A stretch of DNA of 64,000 nucleotides, taken from NCBI RefSeq assembly GCF_003254525.1, contig NZ_QFYS01000008.1, forward strand, positions 1 through 64,000. The letters are read 5' to 3'. Below the pieces are notes generated by a model. The model was not told the origin of the DNA. It searched no databases and saw nothing but the letters and a program-made list of their open reading frames with translations. Source of the DNA: Phenylobacterium kunshanense. GTDB lineage: Bacteria > Pseudomonadota > Alphaproteobacteria > Caulobacterales > Caulobacteraceae. Made by a program: the position numbers and the translations under genes. Positions 1 through 64,000 of the stretch are shown here, piece by piece (the first letter of the stretch is position 1; the number at the start of each line of letters is the position of its first letter).

Positions 1-1
1 G

Positions 2-67
2 CTGGTGCTGCGCAGCGTGGACGACGCTGCGCGTACGATCTGGGCTCGGCTGGAAGAGGAAGACTGA
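2..67 (+). CDS. C-terminal end of an unidentified protein (truncated by window edge)
   Basis: An open frame enters from the left edge and ends at TGA 65-67. The last residues read LVLRSVDDAARTIWARLEEE followed by D, an acidic helical tail. A strong terminator hairpin follows 40 bases downstream, which supports this being a genuine gene end. Too little is visible to name the product. Confidence 0.6.
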   Translation: MVLRSVDDAARTIWARLEEED

Positions 68-106
68 GACGCCGCGGGCGTGAACCCCCTCCGGCCCTTT
101 GGGCCA

Positions 107-131
107 CCTCCCCCTGTGGGGGAGGATTTTT
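107..131 (+). terminator. Rho-independent terminator
   Basis: A perfect 8-bp stem CCTCCCCC / GGGGGAGG with loop TGT is followed by ATTTTT. It lies downstream of the plus-strand gene that ends at 67. Preceding it is a second small hairpin (GGCCC-TTT-GGGCC, about 93-105). The rest of the gap to 252 shows nothing clear. Confidence 0.7.
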
Positions 132-252
132 GATCCGCAAGCGAATCCGAGAATTGCTACCTGAGCCTAATGCGGACCTAGGTATGAGATCCGGAGCCTG
201 GGGAACGCGCAACGTCCCGCATCATCTGTGGAGAGATCGGGGAATCCGCCCC

Positions 253-1260
253 CTACTCCTCCTCGTCCTCGTAGCCCACCAGCGCCAGAGCGCGGGCGGG
301 GATGTCGTGGAGGTGGGCCCAGCGGGCCAGGGCTTCCTCGCGGCCGTGGGTGATCCAGAGTTCGCCGGGGCGCAGTTCGTCGACCGTCGCGGTCAGCTCG
401 TCCCAATCGGCGTGGTCCGAGATCACCAGCGGCAGCTCGACGCCCCGCTGGCGGGCCCGGGCGCGGATCTGCATCCAGCCCGAGGCGAAGGCGGCCACGG
501 GGTCCGGGAAGCGGCGGCTCCAGCGGTCCTGCATCGCCGAGGGCGGGGCTATGATGATCTGGCCGGCGAACTCGCGCTTGTTCGCCGTGGTGGCCGGGGC
601 CAGCGGGCCGAGGTCGACGCCATGGCGCGCGTAGAGGGCGTTCAGCCGCTCCAGCGCGCCGTGGACATGGATGGTCCGGTCCCATCCCGCCTCGCGCAGC
701 AGCCGGATGATCCGCTGCGCCTTGCCCAGGGCGTAGGCGCCGATGATGTGGCTGCGCTCCGGGAACTGGGTCACCGAGCGCAGCAGGCGGGCGATCTCCT
801 CGCGGTCGTCCGGATGGCGGAACACCGGCAGGCCGAAGGTGGCCTCGCTGATGAAGACGTCGCACGGGACCGGCTCGAAGGCCGGACAGGTCGGGTCGCG
901 CCGGCGCTTGTAGTCGCCGCTGACGACCATGGTCAGGCCCTTCCAGCGCACCACCGCCTGGGCCGAGCCCAGCACGTGGCCGGCGGGAACCAGCGTCACC
1001 TCCACGTCGTCGCGCGCCACCGCCTCGCCATAGGCCGCCGCCTGGGTGGAGGCCGCGAAGCCCGCGCCATAGCGCTCGCCCATGATGTCCAGGGTCTCGG
1101 GCGTCGCCAGCACGGCGCCGTGACCCGCGCGGGCGTGGTCGGAGTGGCCATGCGTCACCACCGCCCGCGGCACGGGCCTGACCGGGTCGACGTAGAAGTC
1201 GCCGGGGGCGCAGTAGAGGCCCTCGGGCTTCGGACAGAGCAGGTCCTGAGGCCGGATCAT
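253..1260 (-). CDS. Ligase-associated DNA exonuclease, MBL fold
   Basis: This 335-residue protein has the metallo-beta-lactamase core of the DNA-ligase-associated exonuclease family (SNM1/CPSF-like nucleases acting in bacterial DNA repair). Visible motifs are HGHSDH near residues 37-42 for two-metal binding, GHVLGSA near 94-100, SGDYKRR near 114-120 and a late SDHADWDEL. Family members normally sit beside an ATP-dependent DNA ligase and a Lhr-like helicase. Here the gene directly downstream (below 253) lies on the other strand, so no ligase follows within the window. The C-terminus is acidic (GYEDEEE). ATG start at 1260. Confidence 0.9.
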   Translation of the reverse strand: MIRPQDLLCPKPEGLYCAPGDFYVDPVRPVPRAVVTHGHSDHARAGHGAVLATPETLDIMGERYGAGFAASTQAAAYGEAVARDDVEVTLVPAGHVLGSAQAVVRWKGLTMVVSGDYKRRRDPTCPAFEPVPCDVFISEATFGLPVFRHPDDREEIARLLRSVTQFPERSHIIGAYALGKAQRIIRLLREAGWDRTIHVHGALERLNALYARHGVDLGPLAPATTANKREFAGQIIIAPPSAMQDRWSRRFPDPVAAFASGWMQIRARARQRGVELPLVISDHADWDELTATVDELRPGELWITHGREEALARWAHLHDIPARALALVGYEDEEE

Positions 1261-1353
1261 GTGGCATCAATGTAGGCGCCGGCCGAAGGCTCCGCCCAGA
1301 GGCGACCGTCCGGCCGGTTGACTTCCCTGCGGGTCAGGTCCCTACCCAGCGAT

Positions 1354-1785
1354 ATGGCCGACAATTACGACACCGCGCCGCTGCCCGACCGGATGACCAT
1401 GATGGTGCCCCACGCCGCGTCGCTGGGCCTTAGCCTCGTGGAGCTCGGCAAGGGGCGCGGAAGCATGCAGGCGCCCTGGCGCGAAGAGCTGGTGGGCGAT
1501 CCGGATACCGGGGTCATCGCCTCGGGCGTTGTGACCGCGCTGATCGATCACACCTGCGGCCTGGCCATCAACTCGGCCATGACGGAGGCGACGCCGATCG
1601 CCACCCTGGACCTGCGCATCGACTACCTGCGGCCGGCCGCGCCGCGGACGGGGATCACGGCCGAGGCCCACTGCTATCGCCTGACCCGCTCCATCGGCTT
1701 CGTCCGCGCCCAGGCCTGGGACGTCAGTCCCGACGATCCGGTCGCCACGGCCCAGGCGGCCTTCATGCTCAATCCGCGCGGCTGA
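1354..1785 (+). CDS. PaaI-family hotdog thioesterase
   Basis: A protein of 143 residues from the ATG at 1354. The frame opens 12 codons earlier at a TTG (1318), but the ATG gives the usual family N-terminus. The hotdog fold is suggested by the helix region GVIASGVVTALIDHTCG and the strand LDLRIDYLRPA. In this copy the usual HGG in front of the central helix reads ASG. Members hydrolyse acyl-CoA or phenylacetyl-CoA thioesters in the cytoplasm. It is followed after two bases by a second, related thioesterase, so the two are co-transcribed and may form a mixed oligomer (inference). Confidence 0.85.
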   Translation: MADNYDTAPLPDRMTMMVPHAASLGLSLVELGKGRGSMQAPWREELVGDPDTGVIASGVVTALIDHTCGLAINSAMTEATPIATLDLRIDYLRPAAPRTGITAEAHCYRLTRSIGFVRAQAWDVSPDDPVATAQAAFMLNPRG

Positions 1786-1787
1786 CC

Positions 1788-2204
1788 ATGGAAGACCAGT
1801 TCCAGACCCTCGAGGCCTTCCTCGCCCGCATCCCCTACATCCGCTTCCTCGGCATGCGGGTCGAGCTGGCCGGCGACGAGATGACCGCCGTGCTGCCGTT
1901 CGCCCAGCACCTGATCGGCAACCCGATGCTGCCGGCGCTGCATGGCGGGGTCACCGGGGCGTTCATGGAGATGACGGCCCTGGCTCAGATCTCCCTGGCC
2001 CGGCCGGGGAGCCGCATCCCCAAGACCATCGACATCACCATCGAGTACCTGCGCTCGGCCGCCCCGCGCGACATGTACGCCCGCGCCACGGTGCGCAAGC
2101 TAGGCCGCCGGGTCGCCAACGTGCAGGTCGAGGCCTGGCAAGAGACGCGCGCCAAGCCCGTGGCCGGCATGACCGGCCACTTCCTGCTGCGCAACGACGA
2201 ATAG
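1788..2204 (+). CDS. PaaI-family hotdog thioesterase (second of tandem pair)
   Basis: A 138-residue hotdog-fold protein, starting two bases after the stop of the upstream thioesterase. It keeps the canonical loop and helix LPALHGGVTGAFMEMTALAQ and the strand IDITIEYLRSA. Predicted cytoplasmic acyl-CoA thioesterase. Its partner has lost the HGG, so this copy probably carries the more conventional active site. It ends two bases before the stop of the convergent PhnD-like gene. Confidence 0.85.
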   Translation: MEDQFQTLEAFLARIPYIRFLGMRVELAGDEMTAVLPFAQHLIGNPMLPALHGGVTGAFMEMTALAQISLARPGSRIPKTIDITIEYLRSAAPRDMYARATVRKLGRRVANVQVEAWQETRAKPVAGMTGHFLLRNDE

Positions 2205-2205
2205 G

Positions 2206-3195
2206 TCAGGAGGGCGGAAGCGCCGCCCGTTCCTTCTGGACCTGGGCGAGGGCCGCGTCGGCCTTGGCGATGGCCGCCGCATCGCCGCGGTTCCGCGCCT
2301 CGATGAGCTGGCCCGTGGCCTCCATCTCGCGCACCGGGATCAGGTGGCTGTCGTTCGCGGCCACGAACGGCTTGGTCTGAATCTGCTCCAGCACCGCCCG
2401 CTGGCGCGCCGCCTCGGGCGTGTTCCCGACCCCGTAGCTGAACATGAAGTCGGCGATCTGCTTCTTCAGCTTCGGGTCCAGGTCCTTGCGCCAGACCAGC
2501 GGGTCCTCGGGGATGCGCGGGGAGCGCCAGACGATCTCCACGTTCGCGAGCGTCCGCCGGGCGACGTCGGTGTCGAGCAGCCGCAACCGGTCCATAGAGG
2601 CCGTGTTGTTGGTCGCCGCGTCGAGCAGGCCGCCCGAGATCGCGAACAGGTTGGTCTCGTGGTTCGCCGAGCGGACGGTCTTGAAGCAGGTCGCCGGATC
2701 GATTTTCCGCGGGGCGAACAGGTAGGTCATCGGCGCCAGGGTGCCCGAGGTCGACTTCGGGTCGCCCATGCCGAAGCTAAGGGTCCGGTCGCAGGCCAGG
2801 ATCCGGTCGAGGGTCACGCCCGAGCCCTTCTTGACGATGATGACCGCCTCGTAGCCGTCGATCCCCGTCGGATTCACCGACCGGGCGAAGACTTCGGCGT
2901 TCGACCGGCGCACGGTCTCCAGGCCGGACTGGTTGGTGAACCAGCCGAGATCGCTCTGCTTGAAGCGCATGGCCTCGACCAGGGCGGTGTAGTTGGAGCC
3001 GTAATAGGCCTTCACCGGCCGACCCAGGGCCTTGCTCATGTCGGCCAGGAAGGGCGCCCAGTCGTCCTCGGCGCTGGCCTGGCTCTCGGCCGAGAGGATC
3101 GAGAAGACGACCTCCTTGCGCTCGGGCTCCTTCGGCTGGCCGCAGCCGGCGAGCAGGGCCGCGACGGCCAGGGCCAGGATCATCCGACGGTTCAT
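2206..3195 (-). CDS. PhnD-like phosphate/phosphonate-binding lipoprotein
   Basis: A 329-residue secreted lipoprotein with signal MNRRMILALAVAALLAGC (lipobox LAGC, lipid anchor at Cys18). Body motifs are typical of phosphate/phosphite/phosphonate ABC transporter binding proteins: FSILSAES near the mature start, DLGWFTNQSG and AVIIVKKGSG, and YGVGNTPEA late. ATG 3195-3193 overlaps the TGA of the upstream gene (ATGA), so it is the last gene of a coupled operon with a TonB receptor and a PhoD phosphatase. No permease or ATPase gene accompanies it here, so the binding protein is an orphan or serves a transporter elsewhere. The frame stays open upstream to 3795, but that part overlaps another gene and lacks a signal peptide. 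Confidence 0.85.
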   Translation of the reverse strand: MNRRMILALAVAALLAGCGQPKEPERKEVVFSILSAESQASAEDDWAPFLADMSKALGRPVKAYYGSNYTALVEAMRFKQSDLGWFTNQSGLETVRRSNAEVFARSVNPTGIDGYEAVIIVKKGSGVTLDRILACDRTLSFGMGDPKSTSGTLAPMTYLFAPRKIDPATCFKTVRSANHETNLFAISGGLLDAATNNTASMDRLRLLDTDVARRTLANVEIVWRSPRIPEDPLVWRKDLDPKLKKQIADFMFSYGVGNTPEAARQRAVLEQIQTKPFVAANDSHLIPVREMEATGQLIEARNRGDAAAIAKADAALAQVQKERAALPPS

Positions 3196-3959
3196 TCTTC
3201 CTCCACGGCCGGCAGCTTCATGGCCACCACTTCCCGGTTCGCCCGGCTGATGCCGAAGAGAACACGATCCGCGGCCGGATCGAAGGCGATCGCCTGACCT
3301 TCCACCTGGACCGCGATGGTCGCCACGTGGCGCAGCACCGATCCCGTGGCCGGAACCTCCAGCACATAGACTTCCGGCAGGTCGTGGCCGGTGACGTACA
3401 GGCGCCCGTCGGCGCCCCAGACGCCGCCCGAGGAACTGCGCGGGGCGAAGCGCGCGAGCACCGTGTCGGGGAAGGTCCAGCTCCCCGTGGCGCGCCACGC
3501 ATCGTCGAACCGCACCAGGGTCGTGAAGCGATGGTCGCGGCCCGGCTCGCCGCCCCGTCCGTCGTAGTTCGCGAATCCGGCCCACCAGGGGCCGTCGCGG
3601 CGATCCACCCAGGTCAGAGAGCCGGGCTGCGGCCCCAGGGCGATGCTGCGGGTGTGGACCATGCGCTCGGGATCGAACACCTCGACCGAGCTCGCCATCG
3701 GCGTCGACGGATAGTTGGAGCTGGCGCACACCAGTTCGCGGGCGATCACGGCGCAGGAATTGAGGTGCGGGAAGCGGTCCGGGTCGCCCTTCCACGTGGC
3801 GACCTTGGCGCCCGTGGCCTTGTCGTACTTGCCGATCTCGGAATTGCCGACGGCGTAGACGTGGCGGGCGTCCACGGCCACGCCCTGGTTCGCCTCGGGC
3901 GCCGGCAGGCGGGACAGCGGTTGGGCGGCGAGCGCCGCGGCGGCCAGGATTTCAAGCAC
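3192..3959 (-). CDS. Secreted beta-propeller-like protein of phosphate-scavenging operon
   Basis: A 255-residue protein from a GTG at 3959 that overlaps the upstream phoD stop. The N-terminus LEILAAAALAAQPLSRLPAP looks like a short signal peptide. The body has repeated strand patterns of a six- or seven-bladed propeller: GVAVDARHVYAVGNSEIGKY, SSVEVFDPERM, VWGADGRLYVTGHDLPEVYV, AIAFDPAADRVLFGISR. No catalytic motif is recognised. Operon position between a PhoD phosphatase and a PhnD-like lipoprotein suggests a periplasmic role in handling phosphorylated substrates (inference). A beta-propeller phytase is an alternative, but I do not see its calcium-ligand motifs. Confidence 0.75.
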   Translation of the reverse strand: MLEILAAAALAAQPLSRLPAPEANQGVAVDARHVYAVGNSEIGKYDKATGAKVATWKGDPDRFPHLNSCAVIARELVCASSNYPSTPMASSVEVFDPERMVHTRSIALGPQPGSLTWVDRRDGPWWAGFANYDGRGGEPGRDHRFTTLVRFDDAWRATGSWTFPDTVLARFAPRSSSGGVWGADGRLYVTGHDLPEVYVLEVPATGSVLRHVATIAVQVEGQAIAFDPAADRVLFGISRANREVVAMKLPAVEEE

Positions 3960-5490
3960 GCTTCATGCCCGCCTCGCCGTCCTCGACCACGAACTTCGCC
4001 AGGTCGCGCACCGGCGAGCCCTGGACCAGGGCGTTCTCCACCCCGCGGAAGGTGACCTCGCAGGCCTTCGGCGTGATCTCGACAACGCCATAGCCCCGGG
4101 TGTCGCCGTCGCCGAACTTCAGGTCGGGCTGGATGGCCAGCATGCCCTGGACGATCTCCTTCGAGCGGCCGAGGGAGGCGATCGAGCCGCCGACGAACTC
4201 GCTGGCCACCGGCTTGCCGCCCGGCTCGAAGGCCAGGTCGGCGGCGAAGAAGGTGTGGACGTCGCCGCCCAGCACCACCGGGTTCGACGTCTTCGCGTCC
4301 CGCCAGCCCTCGAGCACGCGCCGGCGGGTCTGGGCGTAGCCGTCCCAGCCGTCGTTGCTGACCCGGCCGTCGGGGGCGATCACCTCAGCCATCAGGGTCT
4401 GTTGGCCCAGGAGGTTCCAGCGCGCCCCGGTCTGGCGAAGCTCGCGCTGCAGCCAGGCCTCCTGCCCCGCGCCGAGCAGCGAGCGGTCGGGATCGGTCCG
4501 CGCCGGGCAGGCCGCGGGGATCATCTTGCCTCTGGAAAGCTCATCGCAGGTCCGGCGATCGCGGTATTGGCGGTCGTCCACCACCGCGAGCCGCGCGAGA
4601 CGGCCCCACCGCAGGGCGCGGTAGAGCTGCATCTGCGGGCCGACGGGTTTGGCCAGCCGGCGCAGCGGCATGTTCTCGTAGTAGGCCTGGTAGGCCGCCG
4701 CGCGTCGCTTCAGGAACTCGGCCGGCGGCGTCGGGCTGCGATCCTGGTCGTTCCCGTAGTCGTTGGAGACCTCGTGGTCGTCCCACATCACCATCCATGG
4801 CGCGGCGGCGTGGGCGGCCTGGAGGTCGGCGTCGGCCTTATACCAGGCGTAGCGCTGGCGGTAGCTGGCGAGGTCCAGGCAGGCCACTTCGGGGTGTCGG
4901 CGCACCCCGGCGTCGCTGGCCGCCTTCTCATAGATGTAGTCGCCCAGGAACAGCACCAGGTCCGGCCGCTCGGCCGCCAGGGCTCGATGGGCGGCATAGA
5001 AGCCGGACTCGTATTTCTGGCAGGAGCCGTAGGCGAGCCGCAGCTTGCTGACGTCGGCGTCCGGCCGCGGCGCGGTGCGTGTGCGGCCAAGCGGGCTGGC
5101 GTGGCCGCCCGCCGTGAAGCGGTACCAGTACTCGCGGTCGGGCCTCAGGCCGCCGACCTCCACGTGGACCGAATGGCCCGCCTCGGCCACCGCCATCCTC
5201 TCGCCCCGCGCGACCGTGCGCTTGAGCCCCTCGTCCTCGGCGATCTCCCAGCGCACCTGGACCGGCGCCCGGGTCATGCCCGCGTCCATGGCCTTGGGGT
5301 CCGTGACCAACCGCGTCCAGAGCACCACGCCGTCGGACAGCGGCTCTCCCGAGGCGATCCCGGCCCGGAACGGATAGGCGGCGAGGCGGGTCTGGGCGAG
5401 CGCGCTCGTCCAGGCCGCCGGCGTCAGGGCGGCCCCCGCCAGGGCGGCGGCCTGGGCCAGCAGCAGGCGGCGGGAGGGCGCCCCTACCAC
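3952..5490 (-). CDS. phoD: PhoD-type alkaline phosphatase
   Basis: A 512-residue enzyme with a twin-arginine signal (SRRLLLAQAAALAGAAL, RR at residues 7-8), so exported folded to the periplasm. It has an N-terminal PhoD domain (FRAGIASGEPLSDGVVLWTR) and the metallophosphatase motifs GSCQKYESG, LFLGDYIYE, WDDHEVSNDYG and LGGDVHTFFAADL that bind iron and calcium. It hydrolyses phosphomono- and diesters. The GTG start at 5490 overlaps the TAG of the TonB receptor gene by 7 bases and its own TGA overlaps the next start, so translation is coupled on both sides. Confidence 0.92.
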   Translation of the reverse strand: MVGAPSRRLLLAQAAALAGAALTPAAWTSALAQTRLAAYPFRAGIASGEPLSDGVVLWTRLVTDPKAMDAGMTRAPVQVRWEIAEDEGLKRTVARGERMAVAEAGHSVHVEVGGLRPDREYWYRFTAGGHASPLGRTRTAPRPDADVSKLRLAYGSCQKYESGFYAAHRALAAERPDLVLFLGDYIYEKAASDAGVRRHPEVACLDLASYRQRYAWYKADADLQAAHAAAPWMVMWDDHEVSNDYGNDQDRSPTPPAEFLKRRAAAYQAYYENMPLRRLAKPVGPQMQLYRALRWGRLARLAVVDDRQYRDRRTCDELSRGKMIPAACPARTDPDRSLLGAGQEAWLQRELRQTGARWNLLGQQTLMAEVIAPDGRVSNDGWDGYAQTRRRVLEGWRDAKTSNPVVLGGDVHTFFAADLAFEPGGKPVASEFVGGSIASLGRSKEIVQGMLAIQPDLKFGDGDTRGYGVVEITPKACEVTFRGVENALVQGSPVRDLAKFVVEDGEAGMKRA

Positions 5491-8024
5491 CGCGCGGACA
5501 GGCCCACGTAGTAGGTGCGCTTGTACCGCTCGTAGTTGGTCAGCCAGTCCTTGCGGCCGGCCTGGTACTCGCGAAGCACCTCGTCGGTCAGGTTCTGAAG
5601 GTCCACGAACACCTCGATCCGATCCGTGAGAGCGTAGCTTACCTTGGCGTTCAGGCGGCGATAGTCGTCATCAAAGGTGTCGGCGTCGGTGTTGCCGCCG
5701 ATCGACTGCGGCGCCTTGCCGGTGTGGTGATAGGAGAGCGCCGCCTCGATCCGGCCCTTCTGGTAGAAGAGCTGGGCGCCCCAGAGCAGGTCCGACTGCC
5801 CAAGGAACGGCAGGTCGCCGCGCCCCGGAACCGTCAGCTCCGAGTCCGAGAGCGTGAGGTTGGCGGACACGCCGAAACCGCTCCACAGGCCGGGCAGGAA
5901 CGTGAACTGCTGCTGGTACTGCAGTTCCAGGCCGCGGATCTCGCCGTCCTCGGCGTTTCGTGGCTGGGTGTAGGCGAGGCGCGTGACCGTGCGGCCGTCC
6001 AGCACCACGCCGGTCTGCGTTTCCCGGAAGGTGAAGATGGGATCGTCGATCCGCTTCAGGAACGCGCCGGCCGAGAGGATGCCGCCGGGGGCGAAGTACC
6101 ATTCCACCGACAGGTCGAAGTTCTCCGACCGGTAGGGCTTCAGGTCCACGTTGCCTTCCGACAGGTCGCCGTCGACCGTGCCGTCCGGATTGGTCACCAG
6201 CGTCAGCAGGCCGCCCGGCCGAAGCTGCGGGTATTGCGGGCGGCCGACCGTGTGGGTGTAGGCGGCGCGGACGATCACGTCCTCGCGCGGCTCCCAGCGC
6301 AGGTGCACGTTCGGCAGGAAGTCGGTGTAGTCGCCGTCGCGGGTCACCGGCGTCACGACGCCGCCGGTCAGGCGGAAGCCGCGGACGTCGGTCTTGGTGC
6401 GCTCCGCGCGCCAGCCGGCGAGCAGGGTGACCTGGCCGAAGTCGATGTTGGCCATGGCGTAGCCGGCGAGGACCTGTTCGGTCAGGCTGTAGTCGCTGAG
6501 CGTGTCGTTCGACAGGCTGGTGGAATTGTTGCGGACCATCCGCACGCCGCCGAGATTGTCAGCCGTGAACGCCCTGATGGCGTCCTCGTCGATCGCGAAC
6601 TGGCCGATGTAGGTCGCCTCGCCCAGGGAGACTTCCTGGTTCGGTCCCTGCAGGCCGAAGTCGGCCAGGGTGAAGCGGTTGGCGGCGGCGCTGGCGCGCT
6701 CGAAGACGTCGGTGCGGCCGTCGAACTTCTTGTCGGTCTCGCGGATTTTCATCCCGACCTTGAAGAAGCTGTCCTCGCCGATCTCGATGCTGCGGCGCAG
6801 GTCGAAGCGGGCGGCCTTGTTGGTCTCCTCGCCGGTCTCGTCCTGGCGGGTGTACTGGCGGAAGCCGAGGTCGCGGGCGGTCAGGTTGCGCGGGACGGCC
6901 GTATAGAGCAGCGGCGTCATGTCGAAATCGACGGTGGCGGCCCCACCCCGGAAAAGCCACGCCTCGTTCGGCTCGATCAGCTCGTTGTAGCCGAAGGAGA
7001 CATCGTACTCGACCTTCCAGGGTCCGCGCTCGTGCTCGGCGCCGAGCTGGAAGCTGGAGATCGATTTCTCCTTGTATTCCGTCCGCAGGTCCTGGCGCGC
7101 CTCGACGTTGCGCGAGACGCCGCCCGTGCCGCCACTGTTGAGCGTGACGTTGGCGAGGTTGGAGGCGAAATCCAGCCGGAAGCGCTGCCGGTACTCGTTC
7201 TCGGTGAAGCGCGACCAGAGGCCCCGGAAATAGAACCGGCTGCCCTCTTCAGGACGGTATTCCACCGCGCCGCTGACGCCGATGCGCTCCCGCTCCAGGG
7301 TGTAGTTCGTGTACTTCAGATTGATCGGCAGACCGCCGCGGGCGACGCCCGGCACGGTGCGCCAATCGTCCGGGAAAAGGCCGTCCGAGCGATAGTCGCG
7401 GTGCTGGTAGCTGACGCCCAGGAGGGCGCCCCAGTCGCCGATCACGCCGCCCAGGGTGATGTCGCCCTGCACCGGCGTCTTCTCGTTGAATTCCTGATAG
7501 CCGACCTGGCCCGAGACCTGGGCGATGCGATCCTTGCCGAACGCGAACGGCGACTGGGTGACGAGGTTGATCGTGCCTCCGATCCCCTGGGCGTCACGAT
7601 CCGGCGTCACGGCCTTCAGCACCTCGAGTCGCCCGAGAAGCTGGCCGCTGATGACGTCCAGCGGCAGGGCGCGGCTGTCGCCGTCGGGATTGCCGACCTC
7701 GACGCCGTTGAGCGTCACGTTGTTCAGGGCCGAGGGCGTGCCGCGGACCGAGACGTAGCGGCCCTCGCCCTGGTCGTAGGCGACGCCGACGCCGGGTAGG
7801 CGCTCCAGGTTCTCGGCCACGTTCTTGTCGGCGAGCCGGCCGATATCGTCGGCGGAGATCGCGTCGACGACGCCCAGCGCCTCGCGCTTGGTCTCGATCG
7901 CCCGCTGCTGGGAGAGGCGCTGGCCGGTGATCACCAGCTCATCCACCGCCTGCGCCGCGGCCGGCCCTGCCGCCATGGCGGACGCGATCACGAGCGCGCT
8001 CGCCGAAGCCTTGAATCCCCGCAT
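5484..8024 (-). CDS. TonB-dependent outer-membrane receptor
   Basis: An 846-residue receptor: signal peptide (residues 1-25, ending AAAQA), TonB-box-like DELVITGQR, plug domain (NVAENLERLPGVGV, YVSVRGTPSALNNVTLNGVE, GTINLVTQSPF) and a long beta-barrel ending in the aromatic terminus YYVGLSARW. It takes up a large solute across the outer membrane using TonB energy. As first gene of an operon with phoD and a PhnD-like lipoprotein it probably imports an organophosphorus compound (inference). The 143-bp gap upstream separates it from divergent lysK; I found no convincing Pho box there. Confidence 0.93.
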   Translation of the reverse strand: MRGFKASASALVIASAMAAGPAAAQAVDELVITGQRLSQQRAIETKREALGVVDAISADDIGRLADKNVAENLERLPGVGVAYDQGEGRYVSVRGTPSALNNVTLNGVEVGNPDGDSRALPLDVISGQLLGRLEVLKAVTPDRDAQGIGGTINLVTQSPFAFGKDRIAQVSGQVGYQEFNEKTPVQGDITLGGVIGDWGALLGVSYQHRDYRSDGLFPDDWRTVPGVARGGLPINLKYTNYTLERERIGVSGAVEYRPEEGSRFYFRGLWSRFTENEYRQRFRLDFASNLANVTLNSGGTGGVSRNVEARQDLRTEYKEKSISSFQLGAEHERGPWKVEYDVSFGYNELIEPNEAWLFRGGAATVDFDMTPLLYTAVPRNLTARDLGFRQYTRQDETGEETNKAARFDLRRSIEIGEDSFFKVGMKIRETDKKFDGRTDVFERASAAANRFTLADFGLQGPNQEVSLGEATYIGQFAIDEDAIRAFTADNLGGVRMVRNNSTSLSNDTLSDYSLTEQVLAGYAMANIDFGQVTLLAGWRAERTKTDVRGFRLTGGVVTPVTRDGDYTDFLPNVHLRWEPREDVIVRAAYTHTVGRPQYPQLRPGGLLTLVTNPDGTVDGDLSEGNVDLKPYRSENFDLSVEWYFAPGGILSAGAFLKRIDDPIFTFRETQTGVVLDGRTVTRLAYTQPRNAEDGEIRGLELQYQQQFTFLPGLWSGFGVSANLTLSDSELTVPGRGDLPFLGQSDLLWGAQLFYQKGRIEAALSYHHTGKAPQSIGGNTDADTFDDDYRRLNAKVSYALTDRIEVFVDLQNLTDEVLREYQAGRKDWLTNYERYKRTYYVGLSARW

Positions 8025-8167
8025 TGTCCTATCCCCCGCTTGACCCGACTGCGGGCGGCTTAGGGGGCTCGGGTGTCAGCGGCGTCACGGACCTGCGACG
8101 ATCGCGTGACGGCCGGATCGACCGTTTACGCTTGAGCCGGGGCGCGCCGGGAGTTAGGCCGCCCCCC

Positions 8168-9865
8168 ATGACGCAAGGCCCGAACCTCCAAGGACTCTCC
8201 CATCAGGCGCGTGAGGCCAAGAGCTGGCCGTTCGAACAGGCTCGCCTGCTGCTCGACCGGATCACGCGCCTGCGCCTCAACGACGCCGAGCGCGACCTGG
8301 CCGCGACGCTGTTCGCCCAGGGCAAGTTCGCCGAGGCGGTGCAGACCCTGCCGGCCCTGCAGAAGCCCGTCGTCTTCCAGTGCGGCTACGGCGCCTCGGG
8401 CCTGCCGCACCTCGGCACCTTCGGCGAGGCCACGCGGCCGACCATCGTGCGCAACGCCTTCCGGGCCCTGACGGAAGACACCATCCCGACGCAGCTCATC
8501 GTCTTCTCCGACGACATGGACGGCCTTCGGAAGATCCCGGACAACGTGCCCAACAAGGCGATGCTGGAGGAAGACCGCGACAAGCCGGTCACGTCCGTCC
8601 GCGACCCGTTCGGCGAGTACGAGAGCTTCGGGCATCACAACAACGCCCGCCTGCGCGCCTTCCTCGACAGCTTCGGCTTCGAATACACCTTCATGAGCTC
8701 GACCGAGACCTACAAGTCCGGCCGGTTCGACGAGGTGCTGCTGCGCATCCTGGCGCGGTTCGACGCCGTCCAGGCGATCATGCTGCCCACCCTGGGCGAG
8801 GAGCGCCGGGCGACCTATTCGCCGTTCCTGCCGATCAGCCCGAAGAGCGGCAAGGTGCTGCAGGCGCCGACCGTGGAGCGCAACGTCGAGAAGGGCACGA
8901 TCGTCTTCCCCGACGAGGACGGGACGCTGACCGAGGTTCCGGTCACCGGCGGCCACGTGAAGCTGCAGTGGCGCCCCGACTGGGCCGCCCGCTGGACGGC
9001 GCTGGAGGTCGACTTCGAGGCCTCGGGCAAGGACCTGGTCGACAGCGTGCGGGTCTCGAACAAGATCGTGAAGGCCCTGGGCGGCGAGCCGCCGGAGGCG
9101 TTCCACTTCGAGCTCTTCATGGACGAGAACAACCAGAAGATCTCGAAGTCCAAGGGCAACGGCCTGACGATCGAGGAGTGGCTGCGCTACGGCGCGCCCG
9201 AGAGCCTGACCTACTACATGTACCAGTCGCCGAAGTCGGCGAAGCGGCTCTACTTCGATGTGATCCCCAAGGCGACCGACGAGTACCTCCAGCAGCTCGA
9301 CGCCCTCGTCCGCAAGAAGGCGGAGGGGGACAACGCGGCCCAGCTCGACAATCCGGCCTGGCACGTCCATCGCGGCGCGCCGCCCGCCAAGGGCTCGCCC
9401 GTCAGCTTCTCGCTGCTGCTGAACCTGGTCTCGGCGGCGGACGCCTCGACCAAGGAGCTGCTGTGGGCCTTCATCGGCCGCTACATCCCGGGCGCGACGC
9501 CGGAGAGCGAGCCGCTGCTCGACAAGCTCGCGGGCTATGCGATCAACTACTACGAGGACTTCGTGAAGCCCTCGAAGACGTTCCGCGCGCCCACCGACCA
9601 GGAGCGGGCGGCGATGGAAGCGCTGGTGGGCAAGCTGAAGGCCCTGCCGGCCGGCGCCGATGCCGAGGCGATCCAGAACGAGGTGTTCGAGGTGGGCAAG
9701 GCGGCGGGCTTCGAGCCGCTGCGGGCCTGGTTCTCCGCCCTCTACGAGGTGCTGCTGGGCCAGAGCCAGGGGCCCCGCTTCGGCAGCTTCGTGGCGATCT
9801 TCGGCGTCGACCGCACTATCGAGCTGATCGAGAAGGCCCTGGCCGGAGAGCTGGTCGCCGCCTGA
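8168..9865 (+). CDS. lysK: Lysyl-tRNA synthetase, class I
   Basis: A 565-residue class I LysRS, the archaeal-type enzyme found in alphaproteobacteria in place of the class II form. The Rossmann-fold signatures are present: the HIGH-like GASGLPHLGTFGE and the KMSKS-like KISKSKGNGL. It charges tRNA-Lys with lysine in the cytoplasm. The ATG at 8168 is chosen because the family sequence begins there; the frame runs open further upstream over non-conserved, GC-rich sequence. The stop codon forms the loop of a perfect hairpin (9853-9875). Confidence 0.95.
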   Translation: MTQGPNLQGLSHQAREAKSWPFEQARLLLDRITRLRLNDAERDLAATLFAQGKFAEAVQTLPALQKPVVFQCGYGASGLPHLGTFGEATRPTIVRNAFRALTEDTIPTQLIVFSDDMDGLRKIPDNVPNKAMLEEDRDKPVTSVRDPFGEYESFGHHNNARLRAFLDSFGFEYTFMSSTETYKSGRFDEVLLRILARFDAVQAIMLPTLGEERRATYSPFLPISPKSGKVLQAPTVERNVEKGTIVFPDEDGTLTEVPVTGGHVKLQWRPDWAARWTALEVDFEASGKDLVDSVRVSNKIVKALGGEPPEAFHFELFMDENNQKISKSKGNGLTIEEWLRYGAPESLTYYMYQSPKSAKRLYFDVIPKATDEYLQQLDALVRKKAEGDNAAQLDNPAWHVHRGAPPAKGSPVSFSLLLNLVSAADASTKELLWAFIGRYIPGATPESEPLLDKLAGYAINYYEDFVKPSKTFRAPTDQERAAMEALVGKLKALPAGADAEAIQNEVFEVGKAAGFEPLRAWFSALYEVLLGQSQGPRFGSFVAIFGVDRTIELIEKALAGELVAA

Positions 9866-9875
9866 GGCGGCGACC
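9853..9875. terminator. Perfect hairpin around the lysK stop codon
   Basis: GGTCGCCGCC and GGCGGCGACC form a perfect 10-bp stem with TGA as the three-base loop; that TGA (9863-9865) is the lysK stop codon. The convergent metalloprotease gene ends at 9876, directly beside it. There is no T tract, so a bidirectional transcript-end or 3'-protecting structure is more likely than a classical terminator. Confidence 0.5.
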
Positions 9876-12305
9876 TCAGTCCTCGTCTGAGCCGATCGGC
9901 ATTCCGGGCGGCGCCTCGGGCCGGCGCTTCGGCTGGCCGAGCACGCGGACCAGTTCCTCCTTGTCCTCCAGGAGCGCCGCCAGGGTCAGCCGGTGCGCCC
10001 GGTCGGAGCCAGCGCCCGGCTGGCTCTTCAGCTTGGTGGCGAGGTCCGCCAGCCGCTGGCTGATTTCGGCCTTCGCCGCAGGTGAAACGTCGGGGCGGCG
10101 CGTGGTGGCCGCCAGCTCCAGGACCGTGCGGGTCTGCACCCGCCGCGCCACCTCGGCCAGCTTGCCGCTCGCGGGCGCGAAGGCCTGGGCGATCAGCCTG
10201 TCGGACACCTCGCCGACGCCCGGCTGGGCCGGATCGCGGCGATGCTGCTCGACCAGGCGGGCCAGCCTCGGTGGGGCAAGGATAGCGTCCAGGACCATCC
10301 CCGCTCCGACATCCGCGGCGTTGAGCGCGTCGAACACCGGCCCGCCCGCGCCGTCGAACACCTCGATCTGGTGCTGTCGGTCCGTCTCGCCCGACTGGCC
10401 GGACGAGAGATACGGGATGAGCGCCTCGGGCGTGTCCAGTTCGGCCGGCGACAGGGCCGCCAGCAGACCGGCGAGCGCGGCGCGCTGGCGGTCGGCCGGG
10501 ACGACAGCCGCCTTCATGTTGGCGTCGCCGCGGACCGCATAGCTGAAGTCCACGCCGCCCAGCACCTTGGCCGCGGCCTCGAGCTGGTAGCGGTGCAGCA
10601 GGTAGATCGGCACGTACTTGCGCCTGAGCGCCTCGGCCGCCTCGCCGGGGCGCAGCGCCTGCGGGCCGAAGCGGTCCACGGCCGCCCGGCGCACGGTCAT
10701 GACCCGGGCCAGTTCGGCCACCGGATCGGCGCCGTCGTCCCAGATCGCCGCGTTGGGTTGACCCGAGCCAATGGGACGGGCGTCCTGGTCGGCGATGTAG
10801 CGCTGGGTCTCCAGAGCCGTCTTCGCCTTCGCGGACGCATCGCCGTCGCCGTCGCCGTACAGCCAGTCGACGGTGAACCTGTCCCAGGCCCCGATCCCCA
10901 CGCCGTAGGCGTCGGAGAGGTCGATCTGCCCGCCCGTCAGCTTCACCCGCGGCGCCGGGTAGTCCATGACCGAGGCGCGGTCCTGCGACGAAGCGGCGAA
11001 GTTGTGCGCGAAGCCCAGCGAGTGGCCGACCTCGTGCGCGGAGAGCTGGCGCAGACGGGCCAGGGCCACCTGCACCGGATCGTTCGGCCCGCCCTTGCCG
11101 CTGGCGTCGGCCCCGACGAGACCTTCGAAGATCAGCATGTCCTGGCGCACGCGAAGCGAACCCAGCAGGACGGATCCCTTGACGATCTCGCCCGTGCGCG
11201 GGTCGGTGACCGCCTGGCCATAGGACCACCCCCGCGTGGCGCGGTTGACCCAATTGATGACGTTATAGCGGACGTCGAGCGGGTCGGCGCCCTCGGGCAG
11301 GACTTCCACCCGATAGGCGTCCTTGAAGCCGGCGGCCTCGAACGCATCGGCCCACCAGCGGGCGCCTTCCACCAGGGCGGTGCGCACCGGCTCGGGCGCG
11401 GCCCGGTCGACGTAGAAGACGATCGGCTTCTTCACCGGCGAGACGGCCGCCGAAGGGTCGGTCTTCTCCAGGCGGAAGCGGCGCGCGAACCGCTGGACGA
11501 TGTCCTGGTCCAGCGGCGCCGCATAGTCGAGCACGATGCCGTCGAAGGCGCCTGAACGCGGATCGAAGGCACGAGGCTGGTAGCCGGACTCGGGCAGCTT
11601 CACCAGGCTGTGGCGCACCGTCAGGGTGACCAGGCGCGGATCGGGCGCGATGTTGCGCACCTCCGGCCCCGGCGTATCCGAGACGAAGGTCTGCAGCGCC
11701 TCGAACTCGACGTTCTCAGGGAAGACCTTCACCGCCGAGGGATCGGCCATCGAGAGGTCGGTCGACAGCTTGAAGCCCGCTTCTCCGCCCTGCTTCAGCG
11801 CATCGGCGATCCCGATCACGTCGCGGGTCAGCAGGCCTGTCAGGTCGACCAGCAATCGTCCGTCGGACGTGGTCCCCTCGATCTTGCCGCTCCAGACCAC
11901 AGAGGTGGCGAAAGCCTCGCGCGCCGCGGCCTGCTCGGCGGCGGGCGCCCCGCTCGCGCGGAACCTCGGGTTTTCGAACTCGGCGACGATCCGTCCGCCG
12001 ATCCGGCGGAACGCCAGCACCTGCGTGTCGCCGAGACGCGCCCGGTCCAGACCGATCGGCGCGGACCCCAGGCCGGTCTTCAGCGCCGATACATAGAGGT
12101 AGCGGCCAGCGACGCCTTGCGCGTCCGGCGCCGGCAGGGCGACCAGCACCCGGCCCTTGGTCGCATCCACGTAGACCGGGACCAGCCCGTCCTGTCGCGC
12201 GAGGCCGGCTGTCACCTCCGGCGCCGGCGGCGCCTTCGCGGCCAGGGCAGGGCCCGCAGCCAGGAGTGTCAGCGCCGTCGCGCCCGCCAGCCAAACTCGT
12301 TTCAC
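9876..12305 (-). CDS. Secreted zinc-dependent metalloprotease (DUF5117-type)
   Basis: An 809-residue protein with a Sec signal peptide (MKRVWLAGATALTLLAAGPA, cleavage after ALA). The extended metzincin zinc motif HEVGHSLGFAH lies near residues 424-434 and is followed by VMDYPAP, consistent with a Met-turn. The N-terminal third is the conserved domain that precedes the catalytic part in this family. Predicted periplasmic or secreted endopeptidase, substrate unknown. It converges on lysK with 10 bases between stops; the 210-base gap upstream separates it from the divergent merR gene. Confidence 0.9.
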   Translation of the reverse strand: MKRVWLAGATALTLLAAGPALAAKAPPAPEVTAGLARQDGLVPVYVDATKGRVLVALPAPDAQGVAGRYLYVSALKTGLGSAPIGLDRARLGDTQVLAFRRIGGRIVAEFENPRFRASGAPAAEQAAAREAFATSVVWSGKIEGTTSDGRLLVDLTGLLTRDVIGIADALKQGGEAGFKLSTDLSMADPSAVKVFPENVEFEALQTFVSDTPGPEVRNIAPDPRLVTLTVRHSLVKLPESGYQPRAFDPRSGAFDGIVLDYAAPLDQDIVQRFARRFRLEKTDPSAAVSPVKKPIVFYVDRAAPEPVRTALVEGARWWADAFEAAGFKDAYRVEVLPEGADPLDVRYNVINWVNRATRGWSYGQAVTDPRTGEIVKGSVLLGSLRVRQDMLIFEGLVGADASGKGGPNDPVQVALARLRQLSAHEVGHSLGFAHNFAASSQDRASVMDYPAPRVKLTGGQIDLSDAYGVGIGAWDRFTVDWLYGDGDGDASAKAKTALETQRYIADQDARPIGSGQPNAAIWDDGADPVAELARVMTVRRAAVDRFGPQALRPGEAAEALRRKYVPIYLLHRYQLEAAAKVLGGVDFSYAVRGDANMKAAVVPADRQRAALAGLLAALSPAELDTPEALIPYLSSGQSGETDRQHQIEVFDGAGGPVFDALNAADVGAGMVLDAILAPPRLARLVEQHRRDPAQPGVGEVSDRLIAQAFAPASGKLAEVARRVQTRTVLELAATTRRPDVSPAAKAEISQRLADLATKLKSQPGAGSDRAHRLTLAALLEDKEELVRVLGQPKRRPEAPPGMPIGSDED

Positions 12306-12453
12306 GATGAATCCCCAGCAGCGTTCGCGCGGAGCCTATCGACGGCATGGCCCGGTAGCCAGCGATGCGGCCCCGCGCAGGGTGGCTTTTCGGAGTTGGG
12401 GAAATGTCGGTCACGCTGCGTCATGCGGCGCCCCAACGGAACGCTAGTGTCCC

Positions 12454-12469
12454 TTGACGTAAACGGAAA
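12454..12469 (+). promoter_or_regulatory. LiuR-like MerR operator overlapping a -35 element
   Basis: TTGACGTAAACGGAAA differs by one base from the TTGACGTAAACGTAAA-type site I recall for LiuR-family MerR regulators of branched-chain amino acid and fatty acid degradation. Its first six bases also serve as a consensus-like -35 box. It lies 47 bases in front of the merR gene, which lies upstream of an acyl-CoA dehydrogenase gene. Assignment is by motif and context, not tested. Confidence 0.5.
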
Positions 12470-12515
12470 CCGGACCCTAGTGTGTTATCAACGATAACCC
12501 AGGGAGGACGTCACC

Positions 12516-12980
12516 ATGGCGAGTGACCTGCGCCGGCCGGCCCGGACCTATACGATCCGGCAGCTGTGCCTCGAGTTCAAATGCACCCCGCGCGCCCTGC
12601 GCTTCTACGAAGACAAGGGCCTGCTCACGCCCGCGCGCGACGGGATGAACCGCGTCTATTCCTACCGCGACCGCGCCCGCCTCCAGCTCATCCTGCGCGG
12701 CAAGCGCGTCGGCCTGTCCCTGTGCGAGATCGGCGAGATCCTTGACCTCTACGAGGTCGACGAGAGCGGCGCCCAGCAGGCCGCCAAGAGCCTGCGCAAG
12801 TTCCGCGAGCGGATCGTCGCCCTGGAACAGCAGAAGCAGGACATCGACGACGCCATCGCCCAGCTCCAGACCGGCATCACGGTCATGGAACAGCGCCTGG
12901 CCGAGACGCGCCCCGACCTGCTGCCGCGGGCCGCCGACTACGACCAGACCATGCGCCGGCAACTCGACGGCGTCGCCTGA
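12516..12980 (+). CDS. MerR-family transcriptional regulator
   Basis: A 154-residue regulator with an N-terminal winged HTH (YTIRQLCLEFKCTPRALRFY, then EDKGLLTPARDGMNRVYSYR) and a coiled-coil dimerisation helix (about residues 95-130, FRERIVALEQQKQDIDDAI). No cysteine cluster typical of metal sensors is visible, which fits the LiuR/fatty-acid branch. SD GGGAGGA lies just upstream of ATG 12516. The next gene, 77 bases on, is an acyl-CoA dehydrogenase, a common partner. Probably binds the site at 12454-12469 and controls itself and the downstream genes (inference). Confidence 0.92.
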   Translation: MASDLRRPARTYTIRQLCLEFKCTPRALRFYEDKGLLTPARDGMNRVYSYRDRARLQLILRGKRVGLSLCEIGEILDLYEVDESGAQQAAKSLRKFRERIVALEQQKQDIDDAIAQLQTGITVMEQRLAETRPDLLPRAADYDQTMRRQLDGVA

Positions 12981-12986
12981 CTCCTG

Positions 12987-13017
12987 CGTCATGGTCGGGA
13001 CAAGCCCGGCCATGACG
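12987..13017. repeat. Intergenic hairpin element
   Basis: CGTCATGGTCGGG and CCCGGCCATGACG form a 13-bp stem (one G-U pair) around a five-base loop ACAAG. This sequence type (GTCATGGCCGGGC...) recurs between genes in Caulobacter-like and rhizobial genomes as I know them. Located between merR and the acyl-CoA dehydrogenase gene, it may attenuate transcription or stabilise mRNA ends. Confidence 0.5.
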
Positions 13018-13057
13018 GTCTAAAGGGTGTCCGATCTCATCCGATTTCGGAGCACCC

Positions 13058-14842
13058 ATGAGCTACCAGGCCCCCGTTCGGGACTACCTCTTCCTGCTGC
13101 GCGACGTGCTGCAGCTCGACCGGTACGCCAACCTTCCCGCCTTCGCCGACGCCTCGATGGACACCGTCGAGGCGATCCTGGAGGAGGCCGGCAAGTTCAC
13201 CTCGGAGGTCCTCGCACCCCTCAACGCCGTGGGCGACAAGCAGGGCTGCGTCTGGAGCCCGGACTTCAGCGTCAAGACGCCTGACGGCTTCAAGGACGCC
13301 TACGCCAAGCTGGTCGAGGGCGGCTGGCCCGCCCTCGGCTCTGACCCCGCCTATGGCGGCCAGGGCCTGCCCCACGTGGTCAACGTGGCCTTCTCCGAGA
13401 TGAGCTCGGCGGCCAACATGGCCTTCTCCATGTACCCAGGCCTGACCCACGGGGCCTATTCCGCCATCCACGTCGGCGGGACGCAGGAACAGAAGGACCT
13501 CTACCTGCCCAAGCTGGCCTCATTCCAGTGGGCCGGCACCATGAACCTGACCGAGCCGCACTGCGGCACCGACCTCGGCCTCCTGCGCACCAAAGCCGTG
13601 CCGCAGGCGGACGGCACCTACCGGATCTCGGGCCAGAAGATCTGGATTTCGGGCGGCGAGCAGGACCTGACCGAGAACATCGTCCACCTCGTCCTGGCGC
13701 GGATCGAGGGCGCGCCGGCCGGCGTACGGGGCATCAGCCTGTTCATCGTGCCGAAGTTCCTGCCGGACGCGAAGGGCAATCCCGGCCAGCGCAATTCGGT
13801 GAAGTGCCTGGGCCTGGAAGAGAAGATGGGCATCCACGGCAACGCCACCTGCGTCATCAGCCACGAGAAGTCGGTCGGTTGGCTGATCGGCGAGGAGAAC
13901 CAGGGCCTGCGCCTGATGTTCGTGATGATGAACGAGGCGCGGCTGGGCGTCGGCCTGCAAGGCATCGCCCAGGCCGAGGCGGCCTACCAGGCGGCGGCGG
14001 CCTTCGCCAAGGACCGGCTGCAGGGCCGCTCGCTCACCGGCCCGAAGAACGCCGACGGCCCGGCCGACCCGATCATCGTCCACCCCGACGTGCGGCGGAT
14101 GCTGATGGACGCCCGCGCCCTCGTCGAGGGCGGCCGCGCCTTCATGGCCTGGACCGCCCTGCACGGCGACCTGTCCCACGCCAGCCCGGACGAGGCCGTG
14201 CGACAGAAGGGGCGCGACTACATGGCCCTGATGACCCCGGTGGTGAAGGCGTTCCTCACCGACCGCGGCTTCCAGGTGTGCTCCGACGCCATGCAGGTGC
14301 ACGGCGGCTCGGGCTTTACCGAGCACTTCCCGGCCAGCCAGTATCTGCGCGACGTGCGCATCGCCCTGATCTACGAGGGCACCAACGGCGTGCAGGCCCT
14401 GGACCTCGTGGGCCGCAAGCTGGCGGCCGACGGCGGCCGGGGCGTGATGAGCTTCTTCGCCGAGCTGGACGCCTTCATCGGCGCCGAGCACGACCCGGCC
14501 CTGAAGCCCTTCACCGACGGCCTCGCCAAGGCCAAGGCCGAGCTGCAGGAGGCCACCATGTGGCTGATGCAGAACGGCCTCGCCAATCCGGACAACGCCG
14601 GCGCGGCCTCCACCGACTACCTGCAGCTCTTCGGCCTCACGGCGCTCGCCTACATGTGGGCGCTGCAGGCCGAGGCGGCGCTGAAGCACATCGCGGCGGG
14701 CGACGCCGACCCGTTCTATGCGACCAAGGTCACGATTGGTCGCTATTACGTTGAACGGATCCTGCCTGAGAGCTCCAGTCGCCTGGCGAAACTGAAGACG
14801 GGATCCGAGCTCTTGATGAAGCTCCCCGCCGAAGCCTTCTGA
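13058..14842 (+). CDS. Acyl-CoA dehydrogenase (long form with C-terminal extension)
   Basis: A 594-residue FAD enzyme of the acyl-CoA dehydrogenase superfamily, in the large subclass with an extra C-terminal domain. Motifs: MNLTEPHCGTDLGLLRTKA and ISGQKIWISGGEQDL for flavin and substrate binding, VCSDAMQVHGGSGFTEHFP, and IALIYEGTNGVQALDLVGRK, whose Glu is the expected catalytic base. It introduces a trans-2 double bond into an acyl-CoA and passes electrons to ETF. It sits between a MerR regulator and an OsmC gene (11-base gap), probably one transcription unit. Substrate unknown. Confidence 0.93.
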   Translation: MSYQAPVRDYLFLLRDVLQLDRYANLPAFADASMDTVEAILEEAGKFTSEVLAPLNAVGDKQGCVWSPDFSVKTPDGFKDAYAKLVEGGWPALGSDPAYGGQGLPHVVNVAFSEMSSAANMAFSMYPGLTHGAYSAIHVGGTQEQKDLYLPKLASFQWAGTMNLTEPHCGTDLGLLRTKAVPQADGTYRISGQKIWISGGEQDLTENIVHLVLARIEGAPAGVRGISLFIVPKFLPDAKGNPGQRNSVKCLGLEEKMGIHGNATCVISHEKSVGWLIGEENQGLRLMFVMMNEARLGVGLQGIAQAEAAYQAAAAFAKDRLQGRSLTGPKNADGPADPIIVHPDVRRMLMDARALVEGGRAFMAWTALHGDLSHASPDEAVRQKGRDYMALMTPVVKAFLTDRGFQVCSDAMQVHGGSGFTEHFPASQYLRDVRIALIYEGTNGVQALDLVGRKLAADGGRGVMSFFAELDAFIGAEHDPALKPFTDGLAKAKAELQEATMWLMQNGLANPDNAGAASTDYLQLFGLTALAYMWALQAEAALKHIAAGDADPFYATKVTIGRYYVERILPESSSRLAKLKTGSELLMKLPAEAF

Positions 14843-14853
14843 GGGAGACCGCC

Positions 14854-15327
14854 ATGGCCAGCTACCGCGCGACGATCGAATGGGCGCTGGCCGAGGCGCC
14901 CGAGGACTTCCTCAAGGGCCGCTACATGCGCGGCCACACCGTGCGGTTCGCCGAGCACGTCGTGCCCGCGACGGCCTCGGCGCACGTGGTCGGGAACAAG
15001 TGGGCCGTGCCGGGCGCGGTGGACCCCGAGGAGATGTTCGTGGCGGCGCTCTCCAACTGCCACATGCTGACCTTCCTCCATAGGGCGCGGCTAGCGGGCT
15101 TCGTGGTCGTCCGCTACCGCGACGAGGCGGTGGGGGTGATGGAGAAGACGCCCGAGGGCCGCATGGCCGTGACCCGCGTCACCCTGCATCCCGAGATCAC
15201 CTACGACGGCCGCCGCCCATCGCCGGACGAGGCCGAGCACCTCCACCACGAGGCGCACGAGGAGTGCTTCATCGCCAATTCGGTGAAGACCGAAGTGGTG
15301 GTCGAGGAGCGCGACCCGGCGATCTAG
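14854..15327 (+). CDS. OsmC-family peroxiredoxin-like protein
   Basis: A 157-residue OsmC/Ohr-type protein with both conserved redox cysteines: the one in ALSNCHMLTFLH and the one in HEECFIANSVKTEV. These proteins reduce organic hydroperoxides in the cytoplasm. [10 protein letters not shown] is visible upstream of ATG 14854. It follows the acyl-CoA dehydrogenase by 11 bases; co-expression could deal with fatty-acid-derived peroxides (inference). Confidence 0.9.
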   Translation: MASYRATIEWALAEAPEDFLKGRYMRGHTVRFAEHVVPATASAHVVGNKWAVPGAVDPEEMFVAALSNCHMLTFLHRARLAGFVVVRYRDEAVGVMEKTPEGRMAVTRVTLHPEITYDGRRPSPDEAEHLHHEAHEECFIANSVKTEVVVEERDPAI

Positions 15328-15710
15328 TTCCGCAATTGTTCTTGCGCGTGCCAGCCTGGCGCGCCATGGTGCAGCTCTGGATTGCATTGGGGGCGCACGT
15401 GGTAGGCGAACACGGCCTCGCTCCATCGTGCGGACATCCGCCCGGCGCCCGGGAATGGATGTCGATCGGCGGCAGAAGGAGGCCTCATCCGCGGTGTCAT
15501 CCCGGTTTGGGCGAAGCCCAAGACCGGGACCCAACCTTGTTCCGGGCGCCTGGGGGCCGCCAAGTGGAGCTTAGGGCCGCCATCAGCTTGCGGCCGCCCG
15601 GAGCGGGCGTCGGGTTGGGTCCCGGTCTTCGCCTGCGGCGAAACCGGGATGACACGGAAAGTGCGCGCTTCACCCCCTCCGCGCCGTGGCGAAGGTGAGA
15701 TTCCCAACGC
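15328..15710. other. Intergenic region between convergent genes
   Basis: 383 bases without a gene, between the OsmC gene (plus) and the GNAT gene (minus). The right half holds a pair of long inverted repeats (15495-15654), annotated separately. The left half (15328-15490) shows no frame with recognisable protein and no RNA gene that I can identify. Confidence 0.6.
15495..15654. repeat. Paired 42-bp inverted repeat with internal hairpins
   Basis: The left arm (15495-15536) and right arm (15613-15654) are inverted copies, identical over the outer 17 and 14 bases (starting TGTCATCCCGGTTT and ending CCCGGGATGACA-type). The central 11 bases differ, but each forms its own small stem (GGGC-TTC-GCCC in one, CGCC-TGC-GGCG in the other). 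The spacer is 76 bases. This looks like a bacterial interspersed mosaic or REP-like element, and could also end both convergent transcripts. Confidence 0.75.
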
Positions 15711-16211
15711 TCACCCCACGGCCTTGTAGTAGATCGCCGTGCCCACCAGCCCGCCCTGGGGCTTGTAAGCGTAGTCGGGGATGACGCCGGCGCGGGTCCA
15801 GCCAAGGCTTTCGTAGAGCTCGGAGGCGCCGCCCTCGGTGGCGGTGTCGAGGTTGAGGAGGGTGCGGCCGTGCTTGGCCGCCAGCTGTTCGGCCTCGCGC
15901 ATGAGCGCACGGGCGAGGCCCTGGCCGCGCGCGTCCGGGTGGACCATCAGCTTCCAGATCTCGCCCCGGAACGGCTGGTTCGGCGGGGTGTCGAGCCAGA
16001 GGGTCACGGTGCCCTGGAGCGTTCCATCCGCGAAGGCGCCCAGGACGATACGGCCCGGATCGGCCACCGCGCCCGACCAGTAGGCCGCCGCCGCGCCGGG
16101 CGGCACGGGGTCCATGAAGTGCACCGAGCCGCCGGAGGCCACCGTGGCTTCCAGGATCTGGGCGAGGCGGGGCACGTCGGCCTCAGTGAGCGGACGGATC
16201 TCAAGGGTCAT
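15711..16211 (-). CDS. GNAT-family N-acetyltransferase
   Basis: A 166-residue GNAT enzyme starting at ATG 16211, which overlaps the stop of the upstream regulator gene (ATGA). The acetyl-CoA loop is seen in IWKLMVHPDARGQGLARALM, followed by LLNLDTATEGGASELYESLG and a C-terminal YYKAVG strand, as in phosphinothricin or amino-acid N-acetyltransferases. Substrate unknown. Translational coupling with an XRE-cupin regulator suggests joint control by that regulator. Confidence 0.88.
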   Translation of the reverse strand: MTLEIRPLTEADVPRLAQILEATVASGGSVHFMDPVPPGAAAAYWSGAVADPGRIVLGAFADGTLQGTVTLWLDTPPNQPFRGEIWKLMVHPDARGQGLARALMREAEQLAAKHGRTLLNLDTATEGGASELYESLGWTRAGVIPDYAYKPQGGLVGTAIYYKAVG

Positions 16212-16774
16212 TGGCGGGCCACCGCGACGAGGTAGACGGCCGGCTCGGCGCCGGGATTGACGAAGGCGGAGTCGGCCGGCGGGCCGAAGGCGTAGGAGTC
16301 GCCGGGCGCCAGCGCCGTCGTGCGCCCGCCCTCGACGATCTCCAGCGCCCCGCCGATCAGCCACACCACCTGACGGATGAAGGCGTAGGACGAGGCAGGC
16401 AGGTCCACCCGTGCGCCGGCCGGCAGCTCCACCTGCACCAGTTCCACCGGATGGTCGCCGCGCGCGAAGACCTGGCGGCGCAGGTAGCCCGTGCCGGGGT
16501 CGCGCCAGCGGGGCTGGTCGGCGGCCGCCATCTTCCGCCCGCCGCCCGCCTCGGCGCGGGTGAGCAGGGCGGCCAGGGTCAGCTCGAAGGCGCCGGAGAG
16601 TTTCGCCAGCAGCGCCGCCGTAGGGCTGGCCTCGCCGCGCTCGACTTTGCTGATCATCGCCTTGGAGACGCCCGAGCGCGCGGCCAACTCGGCCAGGCTC
16701 CAGCCCCGGGCTTCCCGCTCCAGCCTGAGGCGCTGAGCGAGGCGCAGCGTCGTGTCGTCTTCTAAGATATCCAC
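16208..16774 (-). CDS. XRE-family regulator with C-terminal cupin domain
   Basis: A 188-residue protein from a GTG at 16774. The N-terminal HTH covers about residues 10-65 (LAELAARSGVSKAMISKVER). The C-terminal cupin covers about 110-185 (LPAGARVDLPASSY, LIGGALEIVEGGRTTALAPG, PGDSYAFGPPADSAFVNPG). Such HTH-cupin proteins sense small ligands and usually regulate their own operon. Its stop overlaps the start of the downstream acetyltransferase. A repeat suited to be its operator lies directly in front of the start. Confidence 0.92.
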   Translation of the reverse strand: MDILEDDTTLRLAQRLRLEREARGWSLAELAARSGVSKAMISKVERGEASPTAALLAKLSGAFELTLAALLTRAEAGGGRKMAAADQPRWRDPGTGYLRRQVFARGDHPVELVQVELPAGARVDLPASSYAFIRQVVWLIGGALEIVEGGRTTALAPGDSYAFGPPADSAFVNPGAEPAVYLVAVARQ

Positions 16775-16776
16775 GC

Positions 16777-16802
16777 GTCTACTATTGTGGACGCCCGTCT
16801 AC
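16777..16802 (-). promoter_or_regulatory. Putative operator of the XRE-cupin gene
   Basis: GTCTAC occurs at 16777-16782 and again at 16797-16802, 20 bp apart, with GTGGAC between them at 16787-16792. GTCTAC-TATT-GTGGAC is an inverted repeat with one mismatch, and GTGGAC-GCCC-GTCTAC a second one of the same spacing. The site abuts the GTG start, fitting autorepression. No experiment supports it. Confidence 0.4.
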
Positions 16803-16805
16803 CGG

Positions 16806-17240
16806 TCAAGCCGGCGCCAGCAGCCCCCGCAGCCGAGCCTCCAGGGCCTCGGCGTCCTTCAGCTCGCATTCCCAGATCGTCTCGACCCGCCAACCCAGAG
16901 CAGCGAGCTCAGCTTGCGTGCGCGCATCCCGCGCCCGGTTGCGCCCCACCTTGCCCAGCCAGTAGTCGCGGTTGGCCTTGGGCACGCGCGCGCCGCGCGC
17001 GCAATCGTGGCCGTGCCAGAAGCAGCCGTGGACGAACAGCGCCAGCCGCCGGCCGGGCATGACGATGTCGGGATTGCCCGGCAGGTCCTTCCTGTGGAGA
17101 CGGTAGCGGGCGCCGAGCCGGGTCAGCGCCCGGCGCACGATGAGTTCGGGCGTGGTGTCCCGTCCCTTCACCCGGCGCATCACCGCCGAGCGCTTCTCCG
17201 GCCCGTAGACGTCGGTGGTCTTCGGGCTCTCGCCGCTCAC
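16806..17240 (-). CDS. vsr: Very short patch repair endonuclease
   Basis: A 144-residue Vsr-family nickase that cuts beside T:G mismatches arising from deamination of 5-methylcytosine. Typical features: the [20 protein letters not shown] start, [19 protein letters not shown], the catalytic aspartate in [20 protein letters not shown] and the zinc-site type GCFWHGHDC. The GTG at 17240 overlaps the cysK stop (GTGA) and gives the family N-terminus, so it is preferred over the later ATG. A Dcm-type methyltransferase, its functional partner, lies just beyond cysK. Confidence 0.92.
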
Positions 17241-18226
17241 AGCCCGTCGAACAGGGCCGTGGAGATGTACCGCTCGGCGAAGCTCGGAATGATCGCGACC
17301 ACCGTCTTGCCCGCCATGTCCGGCCGGCTGGCGAGGTCGAACGCCGCCACCAGCGCCGCGCCCGACGAGATGCCGACGGGGATGCCCTCGTCCTTGGCGA
17401 TGCGGCGGGCCATGGCGAAGGCGTCGTCGGCCGGGACCTGGACCACCTCGTCGATGATCGCGCGGTCGAGGATCGACGGCACGAAGCCCGCGCCGATGCC
17501 CTGGATGGGGTGCGGACCCGGCTGGCCGCCCGACAGCACCGGCGAGGCCTGCGGCTCGACCGCGACCATCTTCACCGACGGCTTGCGGGCTTTCAGCACC
17601 TGGCCGATGCCGGTGATGCTGCCGCCCGTGCCGACGCCGGCCACCACCGCGTCGACCTCGCCGTTGGTGTCGTTCCAGATCTCCTCGGCGGTCGAGACCC
17701 GGTGGATCAGCGGGTTGGCGACGTTGTCGAACTGCTGCGGCATTACCGCGCCGGGCGTGGCCTCGACGATCTCGGCGGCGCGGGCGACGGCGCCCGACAT
17801 GCCCTTCTCGCGGGGGGTCAGCTCCAGCTTGGCGCCCAGGATCGCCAGCATCTTGCGGCGCTCCACCGACATGCTCTCGGGCATGACCAGAATGCACTTG
17901 TAGCCCTTGGCCGCCGCCACGAAGGCCAGGGCGATGCCGGTGTTGCCCGACGTCGGCTCGACGATCGTGCCGCCGGGCTTCAGGAGGCCCTTGGCCTCCA
18001 GGTACTCGACCATGGCGACGCCGATCCGGTCCTTCACGGACGCCAGCGGGTTGAAGAATTCCAGCTTGGCCAGCACCTCGCCCTTGGGCTTCAGCGCAGC
18101 GGTCAGGTGCGGCAGCCGCACGACCGGCGTGTCGCCGATCAGGTCGAGGACGGAGTCATAGACCTTGCCTCGCCCGGTGCGGCGGTAGCGCGCGGCGTCG
18201 TAGGCCTTGTCGGGGGTCGCGTCCAT
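17237..18226 (-). CDS. cysK: Cysteine synthase A (O-acetylserine sulfhydrylase)
   Basis: A 329-residue PLP enzyme making cysteine from O-acetylserine and sulfide. The PLP lysine lies in [14 protein letters not shown] and the substrate loop is [12 protein letters not shown]; the phosphate-binding loop is [15 protein letters not shown]. Standard length for the family. Unusually, it sits between a cytosine methyltransferase gene (89 bases upstream) and vsr, whose start overlaps its stop, so vsr translation is coupled to a metabolic gene. Confidence 0.95.
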
Positions 18227-18315
18227 TTGCGGGCCTCGTCGTCAGGAGAATTGGCCCGAACCTAGTCCTTCCCCGGCGGATTGGAAGCCGGCTCGGGCTC
18301 TCGGCGCTGTTAGAT

Positions 18316-19440
18316 TTACTCAGCGGCCAGGATCGCGGGACCGTCCAGCAGCGGCTCCAGCAGGCGGCTCGCCAGCCATCGGACGACCGGCACGGCCACG
18401 CCATCACCGGCCACATGCAGCGCCCCCGTCGTGGTGGCCGGCAGGCGGTAGCCGTCGGGCAGTCCCATCAGCCGGGCCGCCTCGCGGGGCGAGAGCAACC
18501 GCGTGCGCGCCTCGCCGCCTTCCACCACCACGATGGCCTGGCGCGAGGAGCCTCCACGCGGCGTGCGGAGGCAGCCGGCGAGGCCGTCGAAACGCACCTC
18601 GGCCCGCTGGCGGCGATGGCCGTCCTCGATGCGCGTGCGCCGGAAGATGGCCCCCACGGCCCGGCCGGTGGCCGCCTCGAGCCGGGCGCGGTGCAGCGGC
18701 CCCATCAGCGCGAGCAGGCGCGCGGTCTGGGCCGGCGTGTGCCAGTCCACCGCGTCATCAGGCTCGAGCAGGGCGGCAAGGTCCGTGTTGCGGGCCGGCG
18801 GCGCGGCGAGCCCCCACCAGACCCAGGCGCGGGCGACCTCATCCGGCAGGGCGGCGTGGGCGGCGCGCACCGCGCGGGTGTGGAACGGGCTGTCCCCCAT
18901 CAGACCCGGCGGGACGTCGCGCGCGGCGACGACGAACACCCGCGGACGCGACTGGGGCAGGACGCAGGCGGCGTCGATCTCCAGCGCCCCGAAGCTGTAG
19001 CCGCGGGCCGCGAGCGCCCGACCGAGGGCCACGAAGTCGGCGCCGTCGCGCGAGGTGAGCAGGCCGGTGACGTTCTCGATCACGATGGCGCGCGGCGCGC
19101 GGCCCTGGTCGTCCAGGGCCTCCATGAGCCGCCAGAACCCGAAGAAGGCCGACGAGCGCCCGCCGCCCAGGCCCGCGCGGGCGCCGGCGAGGCTGAAGTC
19201 CTGGCAGGGGCTGGAGGCCCAGGCGAGGTCGGCCTGGCCGGGCAGGTCGTCGGGGGTCAGGGCCCAGACGTCACCCTCGTGGAAATGGTCGGCGGCGTCG
19301 GGGAAGTTCGCCCGATAGGTCGCCGCCTTCACCGGATCGAAGTCGTTGGCGAAACCGCAGGTCCAAGCGTCGCCCAGGCCGAGGCGGGCCATGCCGCCGC
19401 CGGCGAAGAATTCGTAGAAGACGCGGGGCGGCCGACTCAT
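18316..19440 (-). CDS. C5-cytosine DNA methyltransferase (Dcm-type)
   Basis: A 374-residue m5C methyltransferase. Motif I is FYEFFAGGGMARLGLG, motif IV is WASSPCQDFSLAG with the catalytic Cys79, motif VI is IVIENVTGLL, motif VIII is QSRPRVFVVAARD, and the late LSPREAARLMGLPDGYRLP resembles motif X. The segment between VIII and IX (about residues 190-290) would be the target recognition domain. No restriction endonuclease is adjacent; with vsr nearby it looks like a solitary or decayed modification system. Target sequence cannot be read from the protein. Confidence 0.92.
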   Translation of the reverse strand: MSRPPRVFYEFFAGGGMARLGLGDAWTCGFANDFDPVKAATYRANFPDAADHFHEGDVWALTPDDLPGQADLAWASSPCQDFSLAGARAGLGGGRSSAFFGFWRLMEALDDQGRAPRAIVIENVTGLLTSRDGADFVALGRALAARGYSFGALEIDAACVLPQSRPRVFVVAARDVPPGLMGDSPFHTRAVRAAHAALPDEVARAWVWWGLAAPPARNTDLAALLEPDDAVDWHTPAQTARLLALMGPLHRARLEAATGRAVGAIFRRTRIEDGHRRQRAEVRFDGLAGCLRTPRGGSSRQAIVVVEGGEARTRLLSPREAARLMGLPDGYRLPATTTGALHVAGDGVAVPVVRWLASRLLEPLLDGPAILAAE

Positions 19441-19472
19441 CGGAGGACGAGTCTAACCTGCCCCGCGCAGAG

Positions 19473-19501
19473 CGGAAGCGCCGGGGAGGCGGGCGCTTCC
19501 G
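19473..19501 (-). terminator. Hairpin downstream of the RTX gene
   Basis: CGGAAGCGCC and GGCGCTTCCG make a perfect 10-bp stem around a nine-base loop, located 13 bases past the end of the RTX-like gene and before the methyltransferase gene. It lacks a T tract, so termination strength is uncertain. Confidence 0.4.
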
Positions 19502-19513
19502 GTGGTCGGCGGA

Positions 19514-20305
19514 TCAGCCGATGTCGCCGAAGCCGACGCCGTCCAGGGTCTTGCCGACCAGGACGACGGCCGTGTCCGACCCGGCCACACCATCGGTGTC
19601 GGCGAAGACGATCACGTCGCCGCCGACCTGCACCGCCACGAAGTCGACCGTGCCGTCGGCCATCGCCGCGTTGGCGGCGGCCAGGGCCGCCTCATAGTCG
19701 GCCGCCTCGCCGGTCGCGAAGTTCTCTTCGGTCCCGGTCAGGCCCTGCCCGAAGTCCAGCGTGTCCTCGCCCGTCGTGAAATCCAGGATGCTGTCCAGGT
19801 CGCCCTGGCCGCTCTCGGAGGAATCATCGCCGTCGTCAGAGTCGTCATCATCATCGTCGTCGACGTCCGCGTCGGAGTCGTCGTCGTCATCGTCATCATC
19901 GGCGTCATCACCGTCATCGTCGGAAGCGTCGTCAGACGCACTGGCCACATCTCCGACCACGAAGGTGTCGGCGCCCGCGCCGCCCGCCATCTGGTCCGCG
20001 CCATCGCCGCCGGTGATGGTGTCGTCGCCCGCGCCGCCGTCGATGCTGTCGGCCCCGGCGCCGCCCGCCAGGGTCTCGCCCGCGTCGGTCCCGGTGATGG
20101 TCTCGGCCTGGGGCGCATCGTCATCGTCATGCTTCTTGTCCAGCCCCGGAGGCGTCTCCGGACGACGGCTATGTTCGTTGTCCTCCTGGCCCGGCGGATC
20201 GACGCGCCGACCGCCCGTCTCGGTCTTGCCGGCCAGCGGCGTGTGCTCGCCGCGCCTGGCGTGCGGCGCGTCGTCGTCGGCTCGGACGGTATTGGGTTTG
20301 GCCAT
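19514..20305 (-). CDS. RTX-like calcium-binding protein with poly-aspartate region
   Basis: A 263-residue very acidic protein with no signal peptide. Residues about 65-110 hold RTX nonapeptide repeats (GGAGADSIDGGAGDD, then TITGGDGADQMAGGAGADTF), followed by an Asp/Ser-rich low-complexity stretch (about 120-170) and an RTX-type C-terminal domain (LDSILDFTTGEDTLDFG, VQVGGDVIVFADTDG). RTX proteins bind calcium and are usually exported by type I secretion; no transporter genes are near. The poly-Asp part is encoded by GTC/ATC-type trinucleotide runs (19822-19940), prone to expansion. Function unknown. Confidence 0.8.
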   Translation of the reverse strand: MAKPNTVRADDDAPHARRGEHTPLAGKTETGGRRVDPPGQEDNEHSRRPETPPGLDKKHDDDDAPQAETITGTDAGETLAGGAGADSIDGGAGDDTITGGDGADQMAGGAGADTFVVGDVASASDDASDDDGDDADDDDDDDDSDADVDDDDDDDSDDGDDSSESGQGDLDSILDFTTGEDTLDFGQGLTGTEENFATGEAADYEAALAAANAAMADGTVDFVAVQVGGDVIVFADTDGVAGSDTAVVLVGKTLDGVGFGDIG

Positions 20306-20365
20306 GGGGTCTTCCTCCTGCTGGACAGTGCGCCGACCATTGCCCTCGACCCTTAACTGGTCCGA

Positions 20366-20378
20366 AACCTGTCAGGTT
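20366..20378. promoter_or_regulatory. Palindrome in a divergent promoter region
   Basis: AACCTG-T-CAGGTT is a perfect palindrome between the RTX gene (minus) and the lipoprotein gene (plus), flanked by TTAA on both sides at differing distance. It could be an operator for either gene; no regulator is identified. Confidence 0.25.
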
Positions 20379-20426
20379 AATTCGCGGCGGCCTTGCAGCC
20401 CGAGGGCGACCCGTGATCCTTGGAGC

Positions 20427-20855
20427 ATGCGCTTCCTCCTCGCCGTCCTGCCGCTCCTCGCCGCCTGTCAGCCGCAGGCGCCGGATGGAAGTCCGGCCCC
20501 GCCGCCCGCCGAAGCGAAGCCGCCGGCCGGAAACATGGACATCAGCCACCCGATCACCGCCCTGGGGACGGAGCCGTTCTGGAGCGTGAAGGTGGAAGGC
20601 ACGACGCTGAGCCTCACACGCCCGGACGCGGCGCCGGTCGCGTTCAAGGCGCCGGGGGCCGCGATCCAGTCCGGTCGCGCGACCTGGGTGGCGAAAGCGG
20701 ACGACGGCGCCCAACTGACGCTCACGATCTACGCCAGCGAGTGCTCGGATGGCATGAGCGATCGGGTCTACCCCTGGGCCGCGGAGGTCGCCGTGCTGAA
20801 CCAGGACCTGCGCGGCTGCGCGGTCAAGACGGCCGAGATGCCGCCTGGAGGCTAG
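20427..20855 (+). CDS. Small envelope lipoprotein (COG3650-like)
   Basis: A 142-residue lipoprotein: signal MRFLLAVLPLLAAC with the lipidated Cys at position 14, a Pro/Ala-rich linker, then a compact domain with GTEPFWSVKVEGTTLSLT and YASECSDGMSDRVYPWAAEV. This pattern (EPFW ... C.DGMSD..YP) is shared by a family of uncharacterised envelope proteins. SD TGGAG lies just before ATG 20427. Its stop shares the CTAG tetramer with the stop of the small gene on the other strand. Confidence 0.8.
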   Translation: MRFLLAVLPLLAACQPQAPDGSPAPPPAEAKPPAGNMDISHPITALGTEPFWSVKVEGTTLSLTRPDAAPVAFKAPGAAIQSGRATWVAKADDGAQLTLTIYASECSDGMSDRVYPWAAEVAVLNQDLRGCAVKTAEMPPGG

Positions 20856-20980
20856 TCGCCTACCTCCAGGGTCGCGATCTGGCCGGGCGTGTTGACGCCC
20901 GAATGATCGGGCTTGGGGATCGCGACGGTGGCGGTGGCGACCGCGGCGGCCGCGACGGCCAGGATGACGCTCCAGCGCAT
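20852..20980 (-). CDS. Small single-pass or secreted protein, 42 residues
   Basis: A 42-residue frame starting MRWSVILAVAAAAVATATVA, a strong signal peptide or membrane helix, followed by a short polar tail ending TLEVGD. A near-perfect SD (GAAGGAGGGA) precedes ATG 20980, which is the main reason to accept so short a gene. It ends in the same CTAG as the convergent lipoprotein gene. No family recognised. Confidence 0.6.
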   Translation of the reverse strand: MRWSVILAVAAAAVATATVAIPKPDHSGVNTPGQIATLEVGD

Positions 20981-21147
20981 GACTTTCCCTCCTTCTGGAG
21001 GACTCGATTGTCCGGGCGGTGACAATCCCTCGAGCGCCCGGGGGTTCCACATCCGTGGGTTCCGCGAGGGCGCCCTTGACCGTCCCCTGCGACAGGGCGG
21101 CAAGATGGAGCCAATCAACAAGAACGTACGCGTTGCGGGAGACGCCC

Positions 21148-22887
21148 ATGGACAAGGCCTTCGACCTGGTGGTGCGCGGCGGCACGGTCGTCGACGGGAC
21201 GGGCGGCCAGCCCTTCGAGGCGGATGTCGGGGTCAAGGACGGCCGGATCGCCGCCGTCGGCCGGATCCAGGGCGCGGGCGCCGAGGAGATCGACGCGCGC
21301 GGCCAGCTCGTGACGCCCGGCTTCGTGGACGTCCACACCCACTACGACGGCCAGGCCACTTGGGACGAGCGGATGCAGCCGTCGTCCTGGCACGGCGTCA
21401 CCACGGTGGTCATGGGCAACTGTGGCGTCGGCTTCGCGCCTTGCCGCCCCGACGACCACGACCGCCTGATCCGCCTGATGGAGGGCGTCGAGGACATTCC
21501 CTTCCCGGTGCTGAGCGAGGGCCTGCCGTGGACCTGGGAAAGCTATCCCGACTACCTGGACGCCCTGGCCAGGCGGCGGTTCGACGTGGATGTCGCCAGC
21601 CAGTTGCCGCACGCGGCGCTGCGCGTGTTCGTCATGGGCGAGCGCGGCGCCAACCGCGAGCCGGCCACCGAGGCCGACATCAACGCCATGGCCGCCCTGG
21701 CGAAGCGGGCGATGGAGGCCGGCGCCTTCGGCTTCGCCACCTCGCGCACGCTCAATCACCGCACCTCGGATGGCCAGCCGACGCCGACGCTCACCGCCGC
21801 CGAGGACGAGCTGATGGGCATCGCCATGGGCATGGCCGCCGCGGGGCGCGGGGTGCTGCAGGTGGTGTCCGACTTCGCCGATCCCGAGGCGGAGTGGGCG
21901 ATGCTGCGGCGTCTGGTGGAGAGATCGGGCCGGCCGCTGTCGTTCTCGCTGCTGCAGAGCCCGCGCGCGCCGCGCAGCTACCAGCTGCTGCTCGAGCGCC
22001 TGCATGAGGCGACGTCCGCCGGCCTCAAGATGCGCGCCCAGGTGGCGAGCCGGCCGGTCGGCGTGCTGTTCGGCTTCGAACTGACCATGAACCCGTTCAG
22101 CCAGCACCCCGCCTATCAGGAGATCGCCGGGCGGCCGCTGGCCGAGCGGGTGGCGGCGCTGCGCGATCCCGCCTTCCGCCACCGGCTGCTGAGCGAGGAG
22201 TTCGCCGCCGAGCGGGGTTTCGCCGGAACCCAGCCGCGCGCCTGGGGCAACATGTACCTGATGGGGGAGGAGCCCGACTACGAACCCACGGCCGACCAGA
22301 CGGTCGAGGCGGTCGCGGAGCGTCGCGGCAAGACGCCGGCCGAGGTGGCCCTGGACCACATGCTGACCAATGGCGGCCGGGGAATGTTGTATCTGCCGTT
22401 CCTGAACTACGCCGACGGCAACCTCGACCCGGCCTATGAGATGCTGACCCATCCGGACTGCGTGCCCGGCCTGTCGGACGGCGGCGCCCACGTGGGCATG
22501 ATCTGCGACGGCAGCTTCCCGACCACCAACCTGGTCCACTGGACCCGCGACCGGACGCGCGGCCCGAAGATCCCGCTGGAGCGGATGATCAAGGCCCAGT
22601 GCCGGGACACGGCCGAGACGGTGGGGCTCTACGACCGCGGCCTGCTGCAGCCCGGCTACCGCGCCGACCTCAACGTCATCGACTACGGCCGGCTGAAGCT
22701 GAAGGCGCCGCAGGTGGCCTACGACCTGCCCGCTGGCGGACGGCGGCTGATCCAGCGGGCGGAGGGCTATACCGCCACCATCGTCGCCGGCGAGGTCACC
22801 TATCGCGACGGCGAGCCGACCGACGCCCTGCCCGGCCGCCTGCTGCGTGGCGCACAGTCGGCCCCCGCGCGGATGGCGGCGGAATGA
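21148..22887 (+). CDS. N-acyl-D-amino-acid deacylase family amidohydrolase
   Basis: A 579-residue amidohydrolase. The N-terminal composite domain reads [16 protein letters not shown], the metal motif is [24 protein letters not shown] is the D-aminoacylase-type cysteine segment, and [14 protein letters not shown] holds the late metal Asp; the C-terminal strand is [11 protein letters not shown]. It hydrolyses N-acyl-D-amino acids or related amides in the cytoplasm. The ATG at 21148 is supported by family alignment. Its TGA overlaps the ATG of an enoyl-CoA hydratase gene, so both belong to one catabolic unit. Confidence 0.92.
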
Positions 22888-23639
22888 GCGCCCTGGTCCT
22901 GCGGCAGGACAGGGACGGCGCCGCGACGCTCACCCTGAACCGGCCCGACAAGCTGAACGCGCTCAACGTCGAGGTCTTCCGCGAACTGGACGCCCACGTG
23001 CGCCGGCTGGCGAGCGAGACCGAGACGGTCGGCCTCGTGATCCTGCGCGGCGCCGGCCGCTGCTTCTCGGCGGGCCACGATCTCGGCGACATCGCCGCCG
23101 GCGAGAAACTGCCCGAGCCGTTCTACCAGTCGAAGGTGATCGAGCGGCTGGCCGACCTGCCGCAGCCGGTGATCACCGCCGTCCACGGCCATTGCTACAC
23201 CGGCGCCCTGGAGCTGGCCCTCGCCGGCGATATCGTCTTCGCCGCCGAGGGCGCGAAGTTCGCCGACACCCACGCCAAGTGGGCCCTGACGCCCGTCTGG
23301 GGCATGAGCCAGCGCCTGCCCCGCCGGGTGGGGACCTACAAGGCGCGCGAGATGATGTTCACCGCCCGCACCATCGGCGGTCACGAGGCCGAGCGGATCG
23401 GCCTGGCCAACATCTGCGTGGCCGACGACGCCTTCGACGCCGAGCTGGACCGGCTGGCCGCCGACATCCTGGCCAATTCCTGGTTCAGCCATCGGGCCAA
23501 CAAGCGGCTCGTGCGCGAGACGGACGGCCTCCCGCTGGAGGCCGGCCTCGCCCACGAGATCTTCCGCGGCGAGGGCCGTGGCCCGGACATGGAGGCGCGC
23601 ATCGCCGGCTTCCAGAACAAGACGGTGAAGCAGGGGTAG
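22884..23639 (+). CDS. Enoyl-CoA hydratase/isomerase family protein
   Basis: A 251-residue crotonase-fold protein beginning at an ATG that overlaps the previous stop (ATGA). Motifs: LNRPDKLNALNVEVF, the oxyanion-hole segment CFSAGHDLGDI and VHGHCYTGALELALAGDIV. The second catalytic glutamate region (FADTHAKWALTPVWG) is less canonical, so it could be an isomerase or hydrolase rather than a hydratase. Coupled to a D-aminoacylase-type amidohydrolase, suggesting degradation of an acyl-amide-derived acid via CoA intermediates (inference). Confidence 0.93.
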   Translation: MSALVLRQDRDGAATLTLNRPDKLNALNVEVFRELDAHVRRLASETETVGLVILRGAGRCFSAGHDLGDIAAGEKLPEPFYQSKVIERLADLPQPVITAVHGHCYTGALELALAGDIVFAAEGAKFADTHAKWALTPVWGMSQRLPRRVGTYKAREMMFTARTIGGHEAERIGLANICVADDAFDAELDRLAADILANSWFSHRANKRLVRETDGLPLEAGLAHEIFRGEGRGPDMEARIAGFQNKTVKQG

Positions 23640-23702
23640 GGAACCGGGGAAAACCCCTTCCGCCGCATGGCGCCCCCCGGCGGCGCGCGGCATATAGGGC
23701 CG

Positions 23703-25550
23703 ATGAGTCCCGCAGACGTCGAAGCCGCCCTCCGCCCGATCGACGCGGCGCGCGACATCCTGCGGCGCACCTTCGGACACAGCGAGTTCCGCGGCCTGCA
23801 GGCCAGCGTGATCGAGGAGATCCTCGCCGGGCGCAACGCCCTGGCCGTGTTGCCCACGGGCGGCGGCAAGAGCCTCTGCTACCAGATCCCGGCGCTGGTG
23901 CGGCCAGGTCTCGGCCTCGTGGTCTCCCCCCTGATCGCCCTGATGACCGACCAGGTGGCGGCGCTGGTGCAGTCGGGCGTGGCGGCCGCCCGTCTCGACT
24001 CCAACGTCGACCCGGCCGAGCGGGCCGAGACCTGGCGGCGCATCGAGGCGGGCGAACTCGACTTGCTCTACGTCTCGCCCGAGGGGCTGATGCAGCCCTG
24101 GATGCTGGACCGCCTGGCGCGCACGCCGCTGTCGATCCTCGCGATCGACGAGGCGCACTGCGTCAGCCAGTGGGGCCACGACTTCCGGCCGGAGTACCGG
24201 ATGCTGGGTCGGCTGGCCGAGCTGTTCCCGGGCGTGCCGAGGCTGGCGGTCACCGCCACCGCCGACGCCCGGACCCGGGACGACATTCGCCACGAGCTGC
24301 GCCTGGAGGGCGCGGCGGAGTTCGTGGCCAGCTTCGCCCGCCCCGAGCTGATCCTCTCGGCCGAGCGCAAGCGCGGCAATGTGGAGAAGCGGGTGCTGGA
24401 GCTGGTCGCCGCCCGTCCCGAGCGCTCGGGGGTGATCTACGCGGGCTCGCGCGACAAGACCGAGAGCCTGGCCGCGGCGCTGCGCACGGCCGGGGTTCCG
24501 GCCCTCGCCTACCACGCCGGCCTCGACAAGCGCGTGCGCGCCGAGCGGCTGGAGGAATTCCTCGAGGCCGACGCGGCCGTGATGGTGGCGACCATCGCCT
24601 TCGGCATGGGCGTCGACAAGCCCGACGTCCGGTTCGTGATCCACGCCGACCCGCCGGCCTCCATCGAGGCCTACTGGCAGGAGGTCGGCCGCGCCGGCCG
24701 CGACGGCGAACCTGCCGAAGGGATCACCCTCTACGGCGCGGCCGACATGGCCTGGGCCTTCCGCCGCATCGCCGAGCGCGATGTGGACGAGGGCGTGAAG
24801 CAGACGCAGGGCCGCAAGGTGCGCCAGCTCTACGCCATGCTCGACGGGGTGAACTGCCGGGCCGCCGCCGTGCGCCGATACTTCGGCGAGGAGGGCGTCG
24901 AGGCCTGCGGCCAGTGCGACATCTGCACGGGCGAGGTGGAGACGATCGATGTGACGGTCGCGGCCCAGAAGGCGCTGTCGGCGGCGCACCGCCTGGGCGG
25001 CCGGTTCGGGCGCGGCCGCGTGGTCGACCACCTGCTGGGCAAGACCAAGGACGTCAGCGACTGGGAGGCCGGCCTCTCCACCTGGGGGATCGGCCAGGAT
25101 CTCTCAGCGCCCCAGTGGCGCGACCTTACCGAACAACTCCTTTTCGAGGGCCTCTTGAAGGAAGACCCCAACGACGGCCGTCCGCTGGTGGGGCTGGGCG
25201 ATGCCGAAGCGGTGCGCGCCGTGTTCCGCGGCGAGCGGGCCGTGTTGATGCGCAAGCCTCCCGAGGGCGCCGAGGCGAAGGGCGGCCGGGGTCGCAAGCC
25301 GCGCCGCGAGGCCACCGCCGTGGGCGAGGCCGACCGGCCGCTGTTCGAGGCCCTGCGCGCGTGGCGGGCCCGCGAGGCCAAGTCCCAGCATGTGCCGCCC
25401 TACGTCATCTTCCACGACCGCACCCTGGCCGAGATCGCGGCGGTCAGGCCCGGCTCACGCGCCGCCCTCGCCGCCCTGAACGGCGTCGGCGAGGCCAAGC
25501 TCGCCCACTACGGAACGGCGGTGCTGGAGGTCGTCGGCGACTTCGCGTGA
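23703..25550 (+). CDS. recQ: ATP-dependent DNA helicase RecQ
   Basis: A 615-residue RecQ helicase: Walker A LPTGGGKSLCYQIPAL, DEAH motif AIDEAHCVSQWGHDFRPEY, motif VI QEVGRAGRDG, an RQC zinc site (NCRAAAVRRYFGE, then CGQCDICTG) and a C-terminal HRDC domain (LFEALRAWRAREAK). It unwinds DNA 3'-5' in recombination repair. ATG 23703 is chosen over an in-frame ATG 36 bases upstream because the family starts near it. Confidence 0.95.
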   Translation: MSPADVEAALRPIDAARDILRRTFGHSEFRGLQASVIEEILAGRNALAVLPTGGGKSLCYQIPALVRPGLGLVVSPLIALMTDQVAALVQSGVAAARLDSNVDPAERAETWRRIEAGELDLLYVSPEGLMQPWMLDRLARTPLSILAIDEAHCVSQWGHDFRPEYRMLGRLAELFPGVPRLAVTATADARTRDDIRHELRLEGAAEFVASFARPELILSAERKRGNVEKRVLELVAARPERSGVIYAGSRDKTESLAAALRTAGVPALAYHAGLDKRVRAERLEEFLEADAAVMVATIAFGMGVDKPDVRFVIHADPPASIEAYWQEVGRAGRDGEPAEGITLYGAADMAWAFRRIAERDVDEGVKQTQGRKVRQLYAMLDGVNCRAAAVRRYFGEEGVEACGQCDICTGEVETIDVTVAAQKALSAAHRLGGRFGRGRVVDHLLGKTKDVSDWEAGLSTWGIGQDLSAPQWRDLTEQLLFEGLLKEDPNDGRPLVGLGDAEAVRAVFRGERAVLMRKPPEGAEAKGGRGRKPRREATAVGEADRPLFEALRAWRAREAKSQHVPPYVIFHDRTLAEIAAVRPGSRAALAALNGVGEAKLAHYGTAVLEVVGDFA

Positions 25551-25605
25551 CGGACAGCATGAGCGCCGGCCCATTGGGCGGCGCTCATGCCACAACGCGC
25601 GGCGG

Positions 25606-26760
25606 TCAGCCGTCGATGTCGAGCCCCAACGCCAGGCGTCCGGCGTAGCGGAGCTGCGGCTTTTCCTGCAGCGGGTGGAACCGGGCGCCCTGCACGTCGC
25701 GGAACGCCCGCTCCAGGCCGAAGGCGCGGTGGAAGGCCGCGCCGCCCACGGCCTCCATGGCCCGCTCCACGGTGCGGATCGCGGCCTGACCCGCAAGGGT
25801 GCGCCCGATCATCGCCCGATTGGTGGACTCCGGGCCCGGCCGCGAGGCCTCGGCGTTGTCGATCATGGCCTGGACCGCTAGCTCGGCCGTGGCGAAGGCG
25901 TTCTCCATCTCGCCCGTCGTGAGGATCAGCCCCTCGTCCGGGACCCGACGCCGAAGCGCCTCCAGCGCCCTGGCCCGGGCGCCCTCCGCGACACCCAGGT
26001 AGGCCGAGTAGATGATCGGGAAGGCGAGCTGGCTGATGGCGTGGAACAGCGGGTGCCACTTGCCCTGGGGCCGGCGGCCCGAGATCGCGGCATCGGCCAG
26101 GAAGAAGTCGCGGATCTCCACATCGCCCGACCCGGTGCCGCGCATGCCCATGGCGCGCCACGTATCATGGCGGCTGACCCCCTCGGCCGTGAGCGGAACC
26201 GCGAAATGCAGCACCGTGGGACCGGCGTCGGGATCGTCGTGGACGGCGCTGGTCATCAGCAGGTCGCCGGCAGGCGAACCGCTGGAAAAGCCCTTGCGGG
26301 CGGTGATCCGGAAGCCGCCGTCGACCTTCACGGCGACGCCGGCGCCCTGCAGCCAGTCCGAGCCGCCGCTCGACACCAGCACAAGATCCTCGGCCGCCAC
26401 CCGGCGCAGAAGTCCGTCCGTGGGCGCGCCCTCGTTCCGCCAGCGCCAGACCGCGACGGCGACGAGGTGGCAATGCATGGAGAAGGCCAGGCCTGTGGAT
26501 CCGCATGCGCCCGCCAGGATCCGCACGATCCGGCAGAGCTCCCCGTAAGATGCACCGCCGCCCCCCAGCTCCACAGGCACGTGGGCCTTGAAGAAGCCCT
26601 CGCGCTTGAGCAGCCCGTAGCCCCCGGCCACGAAGCTGTCGTCGGCGTCGTGTTCAGCCGCATCAAGCGCCAGCTCGGCGGCTACACGCTGGGCGCGAGC
26701 AATCCAGTCGATCCCGGGCCCGGTCTTTCCCCGCGTCATGGTGGTGGTTTCGTCCTTCAT
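25606..26760 (-). CDS. Acyl-CoA-dehydrogenase-like flavoprotein (monooxygenase/dehydrogenase)
   Basis: A 384-residue member of the acyl-CoA dehydrogenase superfamily, with the type 2 C-terminal domain found in flavin monooxygenases such as DszC and HpaB-like enzymes. Visible: VPVELGGGGASYGELCRIVR, AFSMHCHLVAVAVWRWRN, SGGSDWLQGAGVAV, RITARKGFSSGSPAGDLLM and AVGGAAFHRAFGLERAFRDV. Start at ATG 26760, preceded by GGAG; the frame is open further upstream but crosses the operator region. Divergent from an HxlR regulator, which probably controls it. Substrate unknown. Confidence 0.9.
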   Translation of the reverse strand: MKDETTTMTRGKTGPGIDWIARAQRVAAELALDAAEHDADDSFVAGGYGLLKREGFFKAHVPVELGGGGASYGELCRIVRILAGACGSTGLAFSMHCHLVAVAVWRWRNEGAPTDGLLRRVAAEDLVLVSSGGSDWLQGAGVAVKVDGGFRITARKGFSSGSPAGDLLMTSAVHDDPDAGPTVLHFAVPLTAEGVSRHDTWRAMGMRGTGSGDVEIRDFFLADAAISGRRPQGKWHPLFHAISQLAFPIIYSAYLGVAEGARARALEALRRRVPDEGLILTTGEMENAFATAELAVQAMIDNAEASRPGPESTNRAMIGRTLAGQAAIRTVERAMEAVGGAAFHRAFGLERAFRDVQGARFHPLQEKPQLRYAGRLALGLDIDG

Positions 26761-26830
26761 CGTCGTCTCCGTACCTCGTGCGGCCGCGCCGCCTTGGCCG
26801 GAGACATCCCAGACACCCACGTTCTCGGCC

Positions 26831-26871
26831 AGTTCAGGAACTGAAGTGGGCCGGTACAGGAACTGAACTGG
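26831..26871. promoter_or_regulatory. HxlR operator: two direct repeats 22 bp apart
   Basis: CAGGAACTGAAGTGG (26835-26849) and CAGGAACTGAACTGG (26857-26871) differ at one base and are spaced two helical turns apart. The first overlaps a palindrome AGTTC-AG-GAACT at 26831-26842. They lie in the 160-bp gap between divergent hxlR-type and flavoprotein genes, so one bound regulator could silence both promoters. Confidence 0.6.
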
Positions 26872-26920
26872 CGGTTGCGTCTCCGCCGGCTTAGGATACC
26901 GCCGATATGGGAGGAAAGGC

Positions 26921-27613
26921 ATGGCCCAGGCCGGCTACAGCCAGTTCTGTCCCGTGGCGATGGCCGCGGAGATCATCTGCACACGATGGACGTTGCTGGT
27001 CCTGCGCGAGCTGGGCGCAGGGACCACGCGCTTCAACGACCTGCGCCGCGGCCTGCCTCGGATGTCGCCCGCCCTGCTGTCCCAGCGGCTGAAGGAGCTG
27101 GAAGGCGCGGGCGTGATCCGCCGGTCCATGCAGGTGGGCGGCCCGGGCGAGTATCACCTGACCGACGCGGGCCGGGACCTGATCCCGATCATCGAGGCGG
27201 TGGGCGCCTGGGGACAGCGCTGGGTCGACCCCGAGGTGTCGCTGCAGAAGCTCGATGCGCAGCTCCTGATGTGGGACATGCGCCGCAACCTCGATCCCGA
27301 CCCGATGCCCGACCGTCGCTGCGTGATCCAGTTCCAGTACCCGGAACAGCCGGTCGGGCTGCGGGCCTGGTGGATCGTGGTCTGCCCCCGTGACGGCGTC
27401 GACCTGTGCTCCGCCGATCCCGGCCACGACGTCGACCTCTATGTCAGCGCTGACCTGCGGACGATGACCGCCATCTGGATGGGCGCCGACACCGTGCGGC
27501 GCGCCCAGGACGCCGGCCGGCTGCGCCTCGTCGGCGAGCGCGGCCTGATCGACGACATGCAGGCGTGGCTCGGCCTCAGCCCCTTCGCGCGGCCGCAGAA
27601 GCTGGCGAGCTGA
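26921..27613 (+). CDS. HxlR-family transcriptional regulator
   Basis: A 230-residue regulator. The N-terminal winged HTH of HxlR type reads CPVAMAAEIICTRWTLLVLR, then TTRFNDLRRGLPRMSPALLS and RLKELEGAGVIRR. The C-terminal half (about 115-225) is an extra domain (SCP2-like fold possible, CVIQFQYPEQPVGLRAWWIV) that may bind ligand. It is transcribed divergently from a flavoprotein gene with a repeated operator between them. Confidence 0.93.
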   Translation: MAQAGYSQFCPVAMAAEIICTRWTLLVLRELGAGTTRFNDLRRGLPRMSPALLSQRLKELEGAGVIRRSMQVGGPGEYHLTDAGRDLIPIIEAVGAWGQRWVDPEVSLQKLDAQLLMWDMRRNLDPDPMPDRRCVIQFQYPEQPVGLRAWWIVVCPRDGVDLCSADPGHDVDLYVSADLRTMTAIWMGADTVRRAQDAGRLRLVGERGLIDDMQAWLGLSPFARPQKLAS

Positions 27614-27625
27614 GGACCGGAATCG

Positions 27626-27656
27626 AAAGCGCCGCCCGCCTTGCGGCGGACGGCGC
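27626..27656 (-). terminator. Intrinsic terminator between convergent genes
   Basis: GCGCCGCCCGCC and GGCGGACGGCGC form a 12-bp stem with one mismatch and loop TTGC. Read on the minus strand it is followed by TTTCGATT, so it best serves the PEP-CTERM gene ending at 27685, and may also stop the HxlR transcript. Confidence 0.6.
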
Positions 27657-27684
27657 ATCGGACCTCAATGAGGTCGATCCTGGA

Positions 27685-28227
27685 TCAGGCCAGGGCGGCC
27701 TTGCGGCGGCGGACCGTTGCGCCGGCCATGCCGAACCCGCCGATCATCAGCGCCCAGGTCGCCGGCTCGGGGATAGCCCCGACCGGACCGAGGCCGTCGT
27801 CGCGGAACGCATAGTTGGTGTACCGCGAACCGATGGCGTTGTCGTTCACGTAGGCCGATGCGGCGTTGGTGTCCTTGTACTCGACGCCACAGCACTCGTA
27901 GCCGAGGTTCTGGTCGTAGTACTTGCCGCCGGTCTTGTTGCTGTAGTCCTGGGCGAACACGAAGCCGTCCGACACGCCGATGACCGAGTACCAGGCGCTG
28001 TAGTTCACATCGCCGGCGTTCTGGCCGTTGGTCGAGATCACATAGTCGCCGGCGTTTCCGCCGAACAGCAGAGCGGCGGCTTCCTGGCCCGTATAGGCCA
28101 GCGGCCCCGAGCTCCAGCCCGGACCTTGGTCGACTTGCCAACTGCCCACGAAGACCAACGCCGCATTGGCCGCACCCGCGCCCATGACGGCCACAGCGGC
28201 CGTCGCCGCCGCAATCCACTTACGCAT
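27685..28227 (-). CDS. PEPxxWA-CTERM sorting-domain protein
   Basis: A 180-residue exported protein: signal peptide about residues 1-23 (ending GAANA), a 130-residue domain with paired cysteines (LGYECCGVEYK), and a C-terminal sorting tail PEPATWALMIGGFGMAGATV followed by RRRK. The PEPxxWA form of PEP-CTERM is typical of Caulobacterales and sphingomonads and directs processing by an exosortase at the inner membrane. Function of the central domain is unknown. Confidence 0.9.
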   Translation of the reverse strand: MRKWIAAATAAVAVMGAGAANAALVFVGSWQVDQGPGWSSGPLAYTGQEAAALLFGGNAGDYVISTNGQNAGDVNYSAWYSVIGVSDGFVFAQDYSNKTGGKYYDQNLGYECCGVEYKDTNAASAYVNDNAIGSRYTNYAFRDDGLGPVGAIPEPATWALMIGGFGMAGATVRRRKAALA

Positions 28228-28378
28228 CTCAACTACCCCAGAAGACGCCGCGCACCCGAAGCGCGACCAATCATGGGGTTAAGCGGAAGTGAATCATCGA
28301 CGCGATGGGTTTCTCCTGGCTGAGGAAAATTAACCGTTCCCCGCTCGCATCGGATGAGCAACCGACGCGCGCTCGGCG

Positions 28379-30892
<2,514 letters not shown>

Positions 30893-30907
30893 CTACGGAT
30901 ATCCGCT

Positions 30908-30919
30908 CTCTATATAGAG
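30908..30919 (-). promoter_or_regulatory. AT-rich palindrome in the gyrB leader
   Basis: CTCTATATAGAG is a perfect 12-bp palindrome about 100 bases in front of gyrB. It contains TATATA, a possible -10 box for gyrB, but no good -35 lies 17 bp further upstream. Could be a supercoiling-sensitive promoter element or an operator. Confidence 0.3.
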
Positions 30920-31056
30920 TTCCGGGCTGATTCTGCACGTGTTTCGGCGCCGCAGCAGGGGGTTGCGGCGCCGCCATCTTCACAAGCCCACTCTGATGCT
31001 CAATCCTGGCGCGAAGCTGCGACCTACGCGCCCTTTGCGGCAGCCACGGGGGATTG

Positions 31057-32658
31057 ATGTCCAGATTCGCGTACGGCCCGGGAGTCGCCCTGGCGTTGGC
31101 CCTGGCTGGGGAGGCGCACGCGCAGCCGGGTATGACGATCACGAATCCGGACTGGGTAAGACAGCCCGAGGCCAAGGACCTCGCCGGCCACTATCCGAAG
31201 ATCGCCAACCGCTTCAACATCGAAGGACGAGCCACGCTGTCCTGCAAGGTCGATGTCAAAGGCAGGCTCAACAGCTGCTCGACCAGCGGCGTCAGCCCTT
31301 CCAACCTGGGGTTCGCCAGCGCGGCTATTGCAATGAGCGAACTGTTCGAGATGCGCCCGCAGACTCTGAACGGGCTGCCAGTGGACGGCGCTGAGGTTCG
31401 CATTCCCCTCAGGTTCACCTTGCCGACCGATCCTCCGCCACCCACGGCCCCACGCCCGATGTCCTCCGCGGCGCTCGTCCAAGCTTATCGGCTGGTCGAT
31501 GCGCAGAAGCTGGCGGAAGGGGCCATCGAGAACACTCTCAACGAGGCACGTCGTCTGGAGACGAGTCGGGACGCTGGCACGCCGATGTCCACCCGTACCG
31601 CCGCCGGGGCCGCGCTGCGATCGGCGACCGAGAAGCATCGGGCGGCTTTCCGGGACGCGTACGCCAACGCCTACGCTGCTGTGTTTAGCGACGTAGAGCT
31701 CGAGACCATGGCCAACTTTGCGCTCACCCCGGCATCGCAGGCCATTTCGACTGGTGATGTTCTCAGGGCCGTGGCGCCCGCGATCGCCTCGCGCGGCCTC
31801 AACGTCCTGCGCAGGCAGGCCGCCGAGACCTACTGCTCGGGCCAGCCGTGCCTGACGCCGAAAGACGCGGCACGCGTCTGGAGACCCGTGAGCATGGCGT
31901 CCGGCGAATTGCTGGACGCACCGATCTGGGATCAGACGCCCAGCCGCCGCGATCTTGACAGGAGCCTGCCGCCGATTCCGGCTCTGCTCGGCCTTGCCGG
32001 CGCGGTGAGGATGACCTGCTATCTCACCGACGAAGGCGAATTGACGGATTGCAAAGCCGACGAGGAAGTCCCGGCGGGCATTGGTTTCGGGGACGCGGCG
32101 GTAAAGCAGGCGAAAGAGTACCAGCTGAACGCCGTGCAGCTATCGCAAGGCTTCGCCGGGCGAAAGGTCACGGTCCGCGTCGGGTTCCGCGCGCCGCCGC
32201 CGCTGGAAACATTCGCCCCGCCTGAACCGCAATCGGATGAAGGCCTCGCCCTAGCCCGCGAACTCGTCACCACCTTCGAAAACGAAGCGAACCTTCAGGA
32301 AGCGATCGACGCTCGTCTTTCCGAGCTCAATATCGGAACCTCAACCCCGCAGGCACGAGCAGCCCAGGCGGCCATTGCAGGTGGCGTCGAGCGGGCGAAG
32401 GGCGAAGTCTACGACCAGATGGCGAAGTCCATCGCCGGGGTGATACCTAAGGATCAGCTCAAGGAAATCCTGGCCTTCCGTCGGTCCCCGGCAGGTCAGG
32501 CGCAGACGCGGCGATCCAAGGAGCTCACCGAAGCAACGATGGCGGCCCTCACGCACGTATTTCTGCAGGTGTCGGCAGACGCCCGGGCCGAATTTTGCCG
32601 TAGCCAGGCCTGCGAGCCCGAAGCGCCTAAGGCGTCGTCTTCCGTTAGGGTTCGCTAA
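31057..32658 (+). CDS. Exported protein with two TonB_C-like domains and helical DUF2059-like segments
   Basis: A 533-residue protein with a signal peptide (about residues 1-23, ending AHAQ). Residues about 45-125 resemble the TonB C-terminal fold (HYPKIANRFNIEGRATLSCK, then DVKGRLNSCSTSGVSPSNLG). A similar unit recurs at about 310-375 (AVRMTCYLTDEGELTDCKAD, then KVTVRVGFRAPPP). Helical segments of DUF2059 type (AYANAYAAVFSDVELETMAN near 200; MAKSIAGVIPKDQLKEILAF near 450) follow each unit. The internal A-B-A-B duplication is unusual. ATG 31057 is preferred to the TTG three bases earlier. Codon use looks less GC-extreme than neighbours. Function unknown, probably periplasmic. Confidence 0.75.
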   Translation: MSRFAYGPGVALALALAGEAHAQPGMTITNPDWVRQPEAKDLAGHYPKIANRFNIEGRATLSCKVDVKGRLNSCSTSGVSPSNLGFASAAIAMSELFEMRPQTLNGLPVDGAEVRIPLRFTLPTDPPPPTAPRPMSSAALVQAYRLVDAQKLAEGAIENTLNEARRLETSRDAGTPMSTRTAAGAALRSATEKHRAAFRDAYANAYAAVFSDVELETMANFALTPASQAISTGDVLRAVAPAIASRGLNVLRRQAAETYCSGQPCLTPKDAARVWRPVSMASGELLDAPIWDQTPSRRDLDRSLPPIPALLGLAGAVRMTCYLTDEGELTDCKADEEVPAGIGFGDAAVKQAKEYQLNAVQLSQGFAGRKVTVRVGFRAPPPLETFAPPEPQSDEGLALARELVTTFENEANLQEAIDARLSELNIGTSTPQARAAQAAIAGGVERAKGEVYDQMAKSIAGVIPKDQLKEILAFRRSPAGQAQTRRSKELTEATMAALTHVFLQVSADARAEFCRSQACEPEAPKASSSVRVR

Positions 32659-32689
32659 TCGGCGAACTGCGTCGATCAGGGAAGTTCGA

Positions 32690-33007
32690 TTACTCGGCTC
32701 GAACCGTGACGAATCCCCGCCCCGGGGCCGGATCCACCAGCGTGTCGACCAGCCGCCGCAGCGCTTCGCGCGGGGCGTCCGCCATCGAGACGGCTTGCCA
32801 TCCCGCATAAGCCTCCGCCGACGCCCAGCGGCCCAGCACCAGGTACTCGCCGGGCGCATCCGTCGCTCGAACGAGATCGGCCCCGAGATAGCCCGACACG
32901 GCGCGCGGACGTGTGAGCATGCCCGCGTCGCGGAAGGCCGCCTCGAAGTCCGCCTCCCGCCCCGGCTTCACCTGGAAGCGGATGACGCTGTGGAACGCGG
33001 CGCTCAC
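32690..33007 (-). CDS. Antibiotic biosynthesis monooxygenase (ABM) domain protein
   Basis: A 105-residue dimeric ferredoxin-like-fold protein: FHSVIRFQVKPGREADFEAA and YLVLGRWASAEAYAGWQAV are typical ABM strands. GTG 33007 overlaps the TGA of the amidohydrolase (GTGA), so it is translated with it. ABM proteins are small cofactor-free oxygenases or stress proteins; the specific reaction is not evident. Confidence 0.8.
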   Translation of the reverse strand: MSAAFHSVIRFQVKPGREADFEAAFRDAGMLTRPRAVSGYLGADLVRATDAPGEYLVLGRWASAEAYAGWQAVSMADAPREALRRLVDTLVDPAPGRGFVTVRAE

Positions 33008-34248
33008 GCGACAGCGTTCTTGGCGATGGCGCCGCCCCGGACGATCAGCGCCAGCCTCTCGCCTTGACCCGCGAGCACGCCTACGTCCGCCAGCGGGTCG
33101 CCGTCCACCAGCAGGAAGTCCGCGTGGGCCCCCGGCTTCAGCACGCCCAGCTCGTCCGGTTTGCGCAGCAGCTCGGCGTTGATGCTGGTGGCCGATCGCA
33201 GGATTTCCAGGTTCGACAGCACTTCGCGCCGGAGCACGAACTCCTTCGATTGCTGCGGATGGGTCTCGCCCAGGAGGTCGGTGCCGAAGCCGATCTTCAC
33301 GCCGGCTCTGCGGGCGATCTCCAGAGCGCCCACGCCGGCATGGAGCACGTCGCCAAGCTTCTTCTGGCTCTCGGGCGGGAACTTCAGCGCCTTCCCCACC
33401 TCGGCGATCTGGTCGTAGGTGACGAGGGTCGGCACGAGGAAGCAGCCGGCCTCGGCCATCGCCTTCGCCGATCCCGCATCGATCAGGTTGCCGTGCTCGA
33501 TGGAGCGGACGCCGGCGCGCACGGCGCGCTCGATGGCCTCGGGAATGTAGGCGTGGGCGAAGGCGTAGGTCCGACGCGCCGCAGCCTCCTCCACCGCCGC
33601 CCGGATCTCGGCCTCGGTGTACTGCACCATGTCGATGGGGTCCGAGGGCGTGGCCACGCCGCCGCCCGCCATCACCTTGACCTGGTGCGCGCCGGCCTTG
33701 AGCTCTTCGCGGGCGGCGCGGCGCACGGCGTCGACGCCGTCGGCCACGTGGCTGAACCAGTTCGTGCGGATGTTGCAGGCGCAGAGCTGGGGATGCTCGG
33801 CGACTGGATAGCTGTCGCCATGGCCGCCGGTCTGGCTGAGCACGCGGCCCGAACGGAAGATCCGCGGCCCCTTCACCAGCCCCCGGTCGAGGGCGTTCAT
33901 GATGCCGAGGTCGAGGCCGCCGGCGTCCCGGACGGTCGTGAACCCCCGCTGCAGCATCCCCTCGAGGATGAATTTGGTCTCGATCGCGACCCACGACGCT
34001 TGTCGCCGCCCCATGGCGGCCAGGTCCATGGTGGTGATCGCGGCGTGGACGTGGGCGTCGATCAGGCCCGGCATCAGGGTCCGGCCGCCGGCGTCGATCA
34101 CCTGCACCCCATCCGGCGCCGTCAGTTCGCGCCCCGACTCGGCGACCTCGACGATGCGCTCGCCCTCGACCCGCAGGGAGGCGCCGTCGCGCAGCTCACC
34201 CGCGGAGAGGTCGAGGAGGCGCGCGTTGCGGATGATGAGGTCGGCCAT
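33004..34248 (-). CDS. Metal-dependent amidohydrolase (imidazolonepropionase/prolidase-like)
   Basis: A 414-residue amidohydrolase with ADLIIRNARLLDL, the metal motif GLIDAHVHAAITTMD, the bridging lysine in GAHQVKVMAGGGVATPSDP, His ligands in AFAHAYIPEA and SIEHGNLID, and Asp in IGFGTDLLGETHP. This subgroup includes Xaa-Arg/Xaa-Pro dipeptidases and mycotoxin-hydrolysing enzymes of Caulobacter relatives; activity here is not certain. Coupled to the downstream ABM gene. Confidence 0.92.
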   Translation of the reverse strand: MADLIIRNARLLDLSAGELRDGASLRVEGERIVEVAESGRELTAPDGVQVIDAGGRTLMPGLIDAHVHAAITTMDLAAMGRRQASWVAIETKFILEGMLQRGFTTVRDAGGLDLGIMNALDRGLVKGPRIFRSGRVLSQTGGHGDSYPVAEHPQLCACNIRTNWFSHVADGVDAVRRAAREELKAGAHQVKVMAGGGVATPSDPIDMVQYTEAEIRAAVEEAAARRTYAFAHAYIPEAIERAVRAGVRSIEHGNLIDAGSAKAMAEAGCFLVPTLVTYDQIAEVGKALKFPPESQKKLGDVLHAGVGALEIARRAGVKIGFGTDLLGETHPQQSKEFVLRREVLSNLEILRSATSINAELLRKPDELGVLKPGAHADFLLVDGDPLADVGVLAGQGERLALIVRGGAIAKNAVA

Positions 34249-34361
34249 CGGTCACCTGCGAAAGGCGCGGGAGCGCGCCGCCGCCTGGGTAGCCGCAAGC
34301 TGGACCGTAAGTCCACCAGGAGGCGGTCGCCGGGGCGCGAGGCGACCACCTCTTTCAGGCT

Positions 34362-34883
34362 CTATTCTTCGACTTCGTCGCCCGGCTTCATGCCGGCGGG
34401 ACACGCGCCGACCCACTTGGCCTTCAGCGTCGTCTCGCCGCCCTCCCGGGCGCCATCGGCCTGGATGAGATAGAGGCCGAGCTTCACGTCATAGGCGGTC
34501 TCCGAGCCGGTCATGACCAGGCTGGTCTCGGTCTTCATGCCGCCGGCCTGCTCGCAGACCGCGTTGACCTTCAGGCCCGTGGAGCTGGCCGACCGCTGGG
34601 TCTTGCAGGTGGGCGTTTCGCGGGTGAGCAGCTCGCGCATTTCGCCGTCGATCTCGGCGCCCACGCAGCGCTTCGACGTCTCGCTCTGCCCGTCCTCGGT
34701 CTGGACCATTTCCCAGAGGCCCTCGCGGAAACGGGGCAGGTTGTCGGCGCCCAGCTTGAGGGCGGAGTTGGTGGCCGGCGCGACGGCGGCGGTGTCCACC
34801 GGCTGGCCGGCGTCGGCGGCGGGCTTGGCGCCGCAGGCGGCGACGCTGGCCGAGGCCAGGAGGACGAGGGTGAGCATACGCAT
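34362..34883 (-). CDS. DUF3617-type lipoprotein
   Basis: A 173-residue lipoprotein: signal MRMLTLVLLASASVAAC with lipid Cys17, then a domain starting FREGLWEMVQTEDG and containing RCVGAEIDGEM, CKTQRSASSTGLKVNAVC and MKTETSLVMTG, the pattern of the DUF3617 family (four conserved cysteines). ATG 34883 is preceded by AAAAGG; the upstream open frame lacks a signal peptide. Periplasmic, function unknown. Confidence 0.8.
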   Translation of the reverse strand: MRMLTLVLLASASVAACGAKPAADAGQPVDTAAVAPATNSALKLGADNLPRFREGLWEMVQTEDGQSETSKRCVGAEIDGEMRELLTRETPTCKTQRSASSTGLKVNAVCEQAGGMKTETSLVMTGSETAYDVKLGLYLIQADGAREGGETTLKAKWVGACPAGMKPGDEVEE

Positions 34884-35011
34884 GGAACTGACCTTTTCTT
34901 TCGGAGCGCGCCTGTTGGGGAGACCGGCATCGGCGACCGCAAGCAGGATGCGATGGAAGCGCTGCGCAATGCGGCAGACGCGCGGGGCGCGCCTCTTCGG
35001 CCACTTCGGGC

Positions 35012-36151
35012 TCAGCCGATAGAGGCCAGTCCCGAAGTTTCGGCCCGAAATCCCTGGGCGCGGCCGGCCAGACCCTCGAACAGCATCTCGTCCGTGCCGG
35101 TCAGGAAGGCCTGCAGGCCCAGGGCCTCGATCTCGTCGAACAGGGCCGCGCGGCGGCGGGAGTCGAGGTGGGCGGCCACCTCGTCCAGCAGCAGGAGCGG
35201 CGCGGGCTGCCCCTCGGCGCGCGCCAGCCGGGCGGCCTGGGCGAGCACCAGGTTGAGGATCAGCGCCTTCTGCTCGCCGGTGGAACACTCCGCCGCCGCC
35301 CGGTCCTTCTCGGCGTGGATCACCGACAGGTCCCCCCTGTGCGGCCCGGTCAGCGCGCGCCCCGCCGCGCCGTCCCGCTCCCGCGCCGCCGCCAGCGCCT
35401 TCGCCAGCCGCGCCTCTATCTCGGCGAAGTCCACACCCTCGCCGGCCATCCGCTCCCAGTCTCCGGTCAGCGACAGCCGCGCCTGGGGGAACGGCCGCTC
35501 GCCGCGCGTCCCGATCTCGGCCGCCAGCGCCGCGAGGGTCCTGGCCCGGGCCTCGGCCATCAGCGTCCCGGCCTCCGCCAGCCGCGCCTCCAGGGCATCG
35601 AGCCAGGCCGGGTCTGCGGGGCCATCCGTGAGCAGGCGCATCCGCTCGCGCATCGACTTCTCATAGGCCGCCACGTGGGCGGCATGTTGCGGCTCGGCGG
35701 CGAACACCAGCCGGTCGAAGAAGCGCCGCCGGTCCGCCGCGCCCTCCAGGAACAGGCGGTCCTGCGCCGGGGTGAGCCAGACCTGCCGGACGTGCTCGGC
35801 CAGACGTCCGGGCGGCGCCGGCTCACCGTCCACCCGCACGATGCGCCGCGCGGCGCCCGGCTGCTCGACGCCCGTACCCAACCGCACCTCGTCGTCCCCG
35901 GCCCGCACCAGCGCGGAGACCGCCCAGGCCCTGCCCACCTTCTCCCCCGGCATCCGCCGCCCGACCTCCGCAAGGCCCGAGCCCCGCAGGCCGCGGCCCG
36001 GGATCAGGAAGCTGACCGCTTCCAGCAGGTTCGTCTTGCCCGCCCCGTTGGGCCCGGCCAGCCAAACGGGCCGCCCGTCGAGCTCGAGCGCACAGGCCTC
36101 GTACGAGCGGAAGTCGGTCAGGGACAGGCGGATGAGGGCCGTGGCGGTCAC
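35012..36151 (-). CDS. recF: DNA replication and repair protein RecF
   Basis: A 379-residue SMC-like ATPase loading RecA at gaps through RecFOR. Walker A is [20 protein letters not shown], the ABC signature is [20 protein letters not shown] and Walker B is [13 protein letters not shown]. In this lineage recF is commonly followed by gyrB; here the DUF3617, amidohydrolase, ABM and TonB-like genes lie between them. Confidence 0.95.
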
Positions 36152-36275
36152 ATGAGGGTCTTAGCCTGCATCGTCCGCGACGCGAACCGGCGCCGACCAT
36201 GTCCGGATTCCGCCAGCGACGTGTCACAGCCGGCCCCATATCCGCGTCCTACGAACCGAACCCAGGGGGACGCCC

Positions 36276-37094
36276 GTGAGCCAGACCGCCAAAGCCGAAC
36301 TGTTCCGCAAGCTGCACGAGGGGCCCGAAGTCCTGGTCCTGCCCAACGCCTGGGACGCCGCCAGCGCGGCGGTCATGGCGGACGCGGGGGCGAAGGCGGT
36401 GGCCACCTCCTCGGCCGCCGTGGCCTGGGCCCATGGCTATCCGGACGGCGACGTGCTGCCGGTCGATCTGGTGATCGCCACCATCGCCGCCGTGGCGAAG
36501 GCGGCGGGCCCCACGCCCGTCACCGCCGACATCGAGGGCGGCTTCACCGACGACCTCGACCAGCTCTCCGATCTGATCGGCCGCGTGATCGACGCCGGCG
36601 CCGTGGGGATCAACCTGGAGGACGGCGGACGCGATCCCGAACTCCACGCCCGCAAGATCGCCGCCGTCCGCGCCGCGGCCGCGAAGCGCGGTGTCCCGCT
36701 GTTCATCAACGCCCGCACCGACGTCTACTTGCGCGGCCTGGCCGAGGGCGAGGCGGCGTTCGCCGAGACCGTGCGACGGGCCGAGCTGTACCGGCAGGCG
36801 GGCGCCGACGGCGTGTTCGTGCCCGGCCCGGCCGACCGCGAGCTGATCCGCCGGCTCGCCGCCGAGGTCCGCCTGCCGCTGAACGTGATGGGCCGGGGCG
36901 GCGTGCCCGCGGCGGCCGAGCTCGCGGGCCTGGGCGTGCGGCGGCTGTCGTCCGCCACCAGCCCGTTCCGCGTCGCCTATGCGGCGATGGCCCGCGCGGT
37001 GGAGGCCTTCTTGCGCGACGGCGATCCGGACGCCCTGGCCGCCGCCGGGGAGGGCGCCCCGGCGCTGCAAACGCGTTTTGCCGAAAGCGGCTGA
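36276..37094 (+). CDS. Isocitrate lyase/PEP mutase family protein
   Basis: A 272-residue TIM-barrel protein from a GTG at 36276 (SD AGGGGGA). Motifs: LPNAWDAASAAVMADAGAKA, VTADIEGGFTDDLDQL for metal binding, GINLEDGGRDPELHARKIAA and FINARTDVYLRG. The family cleaves or forms C-C or C-P bonds in oxaloacetate-like acids (oxaloacetate hydrolase, carboxyPEP synthase, methylisocitrate lyase). The isocitrate lyase KKCGH signature is absent, so a lyase or mutase of unknown substrate is likelier. Confidence 0.92.
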   Translation: MSQTAKAELFRKLHEGPEVLVLPNAWDAASAAVMADAGAKAVATSSAAVAWAHGYPDGDVLPVDLVIATIAAVAKAAGPTPVTADIEGGFTDDLDQLSDLIGRVIDAGAVGINLEDGGRDPELHARKIAAVRAAAAKRGVPLFINARTDVYLRGLAEGEAAFAETVRRAELYRQAGADGVFVPGPADRELIRRLAAEVRLPLNVMGRGGVPAAAELAGLGVRRLSSATSPFRVAYAAMARAVEAFLRDGDPDALAAAGEGAPALQTRFAESG

Positions 37095-37144
37095 GGCGGT
37101 CGGCGGCGGGTGACCTTCCGCGCCCGCCGCCCTATCTTGCGCGG

Positions 37145-40021
37145 ATGACCGACACGCTCGACGCCGCAGCGCCGCCGCTGCCCGATGTGGACCGCCCCAA
37201 CACCCAGGACGGGCCGCCCATCCGGCTGTACCTCGTGGACGGCTCGGGCTTCATCTTCCGGGCCTTCCATGCCCTGCCGCCGCTGACCCGCAAGACCGAC
37301 GGCCTGCCGGTGGGCGCGGTGAGCGGCTTCTGCAACATGATCTGGAAGCTGCTGGTCGACATGAAGTCCCAGCCCGACGCGCCGACGCATCTGGCCGTGG
37401 TGTTCGACCACTCCGAAAAGACGTTCCGCAACAAGCTGTACGACCAATACAAGGCCCACCGCCCGCCGCCGCCCGAGGACCTCGTCCCGCAGTTCCCCCT
37501 GGTGCGCGAGGCGACGCGGGCGTTCGGCGTGCCGTCGCTCGAGCTGCCAGGCTACGAGGCCGACGACATCATCGCCGCCTACGCCTGCAAGGTCCGCGAC
37601 ATGGGCGGCGAGGTGGTGATCGTCTCGTCCGACAAGGACCTGATGCAGCTCGTCGGCGATCGCGTCTTCATGCTCGACACCATGAAGAACGTGAAGATCG
37701 GAATTGATCAGGTCGCCGAGAAGTTCGGCGTAACGCCGGACAAGGTCGTCGATGTGCAGGCACTCTGCGGCGATTCGGTCGACAACGTCCCTGGCGCGCC
37801 GGGGATCGGCATCAAGACGGCCTCGGCCCTGATCAACGAATACGGCGACCTCGACACGCTCCTGGCCCGCGCCGGCGAGATCAAGCAGCAGAAGCGTCGC
37901 GAGACCCTGATCGAGTTCGCCGACCAGATCCGCCTGTCGCGCCAGCTCGTCCAGCTCGACTGCGACACGCCCCTGCCCGAGCCGCTGGACGCCCTGGTCG
38001 CCGACGACCCGAATCCCGAGGAGCTGCAGGCCTTCCTCGAGAAGATGGAGTTCCGCACCCTCGCCCGCCGCGTCGGCGACGGGAAGGCGGGGACCAACGG
38101 CGCCGCGACCGCCGGGGCCGATACACCCGCCGGCGAGGCCAAGGCGCCCGCCAGGCCGCAGCACAAGGCCATCGACGTCAACGGCTACGTGTGCGTGCGC
38201 GACGTCCCGACGCTCGAGGCCTGGATCGCCCGGGCGATGGACGCCGGCGTGGTCGCCTTCGACACCGAGACCGACGCCCTGTCGGCCACCAGCGCCGGCC
38301 TCTGCGGCGTGTCGCTGGCCGTGGCGCCCGGCGAGGCCTGCTACATCCCCGTCGGTCACTGCGAGGCCGAGGGCCTGCAGCTCGACGCCCCCGCCGACCT
38401 GCAGCAGATCCCGCTGGACGAAGTTATCGCCCGCCTGAAACCGATGCTGGAGGACCCGTCGGTCCTGAAGGTCGCCCAGAACGCCAAGTACGACCTGGCC
38501 GTCCTGTCGCGCTACGGCATCGACGTCGGCCCCATCGACGACACCATGCTGATCTCCTTCACGCTCGAAGGCGGCCTCCGCAAGAGCCACGGCATGGACG
38601 AACTCTCCAAGACCTGGCTGGAGCACGAGCCCATTGCCTTCAAGACCGTCGCGGGGACGGGAAAGGCGCAGAAGAGCTTCAAGCACGTGGGGCTCTCCGA
38701 GGCGACCTGCTACGCCGCCGAGGACGCCGACGTGACCCTGCGCCTGTGGGAGCACCTGAAGCCCCGCCTGGCGCACGAGCACCTTTCCACCGTCTACGAG
38801 CGGCACGAGCGGCCGATGCCGCAGGTGCTGGTGGGCATGGAGCTGGCGGGCGTGAAGGTCGACCCCGACCGCCTGCGCCAGCTGTCCAACGACTTCAGCG
38901 TCCGGATGGGCGAGCTGGAGGCTGAGGCCCACCGCCTGGCCGGCCGCCCGTTCAACCTGGGCAGCCCCAAGCAGATCGGCGACATCCTGTTCAAGGAGAT
39001 GGGCCTGGCCTCCGGCAAGACGACAGCCACGGGCGCCATGTCCACCGACGCCTCGCTGCTGGAGGACCTGGCGAACCAGGGCCACGAGCTCCCGCGCGTC
39101 CTGCTCGACTGGCGCCAGCTCTCGAAGCTGAAGGGCACCTACACCGACAACCTGGTGGCCGCGATCGACCCCAGGACCAATCGCGTCCACACCTCCTATG
39201 GCCTGGCCGCGGCCACCACCGGCCGCCTCGCCTCGTCCGACCCCAACCTGCAGAACATCCCGATCCGCACCGAGGAAGGGCGGAAGATCCGCAAGTGCTT
39301 CATCGCGGAACCCGGCCACGTGCTGATCAGCGCGGACTATTCGCAGATCGAGCTGCGCCTGCTGGCCCACATCGGCGACATCCCGCAGCTCAAGAAGGCT
39401 TTCGCCGACGGCCTCGACATCCACGCCATGACCGCCTCCGAGATGTTCGGCGTTCCGGTGGAGGGCATGCCCGCCGAGACCCGCCGCCGGGCCAAGGCGA
39501 TCAACTTCGGCATCGTCTACGGCATCTCCGCCTTCGGCCTCGCCAACCAGCTCGGGATCAGCCGCGACGAGGCGGGGGCCTACATCAAGACCTACTTCGA
39601 GCGCTTCCCCGGCATCCGCACCTACATGGACCGGATGCAGCAGCAGGTGCGCAGCCAGGCCTTCGTCACCACCATCTTCGGCCGCAAGGTCCACATCCCG
39701 GCGGCCCGCGGCAAGTCGCAGGCCGAGCGGGCCTTCGCCGACCGCGCGGCCATCAACGCCCCGATCCAGGGCGCCGCCGCCGACGTCATGCGACGGGCGA
39801 TGATCCGGATGCCCGCCGCGCTCAAGGACGCCGGCCTGAAGGCGAAGATGCTGCTCCAGGTGCACGACGAACTGGTCTTCGAAGCCCCCGAGGCCGAGGC
39901 CGAGGCCGTCATCGCCGTCGCCCGCCGCATCATGGAGCGCGCGGCCGAGCCGGCGCTGCAGATCTCGGTGCCGCTGGTGGTGGAGGCCCGCGCCGCCGCC
40001 AACTGGGACGATGCGCACTGA
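37145..40021 (+). CDS. polA: DNA polymerase I
   Basis: A 958-residue Pol I with all three domains. 5'-nuclease: LYLVDGSGFIFRAFHALPPL and GYEADDIIAAYA. 3'-5' exonuclease with acidic residues kept: VVAFDTETDALSATSAG, NAKYDLAVLSRYGID and YAAEDADVTLRLW, so proofreading should be active. Polymerase: ISADYSQIELRLLAHIGDI, RRRAKAINFGIVYGISAFGL and LLQVHDELVFEAPEA. ATG 37145 is chosen because the conserved start follows it; the frame stays open far upstream over the neighbouring gene. Confidence 0.98.
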   Translation: MTDTLDAAAPPLPDVDRPNTQDGPPIRLYLVDGSGFIFRAFHALPPLTRKTDGLPVGAVSGFCNMIWKLLVDMKSQPDAPTHLAVVFDHSEKTFRNKLYDQYKAHRPPPPEDLVPQFPLVREATRAFGVPSLELPGYEADDIIAAYACKVRDMGGEVVIVSSDKDLMQLVGDRVFMLDTMKNVKIGIDQVAEKFGVTPDKVVDVQALCGDSVDNVPGAPGIGIKTASALINEYGDLDTLLARAGEIKQQKRRETLIEFADQIRLSRQLVQLDCDTPLPEPLDALVADDPNPEELQAFLEKMEFRTLARRVGDGKAGTNGAATAGADTPAGEAKAPARPQHKAIDVNGYVCVRDVPTLEAWIARAMDAGVVAFDTETDALSATSAGLCGVSLAVAPGEACYIPVGHCEAEGLQLDAPADLQQIPLDEVIARLKPMLEDPSVLKVAQNAKYDLAVLSRYGIDVGPIDDTMLISFTLEGGLRKSHGMDELSKTWLEHEPIAFKTVAGTGKAQKSFKHVGLSEATCYAAEDADVTLRLWEHLKPRLAHEHLSTVYERHERPMPQVLVGMELAGVKVDPDRLRQLSNDFSVRMGELEAEAHRLAGRPFNLGSPKQIGDILFKEMGLASGKTTATGAMSTDASLLEDLANQGHELPRVLLDWRQLSKLKGTYTDNLVAAIDPRTNRVHTSYGLAAATTGRLASSDPNLQNIPIRTEEGRKIRKCFIAEPGHVLISADYSQIELRLLAHIGDIPQLKKAFADGLDIHAMTASEMFGVPVEGMPAETRRRAKAINFGIVYGISAFGLANQLGISRDEAGAYIKTYFERFPGIRTYMDRMQQQVRSQAFVTTIFGRKVHIPAARGKSQAERAFADRAAINAPIQGAAADVMRRAMIRMPAALKDAGLKAKMLLQVHDELVFEAPEAEAEAVIAVARRIMERAAEPALQISVPLVVEARAAANWDDAH

Positions 40022-40042
40022 CGGCGGTACGTCCGAAGGCGT

Positions 40043-40450
40043 CTATTCGACCCGCCGGCTGATCCGGCCCGTGAGCGAGGTGGCCGCCGCGGCCGTATTG
40101 TAGATCGTCCCGTACTTCTGGACGTTCTTATGCAACAGCTCGAGCCGCTGGTCGGTCTCGTCGGTGTCGACGATCAGTTCGTAGTCCACCGAGAGGATCT
40201 TGGGCGGACTGTCCTGTCGAACGCCATGGAGCTTCACCTCCACGCCCCGCAGGTCGAAGTGGAGCACGGGCGCGACCCGTTCGATCCCCTTGATCATGCA
40301 TGCCGCGATCGACGCCAGGAAGAGTTCGGCGGGATTGAACGCATCCGGGCGCCCATTGACGTCGGTGTCGAGGATGACCGCGGCCGCCTTGGTCCGCGCC
40401 TCGCTGCCGTGCTGATCGAGCCGCCTGGCGACCACGTTGTATTCGAGCAT
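40043..40450 (-). CDS. OsmC-family protein
   Basis: A 135-residue OsmC-like protein with a single clear redox-type Cys in [20 protein letters not shown] and a conserved [20 protein letters not shown] strand pair. The second cysteine of typical peroxidases (expected near residue 120, around [14 protein letters not shown]) is missing and reads as Ala/Asn, so thiol peroxidase activity is doubtful. Converges on polA. Confidence 0.88.
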
Positions 40451-40549
40451 GCCGTGGCCCCTCTGGAGCTGCGCCGAGCCGTCATCAGGCTACCGCCATA
40501 CAGAGCGACGCGCTCTCGAAATGGCCAAGGTCAGCGAAGCAAAGGTTCC

Positions 40550-40625
40550 TGGTGGAGCCGAGGGGAGTCGAACCCCTGACCTCCTCATTGCGAACGAGGC
40601 GCTCTACCAACTGAGCTACGGCCCC
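40550..40625 (-). tRNA. tRNA-Ala (anticodon CGC)
   Basis: A 76-nt cloverleaf on the minus strand. Acceptor GGGGCCG pairs with CGGCTCC and includes the G3-U70 wobble that is the alanine identity element. D arm GCTC-AGTTGGTA-GAGC, anticodon loop TTCGCAA (anticodon CGC, codon GCG), T arm with GGTTCGACTCC type loop. CCA is encoded. Intact, and not interrupted by any element. Confidence 0.97.
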
Positions 40626-40720
40626 AGGAAGGCGCGGAATAAGTCGATTGGAGCGGGGTCTGTCAAGCCGCAAAGCGGCGTCGCCTTGCCACAGCCGCAA
40701 ACGCCGGTAGAACCGGGGCA

Positions 40721-41026
40721 ATGGCCAGCTTCCTCTACGCTATCATCTCCGGGCTCCTGCAGCTCCTGATCTTCGCGATCATCGCCAGCGCCGTGCTGTC
40801 ATGGCTGGTGGCGTTCAACGTGATCAACCTGCGCAACCAGTTCATCTACAGCGTGGTGCGCTTTCTCGACGCCGTGACGACGCCGGTGCTCCGTCCGTTC
40901 CAGAAGCTGATTCCGCCGCTGGGCGGCGTGGATATCAGCCCGATCATCGTCATCCTCGTGCTGCAGGCGGCCAACGCCTACCTGCTCCCGTGGCTGTTCC
41001 GCCCGCTGTTCGCGATGCTGGGCTAG
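40721..41026 (+). CDS. YggT-family membrane protein
   Basis: A 101-residue integral membrane protein with two hydrophobic spans (about residues 5-28, [18 protein letters not shown], and 72-95, [20 protein letters not shown]) and the family segment [20 protein letters not shown]. The family is linked to septum, osmotic balance and cell shape. Followed after seven bases by its usual partner DUF167. Confidence 0.92.
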
Positions 41027-41033
41027 CAGCCCC

Positions 41034-41318
41034 TTGGCCCGCCTGACCGTCCGCGTCACGCCCCGGGGCGGCCGCGATGCGGTGGAGGGCTGGAGCGCTG
41101 ACGAGGCCGGACGGCCGATCCTGAAACTGCGGGTGAGCGCCGCCGCCGCCGAGGGCGCGGCCAACGCCGCCGTGATCGTTTTGCTGGCCAAGGCGCTGAA
41201 GGTCCCCAAATCGGCCGTACGCATCGCCTCGGGCGACACGGCCCGGATCAAGCGGCTGGACATCGACGGCGTGGACGACGCTGTGATCTTCGCGGCGTTT
41301 GGCGCGCCGGCGGGCTGA
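41034..41318 (+). CDS. DUF167 (YggU-like) protein
   Basis: A 94-residue cytoplasmic protein from a TTG start at 41034; no ATG or GTG gives the full domain. The sequence has RLTVRVTPRGGRDAVEGW, LKLRVSAAAAEGAANAAVIV and the motif KSAVRIASGDTARIKRLDID, as in YggU. Clusters with yggT widely. Confidence 0.88.
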   Translation: MARLTVRVTPRGGRDAVEGWSADEAGRPILKLRVSAAAAEGAANAAVIVLLAKALKVPKSAVRIASGDTARIKRLDIDGVDDAVIFAAFGAPAG

Positions 41319-41352
41319 GCCACAGGAACCCTCCGGCGCGTGCGAGGTTGTA

Positions 41353-41449
41353 GGGGCGATCGCCCCAACGGCCTGCCTCCAGGCTTCCGGGCGGTCCGGA
41401 TCGGCCCGGCGCACCCCTGGCATCCCCCCGACCGAGGCCGGGCCGATCC
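41353..41449. repeat. Intergenic palindromes between DUF167 and sirtuin genes
   Basis: GGGGCGATCGCCCC is a perfect 14-bp palindrome at 41353-41366. A separate inverted repeat GGATCGGCCCGGC (41398-41410) / GCCGGGCCGATCC (41437-41449) is perfect over 13 bp with a 26-base loop. Likely a transcript end or repeat element in the 178-base gap. Confidence 0.45.
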
Positions 41450-41496
41450 CCCCGCAAGGCGCTTCGCAGGCGCGCACCGTGCGCTAAACTCATGCA

Positions 41497-42243
41497 ATGA
41501 GCTCCGCTGCCGACCTGGCCCGCCTGATCGCTGAATCCCGCCGCCTCGTGGTCTTCACCGGCGCGGGCATTTCCACCGAGAGCGGCATTCCGGATTTCCG
41601 TAGCCCGGGCGGCGTGTGGAGCAAGATGAAGCCGATCTATTTCCAGGAGTTCGTCGCCAGCGAGGAGAAGCGGCGCGAGGCCTGGGACCGCGCCTTCACC
41701 GGCCGAGCCGGTTGGGTGGGACGCGAGCCAAACTCCGGCCACCACGCCGTCGCCCGACTGGTCGCCTCGGGCAAGTGCTCGTCGGTGATCACGCAGAATG
41801 TCGACAATCTGCACCAGGCCTCGGGGGTGCCGGCCGAGCGGGTCATCGAACTGCACGGCAACGCCAGCTACGCCTCCTGCCTGGAATGCGGCGATCGGCA
41901 CGAGCTGGAGGAGCTCAAGGTTCTCTACGAGGCCACCGGCGACCTGCCCGCCTGCCGCCGGTGCAGCGGCATCGTGAAAACCGCCACCATCTCGTTCGGC
42001 CAGTCGATGCCGGCCGGTCCGATGGCGCGGGCCGAGGCCGAGACCCTGGCCTGCGATCTGTTCCTGGTCCTGGGCTCGTCGCTGGTGGTCTATCCGGCGG
42101 CCGGATTCCCGCTGCTGGCCAAGCGCAACGGGGCGCGCCTGGCGATCGTGAACCGCGAGGCGACAGAGCTCGATCCCTACGCCGACCTCGTCCTGCACGA
42201 CGAGATCGGCCCGGTGATGAGCCGCGCGGCGCCGGCCGAATAA
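41497..42243 (+). CDS. cobB: NAD-dependent protein deacylase (sirtuin)
   Basis: A 248-residue Sir2 protein. The NAD motifs are VVFTGAGISTESGIPDFRSP and SSVITQNVDNLHQASG; the catalytic His is in IELHGNASYASC. The zinc site has two Cys pairs: CLEC and CRRC. GSSLVVYPAAGFPLL closes the Rossmann fold. It removes acyl groups from lysines using NAD in the cytoplasm. Confidence 0.95.
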   Translation: MSSAADLARLIAESRRLVVFTGAGISTESGIPDFRSPGGVWSKMKPIYFQEFVASEEKRREAWDRAFTGRAGWVGREPNSGHHAVARLVASGKCSSVITQNVDNLHQASGVPAERVIELHGNASYASCLECGDRHELEELKVLYEATGDLPACRRCSGIVKTATISFGQSMPAGPMARAEAETLACDLFLVLGSSLVVYPAAGFPLLAKRNGARLAIVNREATELDPYADLVLHDEIGPVMSRAAPAE

Positions 42244-42324
42244 TTCCCCGTCCCTGTCGTTTGGTCACACAGCCGCCGCTTTCGATGCGCTAAGGGCTGC
42301 GCACCTGAGTCATCGGAGTGTTGC

Positions 42325-42732
42325 GTGCTGAGAGTCTTCGCCGTCGCCGGCCTGTCCCTGACCCTTCTGGCCGCCTGCAGTCCGGGCGCCGACAAGGCCG
42401 CCTCGGCCGATCCCAATGCGGGCCTGGACAGCGAGATCCTGGCCTGGCGGACCGACCTGGAGGCCAGCCACCCGACCTGCGCCGCCAAGGTCGAGGGCAA
42501 GGGCTGCCAGGACTTCCAGGTCATGTGCAAGGGCCTGCAGGAGATCAGCGCCGACGAGACCGCCAAGGGCGTCGCCTCGAAGGTGGTGGCGGCCATGACC
42601 TTCGCCAGCCGCAACCCCGACGGCTCCACCGGCAAGTCGGGCTCGGCCTTCGCGGTGTTCACCAAGGCGAACGGCGCGTGGGCGCGGGCGGAATCCCCGC
42701 CGGTCAACATGCGGACCTGCGCGCCGCTGTAG
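42325..42732 (+). CDS. Small secreted lipoprotein
   Basis: A 135-residue protein from a GTG at 42325 with signal LRVFAVAGLSLTLLAAC (lipid Cys near 18) and a cysteine-bearing domain (HPTCAAKVEGKGCQDFQVMC). No known family recognised. It ends one base before the stop of the LytTR regulator gene on the other strand. Confidence 0.75.
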   Translation: MLRVFAVAGLSLTLLAACSPGADKAASADPNAGLDSEILAWRTDLEASHPTCAAKVEGKGCQDFQVMCKGLQEISADETAKGVASKVVAAMTFASRNPDGSTGKSGSAFAVFTKANGAWARAESPPVNMRTCAPL

Positions 42733-42733
42733 G

Positions 42734-43552
42734 CTAACCCGCCCGCGCGCCGACCAGCTTACGGACGATGGCGGCCTGGCGCCGGGCGACCGGCACCTCG
42801 GCCCCGGTGAGCAGCACCACGGCCGCCGGCCCGCCCGGCCGCCGCGCCAGCCGCACGATCCGGTCCCGGCGCACCAGCGCGCCGCGGTGAACCCGCACGA
42901 ACTCGGCCGGGTCGAGCTCGTCCTGCAGCCGTCGGATCGGCTTGCGCACCAGGAAGCTGCGCCCGCGGCTGTGGATCCGGACGTAGTCCCGCTCCGCCTC
43001 GACCCAGTCGATGAGGTTGACCGGCAGGCGCACCCGGTCGCCGCGGTCGGGCACCCAGATCTCCTCGGCGTAGTCGCCCTCGGGCGCCTCCGCGGCGCGA
43101 AGGGCGGCGACCACCTCCTCCAGCTCGGCGATGCGCGAGCGCGCGGCCCGCGACTGCAGCACGCCCCTGGCCCGCTCCAAAGCCGCGTGCAGGCGCTCGA
43201 ACTCCACCGGCTTCAGCAGATAGTCCACGGCGGCCAGCTCGAAGGCGTCGGCGGCGAAGCGGCTGAAGGCGGTGACGAAGATGAAGATCGGCGCCCGCTC
43301 GGGATCGACGGCGCGGGCCAGTTCCAGGCCGGACAGGCCCGGCATCCGGATGTCCAGCAGCACCACGTCCACCCCGCCGCGCCGGATCAGCGCCAAGGCC
43401 TCCTCGCCGTTGCTGGCCTGACCCACCACCTCGGCGCCGGGCGCCTTCTCGATCGCCAGGCTGAGGCGGCGCAGGGCCGGCGGCTCGTCGTCCACCAGCG
43501 CCACGCGCAAAGGTCGGGTCATCTGCTCTGAAGCGATGGGAACCTGGTTCAT
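42734..43552 (-). CDS. LytTR-family response regulator
   Basis: A 272-residue regulator from ATG 43552, which overlaps the kinase stop (ATGA). Receiver: RVALVDDEPPALRRL, phospho-Asp in DVVLLDIRMPGLSGLEL, FVTAFSRFAADAFELAAVDY and LLKPVEF, all canonical. C-terminal LytTR DNA-binding domain: IDWVEAERDYVRIHSRGRSF and EFVRVHRGALVRRDRIVRL. Works with the coupled sensor kinase; targets unknown. Confidence 0.93.
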   Translation of the reverse strand: MNQVPIASEQMTRPLRVALVDDEPPALRRLSLAIEKAPGAEVVGQASNGEEALALIRRGGVDVVLLDIRMPGLSGLELARAVDPERAPIFIFVTAFSRFAADAFELAAVDYLLKPVEFERLHAALERARGVLQSRAARSRIAELEEVVAALRAAEAPEGDYAEEIWVPDRGDRVRLPVNLIDWVEAERDYVRIHSRGRSFLVRKPIRRLQDELDPAEFVRVHRGALVRRDRIVRLARRPGGPAAVVLLTGAEVPVARRQAAIVRKLVGARAG

Positions 43553-44601
43553 GCGCGCTCCAGGGGGATTTCGACCGCGGCCAGGAAGCCGCTCGGCTGG
43601 CGCGGTCCGCAGGTGAGCTCGGCGGCCTTGCCGTAGATGAGGTCCAGGCGACGGCGGACGTTCTCCAGGCCCAGGCCCAGCTTCGGCGGGGCCAGGCCGC
43701 CGGCCGTGGAGCCGCCGTCGTCGGCCACCGTCAGCCGCAGGCGGCCGCCCTCGACTACGGCGCGGATCTCGATGGTGACGGGGGCGTTCGAGCGGGCCAC
43801 GCCGTACTTCACGGCGTTCTCCACCAGCGGCTGGAGGATGAGGCTGGGCGCCAGCACATCGCGCAGCTCGGCCGGTATATCCTCGACGTAGTTGAGCCGG
43901 TCCTCGAAGCGCGCCTGCTCGATCAGCAGGTACTGGCGCTGGGCCTCGATCTCGTCGGACAGCGGCGCCTTGTCGGGCAGCTCCTTCTCCAGGGTATGGC
44001 GCAGGAAGCTGGACAGCGACAGCACCACCCGCTCGGCGCGCTCGTTCTCCTTGGCCAGGATCAGCGACGACAGGGCGTTCAGCGTGTTGAAGAGGAAATG
44101 CGGGTTGATCTGGTAGCGCAGCATCCGGTTCTGCGCGTCCATGGCCAGGGCCTGGGCCGACACGAGCCGCAGGTTCTTCTCCTTCAGCTCCGCCTCGTAG
44201 CGGATGGCGAAGTAGAGGGCGCACCAGGAAATGAAGGTCCAGAAGAACGTCGAGGCCGTCACCGCCACCGAGACCGGCGACAGGGGTTCGACGCCCCAGA
44301 GAGGATCGAACAGATAGAAGGCGGCGTAGTTCAGGACCGAATAGGTGAGGCCGCCCGCCGCGGAGAGCGCCACAGCCGCGATCAGACGCCGCCAGATAGG
44401 CTGGTCGGCCAGGGCGGACAGAATCCTGCCGATCAGCAGGCAGGCGAGGAAGCCGAACGCGGCCATGCCAAGCCGCCGCAGCGCCATCTCACCGGCATGG
44501 GGCATCGGGTCGGTCATGACCCGCGCCGAGACGATGACGTAGGTCAGCGCCCAGAGGACGAAGTTCGCCACCAGATAGTTGTTCAGGCGCGGCAGACGCA
44601 T
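43549..44601 (-). CDS. LytS-type sensor histidine kinase
   Basis: A 350-residue membrane kinase. The N-terminal 155 residues hold about four hydrophobic spans (for example NYLVANFVLWALTYVIVSAR, MAAFGFLACLLIGRILSAL). The His_kinase domain has YQINPHFLFNTLNALSSLIL with the phospho-His and an ATPase domain (LQPLVENAVKYGVA, GLGLENVRRRLDL). ATG 44601 is selected because of the SD GGAGGGG just upstream; the open frame begins 16 codons earlier. It phosphorylates the coupled LytTR regulator. Confidence 0.93.
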   Translation of the reverse strand: MRLPRLNNYLVANFVLWALTYVIVSARVMTDPMPHAGEMALRRLGMAAFGFLACLLIGRILSALADQPIWRRLIAAVALSAAGGLTYSVLNYAAFYLFDPLWGVEPLSPVSVAVTASTFFWTFISWCALYFAIRYEAELKEKNLRLVSAQALAMDAQNRMLRYQINPHFLFNTLNALSSLILAKENERAERVVLSLSSFLRHTLEKELPDKAPLSDEIEAQRQYLLIEQARFEDRLNYVEDIPAELRDVLAPSLILQPLVENAVKYGVARSNAPVTIEIRAVVEGGRLRLTVADDGGSTAGGLAPPKLGLGLENVRRRLDLIYGKAAELTCGPRQPSGFLAAVEIPLERA

Positions 44602-44796
44602 GTCCCCTCCAGACGAACGGCATTCTGCGACATTCGGCCCGACGACCAAGGCCGTTCATCGTCTTCGTTGCGCCGCTCGCCGCAAATCGACCCGATTGGT
44701 CGGACGGCCGGCCCCCTTCGCCGCAATTCGCATGAAGACCGCGACGCGTCTGCCATCCTGGCATGAACGAAGTCCATTGAATGGGAGCATCCGCCC

Positions 44797-45690
44797 GTGG
44801 CCGTACGTCCGCCTTCACTGAGGGCCATCGCCGCCTTCGAAGCGGCGGCCCGGCACGAGAGCTTCACCAAGGCCGCCGACGAGCTGAACCTGACGCAGAG
44901 CGCGATCAGCCACGCCATCCGCTCGCTGGAACTGCGCCTGGGCGTCGACCTCTTCGACCGCTACGGCAGGACGGTGACGCTGACCGAGGCGGGACGGGCG
45001 TTCGTCAGCCGACTGCGTCTCAGCCTGAACCTGATCTCGGAGGCGTTCGAAGCCCCGGCGCGGCCCGGCCGGACCCGTCTGGTCGTCGCCGCCACCGCTG
45101 GCGTCGCCGAGCGCATCCTGGCCATCCGCCTGCCGGCCTTCCTGGCCCGGTCGCCCGACCGCGAGATCGAGCTGCGCACCGTCACCAGCGCCGCCGAGGT
45201 CACCGCGGGCGAGGTCGACGTCGCCCTGCTCTATGGCGCGGGGGCCTGCGCCGGACTGACCCAGCGACGACTGGCGGGAGAAGCCCTCTTCCCGGTCGCC
45301 GCGCCCACGCTCGACCTGCCGCGGCGCCCCGAGGACCTCGTCCGCGCGCCGCTGATCCATCAGCCGGAGCATCCCTGGCGACTGTGGCTGGAGCAGGTGG
45401 GCCTCGCCGAGCTGCCCACGCCCGCCACCCTGACCGCCGACAGCCCGCTGGCGGCGCTGGAGCTGGCGCGGGGCGGCGCGGGCGTATGCCTCACGCGCGG
45501 CCTGCTCGCGGACGAGGACCTTCGCACCGGCCGCCTGGTCCGGCTGTTCGACGCCCAGGCGATCCTGCGCGAGGAATATACGGCGGTCTGGAACCCGGCC
45601 TCGCCACGGGCCGACATCATCCGCCCGTTCGTCGACTGGCTGGCCAGCGTGCTCGAGCCTGCGCCCGCACCGGTGCTCCACGCCGCCTGA
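44797..45690 (+). CDS. LysR-family regulator (GcvA-like)
   Basis: A 297-residue LysR regulator from a GTG at 44797. HTH: LRAIAAFEAAARHESFTKAA, then DELNLTQSAISHAIRSLE. The effector domain follows with LFPVAAPTLDLPRRPEDLVR and GGAGVCLTRGLLADEDLRTG, as in GcvA-like members. The 195-base gap upstream separates it from the divergent sensor kinase; its target is unknown. Confidence 0.93.
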   Translation: MAVRPPSLRAIAAFEAAARHESFTKAADELNLTQSAISHAIRSLELRLGVDLFDRYGRTVTLTEAGRAFVSRLRLSLNLISEAFEAPARPGRTRLVVAATAGVAERILAIRLPAFLARSPDREIELRTVTSAAEVTAGEVDVALLYGAGACAGLTQRRLAGEALFPVAAPTLDLPRRPEDLVRAPLIHQPEHPWRLWLEQVGLAELPTPATLTADSPLAALELARGGAGVCLTRGLLADEDLRTGRLVRLFDAQAILREEYTAVWNPASPRADIIRPFVDWLASVLEPAPAPVLHAA

Positions 45691-45833
45691 GGCGTCGCCC
45701 CTGAGGCCTCCGGCGCCTCCATTCCATTCAGACTGAAGCGTCATCGCGGTTTCGCGATGCAGGGACCCGCACCTGCGGCGCGCTCTCTTCGGCCGCTGGC
45801 CCAGGCCGAATCATCATGGCGAGCGATCATGCG

Positions 45834-45861
45834 AAAAGGGCCCCCGCTTGCGCGGAGGCCC
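45834..45861 (-). terminator. Rho-independent terminator of the second TonB receptor gene
   Basis: GGGCCCCCGC and GCGGAGGCCC form a 10-bp stem with one mismatch and loop TTGC. On the minus strand it is followed by TTTT. It lies 24 bases past the end of the TonB receptor gene. Confidence 0.75.
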
Positions 45862-45885
45862 CGATCGTCTGCCTGGACGGCCGCC

Positions 45886-48800
45886 CTAGAAGCTGGCGGT
45901 GACGCCCACGAAGATCTTCCGGCCCAGCAGGTCGTAGGTCGGATAGGTGTTCGGCGAGCCGGTCTGGGAGATCCGGTTGTTCACCAGCGGCGGATCCTGA
46001 TCGAGGATGTTGTTGATGCCGCCGCGGACCGCGAACATGTCGTTCACGTTCCACACCGCCGACAGGTCCAGATAGCTGCGCTGGGGCAGCTTGTGGTTGA
46101 AGGCGTTGCGGCCGCCGGTCCCGATGGTCGGCTCGTCGGTGTCCTGCTCGTAGGTGCTGCTGTGGATGTAGCGCCAGGCGAGCGAGGCGGTCACATCCCA
46201 GGGCGTGTTCCAGTTCACCCGCAGGGTATGACGCCAGCGCGGGCTGACCGTCTGGCACTGCGGACCGAACAGGCCGGCGCAGTCATAGGGGTCATCGCCG
46301 GGCAGCGGCGTCACGGTCTGCTTGAGCAGGTACGAGCCCGACAGGTTGACCGAGACGCTGCCCCAGTTCTCCAGGCCCCAGTCCTCGATCGGCAGGACGT
46401 AGCTCGCCTGCAGGTCGATGCCCGAGGTGACGCCGGCGCCGACGTTCACGTTCGTGCCGTTGATGTAGCCGCCCTGGGCCTGGGTGTTGCCGAACAGGAT
46501 GCCGTTCTGCGCCCGGACGATCTGGCTGCAGAAGGTCTGGTCGCCGGTGTCCAGGCACCGCTGCAGGATGACGCCGAGCGGGATGGCCCCGATCACGTCC
46601 TTCAGGTCGACGTGGTAGTAGTCCACGCTGGCCGTGAAGCCGCGGATGAACGACGGCCGGCCGGTCACGCCGATGGTAAACGTCTTGGCCGTCTCCGGCG
46701 CCAGCAACGGGTTGCCGCCGTTCAGCACCGCGCACTGGCCAGACGGGCACTGCGGGATGACCCCGTACTGCGCCGCGGTGATGCCGGTGTTCTGGCAGGC
46801 CTGCAGCGAGGCCGGGTTCTGGGCGCCGGCGGCGCAGGGGTCTTCCGCCACCTGGCTGGTGTTGGTCACCGCCTGCGGAGTGTAGAGCTCCAGGATGCTC
46901 GCGGCGCGGATGGCCTTGTTGTACGAGCCGCGGAACTTGAAGTCCTCGGTCGGCGCCCACGACAGGCCCAGCTTCCAGGTCTTGGCGCTCTGGTCGGTCG
47001 AGTAGTCCGAGTAGCGGTAACCCACCTCGGCGGTGATGTCCTTGGCCCAGGGCATGTCCTGCACCAGCGGAACCCGCGCTTCGCCGAAGAATTCCTTCAC
47101 GCTCAGGCTGTTGTCGATCGGGGTCGACGCGCCGCCGGCGCCCGACAGGTCGCCGCTGAGCTGGGCCGAGTCCGGCTGGTACTCGAGGTGATCGCGCCGG
47201 TAGTGGAAGCCGGCCGCCACGCCCACGCCGTCCTGCGCCCACGGCGACTTGACGCCATAGTCGCCCAGGTCGCCGGTGATCACGCCCTCGATGATCCGCT
47301 CGGCGATCGAGCCCTTCGAGGTCCCCTCGATATCGAGGTAGGCGAGCGCCGCGTCGGTGACCTGGCCATCCTGGAAGATGTTGTACGGGACGCAAGAGCC
47401 GCCAGAGATACAGACCGGTCCGTTTGGTCCCTGTACGACCTGCAGGGCGTTCTGCAGGCGGGAGATCGACAGGTAGTTCTGCGAGGCCGTGTACAGGTTG
47501 GTGTAGTAGTAAGAGCCGTAGAGGTCATACTTCCACGAGCCGGTGATCTCGCCGCGACCGCCGAAGACCGCGCGGTAGTTGGTGTGTTCATAGAGCTGGT
47601 TGCGCCCGCCGCCCTCGATGTTGCGGCGGCCGATCAGCAGGTCCTTGCTGGCGCCCGAAGCGATGTCCGCCGCCGAGCAGCCGATCACGCTGCGCTGCTG
47701 GGCGCTCATGAACGGGTTGTTGCAGTTGATCAGGAAGCCGCCGCTGGCGGAGACGCCCGCGCCCTGGAACAGGCCGGTCGGCGCGATCAGCACGTTCGAG
47801 CGGTCGTTCATGAAGCCGAAGTCGCCGTAGAACTCGAGGTGCTTGTTCACCTCGTAGCGGGCGAGGAAGCCGGCCGTGTAGCGCGTGCCCTGCTGCATCA
47901 GGTAGGCGTAGTCGTTCGAGTTGAACAGCGGCGGCGGCGTGGTGTTGGCCGTCCCGCTCCACGGCGCGAAGGTGTTGCCGACCACGGCCACCTGGGTCGG
48001 CGCGCCCGGCAGGTTGAACCCGCCGCCGGCGCCCAGCACCCATTGGTTGGAGTTGGGCGAACCGGCGCAGCTCGCCACGCCCGCCGCCGTCGCCACGATC
48101 TGGCAGGCCGAGTAGTCGCGCTTGGCCTGCGTCACCGGCTCCTGGTCGTGATAGGTGAAGTAGCCCGTGACGTTGCCGCGGCCTTCCTCGAAGTTCGCGC
48201 CCATGATGATGCTGATGTCGCGGGACTCGCCGTCCCAGACATTGTCCTTCGGCCCGGCGATGCCGCGAGCCGCCAGCAGGCTCTGGGCGAAGTCGTTGTG
48301 CTGGTCGTGCTGGAACACGCCCCATTGGGCGTCGATCTGCACGCCCTCGAAGTCGCGCTTCATGATGAAGTTCACGACGCCGGCGATGGCGTCGGAGCCG
48401 TAGGTCGCCGAGGCGCCGCCGGTCAGCACGTCCACGCGCTGGATGAGCTGCGAGGGGATCTGGTTGAGGTCGGGCGAGGGATTGGTGTTGCCCGTGTTCG
48501 GATCGCCGATGCCGAGGCGGCGGCCGTCCACCAGCACCAGGGTGCGCTGTTGGCCGAGACCGCGCAGGTCGACGGTGGCCACGCCGCCGGGACCGGACAG
48601 CGGGTTGGAGGTGGTCGACAGCGCCGTCTGGCTGTTCTGGCTCACCTGCGGGAGCTGGTTCAGGATGTCGGCGGTGACGGGACGGCCGCCCAGGACCACT
48701 TCCTGCTCGCCCACCACCTGCACGGGGCTGACGCTTTCCAGGTTCGGCGACGGAATCCGGGTTCCGGTCACGACGACCTCGGCGACCTCACCCTCCTGGG

Positions 48801-48888
48801 CGGCCGCGGGCGTGGCCAGGGCGACGAACGCCGCGCCACAGATCATCGAGGACGCCAACAGGCGCTCGCGCATGCTCTTGATGTTCAA
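45886..48888 (-). CDS. TonB-dependent outer-membrane receptor (large)
   Basis: A 1000-residue receptor. The signal peptide (RERLLASSMICGAAFVALAT to AAAQ) is followed by TonB-box-like EVVVTGTRI, a plug (DLRGLGQQRTLVLVDGRRLG, GGASATYGSDAIAGVVNFIM) and a beta-barrel ending FVGVTASF. This is the Caulobacter-type receptor class with oligosaccharide or peptide-like substrates possible. I take TTG 48888 as start because GGAGG lies 8 bases in front of it and the product begins MNIKSMRERL; the alternative ATG is at 48873. Several Cys pairs in loops (e.g. LINCNN, VIGCSA) suggest disulfides. Divergent from an atypical response regulator across a 500-base gap. Confidence 0.95.
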   Translation of the reverse strand: MNIKSMRERLLASSMICGAAFVALATPAAAQEGEVAEVVVTGTRIPSPNLESVSPVQVVGEQEVVLGGRPVTADILNQLPQVSQNSQTALSTTSNPLSGPGGVATVDLRGLGQQRTLVLVDGRRLGIGDPNTGNTNPSPDLNQIPSQLIQRVDVLTGGASATYGSDAIAGVVNFIMKRDFEGVQIDAQWGVFQHDQHNDFAQSLLAARGIAGPKDNVWDGESRDISIIMGANFEEGRGNVTGYFTYHDQEPVTQAKRDYSACQIVATAAGVASCAGSPNSNQWVLGAGGGFNLPGAPTQVAVVGNTFAPWSGTANTTPPPLFNSNDYAYLMQQGTRYTAGFLARYEVNKHLEFYGDFGFMNDRSNVLIAPTGLFQGAGVSASGGFLINCNNPFMSAQQRSVIGCSAADIASGASKDLLIGRRNIEGGGRNQLYEHTNYRAVFGGRGEITGSWKYDLYGSYYYTNLYTASQNYLSISRLQNALQVVQGPNGPVCISGGSCVPYNIFQDGQVTDAALAYLDIEGTSKGSIAERIIEGVITGDLGDYGVKSPWAQDGVGVAAGFHYRRDHLEYQPDSAQLSGDLSGAGGASTPIDNSLSVKEFFGEARVPLVQDMPWAKDITAEVGYRYSDYSTDQSAKTWKLGLSWAPTEDFKFRGSYNKAIRAASILELYTPQAVTNTSQVAEDPCAAGAQNPASLQACQNTGITAAQYGVIPQCPSGQCAVLNGGNPLLAPETAKTFTIGVTGRPSFIRGFTASVDYYHVDLKDVIGAIPLGVILQRCLDTGDQTFCSQIVRAQNGILFGNTQAQGGYINGTNVNVGAGVTSGIDLQASYVLPIEDWGLENWGSVSVNLSGSYLLKQTVTPLPGDDPYDCAGLFGPQCQTVSPRWRHTLRVNWNTPWDVTASLAWRYIHSSTYEQDTDEPTIGTGGRNAFNHKLPQRSYLDLSAVWNVNDMFAVRGGINNILDQDPPLVNNRISQTGSPNTYPTYDLLGRKIFVGVTASF

Positions 48889-49390
48889 ATCAAATTCCTC
48901 CAGCGGCCAGCGGCGAAAGCCGGCTCCGGCCGATCCCCACAAGAAGCAGGCCCCCGGCGCGGCCGGAGGTGTCCGGCTGCGCGATCAGACGCCGCTGAAG
49001 GAAAACTATTGTCGCGTGTAGCGCCGCTTTACTGAATTCATCTTATGGGACTCATGAATTCAACTCATGAATCGGAACCGAAGGAGCGCATCACACGCTC
49101 CAAACAATCCACATAACTCCAATATTTTCCGTTGCTTAGGAGCTCTTCGCGGCAAGCGGCGCTCGGCGGGGGCGCGCCATATGCCCTGACATTCGCGACA
49201 GTCTTTCATGGAATAATGTTGCAAAAAGAAAACAGGCCCAGCGCGCCGTAACAACGACAGATCCAGAGATACACATGAGATCACTTCATACTGTGTATGA
49301 CAAGAAGTCGTCACGAACGCTCGTCTATCTCGCGTATTGTCATCTCGATCGGGCCTGGGCGCCCGACGCCGCTTGCAGACGAGGACTCCA
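48889..49390. other. Intergenic region between divergent TonB receptor and response regulator
   Basis: 502 bases without a supported gene. It is AT-richer than the surroundings (for example around 49095-49135 and 49200-49310). The part near 49030-49075 holds repeated palindromes, annotated separately. The receptor SD (GGAGG, minus strand, 48897-48901) lies at its left end. I see no tRNA, riboswitch or recognisable small protein. Confidence 0.6.
49033..49072. promoter_or_regulatory. Repeated palindromes, candidate operator
   Basis: TGAATTCA occurs at 49033-49040 and 49055-49062, exactly 22 bp apart (two helix turns). ACTCATGAAT occurs at 49050-49059 and 49063-49072 in direct repeat. The cluster sits about 145 bases upstream of the receptor start, suited to bind a dimeric regulator. 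Which regulator is unknown; the divergent response regulator gene is one candidate. Confidence 0.5.
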
Positions 49391-50173
49391 ATGACCACCG
49401 TCGCCATCGAATTCGCCGCCGGCGCCACGCCGGTTCGCCCGGCGACCGCGCAAGGTTCTCCCCGCGTGCTGTGGATCGACGCGGACCCCTCCGCCATCGA
49501 GGCAGGCGTCGAGATGCTTCGCCGCCACGGCTTCGAGGTCGAGCAGGCGGCGACGGCCGACGCTGCCCGGACGGTCCTGGACGGGCCCGGCGGCGCGGAC
49601 CTGGTGATCCTGGAGACGGCCCTGCCCGACGCTGACGGCCTGGCCCTGTGCCGCCGCCTGTCCGAGGCCGAGACCGCCCCGGTGATGGTGGTCGCGAGCG
49701 CCGCCGATACGCTGGACCGCGTGGCCGGCCTGGAGTTCGGCGCCGACGACGTCCTGCCCAAGACCATCCACCCCCTCGAACTGCTGGCCCGGGTGCGCGC
49801 CCTGCTCCGCCGCGCCGCGCGTCAGGCGCGCCAGGCGAGCGAGGCGGAGCTGGCCACCTGGCGCTTCGACGCCGAGCTCGGCTACGTAACCTCGCCGTCG
49901 GGCCGCACCGTTCGCCTCAGCCCCGCCGACGCCGCCCTGCTTCAGCTGCTGGCGGCCCGCCCCGGCGAGGTGCTGCCGCGCGACGCCTTGGTGGCCCAGC
50001 TTCACGGCGGCGACCGGGCCGCCGCGGGCGGTCGCTCGATCGACGCCCGGGTGGCGCGCCTGCGCCGCACCCTGTCGGCGTGCGACGGCGCCGGGGACCT
50101 GATCAAGACCCTGCGTGGGGGTGGCTATCTCTTCCAGGCCCAGGTGATGGCGCGCCCCGGCCTGGCGGCCTGA
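49391..50173 (+). CDS. OmpR-type regulator with degenerate receiver domain
   Basis: A 260-residue protein. Residues about 25-140 form a receiver (PRVLWIDADPSAIEAGVEML, LEFGADDVLPKTIHPLELLA) and 150-250 a winged-helix DNA-binding domain (VRLSPADAALLQLLAARPGE, DLIKTLRGGGYLFQAQ). The phospho-acceptor Asp is replaced: the segment reads VILETALPDADG with Glu75 where DxxLP is expected. Ala31 replaces the second Asp of the acidic pair and Ala102 replaces the switch Thr/Ser; only Lys124 is kept. It probably acts without phosphorylation, or with Glu mimicking the active state (inference). Start ATG 49391; no partner kinase nearby. Confidence 0.87.
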   Translation: MTTVAIEFAAGATPVRPATAQGSPRVLWIDADPSAIEAGVEMLRRHGFEVEQAATADAARTVLDGPGGADLVILETALPDADGLALCRRLSEAETAPVMVVASAADTLDRVAGLEFGADDVLPKTIHPLELLARVRALLRRAARQARQASEAELATWRFDAELGYVTSPSGRTVRLSPADAALLQLLAARPGEVLPRDALVAQLHGGDRAAAGGRSIDARVARLRRTLSACDGAGDLIKTLRGGGYLFQAQVMARPGLAA

Positions 50174-50261
50174 GACGCATTCGCGCCTCCGGACGCGTTT
50201 GACGCAGGTCAAGGCCCCGCCCGGGCGGAGGGACCAGCGTGCGGCGACACGAGGAGACCGC

Positions 50262-50783
50262 ATGACCGCCACGCCCGCCTGCACGGCCACCTTCAGCCGC
50301 GTCGACGGCACGATGAGCGCCGCCTTCGAGCGCCGTTTCGATCACCCCGCCGCCGAGGTCTGGCGCGCCCTGACCGATCCGGCCCTGCTGCCGCAATGGC
50401 TTGCGCCCGGCGAGATCGAGCTCAGGCTCGGCGGCAAGGTGAAGCTGGATTTCAAGGACAGCGGCATCGCGATCGATTCGACCGTGACCTCCTTCGTCGA
50501 GGGTCGGCTGCTGGAATATGCATGGGGCGGCTCCGGCGACCCGCCCCGACCGGTCAGGTGGATCCTGGAGCCGGATGGCGACGGTTGCCGCCTGACCCTG
50601 CGGATCACCGTTCCGGCCGACGAAGATGTCGGGCGTTCGGCGGCCGGCTGGGAAGCTCACCTGGAGATGCTGGCGGCGACGCTCGAAGGCGTCTCGATCC
50701 ATTTCCCGTTCGAGCTGTTCAAGGCCGCCCGCGACACCTACCGCGCCCGGCTGGCCGCCGCCGACTTCGCACCACAGGCCTGA
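50262..50783 (+). CDS. SRPBCC/AHSA1-family protein
   Basis: A 173-residue START-like-fold protein: FERRFDHPAAEVWRALTDPA, LLPQWLAPGEIELRLGGKV and a late GWEAHLEMLAATLEGV, typical of AHSA1-like proteins that bind hydrophobic ligands. SD GAGGAG precedes ATG 50262. It is the last chromosomal gene before the island boundary at 50834. Confidence 0.88.
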   Translation: MTATPACTATFSRVDGTMSAAFERRFDHPAAEVWRALTDPALLPQWLAPGEIELRLGGKVKLDFKDSGIAIDSTVTSFVEGRLLEYAWGGSGDPPRPVRWILEPDGDGCRLTLRITVPADEDVGRSAAGWEAHLEMLAATLEGVSIHFPFELFKAARDTYRARLAAADFAPQA

Positions 50784-51131
50784 GATCGTCTCCGCTTGCG
50801 CCTCGCCCGCGGGCTTCGCCCGAAAGGGAGGAATGGTGCCGCCTAGGTGACTCGAACACCTGACCTACGCATTACGAAATAGACTAAGATTGTCGGGAAA
50901 AACTGTGCCTTCATATCCGCTTAGGCTGAATTCGGCGCTGGTCCGACACGACAACCCAGACACTTCCCAAACTGGGCGCTGCGGGCGGCTTCGTCGTCTC
51001 CTACTTTGAGCGCTTTGGCGTGGGAATCCCGGAAAATTCGACCTGCGCCATACCTGCGGACAGATCACTCGTGGCCCGCAGCATACGCCGGCTTCTAGGC
51101 CAGTCCATGAGCAGGCTCTACCGTAGACCGC
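50784..51131. other. Island boundary region
   Basis: 348 bases without a gene between the SRPBCC gene and the first island gene. The left end holds a small hairpin (CGGGC-TTC-GCCCG near 50811-50823) and then the tRNA-Thr fragment (50834-50878). The remaining 250 bases have no frame with recognisable protein; they may carry integrase arm sites of the island. Confidence 0.6.
50834..50878 (-). pseudogene. 3' fragment of tRNA-Thr(CGT), attachment site attR
   Basis: On the minus strand this reads from the anticodon loop TTCGTAA (anticodon CGT) through stem TGCGT, variable loop, T arm AGGTG-TTCGAGT-CACCT and acceptor AGGCGGC to A-CCA. The 5' half is missing: past 50878 the sequence (ATAGACTAAG) no longer pairs with the anticodon stem. 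A breakpoint in the anticodon loop is a classical tyrosine-integrase crossover site. The 3' end faces the SRPBCC gene, so the island lies to the right. Confidence 0.87.
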
Positions 51132-52454
51132 ATGATTATTCACACGCGTCGCCAACACGCAGTTGGGCAGGGTTGCTTCCACTCTGGAAGTGTCGGAGCA
51201 GGCCCGCCGGAAGCGTATGATCCGAGCCACCTGCAGTATGTCTACGACTGCGGGGCCATGGGTCCATACGGCGCCAGCCTGCGGGCCGAGGTTAATCGCT
51301 TCCTGGCCGCGGGCCGCGGTGGTTCGATTGACCTCCTCTTCATCTCACATCTGCATCTCGACCACGTCAGCGGCGTCGAGCAACTCTGCTCCGGCTCAAT
51401 GGCCGTGGGCACGGTGGTGCTGCCCCTGCTCAACGATATCGACCGCCTAGTCTGCTTCGCGCGAGCGGCCGCGGAGGCACCGGGTGCCATTACTGACTTC
51501 TACCGGGACCTTATCGCCGACCCCACCGGAGCTATCACGCAGCGCCTGAACCCCGACCAGATCCTTTACGTCCGACGTGGCGAAGGTCCGGCGCCGGGTG
51601 GTGGCGAACTCGACGTTCCTGAACGGCCGGATTTCCCTAGAGACCCAGGACGTACGCGAGGCGAGGAGCGGACCTCCAAATGGCGCTTGGTCGGTCGCGG
51701 CTACGCCGGATCGGAGGGTCCGCAAGCGAATGGCAACGTTGCGCAGTCGCCAAGTGCGGCAACGCCGCTGATCGGGACCATAGACGACACGAACGGCTTC
51801 GAGATCGTCACCGCGGGCGAGAGTGCAGCCTGGATTCTGGCCCCTTATGTGGATGTTGAAGTAAGCGCTGAGCGGCAGTCGTTCATCCACACGGTGGCGA
51901 ACTTGTTGGGCCTCTCGCCGCATGAGTTTGAGCAAATGGCCTCAGACCCTCACTTCCTTCTGCTGCTCATCACTAATTGCCGCGAGGAATTGGCTGCGGC
52001 CTACAACGCCGTTGCGAACCTGAACGTCACTTCTCTCTGCCTGCTGTCAGCGCCCTACGAGGTTCAGGCTGGGAGTGTATGGCGGCTACATCGGCCGAAT
52101 CCTACCTGGGCTTTTGGCTACGTCCGGCGCGGACAGAAGGTAGGCTGGATCGGCACGGGCGATGCTGATCTTAAGAAGCTGGCGCGACGCAAAGCATTCC
52201 TTGACCACTACGCGGCGCGACTAAAGCAGATCGCGACCCTGCTGCTGCCGCATCACGGTTCGGCGCACAACTTTCATGAAGAGCTACTCGACAGGATTCG
52301 CCCGATGGTGTGCATCGCAGCGGCCGACGCCTTCAGCACCTGGCAGCATCCCGGCGCAAGGGTGATCCAAGCCGCCAACTCGCGCGGCATTCCTCTTTGG
52401 GTGACCACTGGCAGTCCGAGGTCGAGGACCTGGGAAGCCGCCGTGTCTAGGTAA
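51132..52454 (+). CDS. MBL-fold metallohydrolase, island cargo
   Basis: A 440-residue protein. An N-terminal MBL core reads YVYDCGAMG and LLFISHLHLDHVSGVEQL (HxHxDH near 73-78). A long insertion (about residues 120-250), partly polar and Gly/Pro-rich, separates this from the C-terminal half of the fold with GWIGTGDADL (metal Asp) and LLLPHHGSAHNFHEELLD (late His), like ComEC/Rec2-type hydrolases. Substrate unknown; nucleotide or nucleic-acid hydrolysis is possible. First gene inside the island. Its TAA overlaps the end of the convergent GNAT gene by 8 bases. Confidence 0.8.
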   Translation: MIIHTRRQHAVGQGCFHSGSVGAGPPEAYDPSHLQYVYDCGAMGPYGASLRAEVNRFLAAGRGGSIDLLFISHLHLDHVSGVEQLCSGSMAVGTVVLPLLNDIDRLVCFARAAAEAPGAITDFYRDLIADPTGAITQRLNPDQILYVRRGEGPAPGGGELDVPERPDFPRDPGRTRGEERTSKWRLVGRGYAGSEGPQANGNVAQSPSAATPLIGTIDDTNGFEIVTAGESAAWILAPYVDVEVSAERQSFIHTVANLLGLSPHEFEQMASDPHFLLLLITNCREELAAAYNAVANLNVTSLCLLSAPYEVQAGSVWRLHRPNPTWAFGYVRRGQKVGWIGTGDADLKKLARRKAFLDHYAARLKQIATLLLPHHGSAHNFHEELLDRIRPMVCIAAADAFSTWQHPGARVIQAANSRGIPLWVTTGSPRSRTWEAAVSR

Positions 52455-53175
52455 TAACCCGATCGATGTAGAGATGCCCATGCGGGTCAGTGGCTACGCC
52501 GTGATCCCGCCCGTATTTGGCTCGGCCAAAATATAGCTCATCGCCGTCGACCACGATTTTGATGTGATTGTCGGTGTTGCTGGTTAGCGAGGGGTCGTGG
52601 CCATGAAGCCGTTCGGGCAGCTGGATCGAACCATCCGGAAGGCGCTCGCCCATTGCTGCGTATCGCGCAAAGGGCGCTCCCCATCGAGCCTCTTTCTCGT
52701 CGTAGAACTCGATTTCAACTTCGACGCGCTGTCCCTGTCCTAGAGAGAATTGCCGTTCGAGCGCCAGGGTGGCGTAGAGGCCATCCCTATACGGCATGCG
52801 GTGGGGCTTGAAGCCTTGGCGCACCCAGAAGGGCTCAGCCGTAGCGGGCGCGATCTCAATTTCGAGGATGCTGAAGCCCTTGTCGGAAGCGCGCCTGACC
52901 ATAAAATCCGACAGGAGGACGCCGTAACTGCGCCCGCGATGATCGGGATGAATCTCTAGAATGTCCGTGCCGTACAGGAAGCCCACCGCCTTACCGCCGA
53001 CCACCAAGACGTCGACTGGCCTCTCGCCGCATCCCCATGATTTGCGCACGGTGTCCCAGTTGCAGCGGAAGCCTCGTACCGCGGCGTCGCCCGCATTGTA
53101 GGCGCGCTCTTCGGCATCGAGCCAAATCTCGATCTCGTCCATGAGGTCAGGGGTGGCGGGGAGAATCTGAGTCAT
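52447..53175 (-). CDS. GNAT-fold protein with unknown C-terminal extension
   Basis: A 242-residue protein from ATG 53175. Residues about 1-140 resemble a GNAT domain (FLYGTDILEIHPDHRGRSYG, VLLSDFMVRRASDKGFSILE, EPFWVRQGFKPH). The next 100 residues (EIEFYDEKEARWG to DELYFGRAKYGRD and HLYIDRVIT) match no family that I recognise. The acetyl-CoA loop HRGRSYG fits the consensus only partly, so activity is uncertain. Convergent with the MBL gene. Confidence 0.72.
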   Translation of the reverse strand: MTQILPATPDLMDEIEIWLDAEERAYNAGDAAVRGFRCNWDTVRKSWGCGERPVDVLVVGGKAVGFLYGTDILEIHPDHRGRSYGVLLSDFMVRRASDKGFSILEIEIAPATAEPFWVRQGFKPHRMPYRDGLYATLALERQFSLGQGQRVEVEIEFYDEKEARWGAPFARYAAMGERLPDGSIQLPERLHGHDPSLTSNTDNHIKIVVDGDELYFGRAKYGRDHGVATDPHGHLYIDRVIT

Positions 53176-53246
53176 AGCCCATTCTACCGCAGCCAAAGCC
53201 CCACCTGCACGCCGCGTCGATGCAGCATGAGGTGGGGTCAGCTTTG

Positions 53247-54401
53247 CTAGGGGAGCTCCTGCTTCGCCGCGGCGGCTTCGACAGCGGCGAGTAAGGTGTC
53301 GTTCGCCAGATGCGAGTAACGCTGAGTCGATTGGTAACTCGCGTGGCCAAGCACCTTCCCGACCGCGAAGAGATCGACCCCGCTGTTGACCATAAACGAG
53401 GCTGCGGAGTGCCTCAGATCGTGGATCCGCAGACCCGGCAGTCTCGCAACCCTTGTGGCCCGTAACCATCCGTGCCTGATGGACACGAAGGGTTTCAGGG
53501 TTTCCGGGTTCGGGACCAACCAGGGGCAGCCCTTGAACCGCGGCAGGGTCTCCACGATCGCCAGAGCGGCGGTGGAGAGGGGCACGTACCGGGCCTTTCC
53601 GGTCTTGCTCGTCGGGATGAGCCAGGCGCGGCGTTCGACATCGACGTGTTCCCATCGGGCGTCGAGCAACTCGCGCACCCGAGCCCCCGTCAGCAACAGC
53701 AATCCCACGATATGCCGGAGCTGAGGGTTTTGAGACTGCGCCACCGCGAGCCGAAGCTGCGCGGCCTCCTCCGCCGACAGGAAGCGTTCACGGGCATTGT
53801 TCAGGGGCTTTCGGGGTATGCCGCGCGTCGGGTTCTTGTCGCAGCCCGGCACATCCCAACGGGAGCCCAACACAAACGATCGGCCGAAGATGACCCTGAT
53901 CTTCTCGACGGTGGCCGGCGCGAACCCCTCGGCTTGCTTCTCGCTAAGCCATTGAGCCACTCCCCGGCTGCCGATGTCGGTCAGGCGCACCTTGCCCCAC
54001 CTCGGGAGGATGTGCCGGCGCATGTACATCTCGGTGTCGCGGAACGAACGCTGATGCAGCTTGGCGTCCGCGAGGTGCATCTCGGCCAGCTCCCGGTAGA
54101 GAGGGATGGACTTCGCCAGCGCCTTCTTCGCGCCGGGGTCGCCGCCCATCACCACCTCCGCCCGCAACTTCTGAGCCTGCTTCTTCGCCAAGTGGAAGGG
54201 CACATCCTCGTACCGACCGATCTTATGCTGCCGCAACCGGCCGCCCTGGTCGCTGTAGCGCAGGTAGTAGGTCCGCCCGCCGGTGGACCGACATTCGAGA
54301 ATGAAACCGGTGATGGTGACGTCGTAGTAGACGGTCTTCGATTGTCCGGGTTCGCACTCGGCGGTGGAGGCGAACGCATGGTCAAGTTTGGCCTTAGGCA
54401 T
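53247..54401 (-). CDS. int: Tyrosine recombinase/integrase
   Basis: A 384-residue integrase of the phage/island type. It has an N-terminal DUF4102-like arm-binding part (TVYYDVTITGFILECRS, TYYLRYSDQGGRLRQHKIGR), a core-binding SAM-like domain (LADAKLHQRSFRDTEMYMRR), and the catalytic domain with TGARVRELLDARWEHVD (first Arg), IHDLRHSAASFMVNSG (His-x-x-Arg-His) and VLGHASYQSTQRYSHLAN (catalytic Tyr). It would drive integration at the tRNA-Thr site. ATG start at 54401; no excisionase recognised nearby. Confidence 0.93.
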   Translation of the reverse strand: MPKAKLDHAFASTAECEPGQSKTVYYDVTITGFILECRSTGGRTYYLRYSDQGGRLRQHKIGRYEDVPFHLAKKQAQKLRAEVVMGGDPGAKKALAKSIPLYRELAEMHLADAKLHQRSFRDTEMYMRRHILPRWGKVRLTDIGSRGVAQWLSEKQAEGFAPATVEKIRVIFGRSFVLGSRWDVPGCDKNPTRGIPRKPLNNARERFLSAEEAAQLRLAVAQSQNPQLRHIVGLLLLTGARVRELLDARWEHVDVERRAWLIPTSKTGKARYVPLSTAALAIVETLPRFKGCPWLVPNPETLKPFVSIRHGWLRATRVARLPGLRIHDLRHSAASFMVNSGVDLFAVGKVLGHASYQSTQRYSHLANDTLLAAVEAAAAKQELP

Positions 54402-54726
54402 GGGTGGTCTCTTTCGGTGATTTGAGGATCGGCGCGCGAGCGCCAGGGAGCCGCCGCGGGGCGCGGCGGGGGTTGGGTGGTTGAGAGGGGGTTCAGGCGG
54501 CCCCTGAGGCGGCCGCTAGCGCAGCGCGCCGGGGTGGCGATGGGAGGGGTCAGGGAGGCTCCGAACCAGCCCAGGCGGGCAACGGCGGGAGCGCGGCCGG
54601 ACGGCGACAAGGAGGCGGCCCAGAGGCCGCGCCGAAAGAGGCAAAAGGGGCGGTTACCCCTTTCACCCCTTTTCGGGCGGCCCCCGGGGCCGTCAGCGCT
54701 CCCGGCCGCCTAAGGCCGGGCTGGCC
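54402..54726. other. GC-rich intergenic region upstream of the integrase
   Basis: 325 bases, extremely GC-rich and Pro/Arg-biased in translation, without a credible gene. It should hold the integrase promoter at its left end and the terminator of the ATPase gene near 54643-54663. A 78-codon frame here (54477-54713) has no SD or conserved pattern and is not accepted. Confidence 0.5.
54643..54663 (-). terminator. Rho-independent terminator of the ATPase gene
   Basis: On the minus strand AAAGGGG-TAACCG-CCCCTTTT: a 7-bp stem with a six-base loop and trailing T residues, 63 bases past the end of the ATPase gene. It separates that gene from the integrase gene on the same strand. Confidence 0.6.
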
Positions 54727-56370
54727 TCACATCACCCGCCAACTGCGACGTTCCTTGCTGTCGCCTGGCTCGATCCGCAATCCGCCCGCCTTGCGGCCGC
54801 GGTTCTTGTTCAGGAACCAGCCGAGCCTGCCCGGACTGACGTGCCGACCGTCCATGACCGGGAGTTCGGTAAGGACGTCCATGAGGTTGGGGTGATCAAT
54901 CGCCGTGGCGACGACCTTCCTCACGGTCATGGTCCGGGAGCCGAAGACTTCCGACCAAGCGGTCAAGAACTCTTCGAGCAGCTGCTGATCCGGATCATGG
55001 GTCACCTGATCGATCAGGCTCTGCGCCGGATCGGGCAAGCCCAGCCAAAGGAGCGGCTGCCGGCAGAACGTCGACCACCCATCGTAGGTGCCGATCGGCT
55101 TCACGTCGGCGAGGGGCGCGCCCGCCGCCAGATATGCGCCGATGATCGTCAGCGCATCCCCAACAGCAGCCTTCCTATGCCTGCGCAGGTGCTCGACGGG
55201 GTCGTCCTTGCGGTAGCGGCGAAAGGCCGGCGTCTCACTACGGGGTTCGAGGCGGATCGAGATCACCCGACGCCGCATATCCCGCTCGGGCTCGATGTTG
55301 TTGCCCGTCCCCAGCATGAGCACGTTCGTCCGCGCCGTGGCGGTGCGGGTCGAGCCGAGTATGCGCTCGGTGACCGTTGGACTCGTCAGCGCCTTGTTGA
55401 TTGCGCCGAACGATCTCCAGTCCGTCTGCATGTCATCGAACAGGATGACCGCAGGCTTCTCTAGCAGCATCGCCACCACGACCTTCGTCGCCTCATCGGC
55501 CTTGGTCGGGTAGCTGGTGATGTAAGGGTCGCCCGGACCCGCAAACGCCGCGATGATGTTCGCCAAGTAGCTTTTGCCGCTACCCGACCTTGAGGCCGTA
55601 AGGCTGAAGGCTGGGGCTTGGGCAAGCGACGGGCGAATGGCAGCCGTCAGCATGGCAGCCAAAGCCCCTGATAGGTCCGCTTCGGAGGCGAAGGGGACCT
55701 CTTCGATGAGCCACTTCAGGCATTCGAGCGCGTGTTCCGCCTTCTCCCTGGTTGGCTCCTTCAGATCGTAGTCGTCGCCGTTGAAGGCCGCATAGATGCC
55801 CGTCTCGGCATGATAGCCGGGTGAGGTGATGAACCTTCGATCTGGCCCGAGGTATGGCTGACGGGCCAAACCCTGCAGCGCCTTCAGGTGGGGGCGGTTC
55901 TGCCCCCGCATCAGGTTCTGCACGACGCCTTGGGGCGGGTCGCAGCGGACCCACTCTCCACGCTGCCCCCTCTTCTCCCAGCAGATCTTCGAGGACAGCT
56001 CCGTCACCAGGGCCTGGTCGTTGATCGCCTCCGACATCACGCCACCTCCCGGCCGGTCGATCACACGGACGATCGGTCCTCCCGCGTGGAAGTAGGCTCC
56101 ATCGACGGCCAGCACCCGCTCCGCTGCAGCAGCGATTCGATGAAGCTCGCCGGGCGAAACGCGGATGCGCGGCTGAGCGCCAGGCGACGCAGGCGTATAG
56201 ACGTCGTCGCCCTCGTCAGTGACCGCCCCAGGCGATGTCGCATGAGGCTGAGGCTCTGTTGGAGGCAACGGTGAGGTCTGGGTTTCGCCGCGCCGCTCGC
56301 GCGCCAGATCCTTGGGCTTCGGCAGAGTGAGATTAGGTGGTGGTGGTCGCTTTGGTGGCTGGTTTGCCAT
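54727..56370 (-). CDS. P-loop ATPase, probable replication/primase-helicase protein of the island
   Basis: A 547-residue protein with a Pro-rich, disordered first 60 residues, a middle domain of unknown fold (about 80-240) and a P-loop ATPase part: Walker A SLTASRSGSGKSYLANIIAA near 265, Walker B AVILFDDMQTDW near 310, and a TGNNIEPERDMRRRVISIRL sensor/arginine-finger-like segment. The C-terminal 120 residues include FLTAWSEVFGSRTMTVRK, possibly winged helix. Proteins of this type stand for replication modules in islands and satellites. Start at ATG 56370 with GGAAAG upstream; a TTG 12 bases further is less likely. Confidence 0.8.
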   Translation of the reverse strand: MANQPPKRPPPPNLTLPKPKDLARERRGETQTSPLPPTEPQPHATSPGAVTDEGDDVYTPASPGAQPRIRVSPGELHRIAAAAERVLAVDGAYFHAGGPIVRVIDRPGGGVMSEAINDQALVTELSSKICWEKRGQRGEWVRCDPPQGVVQNLMRGQNRPHLKALQGLARQPYLGPDRRFITSPGYHAETGIYAAFNGDDYDLKEPTREKAEHALECLKWLIEEVPFASEADLSGALAAMLTAAIRPSLAQAPAFSLTASRSGSGKSYLANIIAAFAGPGDPYITSYPTKADEATKVVVAMLLEKPAVILFDDMQTDWRSFGAINKALTSPTVTERILGSTRTATARTNVLMLGTGNNIEPERDMRRRVISIRLEPRSETPAFRRYRKDDPVEHLRRHRKAAVGDALTIIGAYLAAGAPLADVKPIGTYDGWSTFCRQPLLWLGLPDPAQSLIDQVTHDPDQQLLEEFLTAWSEVFGSRTMTVRKVVATAIDHPNLMDVLTELPVMDGRHVSPGRLGWFLNKNRGRKAGGLRIEPGDSKERRSWRVM

Positions 56371-56659
56371 GCATCTTTCCAAACGTAGGCGCTCCCCTCC
56401 ACAGGCGCGGGGGGAGTCGCAGATGATTGAGGGAGGTTTGTCGGCCCTGATTCTCGGGGTCGCAGGCCACTTGGCGCTTATCAGTGCGACGCCGCCTCAA
56501 AGGCAGCGTTGCCCCCTAACGAAACCGATGCCGGTCATCAGAGAGGGAGAATTAAACGGGTTTGGTTTTGGGGCATGCTTTGCCGCGCCCGGTGCACTCT
56601 GGGCGGTTTTCGGCAATTTTATGCCTTCTGGAAGATCCTGCGGACAGCCCAAACAGCGC

Positions 56660-56983
56660 TCAACTGACAGCCGCAGAACCCTTCCAGTTTGTGGGGCGCT
56701 CACGTCCGTCCGTCAGTAGCGCTTGCGGCGGGGCCTTAGGCTTGGAGTTGGCCAGGATCGATGCGATCACAACCACGCCCAGGGTGATGATGAAGGCGAG
56801 GGGGTGCGCCCCAGCCAACCCGAGCAAGCCCAGGAAGACCAGGAACGCCAGAGTGTCTCGTGGTCGCGTGATGAGGGCAACGAGCAACGCCAGCACCACG
56901 CCAACCAAGAGGGCGATCAGCACCGCCCGCAGGACCGCGAGGATGGCACCCAGGATCAGCAGATTGAGAACCATCCGGTTCAT
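56660..56983 (-). CDS. Small multi-pass membrane protein
   Basis: A 107-residue protein with three hydrophobic stretches (VLNLLILGAILAVLRAVLIA, LLVGVVLALLVALI, and TLAFLVFLGLLGLAG to FIITLGVVVIASIL) and a polar tail. ATG 56983 overlaps the stop of the upstream gene (ATGA). No family recognised; small membrane proteins in islands often serve as toxin-like or immunity elements, but nothing here proves it. Confidence 0.6.
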   Translation of the reverse strand: MNRMVLNLLILGAILAVLRAVLIALLVGVVLALLVALITRPRDTLAFLVFLGLLGLAGAHPLAFIITLGVVVIASILANSKPKAPPQALLTDGRERPTNWKGSAAVS

Positions 56984-57378
56984 TGTTTGTTCTCGGGCGG
57001 GATCGGGCGATCGGCCACGGCGAGGCAGTTGAAGCGCAGGACAGCATTCGTGCGGGGATCGTCCGCGACGAAGACCAACATCCCAAAATCATCGGTGAGG
57101 ACGTAGGCGAGCTCGAACCAGGGTCCGTGGTCCTCCATCCACTCCCACCCAGGCTGCTCGGCTTGGTCCCAGGTTATCGGGAAGCCCACCGCCTTGTGGA
57201 TGACCTCGGAGGTATCGCCCGGCTGGACGACGACGAACTGAACGATGTCGCTAAGCGGGCGGTCGCGCTCCGTGTCGAGCTGCCAGACCCGAAGACCGAT
57301 CAGAGCGCGGAGGTGTGGATCGAGGCCAGGATCTGTAAGCGCGGCCGTGACCGCGTCACGGTCGACGAGTGACAGCAT
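56980..57378 (-). CDS. Hypothetical island protein
   Basis: A 132-residue soluble protein starting MLSLVDRDAVTAALTD with ATG 57378, preceded by AAAGGAACCC as SD. Sequence features: VWQLDTERDRPLSDIVQFVV, WEWMEDHGPWFELAYVLTDD and FVADDPRTNAVLRFNCL. No family recognised. It is translationally coupled to the small membrane protein downstream, so the two probably act together. Confidence 0.65.
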   Translation of the reverse strand: MLSLVDRDAVTAALTDPGLDPHLRALIGLRVWQLDTERDRPLSDIVQFVVVQPGDTSEVIHKAVGFPITWDQAEQPGWEWMEDHGPWFELAYVLTDDFGMLVFVADDPRTNAVLRFNCLAVADRPIPPENKQ

Positions 57379-57649
57379 GTTGGGTTCCTTTCAGGACAAA
57401 GAAAAAGCCCCCGCGACGGTGGTCGCAGGGGCTCGGGTTGGTTGGGTTGAGGGTGCCGCGTTGGACGCCAGTGAACGCGTCGAAAGCGTTGTTTCTGTTG
57501 GCTGTGCGGCTTCCCGAAACGGCTGGGCCAGCTACTCCACAACCCGCGTTAGCACGCGGATGTTGGAGGCACGCTGCGATAACGGTACTTCAAATAAGGT
57601 ACCTGGAATTGCGCGAGCGATTCCGATCCGCAGCTCAAGGAGCCGTCAG

Positions 57650-57895
57650 TTGGTGAAAGCGTCCGGCCTCAGCCCTGATGAGTTGCAAGAGGCTGAGCGG
57701 GTGATCCGCCGAGTCCCGCCTGGTCTCTACACTCTCGCCGATCTCTACGGCCGCGATTGGGACAGGAAGGTGAGCCCAACCAAGTTTGGGCGGGCCTTCA
57801 AAGCGGCGGTCATCGAGAAGCGGCTAACCGGGATCACCCTTCACCCGCACAAGACTGCAGCGAACGCGATCCAGTACCTCGTTCACGAGCACTGA
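57650..57895 (+). CDS. Small DUF1413-like protein
   Basis: An 81-residue basic protein. AAGGAG (57637-57642) lies seven bases before TTG 57650 and ten before GTG 57653; either could start it. The sequence has LSPDELQEAERVIRRVPPGL, YTLADLYGRDWDRKVSPTKF and GITLHPHKTAANAIQYLV, reminiscent of DUF1413 proteins (FTLKDLF...EW pattern), possibly DNA-binding. It is divergent from the hypothetical/membrane pair. The frame extends upstream but only as unconserved sequence. Confidence 0.6.
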   Translation: MVKASGLSPDELQEAERVIRRVPPGLYTLADLYGRDWDRKVSPTKFGRAFKAAVIEKRLTGITLHPHKTAANAIQYLVHEH

Positions 57896-58060
57896 TCGTG
57901 ACGCGGAGGTAGCTAGCTCTGGCTACAGCCAGCTGCCGGGCATGTTAGTAGCTGAGCCACTGCAAACGGATCTGAGACCCTCCAAGGCCCGGGCCTGTTT
58001 GTCCGCACCTTGCCGAGGGAGCAGGGGACGCCGGGAGAACGCCAACGTCCCCGCACTAAC

Positions 58061-58366
58061 CTATCGGGAGGATCTACTGACCATCCGCTCTGCTGCATCA
58101 AGAGCGTGTCGAGCGGCTTCAAGCGCCTGCACAAAGGCCGCCGCTTCTCGACCGCTCAGGTACGGACCAGGGGGCGGAAGGAGATCCGGCGCGGCGGGAT
58201 CGACATGTCGAAACTTGTACCCCGCCGCGATCTCGCCAATACGACCGCCGTTCACGCCGAACCAGGCAGCGATATCGTGCTGGCGATCTCCCCGACGCAG
58301 CATGCCTTTGACTAGGGCCGCGTCTTCGTCATCCAACGAAATGCCACTCGAAGGGGCTCGACTCAT
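58061..58366 (-). CDS. Small helix-turn-helix protein
   Basis: A 101-residue protein with a homeodomain-like HTH: AALVKGMLRRGDRQHDIAAW, then FGVNGGRIGEIAAGYKFRHV. The C-terminal helix EAARHALDAAERMV could mediate dimerisation. ATG 58366 is preceded by a perfect AGGAGG six bases away and is preferred to ATG 58381, which overlaps the AIPR gene stop. Last gene of the defence-like cassette and a candidate regulator of it (inference). Confidence 0.75.
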   Translation of the reverse strand: MSRAPSSGISLDDEDAALVKGMLRRGDRQHDIAAWFGVNGGRIGEIAAGYKFRHVDPAAPDLLPPPGPYLSGREAAAFVQALEAARHALDAAERMVSRSSR

Positions 58367-58377
58367 CTCTCGCCTCC

Positions 58378-59754
58378 TCATACCGCAGCCGCGAGCTTGA
58401 GCAGCTCGGTTTCGAAGGCGTCGACGACCAGGTCATAGGACCCCTCGTTCTTGCCGATCTTTTGGGGATCGGCGCGGAACGCATCCATGATCACACGGTA
58501 CTTCTTCACGATCGGCTGGAAGTAGCCGTCCAGGAAGTCGTTGGGATCCTTCTTCCACCGCAGCCGCCCGTCCGGCGCGCGCTCGATTAGGCTCTTCAGT
58601 CCGTAGACGAGGGGCATGATCAAACCGTCCGGGTAACTGTAGTTCACAGGGTGGCTCGTGAAGTGGGTTGTGGGCTTCGTCCGCATGTCCTTCGCGGGCT
58701 TGACCACCGTGAGGCCGCCGAACCTGCCCGTCCCGTCGTTGTAGGCGTCCGGGAAGGTGCGGTAGATCCGGTCGTAGAGCAGCGGGAGTTGCGCTGCGAG
58801 TTCGAGTGCGCTGCCGACCTGAGTGTTGTGCAGCTCGTGGCGGTACTCACCGCCTTGTTGTTTTGACACCGCCGGGCTGCCCATCAGCCGGTCGAACAGC
58901 TTCACGCACTCGCCCTTGTTCCGGTAGATGTTCTGCGGAACGGGCGCCTCAATGCGACGGCCGTCCTCGTCGTCCGGTAGATCGACAAGCGACAACGGGA
59001 TCCAGGCCAGGGCGATCAGATCCCGGACCTTGATGTCGCCGCCGTCGTTCGTCTTCCATTCCACGCGGTTGGCGATGAATGGCGGGAGGAACTTGCGGAA
59101 CTCCTCGTAGTAGCCCTTCTGGTTGGCCTTCGTTTCCAGCTTCAGCTCGACGTTGTTGTTACGGGCCGCACAAATGTCGAGCAGCGAGCTTGAGAACTCG
59201 TCCATCACATCGGGGTCTTCGATGTTCGACGGGACCAGGATCTCGAGCGGAACGAGGAAGTCGAGCAGTCCATCGCCCTCGTCTTCGGAAGTAGCCTTCC
59301 TGAGATCCTCGACGAGGTCGCGGTTCTTTTCCCAGGCCGCCTTGAAGTCCGGCCAGCGCGCCGGCCGCAGCTTCTCGTTGCCCGTGGCCAGCCGCAGGAT
59401 CTGCGTGCCGATGGCCAGCATGTTGTGGCCGCCATCGAGGATGCCCTCGATCTTCAGGTTCTCGAACTTCAGCTCGAAACGATTGCGTTCGAGCTTCTCG
59501 TAGTTGGACGAGCCGACCAGAACGCCCTTGGTCTTGAAGGGAAAGGTGTTGGGCGTCTCGACGATGCTCTCGATGATCGCGTCGGTCACCGGCCCGGCTT
59601 TTGCCGAGCGCGGGTTCGCCTCAAGGTCAGCGGCGTCGAAAAGGTTGAGCATGTTGCGGGCTTTCACAAAGCCCACGATCCGGCGAACCGGGCCTTCCAC
59701 CTGTTCGGCGACTTGGCCCTGGTCGAAACGGACGAGGATACGATCGGGGTTCAT
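58378..59754 (-). CDS. AIPR-like (abortive infection phage resistance) protein
   Basis: A 458-residue protein resembling the AIPR family by the core KIEGILDGGHNMLAIGTQIL (DGGHN near 107-111), comparable to the DGGHT/DGQHR pattern of AIPR and DndB-like proteins, preceded by ANPRSAKAGPVTDAIIESIV. The C-terminal 300 residues have no motif that I can assign. It lies downstream of a type ISP-like methyltransferase gene on the same strand, 231 bases apart. SD AAGGAG sits in a hairpin. Family assignment rests on one motif and context, hence moderate confidence. Confidence 0.72.
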   Translation of the reverse strand: MNPDRILVRFDQGQVAEQVEGPVRRIVGFVKARNMLNLFDAADLEANPRSAKAGPVTDAIIESIVETPNTFPFKTKGVLVGSSNYEKLERNRFELKFENLKIEGILDGGHNMLAIGTQILRLATGNEKLRPARWPDFKAAWEKNRDLVEDLRKATSEDEGDGLLDFLVPLEILVPSNIEDPDVMDEFSSSLLDICAARNNNVELKLETKANQKGYYEEFRKFLPPFIANRVEWKTNDGGDIKVRDLIALAWIPLSLVDLPDDEDGRRIEAPVPQNIYRNKGECVKLFDRLMGSPAVSKQQGGEYRHELHNTQVGSALELAAQLPLLYDRIYRTFPDAYNDGTGRFGGLTVVKPAKDMRTKPTTHFTSHPVNYSYPDGLIMPLVYGLKSLIERAPDGRLRWKKDPNDFLDGYFQPIVKKYRVIMDAFRADPQKIGKNEGSYDLVVDAFETELLKLAAAV

Positions 59755-59780
59755 TACTGGGTCTCCTTAGAGCAAGGAGA
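59752..59780 (-). promoter_or_regulatory. SD-sequestering hairpin in front of the AIPR gene
   Basis: On the minus strand TCTCCTT-GCTCT-AAGGAGA forms a perfect 7-bp stem, and the 3' arm is the Shine-Dalgarno sequence, seven bases before ATG 59754. Folding would hide the ribosome site. A second small stem CGGGCG-CTT-CGCCCG lies at 59806-59820. The 231-base gap therefore looks like a regulated leader rather than dead sequence. Confidence 0.65.
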
Positions 59781-59985
59781 ACCGTTCCAGATTGATCCCG
59801 CTGGCCGGGCGCTTCGCCCGTCATCCGACACGTTCCGGGCCTCCGGCCCGCCTCGTCTTCGGTCGCCGCTATCCAGCAGCAGGATCTCGCCAGAACCGCT
59901 CTCGGTTCTTTTCCAGCTCCCATCCGGGAGCGCGCCGAAAATGCAGTTCTAGCCAGGAGGAGTCAACGGCCAAGCTGCCGAAGCC

Positions 59986-62900
59986 CTAGTCGCTCATACC
60001 TTTGAACGCGTCCGGCCAGCCGCCATGGCGGGCGATGACCTCGTCGATCTCGGCCATGACCTTGCCGGTCTCCTCCAGCGCCACGATCATGCGGCGGTAG
60101 TGGAGGATATCCTCCTCGGTCAGCAAGCGGCCGGGTTTCAGCTTGTCCTTGGAGCCGCTCTCACTGCGATCCTTCAGCCACTTTTGGGCCGGCTGGTAGC
60201 CGCCGATCCAGTGTTCCCAAGCCGCCTGAGGCACAGTGGCGAACCAGTTCTGGTCGTTCAAATAGACCCGGCCTGAGGCATCTCGGCGCACTTCCTTGTT
60301 GATGCGGCCTAGGCGCGGCTCGCCACCATTGGAGACGAAGCGCACCTTGGGGCTGACAAACAGGTCAGGCAACGCGTTGGCGTCCAGCATGTGCAGGGCG
60401 ACCAGTCGCGCTCCAAGCGAAATCAGGCGTCTGAATAACTCACGGCTCTTAGGCTTCGGAATACGCGGGTAGTCTAATCTCAGCTCTGCCTCGAAACGCG
60501 ACATATAGGTGGCCGAACTGATCACCGCGTATACGTAGGCGATACCATCCTCGCTCGGTATCTCCCCGAACCCTAGTGACTCACCTCTGAAGTTCGCGTC
60601 CGACACGACACTCGGCACTCGCGCCGGAAATAGCTTGGCTTCTCCACGAGCTGATTTCAGCACACGCTTGTCCGCTGCTTGCCCTGCGACGAACCCAATC
60701 CCTAGTCGTGGAGCGTCGACCCCCCGTGAAGCGAGCAAGCTTATATTTTCGCGGTCGACAACTGCGCGAGCAACAAGTTCACGTGGCCGGTGTACAATAT
60801 CTTCATCGTAATAGATGAAACACGGTTCAAATATCCGATAAATGTAAGGCTTGATCCGGGCCCTACTCACGCCCTTTTGCTTAAGAGCAACACTAGAGGC
60901 CTGAGGACTCCAGAAATCAGACTTAGACACACCCAATCGCGCACATAGCGACCAGGCCTCGTCCGTCGATGACGCAAACTTGGTTAGACGACTGAACAGC
61001 TCGTCAGAATCGCTCGACAGGCAAAGCTCGTCCCTGTTGGTTTGAACGCCGGTAGTGCTCTCAACAAAGAGGTCTGGCAGCGCGATCCAACTCTCGTACG
61101 CTTCATTCTCCGCAGGCGCATCTATGAGCAAGAACTGAGGAGAACTGGGTGAAATGGCCTTGTGGCCGCTAATATTAATGGCTTCCTTCGACAGGATTTC
61201 TACTTTCTCAGAATATTTTCCAACCAGCCTGGAAAAAAGGACTTGCCTGTCCGACACTGGTTTCCAAATAAGAGAAATGGCGACTCCTGTAGTGATATCG
61301 AACACGTTCTCATCTCGTCGCGCTTCTGGATCGTAGATGCCTCGATATAGATCCAAAACGCTAATCGATGCACCATCAAGCATTGCGTGGCGCATCTCTC
61401 TTTGCGTTGAACCATCCAGGTAGCTGCGGTTAGTGATGAACCCGATAACGCCGGCACCGGCGCGCTCAACCGCATTGTTCGCCATCGCAAAGAATTTTAT
61501 ATAGTCATCGTAGAGATTTACTTTTACCTCGCCCCGCATATCTCCTCGGAATCCCGCAAGAAGTCTGGATATCCAGGGGTTGTCGTTTGACTTCCCAAAA
61601 TTTGAGTACGGTGGATTGCCGACAATCACCGTAAACTGTGCCTCAGACTTTGCGTCGTTTGCGGCCGTCGCCTCTTGCGCCAGGGCCTCGCTCATAAAGG
61701 CCAGTTGCATGTCGAGATCTTGGGCCGGCTCGAGCGCGTTAGTTAGGAACACTCGCGCACGCGCCGGGCGAGCCCGCCCACTAGGTCCCGTCTCTGTCCC
61801 GGAGAAGTCATAGCCGGTATCGGCGAGCTTCAGGCCGATCTTCATGTGCGCCACGGCGTAGGGCGCCATCATCAGCTCGTAGCCGTAGAGGCGCGGCAGC
61901 AGGCGTTCCGCAACATAGACGTTCCAAAGGCGGCGCTTCTCGGCGGCTGTTTCGGCCTTCCAAGCATCGTCCATCATGCGCCGGTGGATCAGATCAATGA
62001 CCTCGACCAGAAACGTGCCAGTTCCGGTGGCCGGATCGAGGATCTTGACGAACGGATCCTCAGCCTTCGCGCCCTCAGGAACCTTCGTCCCCGGACGGGC
62101 CGCGACGAACTGACCCCAGGTGGTGGTGTCGGCCAGGCCAAGTGGAAGGCCGAACTCCGTCCGCAATAACTCGTCCACCGAGCGGACGATGAAGGAGACC
62201 ACTGGCCTGGGCGTGTAGAAGACGCCGCGCTGGACCTTCATTGCCTTGTCGTAGGCGGCGAGGAAGCCTTCGTAGAAGTGGATGACCGGGTCGTCGCCCT
62301 GCTTGTCCTTGTCGAAGTCGTCGAGCACCGCCTCCATGTTCGCGGTGTTCAAGAGGTCGATGACATCTCCCAAGCCCAACTCGTCGAAGTCGAGTCCCGC
62401 TCCCGCTCGGTCGCGCCCGCCGGCGGCCAGGAATGAGTTCAAGAGCTCGGAGAGGAATGGGTTCGTGGGGATCGCTGTCTCCAGCGCCTCCACGGTAATG
62501 GACGGCAGAGGCAGCGCCCCGTTCAGGGTCCGCGCCTTCTCCGCGCGCCAGCGCTGTACCTGATCAATGCGCTTCGACAGCAGGCCGTAGGCGATGGTCT
62601 GCGCATAGGTATCAGCGAACTTCGGGACGTCGAGGTCCTTGTTGAGTGTCGCCTTGACCGCCTCGAAGAGCTGGCCGAGCGGTTGTCCCGGTCGTTCCTT
62701 GGGCAGGATCTCCTGGATCGCCTGGCGGATCTGCTTGGCGCATTCGGCCAGGGCCTCGGCCATCTCCTTTGCTGTGCGTATCCCGTCGCGCGGCCGGTCG
62801 ATGAAGGCTCCAGCCCACCGCGCCTTCCACGCTTCCTCCAACTGACGTCCATCGGGCCAACGTAGCCGTTCCAACCGCTCGGCGACGGTCGCCATATGGC

Positions 62901-63369
62901 GCGGCGTGTCTTGCCGATCCCAGGCAAGCACTCGAAGTGTCGGGAGCGCCGCGCTGTTCGGCTCTTGATGGAAGTGCGCCAGTGCCAGCCGACGGTCGTC
63001 GGCCTTGCCGAACGCCGAGACGAACAGGAGGTCGTTCTTGTCAAATAGGGCGCGGTCGCCGGGATTCGCTGACTCTCGCTTCCTGCGACTGACGCTCGAC
63101 AGGATGCGGCGCAGCAGGGTGACGGGTAGCTCCGCCTTGTCAAAATCGACGAAGAACACGCCCCAGGGGTTCTGCTGGCCCAGGATCGGACGGAGCTGAG
63201 TGATCTCAACCTGGGCCTCCAGCTTAAGGCCAAGCTCGGCGGCGGTGTAGCTGTAGGTCAGTTGGTCGAAGCCGAGATCCTCGGGGATTTCCCATTCCAG
63301 CTCGTCACGCAGGTAGGCGACCAGGCTCGGGAAGTCGTTGATGGCTTTGAGGGAGTCGACGCTGGTCAT
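59986..63369 (-). CDS. Type ISP-like adenine methyltransferase with C-terminal specificity domain
   Basis: A 1127-residue N6-adenine methyltransferase. The N-terminal 370 residues form a helical/unknown region. Then comes QRGVFYTPRPVVSFIVRSVD, motif I ILDPATGTGTFLVEVIDLIH near 444, and motif IV VIVGNPPYSNFGK near 588. The C-terminal third is the target-recognition part of type ISP enzymes, ending with EHWIGGYQPAQKWLKDR and ILHYRRMIVALEETGKVMAE. The helicase and nuclease that precede this part in fused type ISP enzymes are absent; a helicase-like gene ends six bases upstream instead. ATG 63369. Confidence 0.92.
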   Translation of the reverse strand: MTSVDSLKAINDFPSLVAYLRDELEWEIPEDLGFDQLTYSYTAAELGLKLEAQVEITQLRPILGQQNPWGVFFVDFDKAELPVTLLRRILSSVSRRKRESANPGDRALFDKNDLLFVSAFGKADDRRLALAHFHQEPNSAALPTLRVLAWDRQDTPRHMATVAERLERLRWPDGRQLEEAWKARWAGAFIDRPRDGIRTAKEMAEALAECAKQIRQAIQEILPKERPGQPLGQLFEAVKATLNKDLDVPKFADTYAQTIAYGLLSKRIDQVQRWRAEKARTLNGALPLPSITVEALETAIPTNPFLSELLNSFLAAGGRDRAGAGLDFDELGLGDVIDLLNTANMEAVLDDFDKDKQGDDPVIHFYEGFLAAYDKAMKVQRGVFYTPRPVVSFIVRSVDELLRTEFGLPLGLADTTTWGQFVAARPGTKVPEGAKAEDPFVKILDPATGTGTFLVEVIDLIHRRMMDDAWKAETAAEKRRLWNVYVAERLLPRLYGYELMMAPYAVAHMKIGLKLADTGYDFSGTETGPSGRARPARARVFLTNALEPAQDLDMQLAFMSEALAQEATAANDAKSEAQFTVIVGNPPYSNFGKSNDNPWISRLLAGFRGDMRGEVKVNLYDDYIKFFAMANNAVERAGAGVIGFITNRSYLDGSTQREMRHAMLDGASISVLDLYRGIYDPEARRDENVFDITTGVAISLIWKPVSDRQVLFSRLVGKYSEKVEILSKEAINISGHKAISPSSPQFLLIDAPAENEAYESWIALPDLFVESTTGVQTNRDELCLSSDSDELFSRLTKFASSTDEAWSLCARLGVSKSDFWSPQASSVALKQKGVSRARIKPYIYRIFEPCFIYYDEDIVHRPRELVARAVVDRENISLLASRGVDAPRLGIGFVAGQAADKRVLKSARGEAKLFPARVPSVVSDANFRGESLGFGEIPSEDGIAYVYAVISSATYMSRFEAELRLDYPRIPKPKSRELFRRLISLGARLVALHMLDANALPDLFVSPKVRFVSNGGEPRLGRINKEVRRDASGRVYLNDQNWFATVPQAAWEHWIGGYQPAQKWLKDRSESGSKDKLKPGRLLTEEDILHYRRMIVALEETGKVMAEIDEVIARHGGWPDAFKGMSD

Positions 63370-63374
63370 GGCGA

Positions 63375-64000
63375 TCAGTTCAACTCCATCCAGGCTTTGA
63401 GAATGGGCCTGGCACCCACCGGCGCCTGGGCCTGCCGCATGTAGCCGCCCTCAATGTGCTTCTCGATGGCCGCGCGTGCGGCGATCAGGCGGGCGCGATC
63501 AAGCTGGATTCTGCGGACAGTGTCCGGGGCCGATCGGATATGGGCAGCGATGGCGGGCGCGCCTTCCAGCACAGGGCCGCCATCGAGCCCGTGGAAGTAC
63601 CATCGGACCTGGCGGGCCTCGTCCAGGTCCCAGGTTTCGTCACCCTCGGCCGTCCTCCCCCTGCCAGGCAAGGCGTAGCAGAAGAACACCCCTTGCGTGG
63701 TCGGCGCGGCACGCCCGCTGAAAACCCGGTTGGGCAAGTCGGCCAACCGCGCTTCGAGATCCGGATGGCCACTCAGGAGCTGGCGCAGCTCCTGGCGAAG
63801 CCGCTCCTCCGCAGTTGGTTCGGAATCGATCTCGCGGTTTAGGTCCTTCAGATCCTCGTAGTCGTCCGCTTCCGTCAGGAGGCGACGGCCCTCGATGCCG
63901 AAGAGGCGCGAGATCCGCAGAGTCTTGTGGGCCACACGATTGTAGAGACCAAGCAGCAGATCCAGCGCCTTGTTGGGCAGGAAATTCCAGTAGGCGACCT
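63375..64000 (-). CDS. C-terminal part of a helicase-like (SNF2-type) protein, cut by window edge
   Basis: The frame is open to the right edge; the visible 207 residues begin VAYWNFLPNKALDLLLGLYN and RVAHKTLRISRLFGIEGRRL, resembling the region after the helicase C-domain in SNF2-type defence helicases (FLPPDEL.....RL...K pattern). The rest (LPNRVFSGRAAPTTQGVFFC, YALPGRGRTAEGDET) is a C-terminal domain of unknown function. No helicase motif itself is inside the window. It ends five bases before the methyltransferase start, implying co-translation. Confidence 0.7.
   Translation of the reverse strand, partial: VAYWNFLPNKALDLLLGLYNRVAHKTLRISRLFGIEGRRLLTEADDYEDLKDLNREIDSEPTAEERLRQELRQLLSGHPDLEARLADLPNRVFSGRAAPTTQGVFFCYALPGRGRTAEGDETWDLDEARQVRWYFHGLDGGPVLEGAPAIAAHIRSAPDTVRRIQLDRARLIAARAAIEKHIEGGYMRQAQAPVGARPILKAWMELN

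Follow-up and report, generated by a model that had tools for sequence, protein, structure and literature searches.

A predicted split HKD-SNF2 and Type ISP-like restriction-modification pair with an optional AIPR-like protein on a tRNA-Thr island of a Caulobacteraceae bacterium

The right-hand end of the window (the whole stretch of DNA analysed, 64,000 nucleotides) raises the question of whether a helicase, a large adenine methyltransferase, an AIPR-like protein and a small HTH-like protein form a single defence system, and what each protein would contribute to it. Four minus-strand ORFs were confirmed where the preliminary description had placed them, in the order helicase, methyltransferase, AIPR-like gene and 106-aa HTH-like gene along that strand. 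The window holds only the C-terminal part of the helicase (63375..64000, minus strand). Because the contig runs beyond the window, to 177 kb, the complete gene could be read at contig positions 63375-66569 (1064 aa), and the motor is indeed a separate polypeptide encoded by its own ORF.

A mobile island at tRNA-Thr

The cassette lies within a mobile island of 16,301 bp. Identical 45-bp direct repeats were found at 50834..50878 (left attachment repeat) and at contig 67090-67134, the latter being the 3' end of tRNA-Thr(CGT). The island encodes a tyrosine integrase (53247..54401, minus strand; Phage_integrase E=3.3e-25, Arm-DNA-bind_3 4.6e-11), has a GC content of 0.62 (flanks 0.69 and 0.73), and is missing from empty sites in three relatives (G196, G132 and G175). 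An integrase, a duplicated tRNA 3' end and empty sites are the marks of a tRNA integrative island, in agreement with the preliminary description. The island also encodes a 551-aa P-loop protein (54727..56382, minus strand) with GSGKS, a Walker A-like motif, in its translation; this protein had no match in Pfam, PADLOC or NCBIfam, and its sequence points to a probable replication or mobilisation ATPase.

Class 1 DISARM also combines an SNF2 helicase with a large adenine methyltransferase, and a drmABC set to the right would have made the cassette plain DISARM. When the contig was followed past 64000, no drmA, drmB or drmC was found to the right of the cassette, where tRNA-Thr and core genes lie, and no MZB (PF09369) domain was found in the genome. 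Since no drmA, drmB or drmC follows, the cassette is not DISARM. A remnant of Class 1 DISARM (DrmD with DrmMI) is extremely unlikely as well: the helicase does score with DrmD (4.8e-34), but it scores higher with the HKD+Snf2 model C3a139 (8e-54), its HKD domain is fused to the helicase, and the methyltransferase is not DrmMI, matching that profile at only 4.6e-4.

The helicase and methyltransferase as a conserved pair

The preliminary description had proposed a search for a nuclease domain in the helicase, and one was found. Profile search showed PLDc_2 (1.1e-8), SNF2 (6e-8) and Helicase_C (1.2e-17) in one chain, so that an HKD/phospholipase-D nuclease domain is fused to an SNF2 helicase. The motifs FHxK..ITH..GSSN, GVGLGKT, a DEAH-type box, TATP and QRIGR are invariant in 10 helicase homologues. 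Pfam-type searches of the helicase and the window proteins detected no Mrr domain.

The 1127-aa N6-adenine methyltransferase (59986..63369, minus strand) carries a Type ISP specificity domain (Type_ISP_C, PF18135, E=2.8e-44), which upholds its earlier assignment as Type ISP-like, together with matches to N6_Mtase (2e-9) and Eco57I (9.9e-9). The gamma N6-adenine methyltransferase motifs DPATGTGTFL and NPPY are intact, and the nearest sequence matches are LlaBIII, LlaGI and a further adenine methyltransferase (7lo5). The methyltransferase is the only Type ISP_C protein found in this genome, and a scan of viral contigs for it found nothing. The N-terminal ~197 aa fall outside most plasmid Type ISP matches. 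The N-terminal 350 aa gave a poor model (pLDDT 67) with no significant match in the PDB, the weak matches listed being noise; this region may hold a second nuclease or a coupler.

Only 5 bp separate the helicase stop from the methyltransferase start. The methyltransferase is adjacent and on the same strand in all 12 informative loci of close helicases (40-63% identity, window included), while a methyltransferase of this type occurs at none of ~70 more distant HKD-SNF2 helicase loci. In all homologous loci the pair is split into two ORFs. On this evidence the two form an obligate pair. We read it as a Type ISP-like restriction-modification enzyme that is split in two and armed with an HKD nuclease, and as a predicted anti-virus system. 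We found no description of a split HKD-SNF2 and Type ISP_C pair in the literature searched, with annotation databases such as REBASE outside the scope of that search.

The methyltransferase might instead be a Type IIG-like enzyme that restricts alone, with the HKD helicase acting separately as a Type IV or abortive nuclease. This would fit the best PADLOC model for the methyltransferase (REase_MTase_IIG, 1.2e-133) and its N-terminus with no assigned domain. However, the helicase and methyltransferase are never apart within the clade, and among named proteins the nearest sequence relatives are Type ISP enzymes, which depend on a motor. We therefore regard this alternative as very unlikely.

The split pair resembles the Type ISP enzymes LlaGI and LlaBIII in having an N6-adenine methyltransferase with a Type ISP C-terminal specificity domain, an SF2 motor and a nuclease. 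It differs from them in consisting of two polypeptides rather than one, and in using an HKD (PLD) nuclease in place of the N-terminal Mrr PD-QXK nuclease. A plain one-chain Type ISP enzyme was rejected, as nuclease and motor are encoded by a separate ORF. CglI/NgoAVII and SauUSI also combine a PLD nuclease with an SF2 ATPase, SauUSI having PLD and SF2 within one chain (PMC7913695, PMC5737866). In CglI/NgoAVII, however, nuclease and B3 recognition are carried in one subunit, and SauUSI, a methyl-dependent Type IV enzyme, has a recognition domain of its own. In DUF499-centred BREX-related (BR) Type-2 systems, likewise, an HKD and Swi2/Snf2 helicase effector is found together with an N6-methyltransferase (PMC12839542). 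The DUF499-centred BR systems (Hma) were rejected: no DUF499 (PF04465) match was found anywhere in the genome, so at least one core gene of BR Type-2 is missing. The PbeABCD/CxC ABC-ATPase systems contain an HKD-SF2 helicase (PbeA), and an AIPR-like gene lies near one of them (L023, with Dnd and Pbe). No PbeC/DndD-type ATPase was seen on the present island, where modification would be by the methyltransferase.

The AIPR-like protein and its neighbours

The 458-aa protein at 58378..59754 (minus strand) is a divergent member of the AIPR family. Alone, it matched PF10592 (AIPR) at E=0.096, under the Pfam cut-off. Because 17 of 18 family members match the profile (best 3e-8), the earlier AIPR assignment holds at the family level. 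In the profile comparison, the conserved N.R / F..NNG / NGxQT block of classical AIPR/AbiU1 proteins (PF10592) aligned with NPR / FPFKTKG / LDGGHN; the A1-A2 comparison had an E-value of 6.7e-4 but a probability of only 27%. Unlike the classical AIPRs fetched for comparison, the window protein lacks their N-terminal segment, being ~200 aa shorter on that side (LDGGHN at 83-105 versus NGxQT at 298-341). It has no REase-like D.GID signature, which 7 of 10 classical AIPRs carry, and has H/N in the pocket motif.

The structure model (pLDDT 91) matched a viral AIPR (E=1.2e-5) and GmrSD_N (prob 1.0, E=0.011, TM 0.40) in Foldseek, with no relative in the PDB. DGGHN is invariant across the 18 family members, and the DGQQR motif of GmrS has been identified with the nucleotide-binding signature of Srx (PMC4619093). 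The model looks like AIPR and, tentatively, like ParB/Srx proteins, with DGGHN as the predicted nucleotide-pocket motif; the ParB/Srx link comes from the viral-library match and the motif.

The AIPR stop is overlapped by 4 bp by the 106-aa HTH-like gene (58061..58381, minus strand). This ORF is real, and its HTH assignment is weak (best Pfam match HTH_Tnp_4, E=0.19). The gene is rare in relatives, with orthologues beside AIPR in L008 (68%) and L011 (70%), and probably encodes a regulator.

The preliminary description had taken AIPR to be an added effector of the system, in an arrangement not known from other systems. AIPR in restriction operons had, however, been reported in 2008 and 2012 (PMC2292703, PMC3506569). 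While the helicase and methyltransferase occur together throughout their clade, AIPR stands beside the pair in only two of the six informative helicase-seeded loci and is absent from the other four, and so the partnership is loose. The preliminary description would have judged AIPR accidental had it occurred here alone among AIPR-less relatives. It is not confined to this site: at six unrelated loci (window included) AIPR is found no more than 10 kb from the pair, in at least three gene orders. On the AIPR tree, the label 'beside pair' needs at least five changes, forced by the starred branches, which corresponds to five or more gains or losses of AIPR next to the pair. A long ORF adjoining AIPR in L010 was discarded as a spurious reading. 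AIPR-like genes also occur near Dnd (L024, L025) and near other HKD-SNF2 and methyltransferase pairs (L014, L053), and many solo copies have no detected restriction system nearby, which argues for autonomous action. Judged by these neighbourhoods, AIPR is an optional, not a fixed, component of the system.

The solo copies are also what would be expected if AIPR were an independent abortive-infection gene, brought near the pair by generic clustering in defence islands and functionally unlinked to it. The closest AIPR relative, L008 (85%), has AIPR and the HTH-like gene with no helicase or methyltransferase in 7 kb upstream, and in the window AIPR is separated from the methyltransferase gene by 231 bp, with no shared promoter demonstrated. 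On the other hand, AIPR lies close to the pair in six loci, its tree shows it gained or lost there repeatedly, and its recurrent pairing with HKD-helicase systems (window, L011-L014, L023, L045/L052, L050, L053) goes beyond generic island content. We consider independence plausible but doubtful.

It is rather unlikely that AIPR is a DndB-like regulator that, on sensing the state of nucleotides or of modification, represses the expression or activity of the restriction system and so shields the host during the establishment of methylation. The ParB/Srx-type motif and the coupling to an HTH-like gene agree with such a role, as do reports that assign the DndB N-terminus to the AIPR family (PMC3506569) and describe DndB as an ATP-dependent repressor (PMC10853773, PMC12704722). 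Yet L024 and L025 already have DndB beside the AIPR-like gene, so AIPR is not a DndB stand-in there, and replacement of DndB was rejected. The variable gene order, the frequent absence of AIPR and its many copies with no detected restriction system nearby also speak against regulation. AIPR as a nuclease effector was likewise rejected as unnecessary, since the helicase brings an HKD nuclease domain of its own; the window AIPR also lacks the N-terminal segment.

A two-subunit system with an optional second line

The domains, intact motifs, conserved pairing, repeated AIPR recruitment and mobility are apparent from the sequences, and we propose, with a probability of about 0.6, that the island carries an ATP-dependent two-subunit restriction-modification system plus an optional AIPR accessory acting as a second line. 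The methyltransferase would recognise a specific site via its Type ISP C-terminal domain and methylate adenine on host DNA. At unmethylated sites the HKD-SNF2 protein would be recruited, translocate as an SF2 motor and cut, its HKD active site probably being formed in a dimer by analogy with BfiI and SauUSI. The AIPR-like protein, with the small HTH-like gene, may be an optional nucleotide-binding switch of ParB/Srx type that causes growth arrest or interference after failed restriction, rather than a subunit of the restriction enzyme. Quite unlikely, in our estimate, is a wider version in which the short DGGHN-type AIPR is a portable nucleotide-gated trigger that attaches only to effectors of the HKD-helicase type, regardless of whether adenine methylation or phosphorothioate serves as the self-mark, and chooses between DNA cleavage and cell arrest.

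If the two-subunit reading is true, two subunits can do the work of a Type ISP-like enzyme, with an HKD nuclease replacing Mrr, and the pair links three families of defence systems: Type ISP, CglI/SauUSI and HKD-helicase. The compact AIPR, which lacks the classical N-terminal segment, appears to have been recruited on several occasions next to systems that use different DNA marks, and it makes the old question of the role of AIPR beside restriction systems testable.

The cassette and its island

The preliminary description reported four minus-strand genes, and all were found in place: genes for a 106-aa protein, weakly HTH-like by profile search, a 458-aa AIPR-like protein, a 1127-aa methyltransferase and an HKD-SNF2 helicase. 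The window is the leading 64 kb of a 177-kb contig, and the helicase gene, which runs past the window end, spans contig 63375-66569 in full and encodes 1064 aa. Its profile matches include SNF2, Helicase_C and an HKD/PLD domain (PLDc_2, 1.1e-8); a nuclease domain in the helicase was one of the features that the description had proposed to look for. The methyltransferase has Type_ISP_C (2.8e-44), N6_Mtase and Eco57I domains by profile search and matches LlaBIII and LlaGI in sequence.

To the right of the helicase lie tRNA-Thr (contig 67090-67165), a glycosyltransferase and, by inspection, apparent core genes (hemD/hemC-like). The drmABC genes, whose presence beyond 64000 would have made the cassette DISARM, were not found there on the extended contig, and this reading was therefore rejected. 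An exact 45-bp copy of the tRNA-Thr 3' end at 50834-50878 delimits a 16,301-bp island that has a tyrosine integrase inside and a lower GC content (0.62) than its flanks (0.69 and 0.73). The site is empty in three congeners (G196, G132 and G175), since their left flank and tRNA-Thr are only ~20-40 bp apart. Taken together, these features bear out the proposed integrative island. Because four congeners (G006, G169, G217 and G220) have 1.5-6 kb between the same flanks, the tRNA-Thr site looks like an integration hotspot. Beside the left att repeat, the island also encodes a metallo-beta-lactamase (MBL)-fold protein (window 51132-52454, plus strand) with weak similarity to the defence MBL proteins LmuA, Avs1a and PDC-M48B and also to ComEC; it may be the island's second defence gene.

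The helicase-methyltransferase pair

Close helicases (40-63% identity) were found in Alphaproteobacteria, a Chromatiales bin, Agromyces and several viral-collection contigs. A methyltransferase adjoins the helicase on the same strand in 12 of 12 informative loci (window counted), while none of ~70 more distant HKD-SNF2 helicases (25-32%) has a methyltransferase of this type. An alignment of ten helicases shows no change in the HKD, Walker A, DEAH-box or motif VI residues, and DPATGTGTFL and NPPY are retained in nearly all methyltransferases read through those regions. This distribution and the kept motifs support an obligate two-subunit enzyme, in which recognition and modification would fall to the methyltransferase and the motor and nuclease functions to the HKD-SNF2 protein. 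That the pair is a restriction-modification (R-M) system is well supported by sequence, with a probability of about 0.8.

SauUSI is a fusion of PLD nuclease and SF2 translocase whose single active site is built by two protomers (PMC7913695); CglI and NgoAVII have a PLD subunit and a separate SF2 subunit (PMC5737866). BR Type-2 systems contain HKD + Swi2/Snf2 helicases, N6-methyltransferases and DUF499 (PMC12839542). The pair likewise joins an HKD-SNF2 helicase to an N6-methyltransferase, but the DUF499 of BR Type-2 was absent from the whole genome. AIPR beside R-M is already known, as R-M operons commonly encode AIPR (PMC2292703) and AbiU1/AIPR is frequently R-M-associated, with the DndB N-terminus assigned to the same family (PMC3506569). 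No description of a split Type ISP-like pair with an HKD nuclease was found in the literature searched.

The AIPR-like protein

By itself the window AIPR-like protein scored just 0.096 against PF10592; 17 of 18 family members match this profile (best 3e-8). Foldseek searches of viral models with its AlphaFold2 model (18-row alignment, pLDDT 91) picked out an AIPR protein at E=1.2e-5 (prob 1.00) as well as a GmrSD N-terminal protein at E=0.011 (prob 1.00), and a Foldseek search of the PDB gave no significant match. In profile comparison, the invariant LDGGHN of the family aligns at the NGxQT position of classical AIPRs; it is similar to DGQQR/GGCHR, the nucleotide-pocket motif that GmrS and sulfiredoxin carry (PMC4619093). 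In ten full-length classical AIPRs, ~300 residues precede the motif, and seven of the ten have a D.GID signature, while the short AIPR-like family has 83-105 residues there and no D.GID. The short family is thus without this N-terminal segment, a possible seat of a nuclease.

Among comparison loci with AIPR or helicase homologues (L numbers), AIPR-seeded sampling found the pair in six, window included, with the genes arranged in at least three ways: the pair before AIPR (window, L012, L045/L052), AIPR before the pair (L050, L013) and convergent (L011). Helicase-seeded sampling found AIPR nearby in two of six loci with enough flank (L045/L052, L050) and not in L042, L043, L044 or L059, L042 being counted on 2.3 kb of visible upstream DNA. 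AIPR beside the pair is thus not confined to the window, but AIPR is not supported as a fixed part of the defence system. When members are labelled "beside the pair" on the AIPR tree, well-supported branches force five or more changes of this label, so the association was gained or lost repeatedly. In L008, whose AIPR is the nearest relative (85%), the HTH-like gene is present, and the pair is absent from the 7 kb upstream. Other AIPR-like genes adjoin Dnd genes (L024, L025), Dnd plus PbeA/PbeC (L023) or other HKD-SNF2 and methyltransferase pairs (L014, L053), and several have no recognised partner nearby.

Further genes were observed at these loci. A GmrSD_N and HNH Type IV-like gene (L008 3653-5041) lies 2 kb upstream of that nearest AIPR relative, and in the cassette copy from Chromatiales a Schlafen AlbA_2 protein (L012 9747-11312) immediately follows AIPR. 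In Sphingomonas naasensis (L024 3625-13187), a CBASS cyclase with a 2TM effector adjoins the Dnd and AIPR-like genes. A Roseomonas mucosa plasmid (L055 10575-12243) has, beside an AIPR-like gene, what seems to be a broken remnant of a methyltransferase of the L053 type. Deinococcus radiophilus plasmid pRadio5 (L057 2736-12159) has, in tandem, an N-6 DNA methylase, a DUF262 (ParB/Srx-like) protein placed comparably to AIPR, and a distant HKD-SNF2 helicase.

Given the repeated gain or loss, the varied neighbours and the genes without a partner, the co-occurrence of AIPR with the pair is real but loose. Two rival readings are live: AIPR may be a regulator, or a mere neighbour of the pair in the island. 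We tentatively propose, at slightly less than even odds, that AIPR acts as a second line, which would bring growth arrest or interference once restriction fails.
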